Assembly: GCA_903813345.2 (NCBI GenBank)
Contig: CAIIXF020000005.1
Location: forward strand, 31,437,375 to 31,501,374
Direction of reading: 5' to 3'
From: Owenia fusiformis
Taxonomy: Eukaryota; Annelida; Polychaeta; Sabellida; Oweniidae
Length of the DNA: 64,000 nucleotides
In this document: positions 1 through 64,000 of the stretch, piece after piece
How positions within the stretch are numbered: the first letter of the stretch is position 1
Layout: each line of letters begins with the position of its first letter
Notes under the pieces: generated by a model
The model's input: the letters and a program-made list of their open reading frames with translations, nothing else
Told to the model about the DNA's origin: nothing
Database searches by the model: none
Position numbers and translations under genes: made by a program

Positions 1-3000
1 TCATAACTTCCATCAGCTTTTCCCGACAACTCCAATCAGAGTCTAAAAAGTATATGCTTTCTTAATTAATGTCACGGTTGAAGTCCAAACAGTGATTAAA
101 TATTTACTGGTAACGTGAAAAACTCATATCGAATATCCCTCAAAATGAGCTGTAACTTATAAGTGTCAAATTTTGATTAACAATTATCCTGTTTCCCGGC
201 TTCAGTTCAATGTATTACGTTGACGTAGCTAAAGATATTCTTGCTTCTAGCGAAGCATCTAATTTGATTCTTCCACGAGAGTTCCTGAGAAAGTGTACAT
301 TACTACGTGATATAGCACATCAACTGTTCGCTGTGTAGTTCTGCTTGCTGGTTCTCATCAATTTCGGAAAGAACTTGGCCCATGTAACCTGAAGCAGAAA
401 TCAAAGAAGTGCTTAAAAACATTCAATAAATATAGGTTATTTACTGGGAGGGATTGGATATGGGTTTTATTCCGAGGGGCAATATGATATTGACCGAAGG
501 GTGATATGATATTGGCCGAGGGAGCGCAGCATTCGAAGTGGAAGTTGGTGTATAAAAATAAATTTCGGATAAGCAAAACAATATGCGCGTATCTCTAAAC
601 ATCTGCATTACCGTATCAGTCCATCATCAGTGCCCATCGTTTTTGGCATGATAGTGTTAAGATTATGTACAAGCTTGAAAGGCCATATTTAAAAAGTCAA
701 CGTAAAAGCTATATTTATTAACCCCTAAACACGATTTCAAATACACGAATGATCCAAAACACTATAATGACACCTCAATTGAAACAATTCATTAGAGCAA
801 GCCATGAGTTTATGCAGAAACAGCAACCTCTACCAATTGCTTTAAATCACAACAGGTCGGTACATTTGAATATTAGGATAATTATAAATGTTTGTATATG
901 TAGAAAGCTTTCTTGATAACGCAATGGCATTTGTTCATTCAATATCAACAAATGCTAAGTGAGTTCTTTTTACTATTTAGCCGAAACTTGTTTTCCGGTC
1001 TGGAATGTTATTTTTTTTTATAAGGTGGCATTACAAGAATTACAGTCCGATGCCATCGACTGGGGTATTATTGATTATAAATTAAGTGGAGATCAATTAT
1101 ACATTAATATAAATTTGCCGTCGGGGTTAATTTGTAAATAGCTATTTGGTATCATCAAAGCATGCGACTAATTAAAAACCTAGTGATCGAACTCCTGAGA
1201 GGGTATGTACTCGTAGCACTGAAGCTCCATTGACAGATCACGGACGCAAAGAAATAAAACTTAACCTTAAAAAAAAAAAAGATCACGGACGCTATTATAC
1301 AATATGCCAATGTGCATCATACTGATCATTTGCTTTGTCGTTGTTTTCACAATTCCCGAGGACTACTTTTGGCCAAGGGATGATTTAAGTTCTTTAAAGA
1401 TGAATTGGCAATAATGATTAGTTTAGCGAGGACATCATTTGCATTTCGCCAACTGCCACCAATGTATTTGACTTTGGCAGTCTATGTATTGTATATTCAT
1501 ATGTATTAACATGAAATAAAAAATATATAAAATTACATTTCGGGAAAAATTGCAATGACAATCCATCCATCTGAACTACAAACGGATTTGTTTTTACGTC
1601 GTGACGTGTTTCACAACTTCTTTTTGTGGTTCTGTTCTCAGCGTTGAGATTAGTCATGCTTCAAAACCTTGGACCACCCCTTATCTACTTTTTCAGGGTT
1701 GTATTGAGAAGGTGGAGTACACAGAGGGGGAGGGGGGTAAACAGTCCTGAAGTCTTGAGGCAAGACTATGTTGAGCTGATCAAGTAAGTTTTGATAACGA
1801 TCAATTCTCGTTGGATGCAACTATCAGTCTCTCATTGAGCATCTCGTTGAATATTTTTCCGTTGATTAGCTTCCGATGATTTTAAAAGATACACGTCCAA
1901 ATGTCAAGTAGCGAAGATCTTAAAGAATTCTTTGCCTCTCTAGCCTTCGAAGAAGTTCATACAACTAAGCAAACACAATCTTTAAATTTTAACAACAGTG
2001 CACACAGTTTCGCTGACTTTTCAAGAGCTGTTCAATCAGTTGCCATACATTAGTATTAACGCTCTGCATTGGCTCTTATTCAAGTCAACAGACATTGCTA
2101 TTCGAAGCATCTTTAGTATCACGACTGGAGGAGACTTTGTCATAGGACGTGATAAATTACGATGTTTCTAGGCACATGTGCTAAATAATCTTATAAATGC
2201 TCCATTAACGTTCCGACTTGGATTCTGACGTAATTCTTGAGAGATATAGGCAGAGGCAGGATAAATCAAGATAAGTAACGTTATAAATATAAAAATGATA
2301 TTTGCTTAATCATCCAGTGTCTTGTTTTATATTAAGTCAAATGAGAATACCTACTCAGGCGCCACGAATGGAATGAGAATTGAAGTTGTACGGCAATGGG
2401 AAGAAATGTTAACGTTCGCATAAATTGTGTAATTGTCGACAATCAAGTTGGGGCTACAGACCCCATTATGCCACTCCTTATATGGGGTAGAGGGGGCGTG
2501 GAATAAGAATGATTGCTACAGGGCAATCAATATTGAGACGTATTCTTCCAGAATGTATTACTCTATATAACATTAATTTGTGACATAGCCGCCCTTAATG
2601 GCACACTAATTAGTTATTACATACGTCAGGGTAATTTAACAAAGGTCGAGACCACCTAATTCAAAATGTCATCCACTCATTCATATTTTTATGTTGGAAT
2701 TCATTTATTGAAATAAATGGAACTGTCTCCATTTAAATTATTTATCAACTTGTCTTGATAAGATGTGGTTTATATCCACTTTTAATTCTGTCTGCTTCAC
2801 TAAATATTCCCATCAACTGGAGACACCAAATTTGCAAATAGATTTGAAAGATATTTCCAGTCCAACAAAATTAAAGTTTACTGAAATAACTTTCGTAATA
2901 TTTTAGAACAATCATTTTGCCTACGTTCGTCCGGGCGTTCGTCATACAAATGAAATATTATTGTCGTACTAAAGAAGGTTTAACGGAAGCGGTGCCTCTA

Positions 3001-3090
3001 CTGATAGTACAATAACGTTATTTCGAAGGGCAATAAAGTGAAATATTGGACCGAGGGGCGTTCTGAAACAGCAAGAAAATCAAACGCACT
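1..3090. other. No gene seen
   Basis: AT-rich DNA with only short open frames lacking family features. The 1235-1292 retroinsertion is the only structure identified. Confidence 0.6.
1235..1292 (+). mobile_element. Very short poly(A) retroinsertion with target duplication
   Basis: AGATCACGGACGC occurs at 1235-1247 and again at 1280-1292. Between them are 33 nt containing AAATAAAA, about 11 nt more, then a run of A. This is what a severely 5'-truncated LINE-mobilised transcript end would leave. Confidence 0.55.
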
Positions 3091-3252
3091 GAACGATATC
3101 TAATTTCCCGGGGAAAATTGCCGGTCGTTTATGCATTCTTCACCGGCTATATTGACCGCCACTATGACGTCACATATTGCTTAAGTCGATATAGTAAAAT
3201 GAATGCCTTCTTTAGCACTAAAACCCCTAGAACTAGCCCGGCAAGGTGGTAA
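3091..3252 (+). repeat. Dispersed repeat, copy 1
   Basis: Matches 50366-50525 in direct orientation. Shared blocks include TTTCCCGGGGAAAATTGCCG, CGCCACTATGACGTCACAT and CCCGGCAAGGTGGTAAT. Function unknown; TGACGTCA is a CRE-type palindrome but may be incidental. Confidence 0.75.
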
Positions 3253-3969
3253 TTATAACTCGTGGACCCCAAACTGTCCCCAGATGGTTGCAACAATTCT
3301 AGTAAGAGCGATTGTTTTGATACAAAAAGACCATGGTAATAATTGCCGAAGCTAATCGTACTATAACCAACAACTTGAACCCGAGAGCTCAAGAAGCATG
3401 TAAAAGCATGTAGACAACAGAAAACTGGAAGGAAAGTTAAACAACAATTGAAGCCAACCAGAAACGTTGGTGATGCGATGGAGAATGAGTATGGAAAATC
3501 CAAATGCATGTGTTCACAACTTCTGCGATCACCCTGAGGAGATTCCGCATACCCGATTATTCGTCGAAGTTGATAAGAGATCAGAAAATGAGCGAGAAAA
3601 ATAGCGAATACAAAACGGTCGTAATAAACAGAAATGTCGTTAAAGTACGAGTAGGCAGCAAATTACTCTGAAATGAAGCCGTTGATTTTGGATCTGTTCG
3701 AACCAACCATAAAAAGATACTTAAAACATGTCGACAAAGCTCTAATTAATAGACTAAACGGACATAAATTTCTTGAAATGAGCGCTCTCATGTCATCATT
3801 TTCCAAGGCACTATAAGCACAGATAAAAAAGAGCCGTTAAGCTTCTGTAATGCATTTTGGTCTTAGTGCCTGAAATATTTATCCTCATTTAATTGATCTC
3901 TTGTGTTTCAACAGAAATGACGTTGCCTTAGCAATATGTTGTGTCACAGATTGAACTAGTTTACTACAG

Positions 3970-5607
3970 CACCCTGGGTATAGTCTGTCACGTGACTTCA
4001 TGGATGACGTGTGCGCGAGTGATTCGCATTTTCTTTCGCTTGAGGTTTGTAATCACACTTTTTACATGTTTTAAGATTTTGTATCTCTGTGAAACTTGTC
4101 CCGTACCATCAATGTCTGAAGACGATCTAATTCACCAAATATCTCATCCAAGCGTGTCCCGGTTAAAGAGAAATTCGCACTTTTGTGTCTCGCAAAATGA
4201 CGTGTGCGCGAGTAAATCGAATTTTACGAAGGATGGGTGCGCGAGTCTAACATATTTTTATTCACTTGAGACAATTCTGCAAGCTAAGGCAGAATACAAC
4301 TCACGTGACATTTGTTTTTGTCATCTTAAAGTAGTATGTTAAAGAATAGTTTGCTATTTTGTAGATGTTTCATGTATGGCACATACATGTCTACGTTTAA
4401 TGACAATAAATGTTTTGAAATAGCTTGTAGGGCTGTCCGGCATTGCAGGTGAATTAAAATTTGAACCAAAAATTGAATTAAATTTTTGGCGGTCTCATAA
4501 AACCGGCAGCATATTCATTTATTGACATCCCATACAAGGGGGGGTCAGAGTTGTTATGTGGTTACTCGGCATCCGCCACGATCAGAACCATGTAAGGAAT
4601 AGTAAGGGGAAGCCCATGATACCAAGTAATATCAAATAATTATAGGAGCTTCTAACTTCTTCCGCATCCCCACCCTTGGTATACGCAGCTGACAAAATGG
4701 ATCGGTACGGGTCAAAAGCTGGACCGGTACGGGTTAACGGTTTTATTTGAATTTAAAACAGCTATCACTTGCTCAATATTGACTTCTTCGTATCTAAGTT
4801 GAAATATATGATCCCTCCGAATGATTTTAAGTACCCCCAAAGTTCACCCGTACAGGTCCAGCTTTTGACCCATACCGGTCCATTTCGTCAGCTGCGTATA
4901 CCAAGGGTGGGGATGCGGAAGAAGTTAGAAGCTCCTATAATTATTTGATATTACTTGGTATCATGGGCTTCCCCTTACTATTCCTTACATGGTTCTGATC
5001 GTGGCGGATGCCGAGTAACCACATAACAACTCTGACCCCCCTTGTATGGGATGTCAATAAATGAATATGCTGCCGGTTTTATGAGACCGCCAAAAAATTA
5101 ATTCAATTTTTGGTTCAAATTTTAATTCACCTGCAATGCCGGACAGCCCTACAAGCTATTTCAAAACATTTATTGTCATTAAACGTAGACATGTATGTGC
5201 CATATGAAACATCTACAAAATAGCAAACTATTCTTTAACATACTACTTTAAGATGACAAAAACAAATGTCACGTGAGTTGTATTCTGCCTTAGCTTGCAG
5301 AATTGTCTCAAGTGAATAAAAATATGTTAGACTCGCGCACCCATCCTTCGTAAAATTCGATTTACTCGCGCACACGTCATTTTGCGAGACACAAAAGTGC
5401 GAATTTCTCTTTAACCGGGACACGCTTGGATGAGATATTTGGTGAATTAGATCGTCTTCAGACATTGATGGTACGGGACAAGTTTCACAGAGATACAAAA
5501 TCTTAAAACATGTAAAAAGTGTGATTACAAACCTCAAGCGAAAGAAAATGCGAATCACTCGCGCACACGTCATTCATGAAGTCACGTGACAGACTATACC
5601 CAGGGTG
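3970..5607. mobile_element. Large foldback element with ~765-bp near-perfect arms
   Basis: The left arm 3970-4735 and right arm 4844-5607 are almost exact inverted copies with a ~108-bp AT-rich spacer. The ends read CACCCTGGGTATAGTCTG and the element is flanked by TACAG (3965-3969 and 5608-5612). The outer part repeats GTGCGCGAGT three times per arm. The same 112-codon open frame occurs in both arms simply because the arms match; it resembles no family I know and I do not call it a gene. The arms are far longer than in usual MITEs. Confidence 0.9.
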
Positions 5608-5612
5608 TACAG

Positions 5613-8600
5613 GCCACGAGGACAATACACTCAGATCAGACTTAAAAGTTGTTCAATTACCCATGCCCGTGCTATCAAAAAGATAATATATTAAAATGTT
5701 TTCCAAAAAACGTTTTCAAATATTGTTATCAACAACTTGTCTATCCGTGTGTCGGTCGAAACATTGCAATTGGTGAATCACCCTTTCAAAATCTACCGCA
5801 ACTTTTGTAGTCGGAAAATCGTTCTTTTCAGCCATAATGTGTTTGTTATTTACATAACTTATACGTTTGATTAGAAATGGTATCTTTAAGTTCCGCAAAA
5901 TGTCAAAATGGCCATCTATAATGAGAAAAACACCAAACCACCAAAAACAAGATTTCAACAAGAATTCGAAAAATCAGAATGGCTGTCAATTTTATTGAAA
6001 ATATTTACCCGTTGAGCCAGTTTAGTTACATGAAATACATTAGCCTGAGCTAAGACTTTGTTATATTGAAATGTCCCAAGAGAATGTCCTCGAAACATTC
6101 CATAGTTATACTAAACGTGAATTACGAAACACGATTAACAAATTATTTTAACTTTAAAAAGTGGAAGTAAAGTTTGCTTTGTTTATATCGACGTTTCATT
6201 TCGTTCGTTGCATTATCCAGGCTACTTTGATGCAACCACATTGTCACTTTAACTCAGTTACCCAATATGAGCATATAAAATGGCCATTACATCAACGACC
6301 AGACGACACAGGTTCAATGTGGAACACAGAAATGGGTACAAAATATAAAAATGTAGATTGAATTAGTTTTATTCCCGAGAGCAGAACATTTTATAGGGTA
6401 ATATAACCAGCTTTTTAAGCCCCATCTCCACGGTACGGCAAAGTGAATATTGTCATCCAAAGTTATTTCATTCTGCTCAGGACTGATATATTACAGTTAA
6501 AGCCTCATGACCTCGTTTCACCGCCCGCGTCCTTATTTTTCCGGATGCGCTGAATAGAGCGATGTGAGGGATTACTACATGGATGCTCCTAAGACACACG
6601 TATGTTCAATCCATCTTGTACATAGTTTTTGTTGTTTAGTCAACCGTGTCGTGATTTAGATGGGAGGTGCCAATGATATTGCACAAAGCACGCAGTTGTT
6701 TATTTCCTGCTAATCTCAGAAAATATATCACTTGTCTCAACAGTCCATCCTCCATTCACAGGACTCCAAGATTGATCCAGAATATCTAATTGAGGTACAG
6801 ATTCTGGCCACCCGATAAGGAGAATGCAACAGCTAGAATTGATGTAAATAGAATTGAGAAATAAATACGACACTGTACATTTTTCCTTTTAAAATCCTTT
6901 TAAGACTATAAATACAGCCTTCCAATAAACCCTACCACCTTTTACTAACGCCAAATAAGCCAGAACATATTGACCATGATGGTAAGATTAAAGGAAGGAA
7001 GAAAGCAGTTGTAAAGCGTCTCAGAATTTTATCAAAACCAACGTTTCATGTCTTAAATTCGTGGGTAAATGATCAACGTTTTTTACTATTTTATCATTCC
7101 TTGTGTCACCACCACTAATCATATTTCTGAACGGTTTATGTTCACATGGGATTACAATCCTCTACTCCTAGCTGATCTATTGTTAAAATCAAACAGAGGT
7201 CCTATAAAGTAGCTCAAAGTTCCGCATTATATTTCAAGCCTGTCGAGCATACAAACTTTTGGGATTTACAATTTTGTCATTTTTGTTTTTTAATCGTACA
7301 ATTCTATGTTTTAGATTAAATGTGGCTGATCTTTATAAACCAAAATGGGCTGGGTTGGTTTCGGAAACAAAGAAACTGTACATGGTGATGAAAATGTGCC
7401 CCGAAATATTCAAATAATTTTTTTTATTATCATCGATAAAGGCTCCTTATTTGGCAAAACTGTGATCCACTTCCTGTCCTAACTGTGTCACTAAAATGTG
7501 AAATTTGATTTTGGTTCACGAATGCTACATACCTTTACAAAATATACTTCAAATAACGGGTTTCAAAGTTGCCAAGCACAGTGATGTTCTCATCTCTTTG
7601 GATTTATATTTTTTCAGAATATTGATGTTTGAGTTCTAAATAGTGTTAGGGTGGCCGGTAAAGATATTTCCGTTGAGATATTGAAGAAGATATGAGCATT
7701 AGTTCATAATTTGTTGACCTCATAAATACCTCTTCCGCATACTCCTTCATTTCGTTGAAAAGTTTGACGATCTATTTTCCGTGGCTCGGCAATAATATTT
7801 TTAGCGCTAACCTTTTTTTATTTGAAGCATGCCATCTAAGATTAATGTATTTTAAATGGTCCACTCTTTTCTCGTTATTTGCAAAATATTACGATAATCA
7901 CTTCTTTATTTTAATGTATCAATTAGTTATTTAAAAGAGAAGTGAATTGCTAGATAAAATTAATGTTTCCCATGTAATTTCCCCATCGAGGATATTCATG
8001 TTGTCAATTGAAAGGTTGTCTTTTCAAAGAAAATTAGGTCAACTTTTTGAAAAAGTTTGTTGATTGGTTCATTGGCCCCTTTGAAATATGTCTGATTAAC
8101 TTACTAATTATCATTTTATATACTTTTCTTGGAGGTAATGAATGAATCTAAAAGATACATCTGTCTTCATGATCAGAAAATATTCATAATCCGAGATATG
8201 ATCGTCCGAAACTGTTTGCGATATCCTTGGCTCTTTGAGGTCCTTTTGTGAGTGAACGTGGGTTTTGGGTCCCCCTGTATGTAATATTATGTATTACCAG
8301 TTATGATATAAATTCAATTAACTCATCTTATTATATAATATTGATTCATAAAGTGTCTGACATCTTGTATCTGGCTTGTTTTTCAAGCGTTTATTAAGCG
8401 AAATATGTAAATTGAAATGTCACGGCGTTCGAACTAAGCACGCAATTGTTGCATCTATTTCAAATTCATGAATGAATATCATATATGTAAAAACCTAATT
8501 GATTTTCCCGCAAACGTAAATATTATTGTCATTACCAGTAATCCTTATATTCTAGAATTTAATAGAATGAAACAGGAACAGTACTACTATGAACGAAAAA

Positions 8601-9292
8601 CAACAATAAAACCAATGGCTCGTATCCATCTGACACTGCTTGTTATAAACTGATAAGCCTATTTTATTGTTAATATTGTACACTGTACTATAAGTACATA
8701 CTGGTTTGTGCAAGTTGACTGGTTACGTTAATAAAATGTACATCTGTGACCAATATGATCGGTGTAATGTCTCGGAATCAAAATATCGAACCAATAAATT
8801 CTAATATCAACCTTGACAGGGTAATAGACAGACAAAATCTTGTATTCATTTGTCAAAGTAAAAGCTTTTGACGTTTGCTAATACATCACAACTATTGCCG
8901 TGGACTAAGATAATTCTTTGACTGATGATACATGTCATATCGTATGTTTTTCACAAATCATTATAATCGTGAATATTTTTGGGAGATCATTAGTCTCCCT
9001 GGCGTTATTGATCTTTATTTATTTGTTTTTCGATACTTTCCCCTGTTTGTGAATCTTTTATAGGGATAACCTGACAACAGTTGTCATTTTTGTACAAACG
9101 TTGTTTCTTTAATTTATTTCACTGAAATATGTAGATTAAAATGATTTAAGGAAATCTGCTTGGCGCTGCCCTTTAGAATTCATGATTTCAAAATGGCCAC
9201 AGTGTCTAATTGAGCGGCCATTTTGAATTAAAGTAGGTCAATATGTCAATTTTCATTTTATCAGTTTCAAGTATAACAGGACTCAACTGAAT
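5613..9292. other. No gene seen
   Basis: AT-rich, with no coding signal, clear repeat end or RNA gene recognised. Confidence 0.6.
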
Positions 9293-9544
9293 TAAGATGC
9301 AGGGTTCTCACTGGGCTTTTAGACTCCGAAGATTCTCCGGAGTCTAATGTCTTTAGACCCTCTAGCTCCAGAGTCATAGAAAGTCAGAAACCTTTTACAC
9401 TGATTAAAGTACAGAAGATAATCTTAAAAATATTCTGAAAAGTATACTAATATGATATCGCTGATCTCACATGGGGGAGGAGTAGTCGCAATACCGCGAA
9501 AAATCCGGGGTCTGCAAACTTCCTTGTGAGAACCCTAAGATGGG
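9293..9544. mobile_element. Small hAT-type non-autonomous element
   Basis: The ends AGGGTTCTCAC and GTGAGAACCCT (9301-9536) are flanked by near-identical 8-mers TAAGATGC and TAAGATGG. An 8-bp duplication with CAGGG-type ends fits hAT. About 236 bp, no coding capacity. Confidence 0.6.
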
Positions 9545-11281
9545 TCTTAAAATTTCCAAGTAGCGTGTAAGCTAGAGCGGCATGAACGATATTTGGGATC
9601 TCTCTTCCAGTGATGTCTTATCGCTTTTTCATTCAAAGTTGGTCTTGATAAATTAGATGTGGTCATTTGGTAGAGACGTATCAATACTTCATTCTTTTCA
9701 ATAGAAGGAGCTTAAATAGAATAGGCGTTCAACTTCATTGTCTAGACATTCTACAATACAAATCTATTGCATTGTTCTGATGCTGTACAAACGAACATGC
9801 CATCATATAATGGGATTTTTTATCAACCACATGATAAATTTATTAGGATATCATATGATCTGTGTGTGATATAATTCTTATCATTTGTACGTGCGCTAGC
9901 TGGGGACATAACAAAACGGTAATACGGCTAAATAAATTATAAATATCAATCATAAACGGAGTACTCGACGCCCGATCGTGAAAACGGTGAATCGAGAAAA
10001 TGTGTTTTAATGATGATTCGTTTATCCAACGTATCACATATTTTTCTCCAACTATGTGATGCTTTAAAGTCCCCGTCTAAAGTTTGAAAATATTTTTTAT
10101 CATTCATTTACTATTTGTCAGGACTTAAAAAGTGATTTTAGAGATTTTTGAACGAAAAAAAATTTTGGAAAAAAAAGTTGTGAGCATTTCATTTCTCAAA
10201 AATTCAAATAAGTTGAAATTTCTTAATCATCAGATATTTCTTAATGCATTTCAAAAAAGATTATCTTTTTAACACCAATGCAAAGATTGAACAAAGGACA
10301 CACTATTTCAATAATAAAATGCCATATTTAATGGGCCATTTCAATGTTTTAGCATATCAAAAATATTTTGAAACATTAGTGATGTCACTAAGGTACCAAA
10401 AACCTTTTGAAAAAAATTGAACTTTTTTTTTCGATGTCAATCTTTTCTAAATATGATAGACTTTCATAAAAAACAATGTTGATTGTCTAACCAGGTTAAA
10501 AGGAAGAATAAATTATGTTTTAGATATCATTGTACCATTGGTTTCTATGAGAACTAAAATTTTGAAATGCATTTTTCTCAGAACCATTTTCATGCACTGA
10601 TAAGTTAATTTCTCGCTTATTTATGAACCGATTTTCTTAATTATTTTGTCAAAAAACATGGGAGGATGAATGCTATACATTGGTATGAATTGTGGCTAAT
10701 TAGAAGATATGAGTGACCTCTAAAAAGTGGTTTTAAATAAATTCACAAATTTTGGAACAAAAAGTCTATCAAAAACCACTTTTTAAAATCTAAAAAAAAA
10801 TCACACTTTGATAACATTGGGTAAGACTACAATATAAGCCAAAGTGGTTTAAACTTTATATGGGGCCTTTAATGAAGGTGTAAACCTACAACCCTCCCAT
10901 ATAAGTCTGGCACTATGAAAGTCCTCATTGATCTTAATTGTGTCCTTCGATTATACTGTACACATAGGTCGGGTATTCATGTCTTTCAAGAATTTGTTGC
11001 AATCGCAAAACATCAAGAAGGCTTGACAGCCATTATTCAAACTGGATCTTCTGTTGCCTGGCGTGGACCCTTTGGACCAAGCATTTCGTTGGAAGAATAT
11101 ATATTATGGTAATATAAGTTTGAATATCGGTTTCCAATCCTTCTTGAGAGGGGAGTGTATGTTTGTGCCTGCTGATAAAATCCGCATCCTGTCTAAATCA
11201 ATAAAAATACGTTTTAAACTAACAATAACATAAAGGTATGATTTATGAACAATTTTAGTTCCTATCTGTGAAATTTAACTA
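9545..11281. other. No gene; AT-rich low complexity
   Basis: Positions 10080-10880 are rich in AAAAA/TTTTT runs and repeated AAAACCACTTTTT phrases, like decayed repeat DNA. The 65-codon open frame at 10915-11112 has no family match. Confidence 0.55.
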
Positions 11282-12281
11282 TCCCAAGGAATGAAGTTCG
11301 GTAGGAATATAGTGAAGCCCTCCGTCCGTCAATCCGTTCGTCAGTCCTGAAGATAACTCAAATACTAGTCAATGGATTTACTTCAAAGTTGGTGGAAAGT
11401 TGTATATTTGTGAATAGTGTTACACAACTTTCCACCGACTTTGAAGAAACTCCATTGACTAGTATTGACGGACGGAGGGCTTCACTATATCCCTACCGAA
11501 CTACCATAAAGATCTCAAAATGAACGCAAATTCCTGTTTTCCCGACCCCCCCCCCCCATACACAGCCCCTGGGAGTCAAGCTGAAAAACTCGGAATACTA
11601 GTACATACATAGATGTTGTGAATATACTCTCAAAATTTCAAACAACAATATGAATATTTATATTTAGTGTAGATTGCATATAATGTATTTATCCCATACT
11701 TGGACGTGTTACAGGTACATAAAGCCGGTTTGTAAAATCTTATATTTTCATCAGCGGGCAGATATAGCTTTACGTCCCGCTCCGAGCGGGCAGATATAGT
11801 ATATCTGCCCGCTACGTCATAATCGCCGCTCGCATTTTTGTTTATAATTTGTAACGTTCGTGTAATGACTGTAAACGACAATGGAGAAAACACAGACAAT
11901 CGGGATCTGTTTGATGGTTAAAAAAGGGAAGGAGCATCCACTTAATCAATCAAAAATTCGAGGAAATAAGTGTGGGAATATTTTAGAGAACAGGAAAATC
12001 CGCCCACGGCCAAGAAAACAAAACTGGACATGAATATTCTAAAATATTTCCACGATTGAACAATGTGAACCAGATGACCAGGATTGGTATGGGATAAACA
12101 TATTATCCTATAGTCGGTTCAGGATATTGGGATTATCCCTTGGCCAATATAATATATTTTCCCTCGGGACCTGCGGCCCTCGGGCAAATATATTATATTA
12201 GCCTCGGGATAATCCCAATATCCTGAACCTCATATAGGATAATCTCTATATATGCTTCTCCGTGAAGTTGCCGTTTTCTAG
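11282..12281 (+). mobile_element. Helitron-like element
   Basis: It begins TCCCAAGGAATGAAGTTCGG directly after an A and ends CCGTTTTCTAG directly before a T, matching the A-TC...CTRR-T rule. A short hairpin CTTC-TCCGT-GAAG lies just inside the 3' end. Both ends resemble those of the copy at 48580-49389. Inside are an inverted copy of the 5' end (11460-11508), a palindrome with GCGGGCAGATATA (11755-11815) and a palindrome around 12100-12260. No Rep-helicase gene. Confidence 0.65.
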
Positions 12282-15200
12282 TTTAGAAATGATTTCTGAA
12301 ACACTTTCCTATACAAGGTGTCCTTGATTTATATATATTCCATACTATATCTAACGTGATCTAGCTGCAGCTTTTGCATATTCAAACACATTACGTAGTT
12401 GAAATGTTTCATTATACACAAACATCTACTCTGCTACGTACCCAGGGCACCTCTCGTAACTGACTATGGATGCACAGTTGCCCGTCATATATCTTATCTT
12501 TAGATTTTCCAAATTCTATGAGATATACGATGTCAATTTTCGAGTAACTCAAATTTTTCGTTATTGTTATTGCTAGTGAAACAACAACTGTCGGAATTAA
12601 AAAACTAAATCTTTACCGATATGTTACCCTTACAAAATAAGGTCTAACTTTTACAAAGTGATTCGCGATAAACGCGATAAACTTCTTTTCTAAAAAGGCG
12701 AACAATTTATGTTCTGATCTACCCTCTGGAGAAATGTAAGTTAACCTATTGATCTGATTGGATTGTTTCTTAGATTTGAAAGGTACCTGACAAACATATT
12801 TAACATAGATTCGAATCCTAACGTAGCAAAGTAGATGCTCTTCGATAGTACTAAAGCTAAATATATTTTGATTTCCACCCTCCGTTTATGCGATTTTTGA
12901 ATATATATTTGTTTCTTAATTCCAACATGTATGTGATGTCACAATTGAATTACTGGTCTATATATTGTGGATCTCTTATGACTAGTAAATATAACGTTTG
13001 TTAGAGTGGCTTACTTTTATCATATTAGAATCGAAACAAAGATCTCGATTCTCCGATTAATGGCAAATATATGACCCCAAATCTTATTCTGGTAATTGCA
13101 AAAGACCTCACTCGATAGGCAATTCGATCTTTTAAACTGAACAGAATAAAATCGTCATTCATATTATACCATATATCACATAGAGTCTCGATCTTTATAC
13201 CTCAACTAGTTTATCAGAGAAAATAAAGAGTAGTAAAAATAATAGGTCAGTTTTTATGTCACCGTCAAGAAGTGATACCCGGCGTTGTTTTGGCTGGCGT
13301 ATGGCGTCGGCGCTTTTAACAATTGTTATACTTTACAGCTGGTTGCGACATTTTGTCACTTGGCCCTAATACTAAAACATGGCTGTACGGAACACAAGTT
13401 TCACATTTCCAGAGAACAAGCAATCATTAAAAAATAAATTTTCCACTTATCTCGAATAATCGATTGGCACATGAAAAATACAAAAAATCGAAATAACATT
13501 ATTAATTTAAAGTATGGATTACCTGCACCTCTCGTGTAAACTTCAAGCGAGCTGGATTCAAAGTTTTAACTGATCGAAATTGTTGCTCTGAATGGTCCAC
13601 GATTTCCTACTGAACATTAAATACAATCCTCTTTAATTGAATGCAGTTGATTTAAAGATCTTCGCCCGTCTTTTCCAAGCCGCAATCAGTATTTTTAGAC
13701 AGCAAACTGATACTTTTGATAAATTCCAAGTTTTCTTTAGAGATCTTCGCTGGATTTCAAGTTTTGTGATCGTGATCTATAAATATAATTTAACTTTTGT
13801 TGTGTATAAGAGAGGAAATATGTCAATGAACGATGTACTCATCGCTCTTGTAATTAGATCCTTATCCCCGTCATTAGTTCGATTAAGGAGCATGAAACAT
13901 TTTTTATTTCCAATTTTCAGCCTTCATGAGGTTTTACGAGCGGCTGGATTTAAGCTCTGGCACTGCATCGATCGCTACTGTAGTTCCGAGGGTCCAGTTT
14001 TGTCCGATTGAGACAGCATCTAAAGAGGTCGAGCGAATGGAATGCTTCTGTTTTGATAGTTTTGTTTGATCTTTTCAGTGTTTTTTGTTAAATCTGTTTT
14101 TCTGTTAATTAAATGAATCACGGCAACTGCACAACGACTAAAGATAGAACTGGTTGCTAATTTGCTATTTCTCATTTGGTACGATTTCAGCGTTGCAGCA
14201 ATACTTATAGGCTTAGTTAGCGATTGCTTATCTAATTCTGTTGTCAATGACAACTTTAATTGTGCAACAGGTCAAAAGCTTAAATATGTCTTATTATTTT
14301 CCAACCACATGCCATTTGCATTTTATCAAATAAATCAAATACAATTTAGAATTTTTACCGAGTTACATACATCCATCAAACACAAGACGAGGATCGCAGA
14401 TATGCGAATTGGGAACTTAATGTTTCGAAGTGAACGAACTCCAATATAAATGTTTAGGTATTCAAATCATGTTTATATAATTGACTCAAGGCAGCTGTGA
14501 AAAATCGGGTTTAAACTGTCGAAAACAACGGACGAGTTCATAATTGCCTTGATTGTCCCTCATCGATATTTGATTAAGATATTTAGGTAATATTTGGTCA
14601 ACAGTTCCAACACAATGTTCCACCCTTCATTCAAATGTCTTCATTTATTCCTCAATTCAATATTAGGAAAGAAGTGAATACCTTTGAACCAATGATGCAA
14701 TGTTCTTTATGGTAAACGTCATGTACATGATACGCATGCGTATTAATCACCAGAAGAAGTAATTGGGAAAGATGTCCCTTTTTAATAACATAAAACACTA
14801 CTTGTGGATGTTTATGACATATAGTCAGCAACTATGACATAGTCAGCAATCCACATGACTTATATGTACTCACTATATCTGCATCCTTGAAAAATCATCC
14901 CAAATGGCGTTTGGTAGACTGTACTGTCAGTCAGAGTCGCTCCAAAAACAACCTTTTGCTCAATACTCCACGAAATTTAAAACGGATGACCATACACCAA
15001 ACACTTAGTCTAACTGTCAAAACTGTTAAAAGAAGACCTCATTTGTTTATACATTCAAGCAAATTTTTCGAAAAGAGTGATTCTTTTGAAGTAACCATAT
15101 AAAATATCTAAAACCATTGTACGTGGGGTTTAAAAGGTTTCTCTTTAACAAATCTAGGTTTATCGAGCTTGCATGATAATTGAAAGAGTATAAAAAGTGT

Positions 15201-16840
15201 CTCTTTTAGCTAAGAAGAAATAAAAAAAATTCACTTTCATCGGTTTCACATTTCATTAAATTGCAACTGTAAAATTGAAAAGTGCAACAAAGAAAGTAAT
15301 ACGATTTTTATATCCTCCTTAAGGTAGAATACAATTTTTATTTCCTCCTATTTAAAGGGAAAGTCAGCATTTCCATCCTTCATTCAAAGGACTTCATATC
15401 AATTTAGAAGTGAAATACCCTTGGACCAAGGATGAGCATTTCAGCTATCTGTGCCGAGTCTCCAATATTAATTTAAAATAAACTGCATTTTTCATTTTCG
15501 TTCCCTTGCGAGTTGTACTTTGATTCCAATGCAAAGCCATTAATCTTACAGGGGGTTAAGGTCCGACCTCCCGTGTATATCCTCTCGGTCGATTCACCTC
15601 GTTCTGAACTTTGAAAGCACCATTACTTTTCAGTAGGCCAAGGACGGCTAATGGTGCCTTCATCTAATACGTGTTTCAATGTGACTGTTCGTACAACACA
15701 AATATTAATTTGTCATTAATACAAATACTTTCACACCCATCCTCCCACCAACCCCTTCTTTGATCATGTTTTTTATTTCCAACATTAGTACTCGCACCTC
15801 CAGCGCCATTTTCATTTATTTGATACGCCTGCTAGTCTATGCCCACAAAAGCTGCAACCATTTTAATCCTTCCACGTCTGCTCTGAGTGGAGCATTATAA
15901 TAATTTACATTTAATTTACATTTAATTACGTTAATTGATGACTGTTCCGTTGCGTGAACTATTTTGTAAAAACGCAACGTCGTAGATTTGCCATCCCAAA
16001 TGGGACAGCATCTTTTCCATTCAATCGACGTTGGGCCATGCAGCCGAAGGTAGGCCATACAACCGAATTATGCCGATTCAATCTGACGAAAAATGCCGAG
16101 CCTCTCTTTTTGACCAATTAGAAACGTCCTCTTCACATTCGTGGTACCCTCGTCCAACTTCGTTTGCAAAGAAAATCTTCGGCAATCTCCGACTTTTCTT
16201 GAGGTATCTTCGGTTGCAAGCCAAAAGTCACCCGAACGCAATCTAGTCATATTACGTCCGGTCATGGTCAGTTCTGCAGACAGGCTAATATCTCGTAGAA
16301 CCAACCGCATGCATGCAGTGTTATTTTATTTTATTCGCAGAGGTGTCCAGGCCCGTAGCTAGGGGGGGGGGGGGGGGCGGAGGGAGCGGCTGTTTCAAAA
16401 ATATATACTGTAGCTATGTGCTGTGTCCCGAAATAAAATGGCTACACTTTATCGGGGAGTTTGGTAATGGGTAATGATGGTAATGGAAATGATTCCCAAA
16501 TAATCCAATGGGACCACGGCCATTTTGATCCCAAGTCACCTGATACGTCACATGATCAAAAGTCCCACAATGCCCCGTGGAAAGAATTAACTTGTTCAGT
16601 TTTAATTGTGCTTCATGGGACTTTGCCCCATTGAGTCCCACATGGGTCGTGGAACCCCATTGAAATCGATGGGACAAGATGGGGGCAAAGTCCAACGGAG
16701 TCCCAAAAGTCCATGGGGCAAATTGCTAAGTCTATGAAGGTCCCACCGTGCCCAGTTGCTGTATGTTGTCCTTTAGCATTTAGCACCACCTTCTTTCACT
16801 TGGCTTCCGCCGGTCACATCACTAGTGTATCGTCATACTT
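12282..16840. other. No gene supported; CpG-richer island at about 15990-16330
   Basis: Mostly AT-rich. Around 15990-16330 GC and CpG rise and several overlapping open frames appear on both strands, which could mark a promoter, an unrecognised exon or a repeat. A 17-base G run follows at 16362. Positions 16420-16760 repeat TCCCA/TGGGA phrases. Confidence 0.5.
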
Positions 16841-17020
16841 TTAACGTCGTAAATTTTGCTTTTAACGCCGTAAAATCTACTTTGAACGGCGTCAATAGTA
16901 ATTTTGTACAGCGTCAAAAATAATTTTAAACGGCGTCACAAACGATTTCGAACGGCGTCAAAAATGGGGGGCCAAAAATGATTTTTTAATGCCGCCAAAA
17001 ATGATTTTTAAAGCCGTTTT
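16840..17020 (+). repeat. Degenerate tandem repeat with GGCGTC motif
   Basis: About eight copies of a 22-24-bp unit of the form TTTGAACGGCGTCAAAAATAA, more divergent at both ends. No other function is visible. Confidence 0.7.
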
Positions 17021-20000
17021 TGAACTAGGTGGCATCCAATCAAAACCAACGTTACAACCATTTTGAAATGCCTGAGTACTTTGAAACGATAGCTTTTATA
17101 TATTGTGCAAAAACACACTTTTTACGCCAGTCATACGAAGATCGGGCGTGAGATGCCCTAACATTGGATTGAAATCTTTCGACTTGATTTGTTATTAGGT
17201 CGAAAAGTCCTAAGAACGAGTGGCATATTGTGGGTGTACCAAAATTGTACATGACAGGTACTTGAAAACTCAGTCGATGACAAACAAAATTGTTTAGATT
17301 AAATGAAATGGAATGTTTCTTTTTTAGACCATGTAACCTAAATATTTATATATATTTTATCGATAATAGGGTCAATTCTTGATAACCTTTTCATTTCCAT
17401 ATTTTGTTATGCTTAATAATATTTCCACTTACCATGACCTTATTTTCAGTCCATCATATTGCTTTTGAAGTTTCATAAAGATGCTAAATGAGGTTAAAGT
17501 AGCACCAAAGTACCATAGTACCAAATTAATTTGAAGAAACATTTTTGTTGTTTGTTGTTGGGACATGTCACTTCGTAAAGTTGCCGTTAACATTTGCCAA
17601 TTCCTATAACCATCATTTTCCCATCAAATAAGGATTTTCGTAGACTTTGGGCCGAACTTGTTTTTATCTTATGATCTATTGAGTGATCTGGTCATCTAAT
17701 TCTACACTCATAAACATTCAAAATCTTCTAAAATACTGCCTTTACGTTCATGTCTTGGAGTTTCAATGGCGACTGATATGAACAGTTTGTGTGGACTGAG
17801 CCTAAACCTGTAAACCGACAAATAGCTTGACGTATTGTCTGCTATTTTATCTTGGGTATATCTACATAGCATTTTCGAAAACTCTCTATTGTTGATGTAC
17901 GATAGTTTTTTGGTTATCGTATTTTGAGTTTCCCAATCGTAAAATACTTATCTTATTGATAACTTTTTTTAGTAATTCTAATAATTATATACATATATAA
18001 GCAAAGGGAAAGGACCAAAAGTTGTAATCGAACTTAGCAAGAAAAAGCAAACTCTAAGTGTATACCAGTCAAGAAAAACAAACCCCATATAGCAAAACCA
18101 TGATCTAACGTGAAAAGAAACAATGTCTAATACCCACTTTCCCCCCACCATTCAAGAACCGATATCACAATCCAAGACCAGGAGACCAAGTGACATTCCA
18201 GTCATACTGAAGTAATTACAATACATGTTGAAGAAAAAATAGAAATTGATAGCCAATACTCATAACCTCAACGAAAGGACCCACGGTCCTGTGCTCACAC
18301 AGTTTGGAACCTTCAGAGGAATTTATATCCTGACTTTCAAACCAAATTATTGATTTGGATTTGTAGTCTCCAACTTTGAAAAACTTAGATAGCACAGTTG
18401 TGTGACCTAGTTTGATGACCTTTGACCTTGAAAATTATACTTAGTCAGGGCCCAGTAAGGTCTTTTGTGATTAAGCTGACCAAAATTTACATCCAAAAAT
18501 CAATTTGAAAAATCAACTTTTTTGACCTTTCGAAGGTCACTGAAGGTCAAGTAAATGTCAAATCCTAAAACTAATGTCAGATTTGAACTCCTGGCAACTT
18601 GTAGATGATTTTCAAAAAAATTGGTCAAATTGAAGCAAGTTGAAAAATAACTTTTTACTGTTTTTTTTGACGTCAAATATCTCAAAAACGGTAAAAATTT
18701 GATGCTGATATATATTGAGCAATATGTAGGGAATGCTTAATCTAGTAATAATGTAATTCATTGCAAGAAATGATCAAGTATAAGGCAAACTTTGAGAAAC
18801 ACAAAACCTGCCATTGACTTTATACATGAGAAAGTTTCCTGAAAATGAAGTCCTACTTTTTGTCAAATTTTATAGAGTAAACACCAAAAACTGTAATTCC
18901 AAGAGCTTTGAAATATTCAGAGGACATTATTTGCATATAAAGCAACTACTACAAGTTATTTGAAAGTTCCTCTTCAACAAAGTGTCTAGTATTTACAGAA
19001 AATTTGACTTTTTGACGTCAAAATCAGCAATTTCTCGGAAACCGGGCGAACTTGGGAAATGGCGATGATAGGTCAAATAGGCATCATGGATATGCATAAA
19101 ATGAATGTGGCTATGACTCAATCCGAATAGCAGTTTTAATTTGTGCGGCCAATGTCGTCGGACGGACCAACGGACGGACGGACGGACCGACGGACGGACG
19201 CCTGGTCGATCCCATAGGCTCAAAAATAGTTGAAGATACAAATACTCAAACAAGATAGAGCACGCCACGCAATAATCGTCTTCTCATTGTCCATCTTAAA
19301 TGTATCTATAATCAACTGTTCTAACATATACCTCCTGCACTCGTATAACTTTTTGACTGGTTATATCCTTAAATTAAAAAAGAAGACACTCAAATATTGA
19401 TATGTTAAACCAGTTCTTGATTAGTCCTGGCGAGAGTATTAATTTATCGCCATAGATATAATTGGAACAGATATTTGTAAATAAAATCCCCCACAGGAAG
19501 CCACCAAATAAACACAGTTATATTTGCCTCTTGCTAAGATGCCACTGTTCTGTAAGGAACTCATAACTCATGTTTATGCTCCAGCTACTGCTAAAGTAAG
19601 TTTTCAATTTCCAAACATACCTATACATCACAATAAAATGTTCTATTTTCTTAATAACTCACCTTAAAGTCTTTTATCACATTCCTGGCGTGTTCTTTGC
19701 AATAACACTAACATACAACTCTTAAATCATCTCCGAAGCAAACATTCCAGTTGGACGGAAATTAGCTAAACAGTGTTGGGGTAATCATGCATAACGTTTT
19801 ATGCGTTAATTACTCTGTTGGCTGATGCCTCTCATTCTGTTCGAATTATCTTTAACCGTGAGAATACAAATGTTCAAAGACTTACGAATGTTGTAAACCA
19901 GTCTAAGAGGCTCCTCTTTGAATTACACCGTTTGTTTCATCTGGTTACGCTGACAGCGGGCCATCGTATCATCGTCTTGATTCTGGATATGGTTCATAAT

Positions 20001-20092
20001 AGTTTGTAACACTGTTTTGAACTATTTTACATTAATATACATACATATTTTACTTATTTTCTCAAATATGCATTTTTTTTGTTCAGTTGTAC
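17021..20092. other. No gene; repeat-like tract 18360-19215
   Basis: Positions 18400-19210 contain repeated GACCTTTGACCTTGA and GACGTCAAA phrases and end in runs of ACGG (19155-19200), typical of a dispersed non-coding element family. The rest is unremarkable. Confidence 0.5.
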
Positions 20093-20746
20093 GTGTGTGA
20101 AGCCCCAAGTGTTCTGGGCTACCCAAGTATTTCGACTCTTGCCGAAGCATTCTGACTTGGCCCAAGTATTCTGGGTTTACTTATTTTATCAAATACACTC
20201 GATACGATGATTTTCAATTTCTAATATCAATTTTAGTTTTCTTCAGAGATGACTGTTGAAATTAAGATAATGGAACCACTTATAATGTGGCTGCCTCGTG
20301 CACAAAAGGCTTTCCATTTATTCATATAAACTAACAGGGTACCCATTGGGGAATGTAAAATCCCCAGTTGTTCGACTTTTGTACCATAGGACACTCCTGA
20401 GCAATAGAATGTTTAGACAGAATACATCAATATAATTAGGCTGGGTCTCAATTTCAGGAACATACCTCATTTTTGGAAAATGGGCCCTTTAGAAAAAATA
20501 GGCCTAGATTTTAAAAATTGGGTCCATATTTTTAAAAATTGGGCCAAAAGTTTCAACGAGCCAACATTTTAGGACCCTTTTTTTCATCCTAGCAATTTTC
20601 TAGCAAAATTTTATTTTTTGAACCCTCTCTTGTGAATTATAAGATATGATAAAATAAGCGAAGTCGGAACATTTGGGTTGTCAGAACAGTTGGGCAAGAG
20701 TCAGAACACTTGGGTAGCCCAGAACAGTTGGGCTTCCACACATGTG
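20093..20746. repeat. Inverted-repeat element with repeated CCCAAGTGTTCTG motifs
   Basis: The arms (about 20093-20195 and 20640-20746) are inverted and each holds several copies of CCCAAGTGTTCTG-like units, including GGGCTACCCAAGT. No clean target duplication is visible and there is no gene. Confidence 0.55.
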
Positions 20747-21170
20747 TCTACTAGTTGTGAAAACTGATGGATGCAGTACCATGCATGTATATGCTAGTAG
20801 CATCATAATAGAAAGGATCGGTATTGATATGGCGAACTGAATTCAACAATGTTTTTCTCTTAAAAAGAGGAAAACTTCAGTTAAACCCGGGTGTCTTATG
20901 TAACATGTGAAAAGCCTACCAGATAACAAACAGCCAATCAGCTGTCAGCAGAGGATGTGGCTTAGCAGTTTTGGGGTATTCATAGACATAGCCACAAGAC
21001 ATCTTACTGCTATGTTTACATGTTTTAACCTTTGACCCGAGAGCATTAAGGACTATTGGTCAAATTCAAATTAAACCCATATCCAACTGCTCATATTTAA
21101 TGAGACCTTTAAAATATTTCTTTTCAAATTTGCTTGAAATGTACTACATAATACTTGAATATGATTTGAC

Positions 21171-21640
21171 GTGTTGCAAAAAGGTCGCGCACGCATTGTT
21201 ACACATTTTCGCTTTTTAACACCACAGAATGTGACGTTTTTTGAGAAAAATATGTATATGGAAATCCTTTCGTCCTCCACATTTGCCTCTATATCTCAAA
21301 ATATTTAAGGCGAATAACTCTGATATCGTATACGTATTAACAATGGGATAGGAGCATCATAAAACACGAATCAATTGATATTTTAGGTGAAATAAATATA
21401 CGTGTTGCTGTGCTTGAAAATAGGCCAGATATTTGCCAGATGTTTTGGTAAAAAACTCTTTTTTAAAAAAGAACGCGCAAGAATTGTGAACGGAGTGTAG
21501 TTGATCTAAAAACTTCATCGAAACAGCTTTAAAATGATATATAACTTTAATTAGAATATTATCTTATAATCCGGGGAATCAAAGTTACATTCACGCGATA
21601 CCCTTAAAAAACAAATGCGCCACCTTTTTGCGACACGTCT
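21171..21640 (+). repeat. Dispersed repeat, short copy
   Basis: Matches 25978-26877 in direct orientation. It starts at GCAAAAAGGTCGCGCACG and ends near CACCTTTTTGCGACACGTC. It lacks the middle section of the longer copy. No gene. Confidence 0.75.
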
Positions 21641-22667
21641 TTCATATTTATATTCATTATGGTTTCTATACATAACTGTTGCAAATTTGGGTCTTTGATG
21701 CTTCCTAGTAATCATGATATTGGCAAAATCAAAATAAATTTACAGTGGTTCAGTGGTTCAAACATTTTCAACAGACATAATGAACTGTTTTTGGCTATTC
21801 CATCTTCCTTTTATACCCGGTTTTCCCCTTAATAAACCAATTATTGAAAATATTCTGTAAAAACACGGTCCTTTATGTAATGTTGACTGATAGGCAACAA
21901 TTTAATGCAAACATATTTATATGTATTTTATATAACTGTTTTTGTTTTTAGTGCAATTGTTTTTTGTTCCTTTCTACCAATTCTTGAGAATGAAATAAAA
22001 TGTCTTTCCGAACCTTGTTGGAACAAAATAGCATAGCATATACAACATTTTCTTAGACCTCTCAATATTATAGTTATACAAAGGAAATGTTGGTTGATTT
22101 AACAAAAAATATGCAAAAACTTAAAGCAACCCCCCCCCCCAAAAAAATAGATAAAAATTAAGATAAACCTTTTATTTCATTAACAAGATATTTTTTTAAT
22201 ATCAACCAAAGTTTCCTTTGTACAATTACAATATTCACTGCTACCCACCTAGTTACACAGACGTATCGTCAGTGTATCATGGCTGAACTACTTCCGGGAT
22301 TTGAATTTGGTAAGATATTTTTATTTCTCGATTTACATCTACTTATAAGTCACGATGTGGATTATAATTTGGCTCGAAGTTATTGGAGATAGTCAAGTTT
22401 GAGAATGTGTCGATGGTTTTAGGTTTGGTATGTTAACGAAGACGCATTTCACATATTTAGTCCCTCGCTTTTGTTACACCGACGATCGGCATTAATATTG
22501 CCAATATTACACTGATATTGGTCGTTCGTCAGTGTAACAAAAGCGACGGACTAAATACGTGAATTGTGTCTTCGTTATCATATAAAACCTAAAACCATCG
22601 ACACATTCTCAAACTAGACTATCTTCCTTAACTTCGAGCCAAATTATTATCCACAACGTGACTTATA

Positions 22668-23692
22668 CAGGGTGTCCAAGAAGTAACGTCAATCACCCTG
22701 GCATTTTGTCATTTATGCTTCAAATGTCATGAAACTTAGTCAGAATGTTCCTTGTACATTTATAAATATAAATATGAAGTATGGAGTTACTAGCATTTGA
22801 TTGGCCGGTTTTATGGTTACCATAGTAACACAAGTGCATGGACCCCGGGGCAGCTCTGCAATCCGTAAGATCTTTACACTAGCTTTGAAGTGTACATCTT
22901 TTATTTATAATATGACCACAAATATAATGTTTTCAACTACACATCATGTATTCATAATATAGCTGTTGCTGGCGTTATATCAGTGTTATATTAAAGTTTA
23001 TCGAATGTTACTCTACATAATCACCACCAAGTTCAACACATCTCTGGTGTCTTCTTACCCGCTCCAAGAAAACTCTATTGAAACCACCAGAGCTCATTTC
23101 TGCAAGGGATGGCAGAACAGAGCTCTTAAGTTCCTCATTTGAAGAGAAAGACTGTCTAGCAAGTTTAGCCTTCAGTGCACCATAAAGATAGAAGTCACTA
23201 GGGGCCAAATCAGGCGAATATGGAGCTTGTTCAAGTATGGGGTATTCCTAGTATCTCAATTACTTCCATGGTGTTCCTGGCCTTGTGAATGGGGGCATTG
23301 TCCCAGTGCAGTGAAAGGCACAATCCAGACAGAAAACATATTATGATGTCATAAAGTACTCCAAAGAAGTGTTACCATGGTAACTCCCAATAAACAATAA
23401 AACCGTTAAGATTTGAAAAAGTCCCAAGACATTGCATTTCATTTTTGCCAAAGGTTTTACCTTATAATAACCTGATTTACATAATATTTACCAGGTACAT
23501 TCTGAACTGCCCCGGGGTCCATGCACTTGTGTTACTATGGCAACCATGAAATTGGCCAATCAAATGCCAGTCACTCCATACTTCGTATTTATATGTATAA
23601 ATGTACAAGGAACATTTTGACCAAGTTTCATGACATTTGAAGCATAAATGACAAAATGCCAGGGTCATTGACGTTATTTCTTGGACACCCTG
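22668..23692. mobile_element. Mariner-type element with transposase remnant
   Basis: The ends CAGGGTGTCCAAG and CTTGGACACCCTG are flanked by TA (22666-22667 and 23693-23694), with inverted repeats of roughly 190 bp. On the minus strand, 23330-23008 encodes the end of a mariner transposase: HWDNAPIH, then after a frameshift PYSPDLAPSDFYLYG, and finally ELGGDYVE. Counted across the frameshift, 34 residues separate the second and third catalytic Asp, the DD34D spacing. The first catalytic Asp and the DNA-binding part are missing. Confidence 0.9.
23008..23330 (-). pseudogene. Mariner transposase C-terminal remnant
   Basis: Open frame 23008-23208 begins APSDFYLYGALKAK and ends in CVELGGDYVE. The preceding segment up to about 23330 is in another frame and contains HWDNAPIHKARNT. 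The two frames show one frameshift near 23235. The fragment covers about a third of a normal mariner transposase and cannot be active. Confidence 0.85.
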
Positions 23693-24787
23693 TAAGTAGG
23701 TGTAAATCGGGAAATAAATAAATCTTACCGAAACCTAGTCCCGGAAGTAGTTCCGCCATGATACACTGACGATACGTCTGTGTAACTAGGTGGGTAGCAG
23801 TGATATTGGGAGACCTAAACACGCTGTTTTTATGTCGTTTTGTTCCAATGAGGTTCGGGTAGATGTTTCATTTATTCCAAACATATGATACCAAGAAGAA
23901 AAGAAGTGTCTGATGTGTTTTCTAAAACAATATAGAGAAAAGTATTAATATATATTTCAAATTATAATGTTACCATCCAAAGGATGACCATTAAATTGGC
24001 GATGTGTCAAATTTTCAGAATGTTTTGATGACTGGTTTAAGAGAAACGCGTGCTCAAAAAGTTCACCATATCGATACCACTCCTTTACACAGGACTACAT
24101 ATATACAATGAATACACATCTGTATAGATCTGCACATACAGCATAAAGATTTAAAACATCCAAACATAAAATTAAGCCTCTTTGCATCAAACTAATGGCT
24201 CATTATCTTCTTAAGATTAATGATGTTGGAAATATTTTCTCTCGCAGTAAACAAGTCGGTCTTACATTCATTGAAGAACAACACCTTTGACGGCTGTTAT
24301 TTGTACTCGAAGCTTGATTCTTCTTGTTCCCGATATTCATATTTAATCACATGATTAGGAGTGTCTAAGCATTTTGATTGGTCAATTGTTGAAACGTGTG
24401 ATAACTGAAACACCGACTTGGAAATATATACCTAGATTCTATTAAGTTTTTGAGAAATTGCATTTGATTGATGAGGTTAATGTACACGTTGGTTGGTTGG
24501 TCAAATGTTACCATTGGATTCAATTTTTTTACCACCTCTGTGACGGTTTTGGCTTTGATCTTTGGAGAGCCGTGGGAGAAAAATTCTCTTTTACATTCGT
24601 TTAGTTCTTCACCCTAGAAATTTTTGCATTACTTTTAGTTTTGCAGGGTTTAAGTTGAAACGATTGTGTCGGTATTATCTGCCAACTTTAAAGCGCTTTA
24701 ATTCGGTATTGCTGACATTTGCACCATCAATAATATCATTATATTCACATTAGTCAAAAAAGCACGCGAAGAGTGGGCTGCCCTGAC

Positions 24788-25315
24788 CACTGGTGATCCA
24801 CTCGATTACGCTGGTTACCAAAACGAACCGTTTTGGTAACAAAATGTCGGAAAGTCGAAGGCACGATTTTTCTTTTTTCCTTATTTCACGCGTTGTAGGC
24901 AGAATCCCCACGACGTTTTTTCTCACAACGTGCATCAGTATCATATGTTTTAGAAAATGTACATGTTTGCGAAAAAATAGCTCAGAGGACAACAGAATCG
25001 TCGATTTACTTCCTCACTTAAGTTACATAAACGGTTTTTCGAAAAACAGTTAAGATCTGCACTTTTAACCCAAACCGTTTATGTAACTTAAATGAGGAAG
25101 TAAATCGACGATTCTGTTGTCTTCTGAACTATTTGTTCGCAAATATGTTCACTTTCTTAAACATATGATACTGATACACGTTTGTGTTAAAAAATGTCGT
25201 GGGAATTCTGCCTACAACGTGTAAAATAAGGAAACGAGAAAAATCGTACCTTCCGGATGTTCAGACATTTTGTTAACCGTTTTGGTAACCAGCGTAATCG
25301 AGTGGATCACCAGTG
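24788..25315. mobile_element. 528-bp foldback element (CAC ends, 5-bp duplication)
   Basis: The ends CACTGGTGATCC and GGATCACCAGTG are flanked by CTGAC (24783-24787 and 25316-25320). The arms are about 250 bp each and separated by only ~27 bp (25038-25064), so the whole element is a long hairpin. Open frames on both strands are products of the palindrome. No gene. Confidence 0.9.
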
Positions 25316-25320
25316 CTGAC

Positions 25321-25977
25321 GCACTCCCTTGCGTTACGTTCGTTTTATAAAACAGTACATGAAGAAATGTTCGATTGTTTCTTTTTCTTAAATACTAGCA
25401 TCCCAATTTCCCCATTTGGTCTTTCAATTAACGTTCCATCTTAATAGGTATTTGTTAATGTAAGTATTCCTTGTGAAGTTTCAAAGAGGCAACTGACGTA
25501 TTAACCTCATACGTTTGTGAAGTGAATGACGTTCTTAGTGAAGTTAATTCCTAACATATTCAAAATGAATTAAACAAATCAACATTGATAAGGTTATACA
25601 TAATCAATTGTGACCGGTTGTCTTTGTACTCGTTGTTTTGGATGTAATTGCTCTCAGGGGCAACATTCAATACAAAATTACGTTGATTTAATTTTCTTTT
25701 TGACATACGAATAGCAATCTTCTCCAAATGTGGATTGGTATTATGATGTTTAATTCAAATGGGATTTCACAGGCAATTACGTGATTTGCTTGCGGATCTG
25801 CAATGTAATATCTCAGTCGTGTCTGTGATACATCAACGTATACCCAACCATATATAAAAATAATGCCAGCCTTGAGCTATCAAAGATAATGTGAAAATGC
25901 GGAATGAATAAATTTTGTAGACTGCGAGGTCTCGGTTTGGTTTGGATGTAGTGTTCAAACTTGCTTTGCACAGACAC
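25321..25977. other. No gene seen
   Basis: AT-rich; nothing recognised. Confidence 0.6.
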
Positions 25978-26880
25978 GTCGCAAAAAGTTCGTGCACGTA
26001 TTGTTCCACATTATTTTCGCTTTTTAATACGACAGAATGTGACGTTTTTGAGGAAATTGTAAACATGTGGAAATCCTTTCGTCCTCCACATTTGCCTCTA
26101 CATCTCAAAATATTTAAGACGAATAACTCTGATATCGTATATGTATTAACAATGGGTTAGGAGCATCATGAAACACGAATCAATTGATATTTTTAGGTGA
26201 AACGAACCCAATCAGAAGTTTCAATTTTGACTGGCGCCGCATACATTATCTCAAGTCTCACCCAATATTTTTATGTATACGTTAATAAATATGATATGTG
26301 TTGCTGTGTTTGAAAACAGGTGAATGGCGTAAATTCTTTCGTCCTCCACTTTTCCACATACAACAGAAAACACATACGTTTGCGAACAAAATCAACTATT
26401 TAAAAATAAACTCAAGTTTATAAGCAAAGTAATCATGTGATTTATTAAATACTGAAAAGTTGAAGATTACAATAAATGAGCAAAAAAGGTCGCTGTCGAC
26501 AGATTCTATTTTGCAAACTTTATGACGTCACAATATGGGACGCTTACTAGAATTGATCCTTTGAAATAGCACTTCCATCAACCTTTATCAAAACGAAAAA
26601 AAGTATAATAGTAAAATATTGTTTGGGTTTTGAGCGTTTAAAGACGAACGATTATTTAAAATCTAACGTGTCGACAGACGATATTTGCCAGATTTTTTGG
26701 TAAAAACCCCTTTTTCAAAAAAGAACGCGCAAAAATTGTAAAATGAGTGCACTTGACTTGAACACTTCTTTAGAGCCTTAAAATGATATATAACTTATCT
26801 TTTATTCAGAAGAATCAAAGTTACATTCATTCGATACCCTAAAAACACAAGTGCATCCACCTTTTTGCGACGTGTCACAT
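25978..26880 (+). repeat. Dispersed repeat, long copy
   Basis: Longer partner of 21171-21640. The extra ~430 bp lie between GTGTTGCTGTG and GATATTTGCCAGA. The ends CGCAAAAAGTTCG and TTTTTGCGACGTG are loosely inverted, which may mark element termini. No gene. Confidence 0.7.
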
Positions 26881-27281
26881 CATGGGCATTCGGGTGTCCC
26901 ACCCAAAAAAGTTCAAGTGATTATGTTTTATGAGAAATTAACAAGGAATTTTTACAAAATCATATCTTATATAGATCATATGATTAGTAATTCCATAACA
27001 AAACTTTACAGAAAGAATTAACTTTTTGTTAACAAGAATGCAGATTGATAAAAATATTCATAATTGTTCTTTATTTATTTTATTCTTTTTCTTAATCTTA
27101 ACACGTGGCCAACAATTTCTACTTCTCATGCAATGTTACTCTAACTTAGACGTAGCAAAGTGTTTCGTTCCATCAAAAATATAAAATACTCTTGGCTTTC
27201 AGGTCATTTAGTTTTTTTGCTTTTTGTGTGAAACAGTATGCCACGATTTAGATTGATGCCTTTTCTATCAACGCTAATAAG

Positions 27282-28707
27282 TGTGACGATCGTGGGTCGT
27301 CATTTTTATGAATGAAAATCTGAAGTCCTTTTATACAATAAGATATGATATATATAATAAATCGAACTTATATCAGTGATCAAAGTTACCCCTGTAATGT
27401 AAAGAAACGATAAATTATACGTAAATGACATGAAGTCTAGTATAAAAATGAGAAAACTTACAAAATGTCCCGAGAAATCTTTAAAATTGGTTTCTTCTGC
27501 TCTGACCGGAAGTAGATTATTAATGGTGAAACGAAATCAAAACTTATGAGAAGCGTTCAGCTGTTTCTGAATATTTGATAATGTTGCAATTAAATGCAAG
27601 GATGGTAAATGATTTATTAGAATATAATTGTAGCTTTAATTTGGAGTAAATAAGTAAAACTAGTGATATATAGATTATTTCCGTTCTGCAAAAAGTTTGC
27701 CATTATAGAAGCGCGAAGTTTGAATATGACGTAAAACAATGGTTTGGATTCCTATATAAGTCCGTGCCCTGGTTACGACCGCCATTCTCGTGAAGAATCG
27801 GAAACCACTGACAAGACTTGTGGTAAGTTAGCCGAGCTAGCCATTTTAGCCGACTATTGAGCTATTGTAAAGGTATATTAGCCGACGGTGCATTCTCCCT
27901 CTATATTGGGTTGTTCTAGGGTTACGATTAGCCGATTGTTTTGGAGTTTAGCCTGGTGTTTAGCCGGAAATTCCACAACATTAGCCGGCCGATCAGGGAA
28001 ATTAGCCGAATCTCTGGGTCAATTCAGTAGAACAGAGCAATTAGCCGAATTGTGTTGATTAGCCGAATTGTGTTAATTAGCCGAATTGTATTCTATATAT
28101 TTCCAGGTTTAAGGTTATGTTATTCTTGGTTAGCCTATTGAAGCACACAAAAAGTCTTCATGGTAGCTCAATCAAGTGATTAGCCGAAACAAGTTGCTGA
28201 ATTCTAATTGTTATAAACATTGTTCTGCTAGCCGAAAGAGTTAGCCGAACATTATAAATAATCCTGTTAGCCGAAGCTGGTTAGCCGAACTTAATATCAT
28301 AAACAACCCTGTTAGCCGAAGAATTAGCCGACAGATTAGCCGACGAATTAGCCGACAGATTAGTCGACGAATTAGCCGAATTTATTAGCCGAACCATTAG
28401 CCGAAGAGAGTTGTCATTGTTCATGAAATATTGGATCACAATCTATTGAATTAAAGTGAACATTGACACTAAATATATTCATATAGTAAACATACCAATA
28501 AACATTCATTTCATTAACGTATTGGTGCATCTTTATGGACTATCGTGCTTAATAAATATTAACTTAATTCTCTAAAACACGTAATATTTCAGATCGTATT
28601 TATTGTAATTTATATGTGTATTAATAAAGTTTAATAACCGTAATAGTGCTTGTTTGTCACTGAAAAGACCACTGAGTAATAAATAGCAAGTATATATATA
28701 TGCTACA
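27282..28707 (+). repeat. 5' LTR with TTAGCCGA array
   Basis: TG...CA ends. TATATAAG box at 27753-27760, so transcripts should start near 27785. A donor-like GTG/GTAAGT lies just before the array, about twenty TAGCCGA motifs spread irregularly over 27828-28404, and an AATAAA (28623-28628) lies near the end. The array is therefore in the transcribed R/U5 part. Confidence 0.92.
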
Positions 28708-28710
28708 AAG

Positions 28711-28728
28711 TGGTGGCAGTGGTGTTTG
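28711..28728 (+). other. Candidate primer binding site
   Basis: TGGTGGCAGTGGTG lies 3 nt after the 5' LTR. It begins with the TGG complementary to a tRNA CCA end and resembles Ty3-type primer sites. I cannot name the tRNA. Confidence 0.5.
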
Positions 28729-28874
28729 ACTATCTCACGGCCTGCACTACCAGATTGGTTGTTGAGCAGTTGTTAAAAAAAGTGACTGTTTTAGTACATC
28801 GGTTATTTTTCTTATTTACGCATTGTGTATTTAATTGCATTTAATTGAAAACATTTATATATTGAATACGTACA

Positions 28875-30602
28875 ATGGTAGAGGCATACGTAGAGCCTAC
28901 CGATAGTGGAGAAAAGAGTTCTAAAGAAACACCAGAGGTTATTTCATTCAGGGACTATGATATAGAAGAGAATTCACGAGAATCACGTGTTCATCTTGTA
29001 CGTAAACCACGAGTTGTTAGCGCAAACGACCCTGGTTTGCAGTCGACGTTAACATGTTCTGGAAAAGGCGATGGCGACGTCGTTTATTCTGATAGCAATA
29101 AGGAAAATAATCATGATGATGGCGATCAAGTACACATAAATCAACCTACGGGTACAAAAAGGAAAATACGGTTTCACATTAATCAAGAAGAATGCGATGA
29201 GTGTGGGGTGAAACCTATTGGATGGTCAATCGATCGGCAGTCTGCTACAGCGTCGTCTGTTAGAGATGCCAGGTGTGGTGAGCCGAGAGTTACAGAAGTT
29301 AATGACTCTGAGAAGGGTGATTGTCTCAATTCAATCAGTGGAATTGATCGTCGTGAGACATTACCATCGGATGTTATTGGTTTTGTGCGGTCGGAGCGAG
29401 CCGTACGCGTAATTGATAGGGCGGGGCCCGATGGTTCAGTAAAGTCAATTATTAAATCTAATTCCTCAAACGTTTTAGATCAAGATGAGATAGTTGAGTC
29501 AGTAGACGGTAATCAGCGGTATCTCGAAAATTCTGCAGTGTCAATCGGCCCGGCTGACGGTCTGTCACACGGTGGACGATGTATATCCAGAGTGGCAGAG
29601 TCAGGGTCAATGAGTGGGATCTCGGCAAAGAGAAGTCTTGTAAATTCAAATACTAATGAACGTCGACGATTCAGTGCTTGCTCGGAAAGTAAGCTGGTGT
29701 CGGATCCGAATGGGAGTGGTGATAAAGGTGTTGTTCAACAATTGATGGAACGTATATTAACGTTAGAAAGTAAATTGGAACAGAGAGCAGGTCGCGACTG
29801 CCGTTCTTGTGATAACAATGTAGATGATGTAACTGCGAGAAACAGTGGGACTGAAAGAAGCAGCGAGTGCACAGATTTAATATGTTTAGCTGATGATGTT
29901 GCTAAAAAGAGGGGGGATATTTTTGTAGGGGGGAGAGAACTTGTTTCTGGTGAAAAAGTTAAGAATGTCAATGGCCAGGCTGTTTGTGGGAATATGGCTC
30001 GGCAATTGTCTAGTGATTTACATGGTCATCCTTTGACAAGTGTTAATGGTCACAATTCGAATGAAAATTCAATGACGAGAAATGAAAATCGTGATGTATC
30101 TTCGGGAAATGAGATGCTTTCAAATAATGAAAATCCAGTTCCATTATATAATGCAACTGCTGTATATCCATCTGGCAACAAGCAGAAAGTGAAGCCTGAT
30201 AAATATGATGGTCAGTCTGTTAGTTGGAGAGACTGGTTGATGCATTTTGAATCATGTGCAGTTATAAATAATTGGGATGACAATGGGAAAGCAGCACATC
30301 TAGTAGTTAGTTTAAGCGGTGATGGTTCTGGTGACGATGAATGCAGGGATGGACAGGGTGATGGCAGTGAGAGCAGTGGTAGTAGTAGTGACAGTGATGG
30401 TAGTAGTGGGGACAGTGATGGTAGTAGTGGGGACAGTGATAGTAGTAGCGGTGAAAGTGATGGTAATAGCGGTAGTGATGAGGACAGTTGTAGTGTAGGG
30501 AATGTTGTAGACAGCAATTTGAACACTAAGGACGTTGCCTGTCAGGCAAGACTACAATGGGATAGACCAGAGACCTCTAATAGAAATTGTATTATATTGT
30601 AA
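28875..30602 (+). CDS. Gag-like protein of the LTR element, truncated capsid with Ser/Asp tail
   Basis: 575 codons starting MVEAYVEP, 168 bp after the 5' LTR. The first ~430 residues are hydrophilic and low in recognisable domains, apart from a short heptad-like segment (VVQQLMERILTLESKLEQ, about 287-304). At about 440-480 comes the typical start of a Ty3-like Gag capsid: KPDKYDG, SWRDWLMHFESC, NNWDDNGKAAHLVVSLSG. The capsid breaks off there and is followed by a Ser/Asp/Gly-rich tail (about 483-535) of GDSDGSS-type repeats. No CCHC knuckle and no pol follow; the last residues end CIIL. This looks like an internally deleted autonomous element whose remaining frame stayed open. Packaging in trans by a full-length relative is inference. 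Confidence 0.85.
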   Translation: MVEAYVEPTDSGEKSSKETPEVISFRDYDIEENSRESRVHLVRKPRVVSANDPGLQSTLTCSGKGDGDVVYSDSNKENNHDDGDQVHINQPTGTKRKIRFHINQEECDECGVKPIGWSIDRQSATASSVRDARCGEPRVTEVNDSEKGDCLNSISGIDRRETLPSDVIGFVRSERAVRVIDRAGPDGSVKSIIKSNSSNVLDQDEIVESVDGNQRYLENSAVSIGPADGLSHGGRCISRVAESGSMSGISAKRSLVNSNTNERRRFSACSESKLVSDPNGSGDKGVVQQLMERILTLESKLEQRAGRDCRSCDNNVDDVTARNSGTERSSECTDLICLADDVAKKRGDIFVGGRELVSGEKVKNVNGQAVCGNMARQLSSDLHGHPLTSVNGHNSNENSMTRNENRDVSSGNEMLSNNENPVPLYNATAVYPSGNKQKVKPDKYDGQSVSWRDWLMHFESCAVINNWDDNGKAAHLVVSLSGDGSGDDECRDGQGDGSESSGSSSDSDGSSGDSDGSSGDSDSSSGESDGNSGSDEDSCSVGNVVDSNLNTKDVACQARLQWDRPETSNRNCIIL

Positions 30603-30675
30603 TAAAGGAAAATTGTAAATATGTTAAATATATATATTTATTCTTTTATGTTACAGATGTGAGGACACATCTCAT

Positions 30676-30692
30676 AAAGAAGAGGGGAGTAA
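30676..30692 (+). other. Polypurine tract
   Basis: AAAGAAGAGGGGAGTAA lies directly before the 3' LTR, the usual plus-strand primer position. Confidence 0.8.
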
Positions 30693-32118
30693 TGTGACGA
30701 TCGTGGATCGTCATTTTTATGAATGAAAATCTGAAGTCCTTTTATACAATAAGATATGATATATATAATAAATCGAACTTATATCAGTGATCAAAGTTAC
30801 CCCTGTAATGTAAAGAAACGATAAATTATACGTAAATGACATGAAGTCTAGTATAAAAATGAGAAAACTTACAAAATGTCCCGAGAAATCTTTAAAATTG
30901 GTTTCTTCTGCTCTGACCGGAAGTAGATTATTAATGGTGAAACGAAATCAAAACTTATGAGAAGCGTTCAGCTGTTTCTGAATATTTGATAATGTTGCAA
31001 TTAAATGCAAGGATGGTAAATGATTTATTAGAATATAATTGAAGCTTTAATTTGGAGTAAATAAGTAAAACTAGTGATATATAGATTATTTCCGTTCTGC
31101 AAAAAGTTTGCCATTATAGAAGCGCGAAGTTTGAATATGACGTAAAACAATGGTTTGGATTCCTATATAAGTCCGTGTCCTGGTTACGACCGCCATTCTC
31201 GTGAAGAATCGGAAACCACTGACAAGACTTGTGGTAAGTTAGCCGAGCTAGCCATTTTAGCCGACTATTGAGCTATTGTAAAGATATATTAGCCGACGGT
31301 GCATTCTCCCTCTATATTGGGTTGTTCTAGGGTTACAATTAGCCGATTGTTTTGGAGTTTAGCCTGGTGTTTAGCCGGAAATTCCACAACATTAGCCGGC
31401 CGATCAGGGAAATTAGCCGAATCTCTGGGTCAATTCAGTAGAACAGAGCAATTAGCCGAATTGTGTTGATTAGCCGAATTGTGTTAATTAGCCGAATTGT
31501 ATTCTATATATTTCCAGGTTTAAGGTTATGTTATTCTTGGTTAGCCTATTGAAGCACACAAAAAGTCTTCATGGTAGCTCAATCAAGTGATTAGCCGAAA
31601 CAAGTTGCTGAATTCTAATTGTTATAAACATTGTTCTGCTAGCCGAAAGGGTTAGCCGAACATTATAAATAATCCTGTTAGCCGAAGCTGGTTAGCCGAA
31701 CTTAATATCATAAACAACCCTGTTAGCCGAAGAATTAGCCGACAGATTAGCCGACGAATTAGCCGACAGATTAGTCGACGAATTAGCCGAATTTATTAGC
31801 CGAACCATTAGCCGAAGAGAGTTGTCATTGTTCATGAAATATTGGATCACAATCTATTGAATTAAAGTGAACATTGACACTAAATATATTCATATAGTAA
31901 ACATACCAATAAACATTCATTTCATTAACGTATTGGTGCATCTCTATGGACTATCGTGCTTAATAAATATTAACTTAATTCTCTAAAACACGTAATATTT
32001 CAGATCGTATTTATTGTAATTTATATGTGTATTAATAAAGTTTAATAACCGTAATAGTGCTTGTTTGTCACTGAAAAGACCACTGAGTAATAAATAGCAA
32101 GTATATATATATGCTACA
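30693..32118 (+). repeat. 3' LTR with TTAGCCGA array
   Basis: Same length as the 5' copy, with about 7 substitutions between them by eye. The TATA box is at 31164-31171 and the motif array at 31239-31815. One of the changes falls in the DNA between adjacent motifs (AAAGAG to AAAGGG), and none appears to abolish a motif. Confidence 0.92.
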
Positions 32119-32479
32119 TAAGCACAAATTTCTCATAGATCAAGATGATCAATTGTAGATATCGGACGCCATGTGATCACTTAAATTGTAATGTATATTC
32201 GACCAACGCATAACAAGCCTAAAATAACCAATAACAACGAAATATCAGACTCTAATTCCACTAATATCGACGTAATTATGTGATAATTAGAAGCATTACG
32301 TGATTATCTATGATAATAGCCAGTGATATTTTGATAGTCTAGTCTTGCTGATCATGGGTGGTTTCCCCAAAAATCATTTATCAGAGACATCAAGAGGTAC
32401 GAATTTAATTTTCAGAAAAATTCTGTCCAATATAAATAAAACAACGATTCAGTTGTAATTGAGATAAAAATAAGTTATT

Positions 32480-32740
32480 CACAAGGAGGGAATTGATATG
32501 GGGAATATCACAAGGATGATATCAATATTATCCAAGAGATATTCCTCATATCATCCCGATAGGTGAATAAATAGAGGATATCCTATGATTTATGAGTGAT
32601 ATGATTTTTATCCACGAATGGATATGATATCTTCACGAGCGAGCGTAGCGAGAGAGTGCAGATATCAATAACCATGAGTGGATTAAAATCATATCACGAG
32701 TAAATCATATGATGTTCTTTTTATTCCATAGTTAAAGTCA
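32480..32740. repeat. Palindromic GATATC-rich repeat
   Basis: Inverted arms (about 32576-32625 and 32672-32715) around CGAGCGAGCGTAGCGAGAG. A partial relative lies at 9830-9905 and another GATATCA-rich tract at 40630-40760. No gene. Confidence 0.55.
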
Positions 32741-32800
32741 TCATCAGGATCGTCGGAAATTAAGTCATTTAATTCGAATTTCCCAAACGATCTGGCGATG

Positions 32801-33257
32801 AATATAGTCCTGAGTAAGGATACTAGCGGTTACCGTTAGTGATTTGGTTTAATGTATAAAAAGTCATTTTTCTCCTTCCCTACCCCATCAGAGCGCCATC
32901 TGGCGTTTGGTAAATGAATCGTGGCTCAATATTTATAAGGCAGGTCCTCATTTATCTAAAAACATGTCAAAGTTGAGTGGGAAATCTCATTTTAAGTTGG
33001 CGGCGGAGTGATTTTGACTTTGGTGATTTTACCAGAATTTTTCTGAAAAACCTGACTATAGAGGGGGTTAGTGTCTTCAAATCAATTTATCTCAAAAATT
33101 CGGTGGACAACCCATGGTAATATTGTTACAGCAAGCTAGGTAAGTCTCTCCCGGACAGTGTGGTATGTTACACTAGGCCTGGATACTAATATTTAATAAG
33201 ATATAGGGTAAAATGTTATAATGGCCACCTATGGGAATTTCTACTGTGATCTTCAAC
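32801..33257 (+). repeat. Left ~457-bp terminal direct repeat
   Basis: The left repeat starts AATATAGTCC and ends CTTCAAC. It contains a hairpin (arms 32822-32830 and 32832-32840, one G/T mismatch), a second short palindrome CGCCA-TC-TGGCG (32894-32905), a TATAAAAA box (32855-32862) and a strong splice donor CTAG/GTAAGT with its GT at 33140-33141. TATA box, donor and downstream endonuclease gene share one orientation, so the repeat could supply promoter and leader exon. This role is inference. Confidence 0.85.
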
Positions 33258-33350
33258 CTATTATCGCCCACTAAAAAAGATGGTAAGATTTTTAATTCAT
33301 TTTTATTTCATAATTATTTCAAAATTTTCCTTAATTTTAAGCAGCACATC

Positions 33351-33728
33351 ATGAATCCGGACCAGTGGAAGACACTGTACAAAGCAAGAATTCAAGAGAG
33401 ATGTTTTTTAGGGGTCAATGGGCAGTGTTTATTGTGGGAGGGGTGTCTAGATTCATCAGGGTATGGGAGGATTAAAGTAAAAAAATTGGATGGGAGGTCA
33501 GTTTCAATGAGGGTTCACAGGGTTATGTATATGATTTCTCGGGATAAATTAGATTTAGATAGTACTTTAGATGTTTCTCACTTGTGTCACAATAGTTCTT
33601 GTATTAATCCAGATCACTTAGTTTTAGAGGGGAGGGGGGTCAATAATGGTAGGACTGCATGTGTTAATTATGGGGTGTGTTTGGGGGGTCACGCGCCTTT
33701 GTGCATGATACATCTCTATATGTTCTGA
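33351..33728 (+). CDS. His-Me finger homing-type endonuclease (I-PpoI / zf-His_Me_endon family)
   Basis: A 125-residue protein beginning MNPDQW. It shows the whole I-PpoI-type core: C26/C32 with LLWEGC, GYGRIKV (37-43), HRVMY (56-60), SHLCHNSSC (76-84), NPDHL (86-90), NNGRTAC (98-104), C110 and GGHAPLC (112-118). By analogy with I-PpoI, H77 is the general base, N98 or N99 binds the metal, C26 or C32 with C79, C84 and H89 hold one zinc, and C104, C110, H114 and C118 hold the second. The frame is open upstream to 33231, but the extra 40 codons are AT-rich and unlike a protein, and they contain a donor-like GATG/GTAAGA (33283) and an acceptor-like TTTTAAG (to 33341), so I start at 33351. Its stop meets the 3' end of the opposing transposase. 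Such enzymes cut DNA site-specifically; a role in mobility of this unit is inference. Confidence 0.85.
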   Translation: MNPDQWKTLYKARIQERCFLGVNGQCLLWEGCLDSSGYGRIKVKKLDGRSVSMRVHRVMYMISRDKLDLDSTLDVSHLCHNSSCINPDHLVLEGRGVNNGRTACVNYGVCLGGHAPLCMIHLYMF

Positions 33729-35913
33729 GAAGGTAGGCACAATAACAATAACTACTCTTCTCAAAATGTAGTTCTGTAGAATACATGTAGTAATAACATA
33801 CCTTCTTTCCCTTTGCTGCAGCATATGCATGATCTTTTAACTCTGGCCTGTTTGCACACCCCTGCCTTGTTAACCTTACTTCATCTAATTGATTCTTCTT
33901 ATATTCTTGTTTCTTCTCTGATGACTTCATTTTGCAGTATTGATTTAACTGTACCGACCGATGGTATCTACGCGCTTTCTTTGCGGATGTTGTTTTTTTG
34001 TATTGCTTTCCATAGTCAATGTCTTTTTGAATTTTTTTCAGTTCCTTTGCTGCGCGGGAGCCAGCTGATACTGGAGCACCAACACATTGAAGCATCAGGT
34101 GAGTTCCATTTGTTGCCCCCCTGTTAAGTTGCATGATTGCACTGGACATTCTACCCGAAACCGTCGAAGGAAAGACTCTATTCTTGGGTAAAACAGTTGA
34201 TAGAACATGGTTCGCGCTCTCATTTTTATTTGTATGGGTGTAAAATTTGCCGCTAGCAAGGGCTTCTGGACCTAATCTCATTTCTATCAGAAGGCGGAGA
34301 TACATTTCATCATTTTTCTTGTCCATATTTATGTCAGTAGCTTTGAGGTTGCAAGCCTTTAGATTGTAAGAGTTCGTCCACCAGTTGTTGCTCCTCCTCC
34401 CCTTACATTCATTGAGGTCTTGCTTACAGAGTGTATGGTTTCCTTGGTAACATTGTATCAGAGAATCAGTGATTTTGATGATTTTGAAAGTGGAGACTTT
34501 AGAGAGGTCCCTATCAGTGAGGGAAAGTTTGCGAAGGATAGCGGTGCATCTTTGGGTTAGGTCAATACAAAATAGGCGCTGATAGTGTTCTTTAGTTGAC
34601 TTGTTTTTTCCCGGAAACATCTGACTTGAAAATGAGGTCTTTAGGGAGTGCTTGAATTGGAGATTACTCAAGTGAATGCGGTCGCTGAGGCGCTCTGCTC
34701 TGTGTTCCATTCCTGTCTCTGCATAGTGATCATTGACTCCCATGATTCCCTTCCCATCTCCATCTGTTGTGAGGTACTGAATAACAATCCCGTCTTCCTG
34801 GCATGTCTTTGCTGTAGATCGACCCATTTGACGTTCTTTGAATGACGCTGCTTTCTCGATGGTTGCTGTGCAGCCCTCATGCCCCCCTGGGCACTTAACA
34901 TCGAATCCCCTTGCACGCATATACGAACCCCTCCAACAAAGTTTATTTTGAAGAACGGCATCAATGATTACAAGATTTTCTGTCATGGTTTCAACAGTTA
35001 ACCCTATAGCCCTGTTGGCATCTGGACCAAGTTTGTTTCTAGAGCCAAATTTTACGGAACCATATTGAGCATCAAATGCAGCGGCTATTTTATTTTGATC
35101 TTGTTCAGCTACACCTCTCATTTTATTTATTTCCTTGAGATTTTGTCTTAGCTTGCTCATATCTTGTTGACAGAGTTCTGTTATTCTTTCATCTACCTTT
35201 TTGCTTGTTTGAAACATATGAGTTTTACTTGGGGGTTTGATATTTAGGGCAGCAAAAATTCTTCTAACTTGCTTGGAATCAATGGAAGATTGCTTAAGTG
35301 CTACCTGTAATGCAACATTTGTCTTTGCTGGTCTAGGGCCCTTGATGTTACCTTTGTAATAGCTATTGTCTACTTCATCATATGTTTTGTACAACTTTGA
35401 TTGAAAATGGCAGGATGAACAAGCAAACTTTAATTTTGTGCCCAAACCAAATGAAGCGATTCGTGATATATTATAGTTCCCTTCACACGCGATACTATGT
35501 TTTCTGTGTTCATTGTTTAAATCGTTTATCATGATAAGTGTTTGCGCCGTACTCACGATAATACAGTCATTCGGTGTCGCACCAGGAGGTGCTTCGGCCA
35601 TGGTGTTAGTGAGATCTGCTTTCCGGCTTTTGCACGGTCTTAGCAGGCGGGCATTTCCAAAGTTCATATTCACATCGAGATTCTCATAGCGTTGATTATC
35701 ACGGCTGGTTGTAGCGACATTCCGGAATGTATCTTCATCAAATCTCTCGATTGTGTCCGGTATGGAATGGGAATGATCCCCTGAAAAAGGTTTAGATTTG
35801 GTAAATGGTTTGATGTGTGCATGTCCTTTTGTAAATCTTGACTTCTTACCAGCAGGACTTTGCCTTTTCTTGTAAGCCAATCCTTTATGTGTACTACTTA
35901 AATCTCTTGACAT
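33716..35913 (-). CDS. Mutator-like DDE transposase
   Basis: A large protein starting MSRDLSSTHKGL with a basic N-terminal region, a zinc-ribbon-like CSSCH (residues 165-169) after FGLGTKLKFA, then an RNase H-like core. Candidate catalytic acids are D281 in FDAQYG, D384 or D386 in TDGDGKG, and E565 in NKNESANH followed by LPKN. This order and motif style match the Mutator-like family annotated in many bivalve proteins. A second Cys/His cluster, CPGGHEGC, lies between the first two acids. The frame is open upstream to 35973. Near the 3' end a consensus donor AAG/GTATGT (exon end 33802) and acceptor CTTCTCAG (exon start 33724) would remove a 77-nt intron and stop at 33716-33718. Without splicing the frame continues antisense to the endonuclease gene to 33664. 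The splice model is inference. Confidence 0.8.
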
Positions 35914-36243
35914 TGTGTAATATGTAGTATATCCAAATTGAAATAACACACAGATATATTTGCCAGAAATCACTTTATTTCAAATCCTCTCGGGACAAAC
36001 TGATTCAATTTGTATTGATCATTATGACATCATAGTTGAAAGTTGAAATTGAGAAATTGAAAAAACTAATACAATAGTTACCAGACTAATACAATAGTTA
36101 CAAGAAATGGAAAGCATTGCTAGTTATTAATCTGGTCTATGTATGCATGCTATGAAGAGCTTTTATCTCATTTTTTTTAATCTTAAGCTCATTGGCATGC
36201 ATTGGTAGATATTTATAATATTATCTCTATATTACCTCCCTAG

Positions 36244-36365
36244 ATTCCTGCATCTAGACAGACCCTGAAGCCAGAACATGTTGCCAGAGTCTGTTTTGCC
36301 AGAGTGTACATCCAGAGCCTTGCAGTTAGAGAGGCCATTGGCAGTAGTACATTTTTATACAACAG
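36244..36365 (+). other. Exon-like open segment inside the direct-repeat element
   Basis: A 122-nt segment with acceptor-like TTACCTCCCTAG before it and donor CAACAG/GTAGGT after it. One frame is open for all 40 codons with a balanced, protein-like composition (includes KPEHVARVCFARVYIQ). A second ATG-bearing segment ending AAAG/GTAGGC follows after only 36 nt, which is too short for an ordinary intron. I do not recognise the protein. It could be a third gene of the element, a captured host exon, or chance. Confidence 0.3.
36351..36358 (-). promoter_or_regulatory. Candidate TATA box for the transposase gene
   Basis: TATAAAAA on the minus strand lies about 440 bp upstream of the chosen start. 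It is the best TATA match in the 35974-36959 interval that would hold the transposase promoter. The support is weak. Confidence 0.3.
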
Positions 36366-36959
36366 GTAGGTTTGAGAATTTCTTCATTTTCTGCATTATA
36401 GATGTCACCTGCTTCTGAAATCATTGATGCTGCAGAATGTAAAGGTAGGCTTAATTATGGAGCAATAGGACCACATATGACAACATATAATATTGTTTTA
36501 CCTAATTAGGCTTTTTTGGTGTGTGTCAACCTTGCATAATATCCCTCCATTCCGTCTCCTGTGAAATTCAGTTTTCAAGGGCAGTTTTGAGTGTAACTTT
36601 TTTGTAAGGGCAATTGTGACGTCATAATATATTAGCAAATGCCCAAAAATGGGCATTATTATAAAGGTGAGTAAAGGACCTTTCCATTGATACCCTATAT
36701 GACTATATTCAACTTGATTAAGTGTAAGGAAACATCTCCCAAATTTACATGGTGCACCCCTACCCCAAAGAAAATACAAGATATTTCGTTACCAAAAATA
36801 TATGAATTTAGCTTAAAGGACCTGTGCCTTTAAATATTGATTTCCCCCCTTGTATTGGCTTCAATATAGCATTGTCATATATCATTGTGTTCAGAAAAAT
36901 GCCAAGAATAAAAATAGCACCATTTTGAAGAAAAACAAACAAAATGGTTGTACTATTAG

Positions 36960-37416
36960 AATATAGTCCTGAGTAAGGATACTAGCGGTTACCGTTAGTG
37001 ATTTGGTTTAATGTATAAAAAGTCATTTTTCTCCTTCCCTACCCCATCAGAGCGCCATCTGGCGTTTGGTAAATGAATCGTGGCTCAATATTTATAAGGC
37101 AGGTCCTCATTTATCTAAAAACATGTCAAAGTTGAGTGGGAAATCTCATTTTAAGTTGGCGGCGGAGTGATTTTGACTTTGGTGATTTTACCAGAATTTT
37201 TCTGAAAAACCTGACTATAGAGGGGGTTAGTGTCTTCAAATCAATTTATCTCAAAAATTCGGTGGACAACCCATGGTAATATTGTTACAGCAAGCTAGGT
37301 AAGTCTCTCCCGGACAGTGTGGTATGTTACACTAGGCCTGGATACTAATATTTAATAAGATATAGGGTAAAATGTTATAATGGCCACCTATGGGAATTTC
37401 TACTGTGATCTTCAAC
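36960..37416 (+). repeat. Right ~457-bp terminal direct repeat
   Basis: The sequence is identical by eye to 32801-33257 and in the same orientation, with the same TATA box (37014-37021) and splice donor. In this position the promoter would read out of the element into flanking DNA. Perfect identity implies a recent insertion, or both copies made from one template. Confidence 0.85.
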
Positions 37417-37770
37417 CGATGTTGACACTTAGCCTCGTTTTGAGTCTGAAGTAGCAAAAATCCATAAACCATCGCATACGACGTCGTATGTCATGGCTAA
37501 AAACCGTATGCTATGGTTAAGTGAAAACTTGTCAAAAATATCATATTTTACCACTGATTACAAAAATACCGTTTTTATTTTCACATGTTATCCTATGAAT
37601 ATCATGCTAACTATGGAATAAGACCTTATACCATGGTCGAGAGCAATATATCTAAAGTCCTCTGTTGAATGAGAACAAATGTTTGACTCTCAGGAATATT
37701 TAAGTTCCCGCTCTAACATACATTGAGAATTTGTGAAAAAAGAAAAACGTGATACTTTAAAATATATTGA

Positions 37771-40560
37771 AAAATGAAAATGATTTTTAAAGGTCTTTGT
37801 TGCCTTCGTAAATATAAGGGAAAGGCTACTCATTTAGCTTTCCTGGACGTATCAAAAGCGTTTGACGTGCTAGACCGCGATACATTGTTCTGCCACTTAT
37901 GGAACAAAGGAATCCAAGGAAAAACTTGGAGAATTCTACATAAATTGTACGCTAATGCACAAAATAAAGTAATTTTTGGTAATTTTGAAACCGATCATTT
38001 CGACAGTCAGTATGGTCTCAAACAGGTATGTAATCTATCCCCGACACTGTTTTCTATTGTTATGACTGACCTTATTGATATGATTAAAGCTAGAGGATTA
38101 GGCATACGTTATGAAAATGCTTATCTTCCCGCCTTATTATTTGCAGACGATGTAGTATTGATAGCTGACTCAGAAGACGAACTTCAGGAAATGCTCAATA
38201 CTACATCGTCCTTTGGAATAAAATGGGGCTTAACTTTAGTAAAAAGAAATCCAAGGTCATGACGATAGGGAAAAGAATGAATACTAACAAGCAATGGTTT
38301 CTTGGTAATGCTGCAATTGACGAAGTAAAAACATACAAATATCTTGGAACCTTTGTTGATAATCTACTCCATGACACATCTCACATTAAAGATTATGTTT
38401 TTAAAAAAGCATGCAAAATCAATTCTTATATGCGATATGTACTTGCCAAACATAACAATGTCAACAGGATCAACTTTGGTCTAAGTATTTATAATTCTAT
38501 GTTTACACCAGCCATTACACATGGTTGTGGGGTATGGTGTGTTAATAAGACAACTACAAAAATACTAAATTCCCTCCAATATAATGCTGGAAGGGCAATT
38601 TTGAATCTAAAGTGTAAACCGGCTACATGTGCTCTTTTGGCAGAATTAGGCTGGGAACCATTAACTACAAGCATTGAAAACATTTACAGATCAATTATTT
38701 TAGCTACCTTGTAAAAAATGATAGGAATGATCTTTTAAACATTGTTTTTCAAAGTACAGGGTGTTCCATATGTTTCAGGAATGATGCTGTATTTTATTGG
38801 TTTTCTTTTCAATCTAGCTGATATTTTGGCAAAATGTGTCCAAATATGTTGTAAGTAAATTGGAAAAGTTTCATATCATGAAACTCAGTAGACTGAATAA
38901 TATGGTTGCTGTAGTAACCTAGGGGTAGGGTAGGTGGAGCAGGTGTAACAACACGCAAAATATATGAAATATTTGTAAAAATAGTTTTTTTGTATAAAGT
39001 GTTCAAAGTATTAATTTGTCATAGTCGCATCAAACTTGTTGGAAATTAAAAAGAATAAAGGTGTTTTCCTTGAAATTAAAAATGTTATCACACCCTTAAT
39101 TAGCCATCATCATTATTTCAGCATCTATCCCTTCCACATTAGTTAGCGCTCTCACTGTTCTCGGATGTCCGCATTTTGGATAATCGGTCTCAGTTTCCCT
39201 TCCAGATTTTAACCACTTGTACCACTCATACACTCTAGAGGTTACCATCATTGAGTCCCCATATGCATTCGTCAGGAGTTAATTGTGTCTGCTGCAGAAA
39301 ACTGTTATTCACACATGTCATATCTTGTCACAGATTGTTGTATGTTGCCTAAGTCGAAGGTTTTCCTTTGCTAATGACTTTTTCACTTTTCAAGATGGCC
39401 GCTCGTCCAAAATGACCTGTGTTTATTCTCCGTTGTGACTCATGACATGACAGGTGTTTAAATTGTGATGTGATCAAGGGTGATGACATTTTTTTTACTT
39501 TCCTGGAATCCACCTTCATTTTTGTTTAATTACTGACAAGTTTGATCCAACTCTGAAAACCTAATACTTAGTCACACTTGGTACAAAAAAAACTATTTTT
39601 ACAAATATTGCATATATTTTGCGCGTTGTTACACCTGCTCCACCTACCCTACCCATAGGTTACTATAGCAACCATATAATTAGGACTACTGAACTTCACG
39701 ATATGAAACTTTCCCAACTTATTCAAAACATGTTTAGACACACTGTGTCAAAAATTCAGTTAGATTGAAAAGAAAACCAATAAAATATAGCATCATTCCT
39801 GAAACATATGGAACACCCTGTATGTTAGAACACCATAGGCTTAATAAAAAGTTGTGTTGGCCAAATATGAGAAACATCCACTCAATTATGAAAGATAGAG
39901 GACTGGATGATGTCATGTTCAGACCTAACACTTCCTGGATGAAGACATATAAAGCAATCACAAATAGCCAAATGAAAACTGATATATTTAAATCAATAAA
40001 CGTAAAATCCTCACTAAACGTTTATAAACATGTTAAAACGAATTGGTGTCTTGAACGTTACATGCACATTTCAAATGATTTTAGACTCGCTGTTTTAAAG
40101 TTTCGAGCTAGGACAGGATGTTTCATGGTTGGTGCAGACTTGAAAAGATGGGGCCAAGGTGATGGATTATGCAAATTTTGTAATTCAGGGATTGATGATC
40201 TTTCCCACCGCCTACTGTTATGCCCATATTTCACCTCCCATCGTTCTGTCTTATTTTCTAACTTAAAGAGTGCACTTGAAGGCAATAATGAACATGTTTT
40301 TAACCATTTTATATCTCTTAATGTTCAGAGTAAATTACAATGGCTACTGGGCAATGATATACATAGTGTTTATGGGCACGAGATTGAAGTTTTAGTAGAT
40401 AGAAGTATCAAACAATTTTTATCTAATGCATTTGTTTTACCCTAATCTCAATGATACCACAAAATGAATATGTTTTGTATTTTATGTACATTTTTGTAAG
40501 AGCACCCAGTATTGGTGTGCCACCGTTTTAAAGGTGTAATAAATAAATAAATAAATAAAT
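37771..40560 (+). pseudogene. 5'-truncated non-LTR retrotransposon (LINE) ORF2, frameshifted and interrupted
   Basis: The reverse transcriptase part starts in 37774-38262 with FLDVSKAFD, QYGLKQ, NLSPTLF and the catalytic FADD (LLFADDVVLIAD). A frameshift near 38225 moves the frame to 38223-38714 (KKSKVMTIGK, YLGTFVDN). A second shift near 38700 precedes a mariner insertion at 38757-39820. Coding resumes after it and ends in 39765-40445 with a C-terminal knuckle CKFCNSG...H...C typical of LINEs. The 3' end is an AAATA/AATA run (40538-40560). No endonuclease domain is present, so the 5' end is truncated. The clade cannot be fixed by eye. Confidence 0.88.
38757..39820. mobile_element. Mariner-type element inserted in the LINE
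   Basis: The ends CAGGGTGTTCC and GGAACACCCTG are flanked by TA (38755-38756 and 39821-39822). The terminal inverted repeats are long, roughly 240 bp. The interior holds a decayed minus-strand piece of mariner transposase near 39100-39235 reading VYEWYKWLKSGRET with a later PKCGHPRT, the N-terminal DNA-binding part. No catalytic core remains, so the copy is non-autonomous. Joining the flanks across one TA keeps the LINE frame open (FQS then MLEHH). Confidence 0.88.
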
Positions 40561-40874
40561 ACACAAAAAGCATGAAAATTTGAATCTTCTTTTGAAAAAT
40601 GATATTTTATAAAAAATGTAAATTTTTTGAATTTACCCGGGATGATATCAATATCAACCCTGATTTCCCTCTAATCCTGATATCAACCCAGTCCCTGATA
40701 TCATCCCTGTCCCAAATATGTGATTTATCACTTGCTAAATATTTCCCTGCGATATTGTTCTGACCATGGTATAATTTCTCGTATGTCAGTTTATGGACTC
40801 GCTCACCCATGTTGATATTTGATGTCATCTCGTAAAAAGTGCCATGCAGGCTATTTGGCTCACACGGTGATGTA

Positions 40875-41714
40875 CACTCCCGTCCATAAGTTTGTTGACC
40901 CCAAGTCCGTCATTGGACTACGTGTTAAAGCCTCTTTATGCTTGAATATTTATTTACATAGCCAGCAAAGAAAATACTTATGATAAAGGTGGAAATGTAA
41001 CTTCATTTCCAATATACCTCTAAATTTTCTCAATTTTTTCTCGATTACAATAGGCCGAAAATTGATGACAAAGAAGAATTTTTGAAATTGTCAACCAATG
41101 GGAAATGGTAGGTTTGGGGCAAATCAGATTTTTAATTTCTGTAGGTCTAATGCTTCACCAAAAATATTTTTATATATAAAATTGAATCGCTTACTTTTTT
41201 GTACGCTAAGTGTTAAGTTTACTAATGTGAACATTATAGTTACAGAGCTCCATAGTCATTTTTGATATTTTTCGCATCCTTTGTTATTTCAATGGGAGAG
41301 GTTTCTTGAAAAATAATTTTGACTTTGGAGTGCTATAACTTTGTTGAACGTAAAGAAACATCATTTTTTGTTAAACAAAGTTTGCAAATTCAAATTTTTA
41401 CCTAGATCGTATTTTTTGCGAGAACTAGGATAGATGGACATTAATCTGTCATATGACCTGCGACAAACCTATTAGATTCCCATTGGTTTAACATGGGAAT
41501 GTCGATTTTCAAAACTTCATCAGATTTGTCATCAATATCTGACCTATTGTTATTGTTGAAGGAATTGAGAAAAATTGGAGGTATTCGAAATGATGTCAAT
41601 TCCTTAAAAGTAGACTTTTCTTTACAGATTATGGAAAAAAAATTCAAACATAAATAGGCTTCAGCATGTAATCAAATGGGGGAGTTTGGGTTGCCAAACT
41701 TATGGAAGGGAGTG
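40875..41714. mobile_element. Tc1-like non-autonomous element
   Basis: The ends CACTCCCGTCCATAAGTTTG and CAAACTTATGGAAGGGAGTG are flanked by TA (40873-40874 and 41715-41716). Tc1-type ends commonly start CACT and are followed by an AAGTTTG block. No transposase motif remains in the ~840 bp. Confidence 0.75.
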
Positions 41715-41899
41715 TATAATCAATAAAAATTACGGTGATTTTCAACTTTCATTTTCAAATGTAACATTCAGACTTATGGCCAAAATGTGATATTTCAAAA
41801 AATAAAGTTGTGGTCATTTTGATACTAGTGGACATTTTGCAAAGACTTCTAGACATTATCGGTCGCCTATAAAGAAAACTATGAGTACAATTTCAAGCA

Positions 41900-44430
41900 A
41901 ATCAAAGCAAAACCTTTTGATATATTACCGGGTGATTTTGAGCAGTAAAAACGTCGGCCATATTGAAATTGTGCGAGTAATATTACCCAACGTCTGAACA
42001 TTATTTGTAACTTGTAAACTAATGAGATATTTTGCCTCCTTCAGTATTGTTCCCTGTAAAATTTCAAGCAAATCAATGTAATTCATTTTGAATTGGGACA
42101 CAAAAGTGTTCATTCAACGATAGAAATACTTTTGCCAAATTTGGCCACTTGTGACAAAACGGGCCAGCTCATGGTTTCTGGCGAGATTTTGAACCGAAAG
42201 TCTTGTGTATTTTATATCGATAATAGGCAAAATTACTTAAAACTGGAATCGAATCGACTAAAGGTATAAAACGCGCCACTATTGTTGACAGATAAAGGGA
42301 TAAGTTCGTGATTGCATTACCTTACCATGTTGCCTTATGATATTATTTGGAGAAATTAAATTGATATTCAGACGATATCTCATCTCGCGAAATTCCAATC
42401 GGAAACGTAAAAGTACGTTTTTAGTTGTTAGATTTATGTTTGCGTTTGGCCTCCTCGATTAAGTTGCAACGTGATATCAATGCCTAATTATATAACTGAG
42501 TTTATTTTGACTTTCATGAAAACATATCATCCCTTCCTTGTCTTTTCTTAAGTGCAGGCAAGAAATCTTCTTTTAACATTGTTTTTCATTTAGTTGATTG
42601 ATTTAAACACTTATATCTGGCCTAATGCTTCTTCGACAGTACCTCAAGGGAAAACATTGCCTATAACTCACTAATAATGACTATTGGTTCGGTCAATTTG
42701 ATCCTTATACCTTTTGTTCTCTACTAATAGTATCTTTATAAGTATTGTTCTTGTCTTACATTCGATTTAACAACACGGTGCTTGTATTGAAAGATTATTA
42801 TATGGTTGTCTTGGTTATTTTATTGTTGTTTATTGGTTTGTATTTCATAAGTCATGTTCTGATTCTAAACATCGCAGTTTTATTGAGGTAGTCGTCAATC
42901 GTCATTATTTGTTGGTTTGTTAGACAAAAAGTCTGAGTAGAAGTAATAGTTCATCCGAAATACATTATTTATTTCGCGAATATTGACCGAATGTTATGGT
43001 CGGGCAATGAGCTAATTGATTGGTAGATAACTTAAGTATTCTTTTGTCCTGATTATCTTTTATTGGTGGAGATATATGTCCCCAATCTAAGATTGGATTT
43101 CGCGAGATAAATAGCTTCAAGGTTGAATATGTCACGGCATGGGTGAGAATATCATTATTAAATCAATGTTTCATTTTCAAGATAATACCTGTTCATTTCC
43201 CTAAGCCCGCAGGGTGAGAACAATACATCCCTGCAAAAAACATTAAACTTGCAGAGAATGAAATATTTGTTTTTATATTTCTTTGCTATGATTAGAATCA
43301 ACAAGCGTCTTTATTCAATTTCAAAAATTAAGGGAAGAGTAAAATAAGTTAAGTGATTCATATTCAAATGGTACTCCATTTAACCAATCAGAATAATGTG
43401 ATTCAGCAATGATGTTAAAACAAGATCCATCACAAGGATGATTGGCTCCGAGGGCAATATTCGACCTTGACCGATGCTAACATTGAAAATGTCGTTATTT
43501 TCTAATTTTATAACTTACTATAAATGCATAATCAGGGATCCAAAATGTTTGAACTTATATTTTAAACACATATCTTCGGAGAACGAGAATCAAATTGACA
43601 CATCTTCACTTTTTGATATGTTTCGATGTTTTCTAAGAGGTCCAGGTACTCAGACCTTCACAATTTAAAGATCTTAATCAGTTCAAAATGTTCGGATTTT
43701 TTCTACTTTTGCCGTTCGGTAAATTACAACCGCGTTAAAAGTAAGCATCCCTATTTATCAATACAATTCATTACAACACTGCAAACATCTCCTTCATACG
43801 AGGCCTTCATTTTTTAAATGATCTCTTGTTTTGTTTCGAAATAAGGCCAAACTCGCGATTCAAATTTTGAAGTGAAAAAATGACGGACGTTTTGATTTGG
43901 AATTTTGTAACCACGACATAACTATATGTCATAACAACATATATGGTAAAATATCGATGTTGCATTCTGGGAGACAATCCTCATTGATCCATCATAGCTC
44001 ATCAAATGATATAACTTGTACTTACAATAGACAGCCAATGTTAAGCAAAACTGATTTCCATCTTTGATCCAATCCTGATAAATATTCATTTCTTTACTTT
44101 TTCATTGATCAATGAGAAAAATAAATAACTGCGCTATACTTAAAATGAGTCGGAAGGATTAGCGCTTCCCGCCATATATTAAAGAGTTGATATCACAGAT
44201 AATATTTCAGCAATTTAGGCATTTTTCATCCTACATAAGGTTGTATAAAGTGCAACGGGCAATTACTATGTCTAAAGGCACAACACCTTCAAACAGAAAA
44301 CAAGGACACATGTTAAATGACTTTTCAATATTGTCGAGTTAGTGTCAATTGTAATTTTGAAATCATTTCACCACCATCGCAGGTCATGCCTTGTGGGATT
44401 TGGAATTTACTTACGTTATCAATGTATATG
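41900..44430 (+). repeat. Diverged segmental duplication, copy 1
   Basis: Collinear with 52630-55180. Shared landmarks include CGGCCATATTG, TTTGGCCTCCTCGA, TTGCCTATAACTCACTAATA, CAACACGGTGCTT, TTCCCGCCATATAT and CATGCCTT-TGGGATTTGG. Copies differ by many substitutions and indels. No open frame longer than about 65 codons, so no gene is called. Confidence 0.75.
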
Positions 44431-44569
44431 GTATGGATATGAAATAGGGCCCTCATCTGATCATTTTAGATTGTGTGAATTATTCATATTTTGTTACAGA
44501 TGAAGTCATGTTTTGTTTAAAGAGGTCTGTTTTGAATATGATAGTGAACAGTGAGTTTTCCGTCGATTT

Positions 44570-45490
44570 CTCGTGTTTTCTTATTTTGCCCTTCGTGTTT
44601 TCTCATATTGTTCTTCGTGCTTTATCATTCGTGTTTTTCATTTTGCCCTTCGTTTTCTCTCATGTTGCCCCCGTGTTTTCTCAAAATTCGTGTTTTCTCA
44701 CACTGCCCTTTGTGTTCTCTCACATTGCTCTTCGCGCTTTCTCATATTATCATTCGTGTTTTCATTTTGCCCTTCATTTTCTCTAATGTTGTCCCCCGTG
44801 TTTTCTCAAAATTCCTCATCGTTTTGTCATGTTGTTCGTCGTGTTTTCTCACACTGCCCTTTGTGTTCTCTCACATTGCTCTTCGCGCTTTCTCATATTA
44901 TCATTCGTGTTTTTCATTTTGCCCTTCATTTTCTCTCATGTTGTCCCCCGTGTTTTCTCAAAATTCCTCATCGTTTTCTCATATTGCTCTTCGTGTTTTC
45001 TCACATTGCCCTTCGTGTTTTCTCATATTGCTGTTCGTGTTTTCTCACATTGCCCTTCGTGTTCTCTCACATTGCTCTTCGTGTTTTCTCACATTGCCCT
45101 TTTTATTTTCTCACATTGTCCTTCGTGTTCTCTGGCATTGCTCTTCGTGTTTTCTCATATTGCTCTTCGTGTATTCTCACATTGCCCTTCGTGTTCTCTC
45201 ACATTGCTCTTCGTGTTTTCTCACATTGCCCTTTGTATTTTTTCACATTGCCCTTCGTGTTCTCTAGCATTGCTCTTCGTGTTTTCTCACATTGCTCTTC
45301 GTGTTTTCTCACTTTGCCCTTTGTATTTTCTCATATTGCCCTTTGTATTTTCTCATGTTGCTCTTCGTATTGTCTCGCGTTGCCCTCAGCGTTTTCTAAC
45401 ATTACCCTTCGTGTTTTCTCATGTTGCCTTTTGTGTTATCTCATGTTGCCCTTCGATTTCTCTCATATTGCCCTTCGTATTTTTTCATTT
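44570..45490 (+). repeat. 22-bp minisatellite, open in three frames
   Basis: About 42 imperfect copies of a 22-bp unit close to TTCGTGTTTTCTCACATTGC. Because 22 is not a multiple of 3 and the unit lacks stops in any + frame, all three + frames stay open over most of the array (for example 44573-45562). A longer-period repeat of several units is visible in 44640-44970. I do not consider it a gene. Confidence 0.9.
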
Positions 45491-46350
45491 TCATTTCTCA
45501 AATACGAGACAAAGCTGTACGTGTATATTATGTTCCCTTGTTGGTTATTATGTCCAAACTGACGCCTTACTAAATATGATTTATCCGTGATTCCATAAAA
45601 TCCTGTCCATTAAATCCCGTTTTAAAAGTATATTTTCATAAAACGATGTCAAGAATTATGTGAATGTTGGATGATGTATTTTATTCCCCTCTTTACAAGC
45701 ATACTTTTTCTGAGTTAATTAGGAATATCTCGTTATTTACAGGTATTAAAAATGGGTAGATTGATGTAACGCATTCAATCAGAGATTAATGATAATACTT
45801 ACTTCAGTATTTTACAATAATTTACTGTTTTATTTCATTTCATGAAACAGTTCTTTAGCTATCCAGACCTAGGTGAATAAATATGAATACAATTACACGC
45901 AATAAACATTCGTATCTTAACTTATTTTACGATAGTGTGCTAAATGCATTAATTTAGTTGGTTATTTACCAAAACGACTTTGTAGATTAACAGGGGATTT
46001 TTGAATATTTTTCCTCTCCAAATAGAAAGATAAAGTGATATTCACCGCCTATACTATAATTTACTGTGCTACGATATATTTTTGATGGGTCAATGCACTT
46101 CGCTATATAACGAAGATTAAGTAACATCATTTACAAATGATATAGATCGAGATGACATTGTACGTGCATCACATTTCAGATATACTAAATGGATGAATAC
46201 GATTAAATCCAAGTGGAACGCCCTTAATTCTGCCAAAACGTGTGTCACTTGCGAGGTGTTTTCGCTCTTTTAAAAAGCGAAGTCGAACAAATGCAAATGG
46301 CATCATATGAGGTAGCATCGAGATTTTAATGCCTCTGCAAAAATCGTCCC
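45491..46350. other. No gene seen
   Basis: AT-rich spacer between the minisatellite and the foldback element; nothing recognised. Confidence 0.6.
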
Positions 46351-46355
46351 ATTAC

Positions 46356-47305
46356 CACTGTTCACAACTAGTTACTTTGACGGAACGTCAATGTAACAAA
46401 ATGGATGAACTTCTGGTTACGAGTTTTCGTTTTCTCGATTTAAACCTAGACTTATAAGTCAAGTTGCAGATTATAATTTGGCACAAAGATAGAATATAGT
46501 CTAGTTTTAATAGTACTAGTTGCAATTCACATATCTTGTCCCTCGCTTTTGTTACATTGACAAAAGTCCGTTATATTACCAATTTCTATACATTACAAAG
46601 CGTTGCACTTTTAATTAACATGACACTCATTTGATATTAAAATTAAAGTAGCTTTGGCTAGACGTCGCATCCCGTTTATTAAGAACATGACCTATTGAAT
46701 TACATCAGATGATTTTCCAGTAGTGTAAATTTACACATCATTTATGAACATCGGTAATAAGGTATGACTACAGATGCATGTCTGAGTTGATTTGGATTAC
46801 TAGAGATAGTACATAAAATCGTAAGGACTGATACTTAATGATATAATGAAAAAACTTTCGATTGATTGAATGCATTAATTTTCACCATTAAAAACCTCTA
46901 TGTGAGGAGCCTCGAAATGTGGCCTGAAAAGGTATGAACTATAAATGCATGGAACCTATTCTACTCGCATTCGAAAATAGCGTTCGATTTTCGTAACGCT
47001 TAAAGCTACACTCTGTAGTAATATGTAAAAATAATTTATATTCTAATTCGTTTCACTCAAACGAATATAAATAAAACGTATGTTACTTTGACGACTTACG
47101 TCAATGTAACAAAAGCGATGGTCTAAATGCATGAATTAGTTTTATTTAAAAATCAAATTCCAAACCGAGAACATTTCTAAAACCTAGTCTATACATTGTC
47201 TAACTTTGTGCCAAATGATAATCCGTAACATGAGTTATACGTAAGTTTAAATCGAGAAAACAAAAACTCGTATCCAGGAAGTTCATCCATAGTTGTGGAA
47301 TAGTG
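46356..47305. mobile_element. Foldback element related to the one at 22236
   Basis: The ends CACTGTTCACAAC and GTTGTGGAATAGTG are flanked by ATTAC (46351-46355 and 47306-47310). Both outer arms (about 46356-46560 and 47085-47305) share segments with the 22236 element: GATTATAATTTGGC, TTGTTACATTGAC and ATCGAGAAA-type motifs. The left arm has an extra ~30 bp after CACAACTA. The middle 46570-47080 has no recognised content. Confidence 0.8.
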
Positions 47306-47519
47306 ATTACATGAATTGGAATTTTTTCTTCAACATGGATTGTGAATCACAGTATAAATGAAATACGTGCTCTAGTAGTTTTGTATTGTGAAAAGGATTC
47401 CAAATGCCAGGGGGGGGTATTATTTTATTTTATATTTATTTTCTTTTATGGGCATAAGTGGTTTAATATCTACTTACATTCCCTTCAAAAGTGTGTACAA
47501 TAATAAATTCGTTTTCCAC

Positions 47520-47616
47520 GAGTGACTTCATATCAGGTTACCATAGTAACCATGAAATGTACCAATCAAATGGTAGAAGCTTTATTTCTAAGAAATATTT
47601 CGGGAACACCTGTATC
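47520..47616. repeat. Mariner-end remnant
   Basis: GTTACCATAGTAACCATGAAA, CCAATCAAATGG and the terminal GGGAACACCTGTA resemble the inner and outer parts of the mariner ends at 22800 and 23540. No matching opposite end was identified. Confidence 0.4.
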
Positions 47617-47639
47617 AAGTTTCAAAAAGATTAGTTTAG

Positions 47640-50060
47640 TAGGGATAAAGGAATTTTTCAGATAAGCCTTAATTAAGCTGTTTCCTCCTGTTCATCCTGC
47701 AATTGTTTTGATGAGTTCAAATGATGAAACATATATTCCTGCATACGTTTTCACTTGTTGAGCACTTGTCAACATTACCATTTACTTATTATTGAGGTGT
47801 TTAACAGGGGTCCACAAAAATTAAAAAATATTAGATTTTGATATTTTTGAAGTTTACAACGGATTATCTACTTATGAATCAGATTTTGGGAAGGTTATTA
47901 GCATGACATGCTTTTATCTAGCATGATTTTATCTGTTTAATTGAAAATAAGATCGTCTGTCTGATTATATTTTGCATTCAAAATGATTAAAAAAAATTGT
48001 TCCATTAAGTTCACTTTCTTTTAACATCATCTTGTTTTTTGTTGATCCGCCAATTGTTTTGATATCTTTAAATGATAAAACATATATTCCTACATACGTT
48101 TTCACATGTTGAGCACTTGTCAACATTACCATTTACTTATTATTGAGGGGTTTGACAGGGGTCCACAAAAATTAAAAAATATTAGATTTTGATATTCTTG
48201 AAGTTTACAACGGATTTTCTACTTATGAATCGGTTTTGGGAAGCTTATTAGCATGACCTATTGATTTTTTCTGTTTAATTGAAAATAAGATTGTTTGTCT
48301 GATTATATTTTACATTCAAAATGATTAAAAATAATGGTTCCATTTAGTTCACTTTCTTTTAACATCATCTTGTTTTTGTTGATCCGCCAATTGTTTTGAT
48401 ATGTTTAATTGATAAAACATATATTACTACATACATTTTCACCTGTTGAGGACCTGTCAACATTACCGTTTACTTATTATTGAGGGGTTTAACAGGGGTC
48501 AACAAAAATATTAGATTTTGATATTTTGAAGTTTACAACAGATTATCTACTCATTAATCGGCTTTTGGAAAGTTTATTATCCCATCGAACGAAGTTCAGT
48601 AGGGATAGAGTGAAGCCCTCCCTCCGTCCGTCAGTCAGTCAGTCAGTCCATCCGTCCATCTGTCTGGAAGATAACCTGAATACTAGTAGACAGATTTTCT
48701 TCATATTTGGTGGAAAGATGTATATTGGTGAATAGTAATACGCAAAAAAATTCAAGATGGCCGCCAGTTTAAAAATGGCAGGAAATTTACGCAAAAATCT
48801 TATGTTTTTCATTTTAAACCAAAATAAGAAACATTATTATTTGAAATATTGGTAGTATATTAACGATAGCTATCTGTTTCACATATATCCTGGATATTTC
48901 ACCCTGACCCCCAGGGGGCGTAAATGGGGGGGGGGGGGTTGGGAAAACACAAATTTGCATTAATTTTGAGATGTTTTTGAAGTGTAGTTTTATTATACTC
49001 AAATGAAAGGCAATTTAGAGTAGATTGCAAATATTGTAGCGTTTTTCTGATTCGGGCCTCAAAAAATTCAAAATGGCTGTCTAATGCGGGATTTTGCAAT
49101 TATTATATTTCTTAAAAGTATGGCTATATTATACTCAAATTGAAGGAATTTCAGAGTAGATCACAATTATGGCAGTGTTTTTCGGATTTATGCCTCTGAA
49201 AATTCAAAATATCCGACTAGAGCAGAAATTCGCCATTACTTAGAGTCATCTTTAAAGTATGGTTACAATGATCTAAAATATTTATTGAAGGAAAGAGTAG
49301 ATGGTAAATATTACATTGTGATTGTACAGATTGGTGATTTATATGGTGTTCGTTGGGATTTGCTACTCCGTGAAGTTGCCATTTTCTAATTAGTATGACG
49401 TATTGATCTTATCTGTTTAATTGAAAATAAAAGCGTCTGTCTGATAATATTGTGCATTCAAAATGATTAAAAACAATGATTCCATTTACAGTTCATTTTC
49501 TTTTAACATCATCTTGTTTTTTGTTGATCCGCCAATTGTTTTGATGTTTAAATGATAAAACATATATTCCTATATACATTTTCACCTGTTGAGGACCTGT
49601 CAACATTACCATCTCCTTATTATTGAGGGGTTTAACAGGGGTCAACAAAAATATTAGATTTTGATATTTTTGAGGTTTACAACAGATTATCTACTCATTT
49701 ATCGGCTTTTGGAAAGTTTATTAGTATGACATATTGATTTTAGCTGTTTAATTGAAACTAAGATCGTCTGTCTGACTGTATTTTGCATTCAAAATGATAA
49801 AAAATAATGGTTCCATTTAGTTTCACTTTATTTTAACATCATCTTGTTTTTCGTTGATCCGCCAATTGTTAAATGATATGTTTATTTGATAAAACATATA
49901 TTCCTACATACGTTTTCTTCCGTTGAGGACCTGTCAACATTATCGTTTACTTATCATTGAGGGGTTTAACAGAGGTCCATAATAATGAAAAATATTAGAT
50001 ATTGACACCTTTGAAGTCTACAACGAATTATCTACTTATGAATCGGCTTTTGCATTTAAA
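47640..50060 (+). repeat. ~340-bp tandem satellite, five copies
   Basis: Units can be aligned on AACATCATCTTG and on GATCCGCCAATTG: starts near 47690, 48022, 48361, 49504 and 49834. The period is about 335-340 bp once the 810-bp insertion at 48580-49389 is removed. Copies share CATATATTCC, GACAGGGGTC and TTGAAAATAAGA blocks and differ by several percent. No gene. Confidence 0.85.
48580..49389 (+). mobile_element. Helitron-like element inside the satellite
   Basis: It begins TCCCATCGAACGAAGTTCAG after an A and ends CCATTTTCTAA before a T. The 5' end carries TCCGTCCGTCAGTCAGTC runs and the 3' end CTCCGTGAAGTTGCC, as in the copy at 11282-12281. It splits a satellite unit that is continuous in neighbouring copies (GTTTATTAGTATGAC); TTA occurs on both sides of the insertion. 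No gene. Confidence 0.65.
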
Positions 50061-50094
50061 TTATAATCTAAGATGAATTAAGAATTTATTCCCG

Positions 50095-50220
50095 CTATTT
50101 ATAAAATTAGATTTTAACATCAATAAAGCATATGATATGATGTGGGGTGAAAGGATATATGATTTTTGCAATACAGGCTATCTCTGCAAGCACATAACTT
50201 TAGTAATAGATTATTTTATT
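50095..50220 (+). pseudogene. Possible reverse transcriptase scrap
   Basis: One frame reads LDFNINKAYDMMW, similar to the FxKAYDxVW motif of LINE reverse transcriptases. The open stretch is too short to be sure. Confidence 0.25.
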
Positions 50221-50365
50221 TAGTAGAAAATAGACTATCCCATGAGGCAATGCTAGAACCCAAAGGCTCTATATTGAAATTAATAAATGCCGCCTCGCCC
50301 AATATTTTTTTCTCAGTTAATGCCCAGAGCTGAAATAGCAAAAATTATATGCATTGAAAGATATG

Positions 50366-50525
50366 TCATTTCCCGGGGAAAATTGCCGGGCGTTAATGCA
50401 TAATTGGCCCGCAACTATGGCCCGCCACTATGACGTCACATATTGCTCAGATCGATAAAGTAACATAAATGCCTTCTAAACTAGCACTAATACCCCTATA
50501 ACACTCCCGGCAAGGTGGTAATAAT
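50366..50525 (+). repeat. Dispersed repeat, copy 2
   Basis: Direct-orientation partner of 3091-3252, about 85 percent alike by eye, including the TGACGTCACATATTGCT block. Confidence 0.75.
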
Positions 50526-51794
50526 ATTAATTGATCTGGGTACTATCCACAAAAATATTCATCTTTTTGAATTAGACTTGAATTAAATCTTCAATAAATG
50601 AAAATCTGAACCATTTTAAGATATTCGAAAAATTCAGAAACTGCAAATAATTCAATTATAACTATTTAAAACAATTTAGATTGCTAGGATATGATAATAA
50701 CCTTAAAAGTAAATCATTGTGATTTTAGAGCCCAAATATTATCTCGTTTTACAGATTCAGTTGTATAAATCTTCTTGCTGTCAACGTATTTATAATACTC
50801 TACACTTATTTAGTGCCTGTTTATAATGATACCGACATTATTGTAATATTGAAATCATATGAGTAATAAAGATCCCCAAGTGGAGGCCAATGTCCCCCCC
50901 CCCCATTTGTGATATGGCCTCGTACGAATTAGGTTGTAGACATCAGGATGAAACCTGTTTTCATGATTTATACACCTTAATGATGTAATTTAATCGTAAC
51001 AATGTACTAGCTTTCCATCTAAGAACTATCCGGAAAAATATTTAATTTTCGTAAAATAGACCCCTGCTGAAATCGTTCATAAATGAAGTTCTGTAACCTT
51101 GTATGGTGCACAAAAATTCACGAATGGTCAATGATATAATCCTAACTAGCAAAAGCAAATTAAAAACATAAGGCTGTAACAATAAGTTTTAAAAAAATTA
51201 TACAGTGTTTGATGAGGTATACCCCCCACTGTGAACTTGGATTCCATTTTGATCTAACTTTTCAGTTGAAATTTTACATTATGCTCTTGATATATAATAA
51301 TTCATACTTTTTGCACTAATTTATTATCTATTTACAAGAAATCTTTTAAAATGATTATTTCTTTAAAAAATGGACCCCTGCTTAAATCTCAAATAAATGA
51401 TAAATGGTAATGTTGTGTGGTTCTCAACAAGCAATACCATATTCAATGATATTAAATCTATCAATGTAATCTATAAAAATGATTGCAACTTGAACAGGAG
51501 GTAATTTTAAAATTATTGTCAATTCCTTTAACACTATAGTGGTACTGAAATGGCGATATCTTTGACGATATTTTTGGATCACCCTGTAAAAAGGTTAAAA
51601 ATGATCGAAGTCTTGCGTAGCAGGATAACTAGAATGAACGACTAAGCAATTATTTTCAAGGTCTTTAATGTTTGCCCCATGGTGCCAATCATATAACAAT
51701 AGTTTTGAAATGAAACACCTTAGGGGATTTCTACAGATGCTTGTTGGCAAAAATGAAACATTGGGGTATTGTAGGAATTTGATTGCAACTAATG

Positions 51795-51995
51795 ATTTAT
51801 GCAAATCTACGGGTTACGTACCCCTGATATAGGAGAGATATTCCAGACCTCAACTAAAACCGTGAAAAAACATTTATTCAATTCCATTAAGCATGGATCA
51901 AACCAAATAGATAATCTGTTTTCAATGTATCTTCTCTCAGCTGCAGTTTATCGTGTAATAATACAATGTTTGATTCCAAAATAAGAATCGTCGGT
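51795..51995 (+). repeat. Inverted repeat arm, left
   Basis: Reverse complement of 55425-55625; shared blocks include GGAGAGATATTCCAGAC and CTGCAGTTTATCGT. The small open frame here has no family match. Confidence 0.75.
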
Positions 51996-52286
51996 CTCGT
52001 TAATGGTAGAGTGTGTGTTTCTTTAACATTTTGATGCATTGCGATACTCCTATTCGTTAAATATCTTAATTACATACATACCTATCGTTTGTGCAAATGC
52101 AACTCTACATACGTAAACGTTTAATAGAGTCGCAGTGCGACATTGAAAATAGCACCCCTGTGTAATCCAATGGGAAAGAACCCGGATGTAGACAAAGTTG
52201 TACCATACTCTTCAAACGGGAGGTAACTAAACTAAACGTTATCGCGTATTGGAGTATTGGCAATGCATCAAGTAATATTTAAGTGG

Positions 52287-52520
52287 TACGGTATGCCATG
52301 ATTTTGATTGATACGTTTTCTATCAAAACTTATGAGTATGATCAAATATAAATAGCTGCCGCCATAGAAGATCACTTAAATTGCAATTTATACTCGTCCA
52401 ACTCGTCTAAAATAACCAATAACAAGGAAATATTACACTGTTGTAGAATAGTATCAACCTGCTATTTCACTAATATTGACATAACAATTTGATAAAGTAT
52501 CCCAACATTATTATTATTGT
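52287..52520 (+). repeat. Dispersed repeat that equals the empty site of the LTR element
   Basis: GTATGCCATGATTTTGATTG and later AAAATAACCAATAACAA match the flanks of the LTR element at 27238-27277 and 32165-32260. No insertion is present here. Confidence 0.65.
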
Positions 52521-52629
52521 CTGTATGATAACAGACAATGACATTTTCCATATTATAGTTATTCGTGTGTGATTTAAAAATCGTTTGTCAACACATCGAT
52601 CAAGAATTACGAACTTAGCTCACATGATG

Positions 52630-55180
52630 ATATCTATGACAATAGGCGTTTATAGGTCGGTCATATTGGATTTCTGCGAGAAATTTTACCCAAAAAGTGG
52701 TGGTCATACATTTAGAAACTGTGGGACATATATTTTGCAAAAACTATGAACGGTAACCACGCAAAGTCAAGCAATTCTTTTTAATTATGACAAAACGGGC
52801 TAAATCATGATTTTTCTAGATAAATGTGGCGGGCATCTTGAAAATAGGCGAGATTTTGAATTGACAGACAGAAGGACAAGTTAGTAATTGCACGCATTAT
52901 CATGTGGCCTAATGATATCTTTACCTCATAAAGGTGAGCTATTTCGGTCGGTCGGTTGACAAAATCAATTTCAGCTCTATTTGGTTTCATCAATTTGCTG
53001 AAATTTGTACGTGTACCTTGATTCAAAATATCAATTATGTCTACAGGATTAGTCAAAAGATGTTTCAAATATTTAAAATGGCCGCTACTTTTATCAAAGA
53101 TCCCGGCAAGATTCTTTTGTAGTAGAATCAGTAACTCAATTAATATTCCTGAATTATTCTTTGAGCCTATGAGATCCTACTTCAAAACGATCTAGTGGCC
53201 AACATCTGTGACTTGTTTGCGAAAAAGTCATGCTTTCAGTCCTTTGGTTGGCCCAAAAGTATTCAGTCAACTAGCTTTAAGTTGTATATAACTCACTTAT
53301 TTCATAAGCTAACAATAATGTCAGGATAGTACATATTTAGTTGTTAGACTTATGTTTGCATTTGGCCTCCTCGAATAAGTTGCAGCGTGATATCAAATTG
53401 CTGCAAGTTTATGAAAACTTCTTTGTCTTTTCTTAAGTGCAGACCAAAAATCTTCTTTTAACATTGTTTTTCATTTGGTTGATTGATTCAAACAACTATT
53501 TCTGGCCTGATACTTCTCAGACAGTCCAAATGTACCTCAGGGGAACACATTGCCTATAACTCACTAATAATGACTATTGCTTCGGTCAATCTGATCCTGA
53601 TACCTTTTGTTCTCTCGCTACTAATAGTATCTTTATAAGTATTATTCTGGTCTTACATTTGATTTAACAACACGGTGCTTACATCGAAAGATTATTAAAT
53701 GGTTTGTCTTGGTCATTTAATTGTACTTTATAGGTATTGCTTTTTCCGAATGCCCTCATCCGTTTCCTTTTGTAAGTTACAAGAGAGGTAACATAAGAAA
53801 AAAGGCAATATATCTAACAAACAATTTTTATTCCATCAAACATTAACACAGTTGTGAACTGAACCTTTTTAGAGAATCATATTTCATACAATGGGCAAAA
53901 CACCTAAAAACAAACTGTTTGGGAAAAAAGCACGTCGGTAACAAGAAATAAATTGATCCGTTTTTCGAGCTTTGTTAGACCAAATGTCTAACTGAAAGCT
54001 CATTAATCTAAAATATTAATTATTTTTGGCCAAATGTTATCGAAGGGTAATGAGTAAACCGATTGGTAGATAGCTTGAAGTGTTATTTTGTCCTTATTAT
54101 CTTTTGTTGGAGGAAATATATAGTTCACAATCTAAGATTGAATTTCGCAATTTAAACGGCTTCAAGATTGAATCTGTCATAGAAAGGGTGAGAAGAGCAT
54201 TAGAAAGTCAATATCTCATTTAATAGAGGATTATATCTGTTCATTGTCTGAAACTCGCGTGAAACTTGAGTGAGGACAATTCACATTATACATATCCAAA
54301 AAAACAATTGAATATACATAGAATGAAGTTCTTTTTTAAATGTATATTTATTTTAGTCAAGATATCGAAATAGATGAATACAATGTTGTGAAGGCAATAA
54401 TGCTTAAATTATCAATGAAAATCAGTTATTAAAAGTAATACCGTTAAAAGGATCCCATTTATCTCCTCTTCCAACACTTTTAATTTCTATGTTTATATTA
54501 TAAATTATATGTATACACATCATTATTGGTAGATAAAATAAAAATAAATAAACACTTAAGTCCAATTTGTAATAGGTATATACATTTAGCTTAAAATCTC
54601 TAAATGTTGGTTCCACCCTAGAATGTTTACATTTATTTATAACTGATATAATTAGAATCCTTGAGCGGCTTTGATCAATTCCAAAATTAAGGGAATAAAA
54701 CTTTGACTGTTTGCTTAAAAAGGATACACCATTGACTAATCAAATGTTACAATTTGTTTTAACATTTGGATAAAAAATGCACATGGCAATCAAACATGAT
54801 AACCCAAATTGATTTCTGATTCAATCCTAATAAATCTGTATTTCTTTCCTCATTAATTGATCAGTTGAGATATTAATAGAATACCTGCACTATGCTTAAA
54901 ATGATGAGTCGGAAATATTAGCGCTTCCCGCCATATATCAAAGATTTGATATCACAGATAATATTTCAGCCATTTAGGTTTTCTTTATCATAGATAATGT
55001 CCCGCACTTAAGTGCAGTTGGCAATTACGATGTCAAATGGCATAACACTTTCAAACAGAAAAAATATATATAATATTGTCGGGTTAGTGTCAGTTGTGAT
55101 CATGTGTCACCCTCGCAAGGCATGCCTTATGGGATTTGGAATTTACTTATATTTTTGATATAATACATATGTTGAAATGT
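52630..55180 (+). repeat. Diverged segmental duplication, copy 2
   Basis: Partner of 41900-44430, same order and orientation of blocks, about 10.7 kb away. An insertion-like tract (about 53750-53980) is absent from copy 1. No gene. Confidence 0.75.
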
Positions 55181-55424
55181 AGTAGACATGCTCAGTTGAC
55201 ATCCCATTTGGTTATTCAATTATTACTCATTTCGTGAATTATTCATACCCTCTGTATCAAAAATCTTTTCTTACTGAGTAAACCCTTAAATAACTTTTGA
55301 AAATGGCAAGTAAACTTAATGGAACCTTAAAGTGAAATTCACTGCGAAACCTGGTGTTTTACAATACCAATCCATCAATATGTTAGAGAAATAGTTACTT
55401 TACCATTAGCGAGATTGATGATTC

Positions 55425-55625
55425 GTATTTTGGACCCAAACATTGTATTATTATCGTTTACGATAAACTGCAGCTGACAGAAGATACATTGAAAACAGAT
55501 TATCTATTTGGTTTGATCCATGTTTAATGGAATTAAATAAATGTTTTTCTCGGTTTTAGTTGTTGTCTGGAATATCTCTTCTATATCAGGGGGACGTAAC
55601 CTACAGATTTGCATAAATCATTTGC
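55425..55625 (-). repeat. Inverted repeat arm, right
   Basis: Partner of 51795-51995. The two arms bracket about 3.4 kb that includes copy 2 of the segmental duplication, possibly the ends of one decayed element. Confidence 0.7.
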
Positions 55626-57085
55626 TGTATATTCTTACAGAGACAATCATCAACAACCTTGAAACCAGATTGCCTCTTTGTTCAATCTTGACATCCAGAT
55701 AGACAAGGTTTCAATCAGTTTTTATAAACAGTGGATGACATTGATGCATTTATGTGAAAGCACAAGTTCCAAAAACGGAAAACGAATATCTAAGAGTACA
55801 GCCACTCATACAGAGCACAAACCGCCAATATCACACAGACTATCAGTGATCTAACGTCCATAACAACCCCCCCTCCTTTTCACAATTACAAAACTACAAG
55901 ATCACCAGAGTATTAGTATTACTGTAGTTCTTCATACTTAAGTTATTAAAATACATATTGAAGAAACATTTCCGATATAGTGATGACGCCCAGCATCCCT
56001 GGGGGCCGTAGATTTATAAATATACCAAGACAGACTCATGACTTTTAGACGACCGTAGATTTCTCATGGCCGCTATAGGTATTACGGCTGCCGTAGAGTC
56101 AATGACATAGGAATTAGATAGGTATCCTATCCACTGTCCTATTTGATCTTAGATAGAACTACTCTATCTCAATATATATATATATTTGGCTTGGTAATGA
56201 AAATGAGAAGGTCAGATATCTGCTCAAATCACGAAAATATGGAGTTATGTCCTTTTTAGTTGTATTAATGTAAATATTCCACTGAATTCATGAATTATCC
56301 GACAGATTATTGAAATGTAGAACCTATCATGAAAAAGCGATTTGTTGCATTTAATAATTCATCAATGGTCCCTTCTTAGAATATGTGCCATCTTGAGGGA
56401 CACCCTACACCCAAAATATATTCATCATCATTCTTGCTCGTACTTTCAGAATTAAAACACAATCCAATCAATTTTTTTTTATTCTCCAAAAACAGTTTGT
56501 CCCAGTTTATTGTGTCACTTATAATTCGTGATAATTTATCTATCTAAATACAACTATATAATTACGAACTAATATATGTACAATTTGTCTTGGGGTCTTT
56601 GTACACTATTTATATATATACACAAAGAGTAACACAAGTTGAATGTTATATATACATGTCATGCATTGCATATGCAAAAGTCAGGTTCGATTGAAAATAT
56701 TGAAAAAAACTAATTTTTTTTAATTTGTTCATCTAAATAATGTCTCCAATCTTTGTTTATGTCACCTCATTCTCGGCCTTGTTGACAATCCAACGTGAAA
56801 CATAAAAAACAAATAAATGTGTTATTGTCTAGTATAGGTTGTTCCCACTTCATTCTAAGCTTCTTAGACAAGTCAACGTGAAGCATAAAAACAAATAAAA
56901 CACGTTTATTGCCCACAATAACCTGATCCAAGCTTAGTACAGTCAAACCATTGTGAAGCATAAGACATAATACGATTGACTCTGTCGACACATCACTCTC
57001 TGTCATTCGGCAATAAGGTTCATGCCACCATAACAAACAATAAAGTATTCATCTACTTTATAAATATTCACTCATTGTAGTACAC
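55626..57085. other. No gene; downstream of the ClC gene
   Basis: Possible extended 3' UTR near the right end; otherwise AT-rich DNA. GCCGTAGA occurs several times at 56005-56100. Confidence 0.5.
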
Positions 57086-57091
57086 TTTATT
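57086..57091 (-). promoter_or_regulatory. Candidate poly(A) signal of the ClC gene
   Basis: AATAAA on the minus strand begins 11 nt after the TAA stop at 57103-57105. It would give a very short 3' UTR. The following DNA is AT-rich and has further AATAAA matches, so a longer UTR is equally possible. Confidence 0.4.
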
Positions 57092-57102
57092 CATATAGAT
57101 CA

Positions 57103-60100
57103 TTACTGTACTACCTCCAGATGATGCAATTTTATTTTCCCTAATTCTCCATGTGCTCTATATTTAGCTAAATCTTTTCTTGTCACAATGCCTTCAACCT
57201 GAAATTAAAATATTGTTTCTGATTGACAGCGTTTTTCTAAGTAACAACATTTGCATTGATTTTAAACAATTCATTTATTGCTTCTTGGTGTCTCATGGGT
57301 TTCTTAACATGATAATGTTAAAACTTTTGCATTGGTGTTAATAGATTGTTTGACGTTTTCGTAATCTTACCCATCTTTTACCAGTTTATCAATGCGAATT
57401 ACTGTTACATACCTCGTTTTTGTCATTGACGACGATAAGATGACGTAAGCCCAGACCTCTGAACAATTTGAACATACGAGGTAGTGATACATTCTGAAAA
57501 GAATATCAGAACACATACATTACACTAAAACAGTTACACAAAACAGAACACTGTTAATGAATCGGCAATTAATTTGTTAACAAAAATGAACATTATTCAG
57601 GCAAAGCTAGACATGTCTGAACTCGTTAGGGCAAGTTAGGATTTGATATCATCTTTTTTTATCTTATCTTATTTGTTACTATTATACCATATTGGTACAC
57701 GATGTTTATACATGTTGATATATCTTACCGTCGATACAGAAAATGGCGTTGGGTTCATATATGATCTCAGATCTATCATCAGCTCCCTATCATTATCTGG
57801 TATATCTATGCCCTAGACAAAAAACACAACATGTAATTAATGATCAAATATAAAGGAAAAATCAGGTCTTAATTAATAAGGGGATGACATTATCACAAGT
57901 AACATGAACTATTGACCTAGCAATATATATCCTTAGCTCAAGTTATTTAAGATTTAAAGTGCAAAAATTAAATTCTCCAAGATAATCAAATTTCAAAGAA
58001 AATTCTATAGCTATCTTTTGTTTTCCTGAAATGAAGTATACATTTTGGGGATGCTTTAGAAAATAGTCATGACAAAGGAGATATGAGCCGAAACACTGTT
58101 GTTCAAATCTGGTTTAGATCTGATCCAGTATTTGAACGAAGTCATATACAAAAATGTACAAGTAAGCATTGTACACAAGTTTACCCCCCTATCACACCAA
58201 ACTAGTTCTTACCCGTTCTTGCCAGTCCTACGAAAATGTCGTAAAACGGGCTCAATCTGGCTGTGGTCGGGAAATATGTCTAAAATAATTAGCTACTTCG
58301 TTCATAAACAGTCTTCAATACGTCCATCTCATTCGCAGTTCGTCCAGGTCGCACCAGGTCGGTGTGCAACGTCGTATAACGCGTCCTTTAGTCTAGAAAG
58401 TCATTATGACTTGATTACAGAACGGTATGGTCGCCATCGAATTTTGAATCGATTCAAAATTCTAAAATCACCTTCCCGTCTGAGAACGTTCATGAAGTTC
58501 GTAAATAGACCTTAGAAGGTTGCAGCTACGTTCATTCCGTTCGCACACAGTTTAAAACCAGTTTTGAAGAACGCAGTGGCAACTTGTTTGGTGTGATAGC
58601 TATATTTTTGCTCACTCGTTCATAAGCAGTCTAAACTACGTTCTTAATCAGTTTAAACCCGTTTGCAATTAGTTCTACCTCGTTCTCAATACGTCCTCAG
58701 ACAGTTCAACTCGTTGTTAAAACGTCCCTAGTAGGATTGAAGTACGACGGTTCCGTCCGTAGTACGTCCAGCTCGTCGTTAGTACGTTGTCACTCGTTTT
58801 AATTGTAGAACGTATCGACCACGAGAACATTTTGAGCATGTTCTAAGTTCTAGAGGACCTACCCGTTCGAGTACGTTCGATATAGTTTGTAAATCGACCC
58901 CAAACGGTTCTAAGTACGTCCAGTCCGTTCGTACACAGTGGAAGCCCGTTTTCGAGAACGTAGTGAAAACTAGTTTGGTGTGATAGTAGGGTTAGAAAGA
59001 TAAGTATACTTTACTCTTTGAACAAACAGCGATAAGTATGCCATCTTTTCATGACTCACCTTCACATTTCTAAGTTTAGCTTCGATATCTTCAAAGGAAA
59101 TGTCTAAATCTCTCTTGTTGTCTTTGTAAACCTACAGATAATTAAAAACCTTCAATCAAATACCTAAGACATACACAAGAACATTATTTCATTATTAATG
59201 GTATTCTAATATATTCATATGTTATATAGTGGTTAATACCGTGAGAATACAGACTTAGGATAGTACTTTGTACTTACTCTCTCATGCAGCAGTAAGATCA
59301 ACTGTGAACGTGTCATCAGTCCTTGCAATCTACCAAATGTATTGCCTTGCCTAGCCTGAAAAAGGTAAGTTCATAATTCTAGAGGTTTGGTAGATTTAAT
59401 AACCTTCATGCATTATCAGTGTTTATTTGCAAGGTGTTTTAATAAGAGCCTTAAAACTTAAAATGGACAAGTGTCTATCTGCTTATGGTCATTGGTAAGA
59501 GTTCTACACTGTAGATTTAATTGCTTCAATACTAAATATTTGGACAAAAATAGAAGGATTTTTGAGGTGTTACACAGGACAACATCCTTGGTTACGAAGT
59601 ACTTCTGTCAAATTGCTTATTCAGCAAATCCTTGTTACGTTACATGCACCATTGCCGAGTTTCCTTTACATCGTCAAACTGCACCTCACTTCAGTTATCT
59701 TCTGTACTTACATTTTCAGGATCATAACTGGCAACTACTGGGAAACCCATATGAGGTTCTTCTTTCAGGACATCAAGGATTCTTCCAACTGTCTCAAGGG
59801 GTTTAAGAACTACAACAGGGGCATTCATCACCTCTCTGGAAGGGTAATGTTATATTAACATGTCTATATTAAATTTGACTGCAATGGCAGCACACTATAG
59901 CCACCTAAAGGCAAAGATGAAACAGTAATGAATCGCCAATTGATTGCTCCACACTCCATTTCTCTCTATATACTACAACGTTGTGAAGATGAAACACGCA
60001 TGAGATATCTATATATCCCGAGAAAATAGCGTAATTGCCACAGAACATACCTTGCTTTGACTGTGGCACACAACTCTGGTGGTTCCCACTCCAACAGTGG

Positions 60101-60136
60101 TACACCCATCAGCTCAATGTGGGTGTCGTAGATACC
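57103..60136 (-). other. ClC cytosolic CBS1 and CBS2 exons
   Basis: Seven exons encode the regulatory tail. CBS1 starts at [12 protein letters not shown] and continues through GFPVV and [17 protein letters not shown]2 starts at the [10 protein letters not shown] segment, continues with [16 protein letters not shown] and ends with [11 protein letters not shown] shortly before the stop. The linker between the two CBS domains is short, as in ClC-7, and lacks the long insertion of vertebrate ClC-6. The CBS pair in ClC-7 contacts the membrane domain and, with nucleotide and lipids, tunes gating. The C-terminus runs about 20 residues past CBS2 and ends VVQ. The intron 57813-59059 holds an inverted-repeat element (separate entry). 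Confidence 0.9.
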
Positions 60137-63100
60137 CTAACATAAAGTTATATAAACGTTATAATTTCCTAAGTATTTCCTATATTCCTGGTATCCATTA
60201 TTATAAGCAAGTATAATTTTACAACTTGAATATATAAACATATTATAGGTTTGTCATTTGAACAGCAAATTGACATTGCTGTCATTATGTATCTGGTTTT
60301 GGAATAAGAGTTGATGTGTTACCTTGTTAAAGAAATCTGCAGAATACTTTGACAGCATCATACACAAGAGCATGGGCATTCCAAATGTGATATCACCTGT
60401 ACATTCTATTACAATCACAGTAAGACTGATCGTCATTCTAACAGCCCCTGATAAGTTACATGCAGCACCAATCAAAGCATATTTGCCTATATGTGCAGCC
60501 TACAACAATGAATAATGCCTATATGTGCAGCCTACAACAATGAATAATATACATGCAGTGAAGCGTTAAAGAGGAGCAGAAAAGGTGTAGAAAAAATACC
60601 CCACACAAGTCCCTTTTAATCAAAATCAAAGAGCAATTTTAACCTATATTTCCCTCATGTGGTGCACTATATACAACAATGATGTAACAATGATGATAAT
60701 GAATTACATAACGCGAAGACTATAAACATATGACAACGAACGCCAATACAACTGAGGCTGATGCACGGTAAAACAAAAACAACAAAAACATGCTATGAGA
60801 ACATGCAAATCTATGCCTAGTACAGAAGTACGATGGATGCAACAAGGCTATAACATTAGGGTATTTTATAGATGTCTCAGTTTTGAATATTATGGTAAAA
60901 AACCTACAGCAGAAGGAACAAAGTAGGAAACCCCGATGCCATAAAGACGTCCCCACATTGCTCCAATAAGGAGAGATGGGATGAAGAGACCACTAGAAAC
61001 ACTGATGCCGTACGTCCACGTGGCCAAAAGGAAGTAGAAAACCATGGCAATCAAGAGACCAAGTGGTTCGTAGTATTCTAAAGTCAAAGCAGTAATGATA
61101 AAAACTAAAAACTAAATGAATCTACACATGAAAACAGTTGTTAATGTTTTGTACAAACATGCAAAAGCTAACCATGTTAACGAAAGTTTAGTAAGTATCA
61201 TGCAAAATAATAATGAACAAGACAAAAATCAATAAAATTCAATACTATTGAACATATAACAATACTGCGACGTATCATGCAAGCATTTGTGCGTACTTAT
61301 ATCATTATGTAACATTCCTATAAGGCTTCCCTCTGGTGCCTTCATAAAGATTGTAGCCATTGAACTGTGTTTCCCATCTGGACAAAATCCCTGAAATCAT
61401 GAAGAACACGATAGGTTTGACACAATATTAACTAAAATACAGTAATTTTAACTGGTTTATTTGCAATCAATTACATGGAATAGTATCAAATATTAAACAC
61501 GTCCTCATTACTTATTCTTGCCTAAGTATGCTACATATTCGCTTGCCAAAATGAGATAACAATACGTGTTTTGTACTGGTCAAATTTTAGTGTCGTTTCA
61601 TTAAAACAATCATCACTGCGATTACCTGTACAGTCATAACATGGGCGCCATGTGGAGTAATATCTGTACAATCATTTGAGGCCCAAACAAACATAAAATG
61701 CATCAAAGCACTAATTACAGCCACTATACAAGCTTCTAGTAGTTTCATCCATTTTTCAGTGATATACCTAAAATATATAATATTCATGCTATTAGGGTAA
61801 AAGTCAGTTCTATGGGTGACAAAATTGCAATCAACGGTAGATCTTTAGTTTTCCTCAAATAAAGTATGTATTTTGTAAAATAAATATGTCAATATGATAC
61901 GAGAAATAAATATTCTAAATTTGGGAGAAGGATAGTGCTTATTTATGATTTTCTCTTATTCCGAAATTCTTCATCTTATGTTAGATATTTCCCGTTATAC
62001 GTTAGTTATACGTTATACGGGAATAATAAACATGCTATAAGTGAGTTGCGAAATCTAAAATAATTGATCTTAAACACTCACGCTCTTCTAAATACAGTCA
62101 GTTTGTAGTTTAGATGTACGTAAACGGCACCGAAAATCCCACCTTGAAAACACAAACATGAGTGCCTAAATTGATATGACTAACCAGCGTATATCCCGTT
62201 GAACAGGATAAGAATGATAAATATTTAATTGCATCGTAACAATAAAATTCTTCTGGTTGATTGTTATCAAACAGTTTTTCAAATATTGGGTTGTAAATTT
62301 GTGTTAAAGTGCCCGATAAACTATAAAATGCGCATGCGTCCAGGTGTTGATAAACTATAAATAGCGAAAATCCAGGGTTTGTCACCACAAGGTAAGCCAG
62401 GACGTGTTGAGAGAACAGCTAGTGTTGATATTGAATTTATATGTAGCCAGATAAGTTTCCTTATTGAAATTACATATGGTTATTAGCAATACTTTGTAGG
62501 TGCTAAATAATAAAATATTTAGAGTATATATGAGAGAAATTGGTCATTTCGAACCTGTTGAAAAGTTTGTGGCTCTCGGCTACACCGGGGAATTTACTTC
62601 CATTAGTACACACATAAATGTGGGGTTCCCCAAGAGGTACGCGACAAGGTGACCTGCCATCAAATGTGCGACTAAATGCTACTATCGAGAAGATTAAATA
62701 ACGAATACGACAATAAGTTATTGCATGTGACAATTCCGAGCCTTCATCTCACTGAAGTATTTTGAAGTGAAAATAGGATTTTTGTTTTGATACATGGATT
62801 CAGATGAACGTAACTTTATTCTGACAACTAATCAAAACTGAACAAAATTGATTGTACGTAACCAGACAATTTATTGTTTTACAATGTTTTGATTTGCTAA
62901 ACGAATGAAACCAACAAATTATGACATGTAAAATGACAATTTTGAAATGTAAAATTTAAAAGTGACAAACACAACCTCCCTATCCACTCTTTGGGAGCCC
63001 TAGTAAATTAGTACTATGTACATGCAGCAGTGGTAGTGTACAGCTTATTGTCACACTACGCTTTGTATTCTAAAGCCTGTTGTTTGTAATAACACTGTTC

Positions 63101-63955
63101 ACTCAACGTATGTTTTGTGTGTGGGCAGTCAACGATAATCATTGTTTTATCCCGGTTATATGACCTCGGCAATTATAACAGAACCGTACTAAACGAAAAA
63201 ACGCAAATAAGAGAAAGCTTTCACACACATATAAAAAATGAACTAGTCTAATCCGCCAGTATAAACTCTGTGCTATACGTAGCCGGGTCAGGCGCACACT
63301 TTAAGTTAAACCTCGACTAACCTATAAGTCCTTGCATCAAGAATAGAGGCAGCTCAACACTTAGGTAGTAAATATCCTGTTAAATGAAAAAGAACAAATG
63401 GCAACATTAGCAAAAACACAAAAGCAATAACCTTAAACAACGATTTAAGTTGTTACAAACAATATCTTTATTCAAAATATGCATATTTATACCTATATTT
63501 AAGAATGTAAAAAAATCTAAAAATGATATTAAAAAGTGCACTAAACTCACAGAGAATTGACCAAAACTGATCAAGCCAGGTTCTGAGAGATTTTCGGGAT
63601 GTCCATGCACTAATGATACGACTATATTGATTGTCAATGTAGCTGTCACAGAGGCCGCAACCTATAACATAGAATATTCAAGATTTATTTCACACAATAT
63701 AAAATGTACGAACTAATTTAAGAAAAAATATAAAATGAACAAATAAATTATGCAATACATATAATAACATACGAGTATGTATTGAAATCATACCCATTTC
63801 AGTAAAATAGTTGTAATGTCTTATTTAACAAAAATCCAAAATATTGGTTGAGTAATTTCTTATCCTCATGGCGCAAAATTATAAACTTACCATTCGCCAA
63901 GTCAATGTTTGATACAAGAAGCTAGCACCTTCCTCCAAACTGAAGAGCACTCCAC
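57103..63955 (-). CDS. CLCN7: ClC-6/7-family chloride/proton exchanger, 3' part (15 exons, 5' end outside window)
   Basis: Members of this family exchange Cl- for H+ across lysosomal or late endosomal membranes; animal ClC-7 works with the subunit Ostm1. Exons, in gene order: 63891-63955, 63551-63661, 63322-63376, 62082-62142, 61626-61767, 61297-61390, 60904-61077, 60323-60486, 60051-60136, 59712-59835, 59278-59355, 59060-59131, 57729-57812, 57413-57493, 57103-57198. All introns are GT-AG. Phases match at every junction, giving one open frame of 1487 nt (about 494 codons and a TAA stop). Human ClC-7 has about 500 residues from the same point, so roughly 310 N-terminal residues lie beyond position 64000. 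Exon junctions were set by splice consensus and by recalled similarity to human ClC-6 and ClC-7. The ending TRKDLAKYR and the short CBS linker are ClC-7-like, while FFNKGIYD and GVPLLEWE are closer to ClC-6, so the paralogue call is less sure than the family. Confidence 0.93.
58189..58986. mobile_element. Inverted-repeat element in a ClC intron, CpG-rich
   Basis: The ends are inverted copies of TCACACCAAACTAGTT (left about 58192, right ending about 58983), flanked by TA on both sides, which fits a TA target duplication. A third, degenerate copy of the right end lies near 58585-58606, so the element may be composite. The interior is full of loosely repeated CGTTC, CGTCC and ACGT-containing motifs and is far more CpG-rich than its surroundings. 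An open frame across it (58099-58515) matches no family I know and starts outside the element, so I treat it as chance. Confidence 0.6.
60323..63955 (-). other. ClC membrane-core exons (helices about G to R)
   Basis: Eight exons encode the second part of the membrane domain. The first begins inside the [13 protein letters not shown] motif. The second Glu of SLEE is the proton glutamate of ClC exchangers, so the protein should be an antiporter, not a channel. Later comes [12 protein letters not shown] (the GxFIP anion-pore motif) followed by WGRLYG, and then [12 protein letters not shown]. The GSGIPE and gating-glutamate motifs belong to exons beyond the window. At the position of the conserved pore Tyr (ITYG in human ClC-6, VTYG in ClC-7) this gene reads DITFGMP, with codon TTT, so Phe replaces Tyr. 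Introns here are 58 to about 940 bp, and none contains a recognisable gene. Confidence 0.9.
60485..60548. repeat. 32-bp tandem duplication covering a ClC splice acceptor
   Basis: Two perfect 32-bp copies, 60485-60516 and 60517-60548, sit at the 5' border of exon 60323-60486 (minus strand). Each copy contains the CATATAG/GC acceptor. The copy nearer the exon keeps the reading frame. Use of the distal copy would add 32 nt and shift the frame. Confidence 0.9.
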
Positions 63956-64000
63956 CTGGAACAAAACATTTTGCCTTAAGGTCTGGATAACATTGTAGGT

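Follow-up and report, generated by a model that had tools for sequence, protein, structure and literature searches.

The window, a 64,000-nucleotide stretch of Owenia fusiformis DNA, contains a unit in which two direct repeats (LTDRs), 100% identical and without a mismatch, flank an interior region (INT) carrying two genes tail to tail, a nuclease on the + strand and a transposase on the - strand (Table 1). An earlier note on this DNA had described the repeats as apparently identical and about 457 bp long; their identity was borne out across what proved to be 459 bp.

Table 1. Features of the element (positions in the window)
Feature	Position	Strand	Basis
Whole transposon, LTDR-INT-LTDR	32800..37417		
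Left target-site duplication GAT	32797..32799		3-bp register across two-ended insertions
Left LTDR, 459 bp, GAATATAG...CTTCAACC	32800..33258	+	perfect repeat; solo copy L024 with the same ends
Left joint TATTA, first bases of INT	33259..33263		
Internal region (INT), 3700 bp	33259..36958		between the two LTDRs
I-PpoI-like His-Me (His-Cys box) endonuclease ORF, 125 aa	33351..33728	+	PF05551; I-PpoI chains
DDE transposase ORF, ATG at 35913	33664..35913	-	PF20700 at about 34405-35544; 10 homologues aligned
Right joint TATTA, last bases of INT	36954..36958		
Right LTDR, 459 bp	36959..37417	+	
Right target-site duplication GAT	37418..37420		

The two genes and the ends of the element

The nuclease ORF matched the Pfam family PF05551 (zf-His_Me_endon) over 33351-33725 on the + strand, scoring 53.4 bits where the cut-off is 27 (E = 4e-14), and solved I-PpoI chains matched it with a best E of 1.4e-6. 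The key residues noticed earlier were confirmed by the gap-free alignment of the I-PpoI stretch SH(98)...H(110)...E(114)...N(119) with the nuclease. In the I-PpoI numbering of PMC9587614, the group residues S97, H98, H110, E114 and N119 correspond to S76, H77, H89, E93 and N98 of the ORF. Inspection by eye provided zinc-site candidates (C26, C79, C84 and H89, together with C104, C110, H114 and C118). Nuclease relatives were found at 21 loci in viral contigs, with 30-41% identity, and were judged distant; the six homologues from protein collections all carry PF13392, two of them also PF05551. An AlphaFold model derived from seven sequences had a mean pLDDT of 45.8 and was set aside. A candidate in-frame mini-exon is visible by eye upstream of the ORF (ATG 33280, GT donor 33283, AG acceptor ending at 33344).

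On the opposite strand, the transposase matched PF20700 (Mutator-like transposase) over residues 124-503 with an E of 1.1e-46; these two Pfam matches uphold the earlier claim that a transposase and an I-PpoI-type endonuclease share one unit. Eleven sequences were invariant at D281, C326/C341/H345/C348, D384 or D386, D411-xx-H414, C488/C496/C503 and E565. With residue roles that we assigned following PMC9587614, this pattern matches the Kolobok superfamily: a C/D-xx-H motif, a zinc finger between the second D and the last E, and a CCHC finger after the first D, which that paper describes for some Kolobok lineages. The term Mutator-like used in the earlier note stands as a Pfam label but not as a class, the published class being Kolobok. 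No transposase relative was found among 14 stretches of viral contigs, and phage records gave no match. A putative splice donor at about 33801, seen by eye, may alter the last residues of the protein.

Read on the transposase strand, the element termini are GG...TC, matching 5'-RR ... YY-3' ends. Within the LTDR, its own inverted repeat is weak, pairing at 9 of 18 positions, a level that 11% of random pairs also reach, and no palindrome exceeded chance, the best values being reached by 99-100% of shuffles. The best match to the I-PpoI site in the LTDR covers 10 of 15 bases, a figure taken without a control. Neither the Rfam scan nor the tRNA scan gave a match anywhere in the window.

Insertions and target-site duplications

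Of 29 insertions with both ends present, among them the window copy, 25 have matching 3-bp flanks and four lack them. L104, one of the 25, matches at 5 bp, and for L079 the flank on the right was assigned by eye; truncated or one-ended copies (L049, L063, L098, L102, L103, L105 and L107) were omitted from the count. Most insertions display 3-bp duplications of many sequences at differing sites, and the TTAA-specific 4-bp duplication of the Kolobok superfamily does not apply to the present insertions. The CGATG noticed on both sides of the window copy is indeed present, but a 5-bp duplication is not supported: since the 3-bp register (here GAT) next to the 459-bp LTDR holds across insertions, two of its five bases are read as chance matches.

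Copy boundaries, on which the unit proposed in the earlier note depends, coincide with the direct repeats: a solo LTDR of the autonomous family (L024) has the ends of the window copy and its own 3-bp duplication, ATA, and complete copies of the sibling family described below end at the same bases. On this sequence comparison, the ends of the transposon are those of the LTDRs, and most insertions bear 3-bp target duplications. Such ordinary duplications at differing sites lend no support to the earlier idea of a cutter taking over some of the transposition chemistry. The four insertions that lack a 3-bp duplication include two arrays from different contigs, C1 and C7, which occupy an identical position, a CATTAG base, in one and the same host tandem repeat.

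Arrays and joints of a sibling family

The same genome holds a sibling family, about 90% identical and without recognised genes, which has expanded into arrays; multimers were seen only in this family. A motif search in fetched sequence, allowing spacers of 0-30 bp, found 117 joints between modules, all exactly 5 bp long and 105 of them TATTA; as it requires intact flanking motifs, ragged joints would escape this count, and at least one TATAA joint, visible in two places, did escape it. By module alignment, in which overlapping loci count some joints twice, 150 of 151 joints were 5 bp and one was ragged, an LTDR/INT joint in L098 running from LTDR base 266 to INT base 7. With the same double counting, no ragged INT/INT or LTDR/LTDR junction was seen among the 29 and 3 aligned joints, respectively. 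The joint variants are TATTA, TAATA or TATAA. INT/INT joints occur in five loci and LTDR/LTDR joints in two by the motif count, and most joints within a given array are copies that go back to a small number of events; the spacing count covers 100 pattern matches, those listed among 587.

These joints are not ordinary transposase target duplications, because the 3-bp register fails there (TTA/LTDR/TAT). In the window copy, as in most of the sibling copies examined, TATTA stands at both INT ends, and INT/INT retains one copy of it. The C2 array, examined in parts, has TAATA at LTDR/INT, TATTA at INT/LTDR, and three TAATA and two TATTA at INT/INT; as both variants occur at INT/INT, an LTDR loss leaves one joint, which can come from either side, and at least two such events took place. 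C2 spans about 49 kb, with one GAT duplication at its ends. INT copies differ at 0-5 positions within an insertion and at 4-20 between insertions (six compared). The modules of sibling arrays have in common array-private variants and one 5-bp joint, with one exception, and the INT differences together with the single GAT duplication of C2 point to growth in place.

Identity of the element and proposed origin of the sibling arrays

The gene pair and the end repeats are already known from KolobokP, published in 2022 (Kojima and Bao, PMC9587614). As described there, KolobokP has directly oriented LTDRs, about 450 or 660 bp long, each with its own TIR of 11-18 bp, perfect or imperfect, around an internal DDE transposase gene, with a His-Me nuclease gene downstream on the complementary strand. 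This nuclease displays the I-PpoI-group residues and eight zinc-site H/C; target-site duplications span 3-4 or 4-5 bp, with no strong preference for particular targets, 228 families were published, and the role of a homing endonuclease in a transposon was left open. The present element matches in gene pair and orientation, LTDR of about 450 bp, RR...YY ends, short duplications, solo LTDRs, multimers (in the sibling family), and loss of LTDRs that leaves a single short terminal repeat behind. From this match of features, it is very probably a complete-looking autonomous KolobokP DNA transposon inserted by its transposase. The single mobile unit proposed in the earlier note, a transposase and an I-PpoI-type cutter between direct repeats, is the published KolobokP architecture (PMC9587614); taken as a whole, the earlier interpretation is partly supported.

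Direct repeats and a short duplication give the element the look of an LTR retrotransposon, but this candidate was rejected, as scanning five INT ORFs of at least 93 aa revealed no reverse transcriptase domain and the LTDR ends are not TG...CA. A chance nesting of transposase and homing endonuclease is at odds with the same gene pair having been described in seven animal phyla (PMC9587614). Either of these explanations appears extremely improbable.

We propose that the transposase, probably by recognising the LTDR ends, spreads the element with 3-bp staggers; given such recognition, one insertion would be counted for a solo LTDR just as for a monomer or an array. A separate joint-by-joint recombination, possibly triggered by the nuclease, would shuffle and amplify modules in place: joint-joint recombination would delete an LTDR, giving INT-joint-INT, or duplicate it, giving LTDR-joint-LTDR, and unequal crossing-over would then multiply the recombined modules. 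The array joints suggest that the role of the nuclease, if any, lies in this local recombination, which it may initiate by a cut at or near the joint. I-PpoI cleavage produces 4-base 3' overhangs. We infer that the nuclease may cut the joints; in its most specific form, a joint-specific shuffler would cut TATTA, and exchange between LTDR/INT and INT/LTDR would reciprocally yield the observed LTDR-TATTA-LTDR and INT-TATTA-INT, converting the transposon into a selfish satellite, a proposal that we regard as doubtful. On the same proposal, the nuclease cut may now and then set arrays into host sites that resemble the joint, perhaps as with C1 and C7 at CATTAG.

It is quite conceivable, if short of an even chance, that the transposase alone accounts for LTDR loss, as proposed by Kojima and Bao, by excising the LTDR together with a small number of adjacent bases, possibly in the form of an IS3-like circle; the nuclease would then act elsewhere, for example within the LTDR, or be dispensable. 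According to their description, LTDR excision loses 1-5 flanking bases on one side and INT-INT junctions lose 3-4 bp at either tip (PMC9587614), and such excision fits the either-side choice of TAATA or TATTA in C2; an LTDR circle with one joint, recombined with a resident LTDR, would yield LTDR-joint-LTDR. The spacers they describe, however, typically equal the target-site duplication in length (PMC9587614), whereas here the duplication is mostly 3 bp and the joint 5 bp at every motif-found site. Microhomology-guided host repair, or replication slippage at the 5-bp INT-end repeats, might instead provide the precision of the joints without any element enzyme, which we consider somewhat unlikely. 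The TATTA common to both INT ends, one copy of which is kept at INT/INT, is in keeping with this origin, and the ragged joint of L098 indicates that imprecise events occur. Yet the two ends in C2 differ and the products examined have exactly one 5-bp joint, and raggedness is absent from the aligned INT/INT and LTDR/LTDR joints. Returning to joint recombination aided by the nuclease, the genome supplies a candidate nuclease site (the 5-bp joint) alongside a distinct insertion mark (the 3-bp duplication), and its long arrays preserve a natural record of the recombination; were the nuclease to act at the joint, this would constitute an element-driven route from transposon to satellite DNA.

Compared with KolobokP as described in PMC9587614, the LTDR-INT-LTDR arrangement with opposite-strand genes, short duplications, solo LTDRs, multimers and INT-INT junctions keeping one short repeat (TATA in one published family) are the same. 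By contrast, LTDR-LTDR tandems, a single-duplication array of about 49 kb and 5-bp joints in insertions with 3-bp duplications are found here, features for which we noted no counterpart in the text of PMC9587614. The nuclease shares with I-PpoI, the homing endonuclease of a Physarum group I intron, the His-Cys box with aligned catalytic H and N and, by eye, the zinc-site residues, but a transposon, not an intron, encodes it, and its ORF has 125 aa against 163 aa. The oyster satellites CgiSat13 and CgiSat16 (2414 bp, PMC8268682) are likewise satellite repeats labelled DNA/Kolobok, the label on which the comparison is made. Finally, bacterial composite transposons and IS3/IS26-type elements also have a pair of terminal repeats, each proposed to be self-mobile (PMC9587614), whereas here the transposase gene lies in the interior and not in the repeats.

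The window element and its relatives

The earlier note had placed a DDE transposase and an I-PpoI-type endonuclease in one repeat-bounded unit, which was confirmed by the PF20700 and PF05551 matches lying between perfect long terminal direct repeats (LTDRs). These repeats are identical, as it had also held, but measure 459 bp instead of about 457 bp. The transposase and nuclease genes, both in the internal region (INT), are convergent, and none of the other three INT ORFs (93-104 aa) had a Pfam match exceeding a curated cut-off. The nuclease aligned to I-PpoI chains of solved structure (best E 1.4e-6), gap-free from the catalytic SH through N. In the protein collection, the transposase has, apart from its own record, 10 homologues that share 28-32% identity in the alignment. 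All 11 aligned sequences agree at the positions taken as candidate DDE, DxxH and zinc-finger residues, whose roles we assigned on the model of PMC9587614.

Features in and around the window element
Feature	Position	Strand	Observation
LTDR-bounded element	32800-37417		Two direct repeats at its borders, perfect, 459 bp each
INT	between the two LTDRs		3700 bp; codes for transposase (-) and nuclease (+)
Transposase	in INT	-	PF20700 transposase domain, E 1.1e-46
Nuclease	in INT	+	PF05551 homing-endonuclease zinc-loop domain, E 4e-14
LTR element	27282-32118		TG...CA ends, possible TAAG duplication (by eye)
LTRs of that element	27282-28707, 30693-32118		1426 bp, identity 99.5%
Repeated units	31402-31819		Many repeats of TTAGCCGA, inside an LTR of that element
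Reverse transcriptase pieces	37774-40442		In separate ORFs, adjoining the LTDR-bounded element; PF00078 E 1.8e-19; zf-RVT match E 0.0018, below its cut-off
Palindrome	3970-5607		Long, near-perfect; 1647 aligned bases 95% self-complementary

The LTDR-INT-LTDR arrangement with this gene pair is that of KolobokP, a kind of animal DNA transposon reported in seven phyla, for which solo repeats and multimers are also described (Kojima & Bao 2022, PMC9587614, the only source of the term in a literature search); the gene pair and the end repeats are therefore already known. By its architecture, the window element is a real, complete-looking KolobokP. The inverted repeat inside its LTDR is weak. The insertions analyzed here do not follow the TTAA target rule of the Kolobok superfamily, and PMC9587614 also records KolobokP target-site duplications other than TTAA.

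Across the assembly (498 Mb, 525 contigs), a 19-base LTDR-start pattern with up to two mismatches gave 587 matches, versus 4 with the pattern reversed. Both genes and both LTDRs occur together in just one of the copies fetched, that of the window. The others include a solo LTDR on contig C2 (L024, 99.6% identical), a truncated, autonomous-type copy on C8 (L049, 98-99% identical) and fragments on C3. A sibling family, with LTDRs about 90% identical to those of the window, occurs as monomers, solos and arrays, and no genes were recognised in the copies fetched.

The adjoining LTR element is possibly a non-autonomous LTR retrotransposon: its interior holds a 575-aa ORF without a Pfam match, Gag-like by eye, and no reverse transcriptase was recognised in it.

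Three-base insertion marks and five-base joints

Most insertions bear a 3-bp mark, and the modules within them are linked, with one exception read, by 5-bp joints. Identical 3-bp flanks were found directly outside the LTDRs in 25 of the 29 insertions with both ends read (the match being 5 bp in one, L104), whereas shuffled right flanks matched in 3.1 of 29 on average and in no more than 11. For this reason, the CGATG previously taken as the duplicated flank is best read as GAT and two accidental matches. The four exceptions are L051, L056/L057 (C1:13.35, flanked by the 4 bp ATTA), L080 and L100.

If an LTDR with its joint takes 463 bases, and each of b INTs with its joint takes 600, neighbouring LTDR starts should lie 463 + 600b bases apart. 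All 72 neighbouring spacings below 12 kb, among 100 listed of the 587 matches, fell no more than 10 bases from such a value: 53 correspond to b=1, 14 to b=2, 4 to b=3 and 1 to b=6. Reading of the joints from their flanking motifs, with spacers of 0-30 bases permitted, gave exactly 5 bases in 117 of 117, counts in which joints recur through shared history inside arrays.

Joints by motif reading
Joint	Number	Sequences	Source
LTDR to INT	42	33 TATTA, 8 TAATA, 1 TATAA
INT to LTDR	50	50 TATTA
INT to INT	22	19 TATTA, 3 TAATA	5 loci
LTDR to LTDR	3	3 TATTA	2 loci (C9, C11)

As motif reading would miss ragged joints, whole modules were also aligned across sibling-family loci, both arrays and monomers. 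Of 151 joints, some counted twice where loci overlap, 150 consisted of full modules and a 5-base spacer. The single ragged joint, LTDR to INT in L098, is a deletion fusing LTDR base 266 to INT base 7. The window copy has TATTA at either INT end. On C11, the order LTDR-LTDR-INT-INT-LTDR-LTDR lies entirely inside one 3-bp duplication; "LTDR-LTDR" does not occur in the main text of PMC9587614, nor do its Tables 2 and 3 have a column for such an arrangement.

Array-private variants and a shared host-repeat site

Module-by-module comparison of six insertions revealed array-private variants, which we read as growth in place. INTs differed by 0-5 bases within and 4-20 between insertions. LTDRs differed by 0-3 within one insertion (0-1 in five, 1-3 in L054) and by just 0-4 across insertions, so that INTs carry most of the signal. 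The satellite-like, KolobokP-derived array on C2 (6.602-6.651 Mb) has at least 41 exact matches to the LTDR start in 48.5 kb, and its outer ends bear a single 3-bp duplication, GAT.

The arrays L051 (C7) and L056/L057 (C1), both among the four insertions that lack a 3-bp duplication, interrupt one and the same host repeat at an identical base (CATTAG), the site reading AAAGTG(T/C)CATTA, array, (T)ATTAGACAGTG. This host repeat runs in tandem (for two of the four flanks, TRF gives periods of 140-147), and four unbroken site copies in the flanks read CATTAGACAG (two) and CATTAGACCA (two). Comparison of the two arrays shows 1 base of difference in the LTDRs and 16 in the INTs, including a 10-base length difference; over 150 adjoining bases, 136/150 columns match on the left and 118/170 on the right. 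Given these array differences and flank counts, we read the pair as two insertions, not one duplicated locus. With n=2, targeted insertion at this repeat is a lead only.

Possible origins of the joints

We infer that the transposase did not make the joints as new target duplications, because the joints are longer than the 3-bp mark and the 3-bp register fails there, with TTA before the LTDR and TAT after it. In the parts of the C2 array that were read, LTDR to INT is TAATA, INT to LTDR is TATTA, and INT to INT is a mixture (3 TAATA, 2 TATTA); at least two LTDR losses must therefore have occurred, each taking exactly one joint along, from one side or the other. Exchange between joints on opposite sides of one module would produce INT-joint-INT and the reciprocal LTDR-joint-LTDR, for which the encoded nuclease is a natural suspect. 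Transposase excision losing one flank would also account for the joints, as would microhomology repair. Recombination of an LTDR circle with a resident LTDR would be an equally possible source of LTDR-joint-LTDR.

If the nuclease does act on the sibling-family arrays, it would be in trans, since it was seen in one copy here and none was recognised in that family. I-PpoI itself is described in PMC9587614 as leaving 4-base 3' overhangs. The array evidence sharpens the published question on the KolobokP nuclease.
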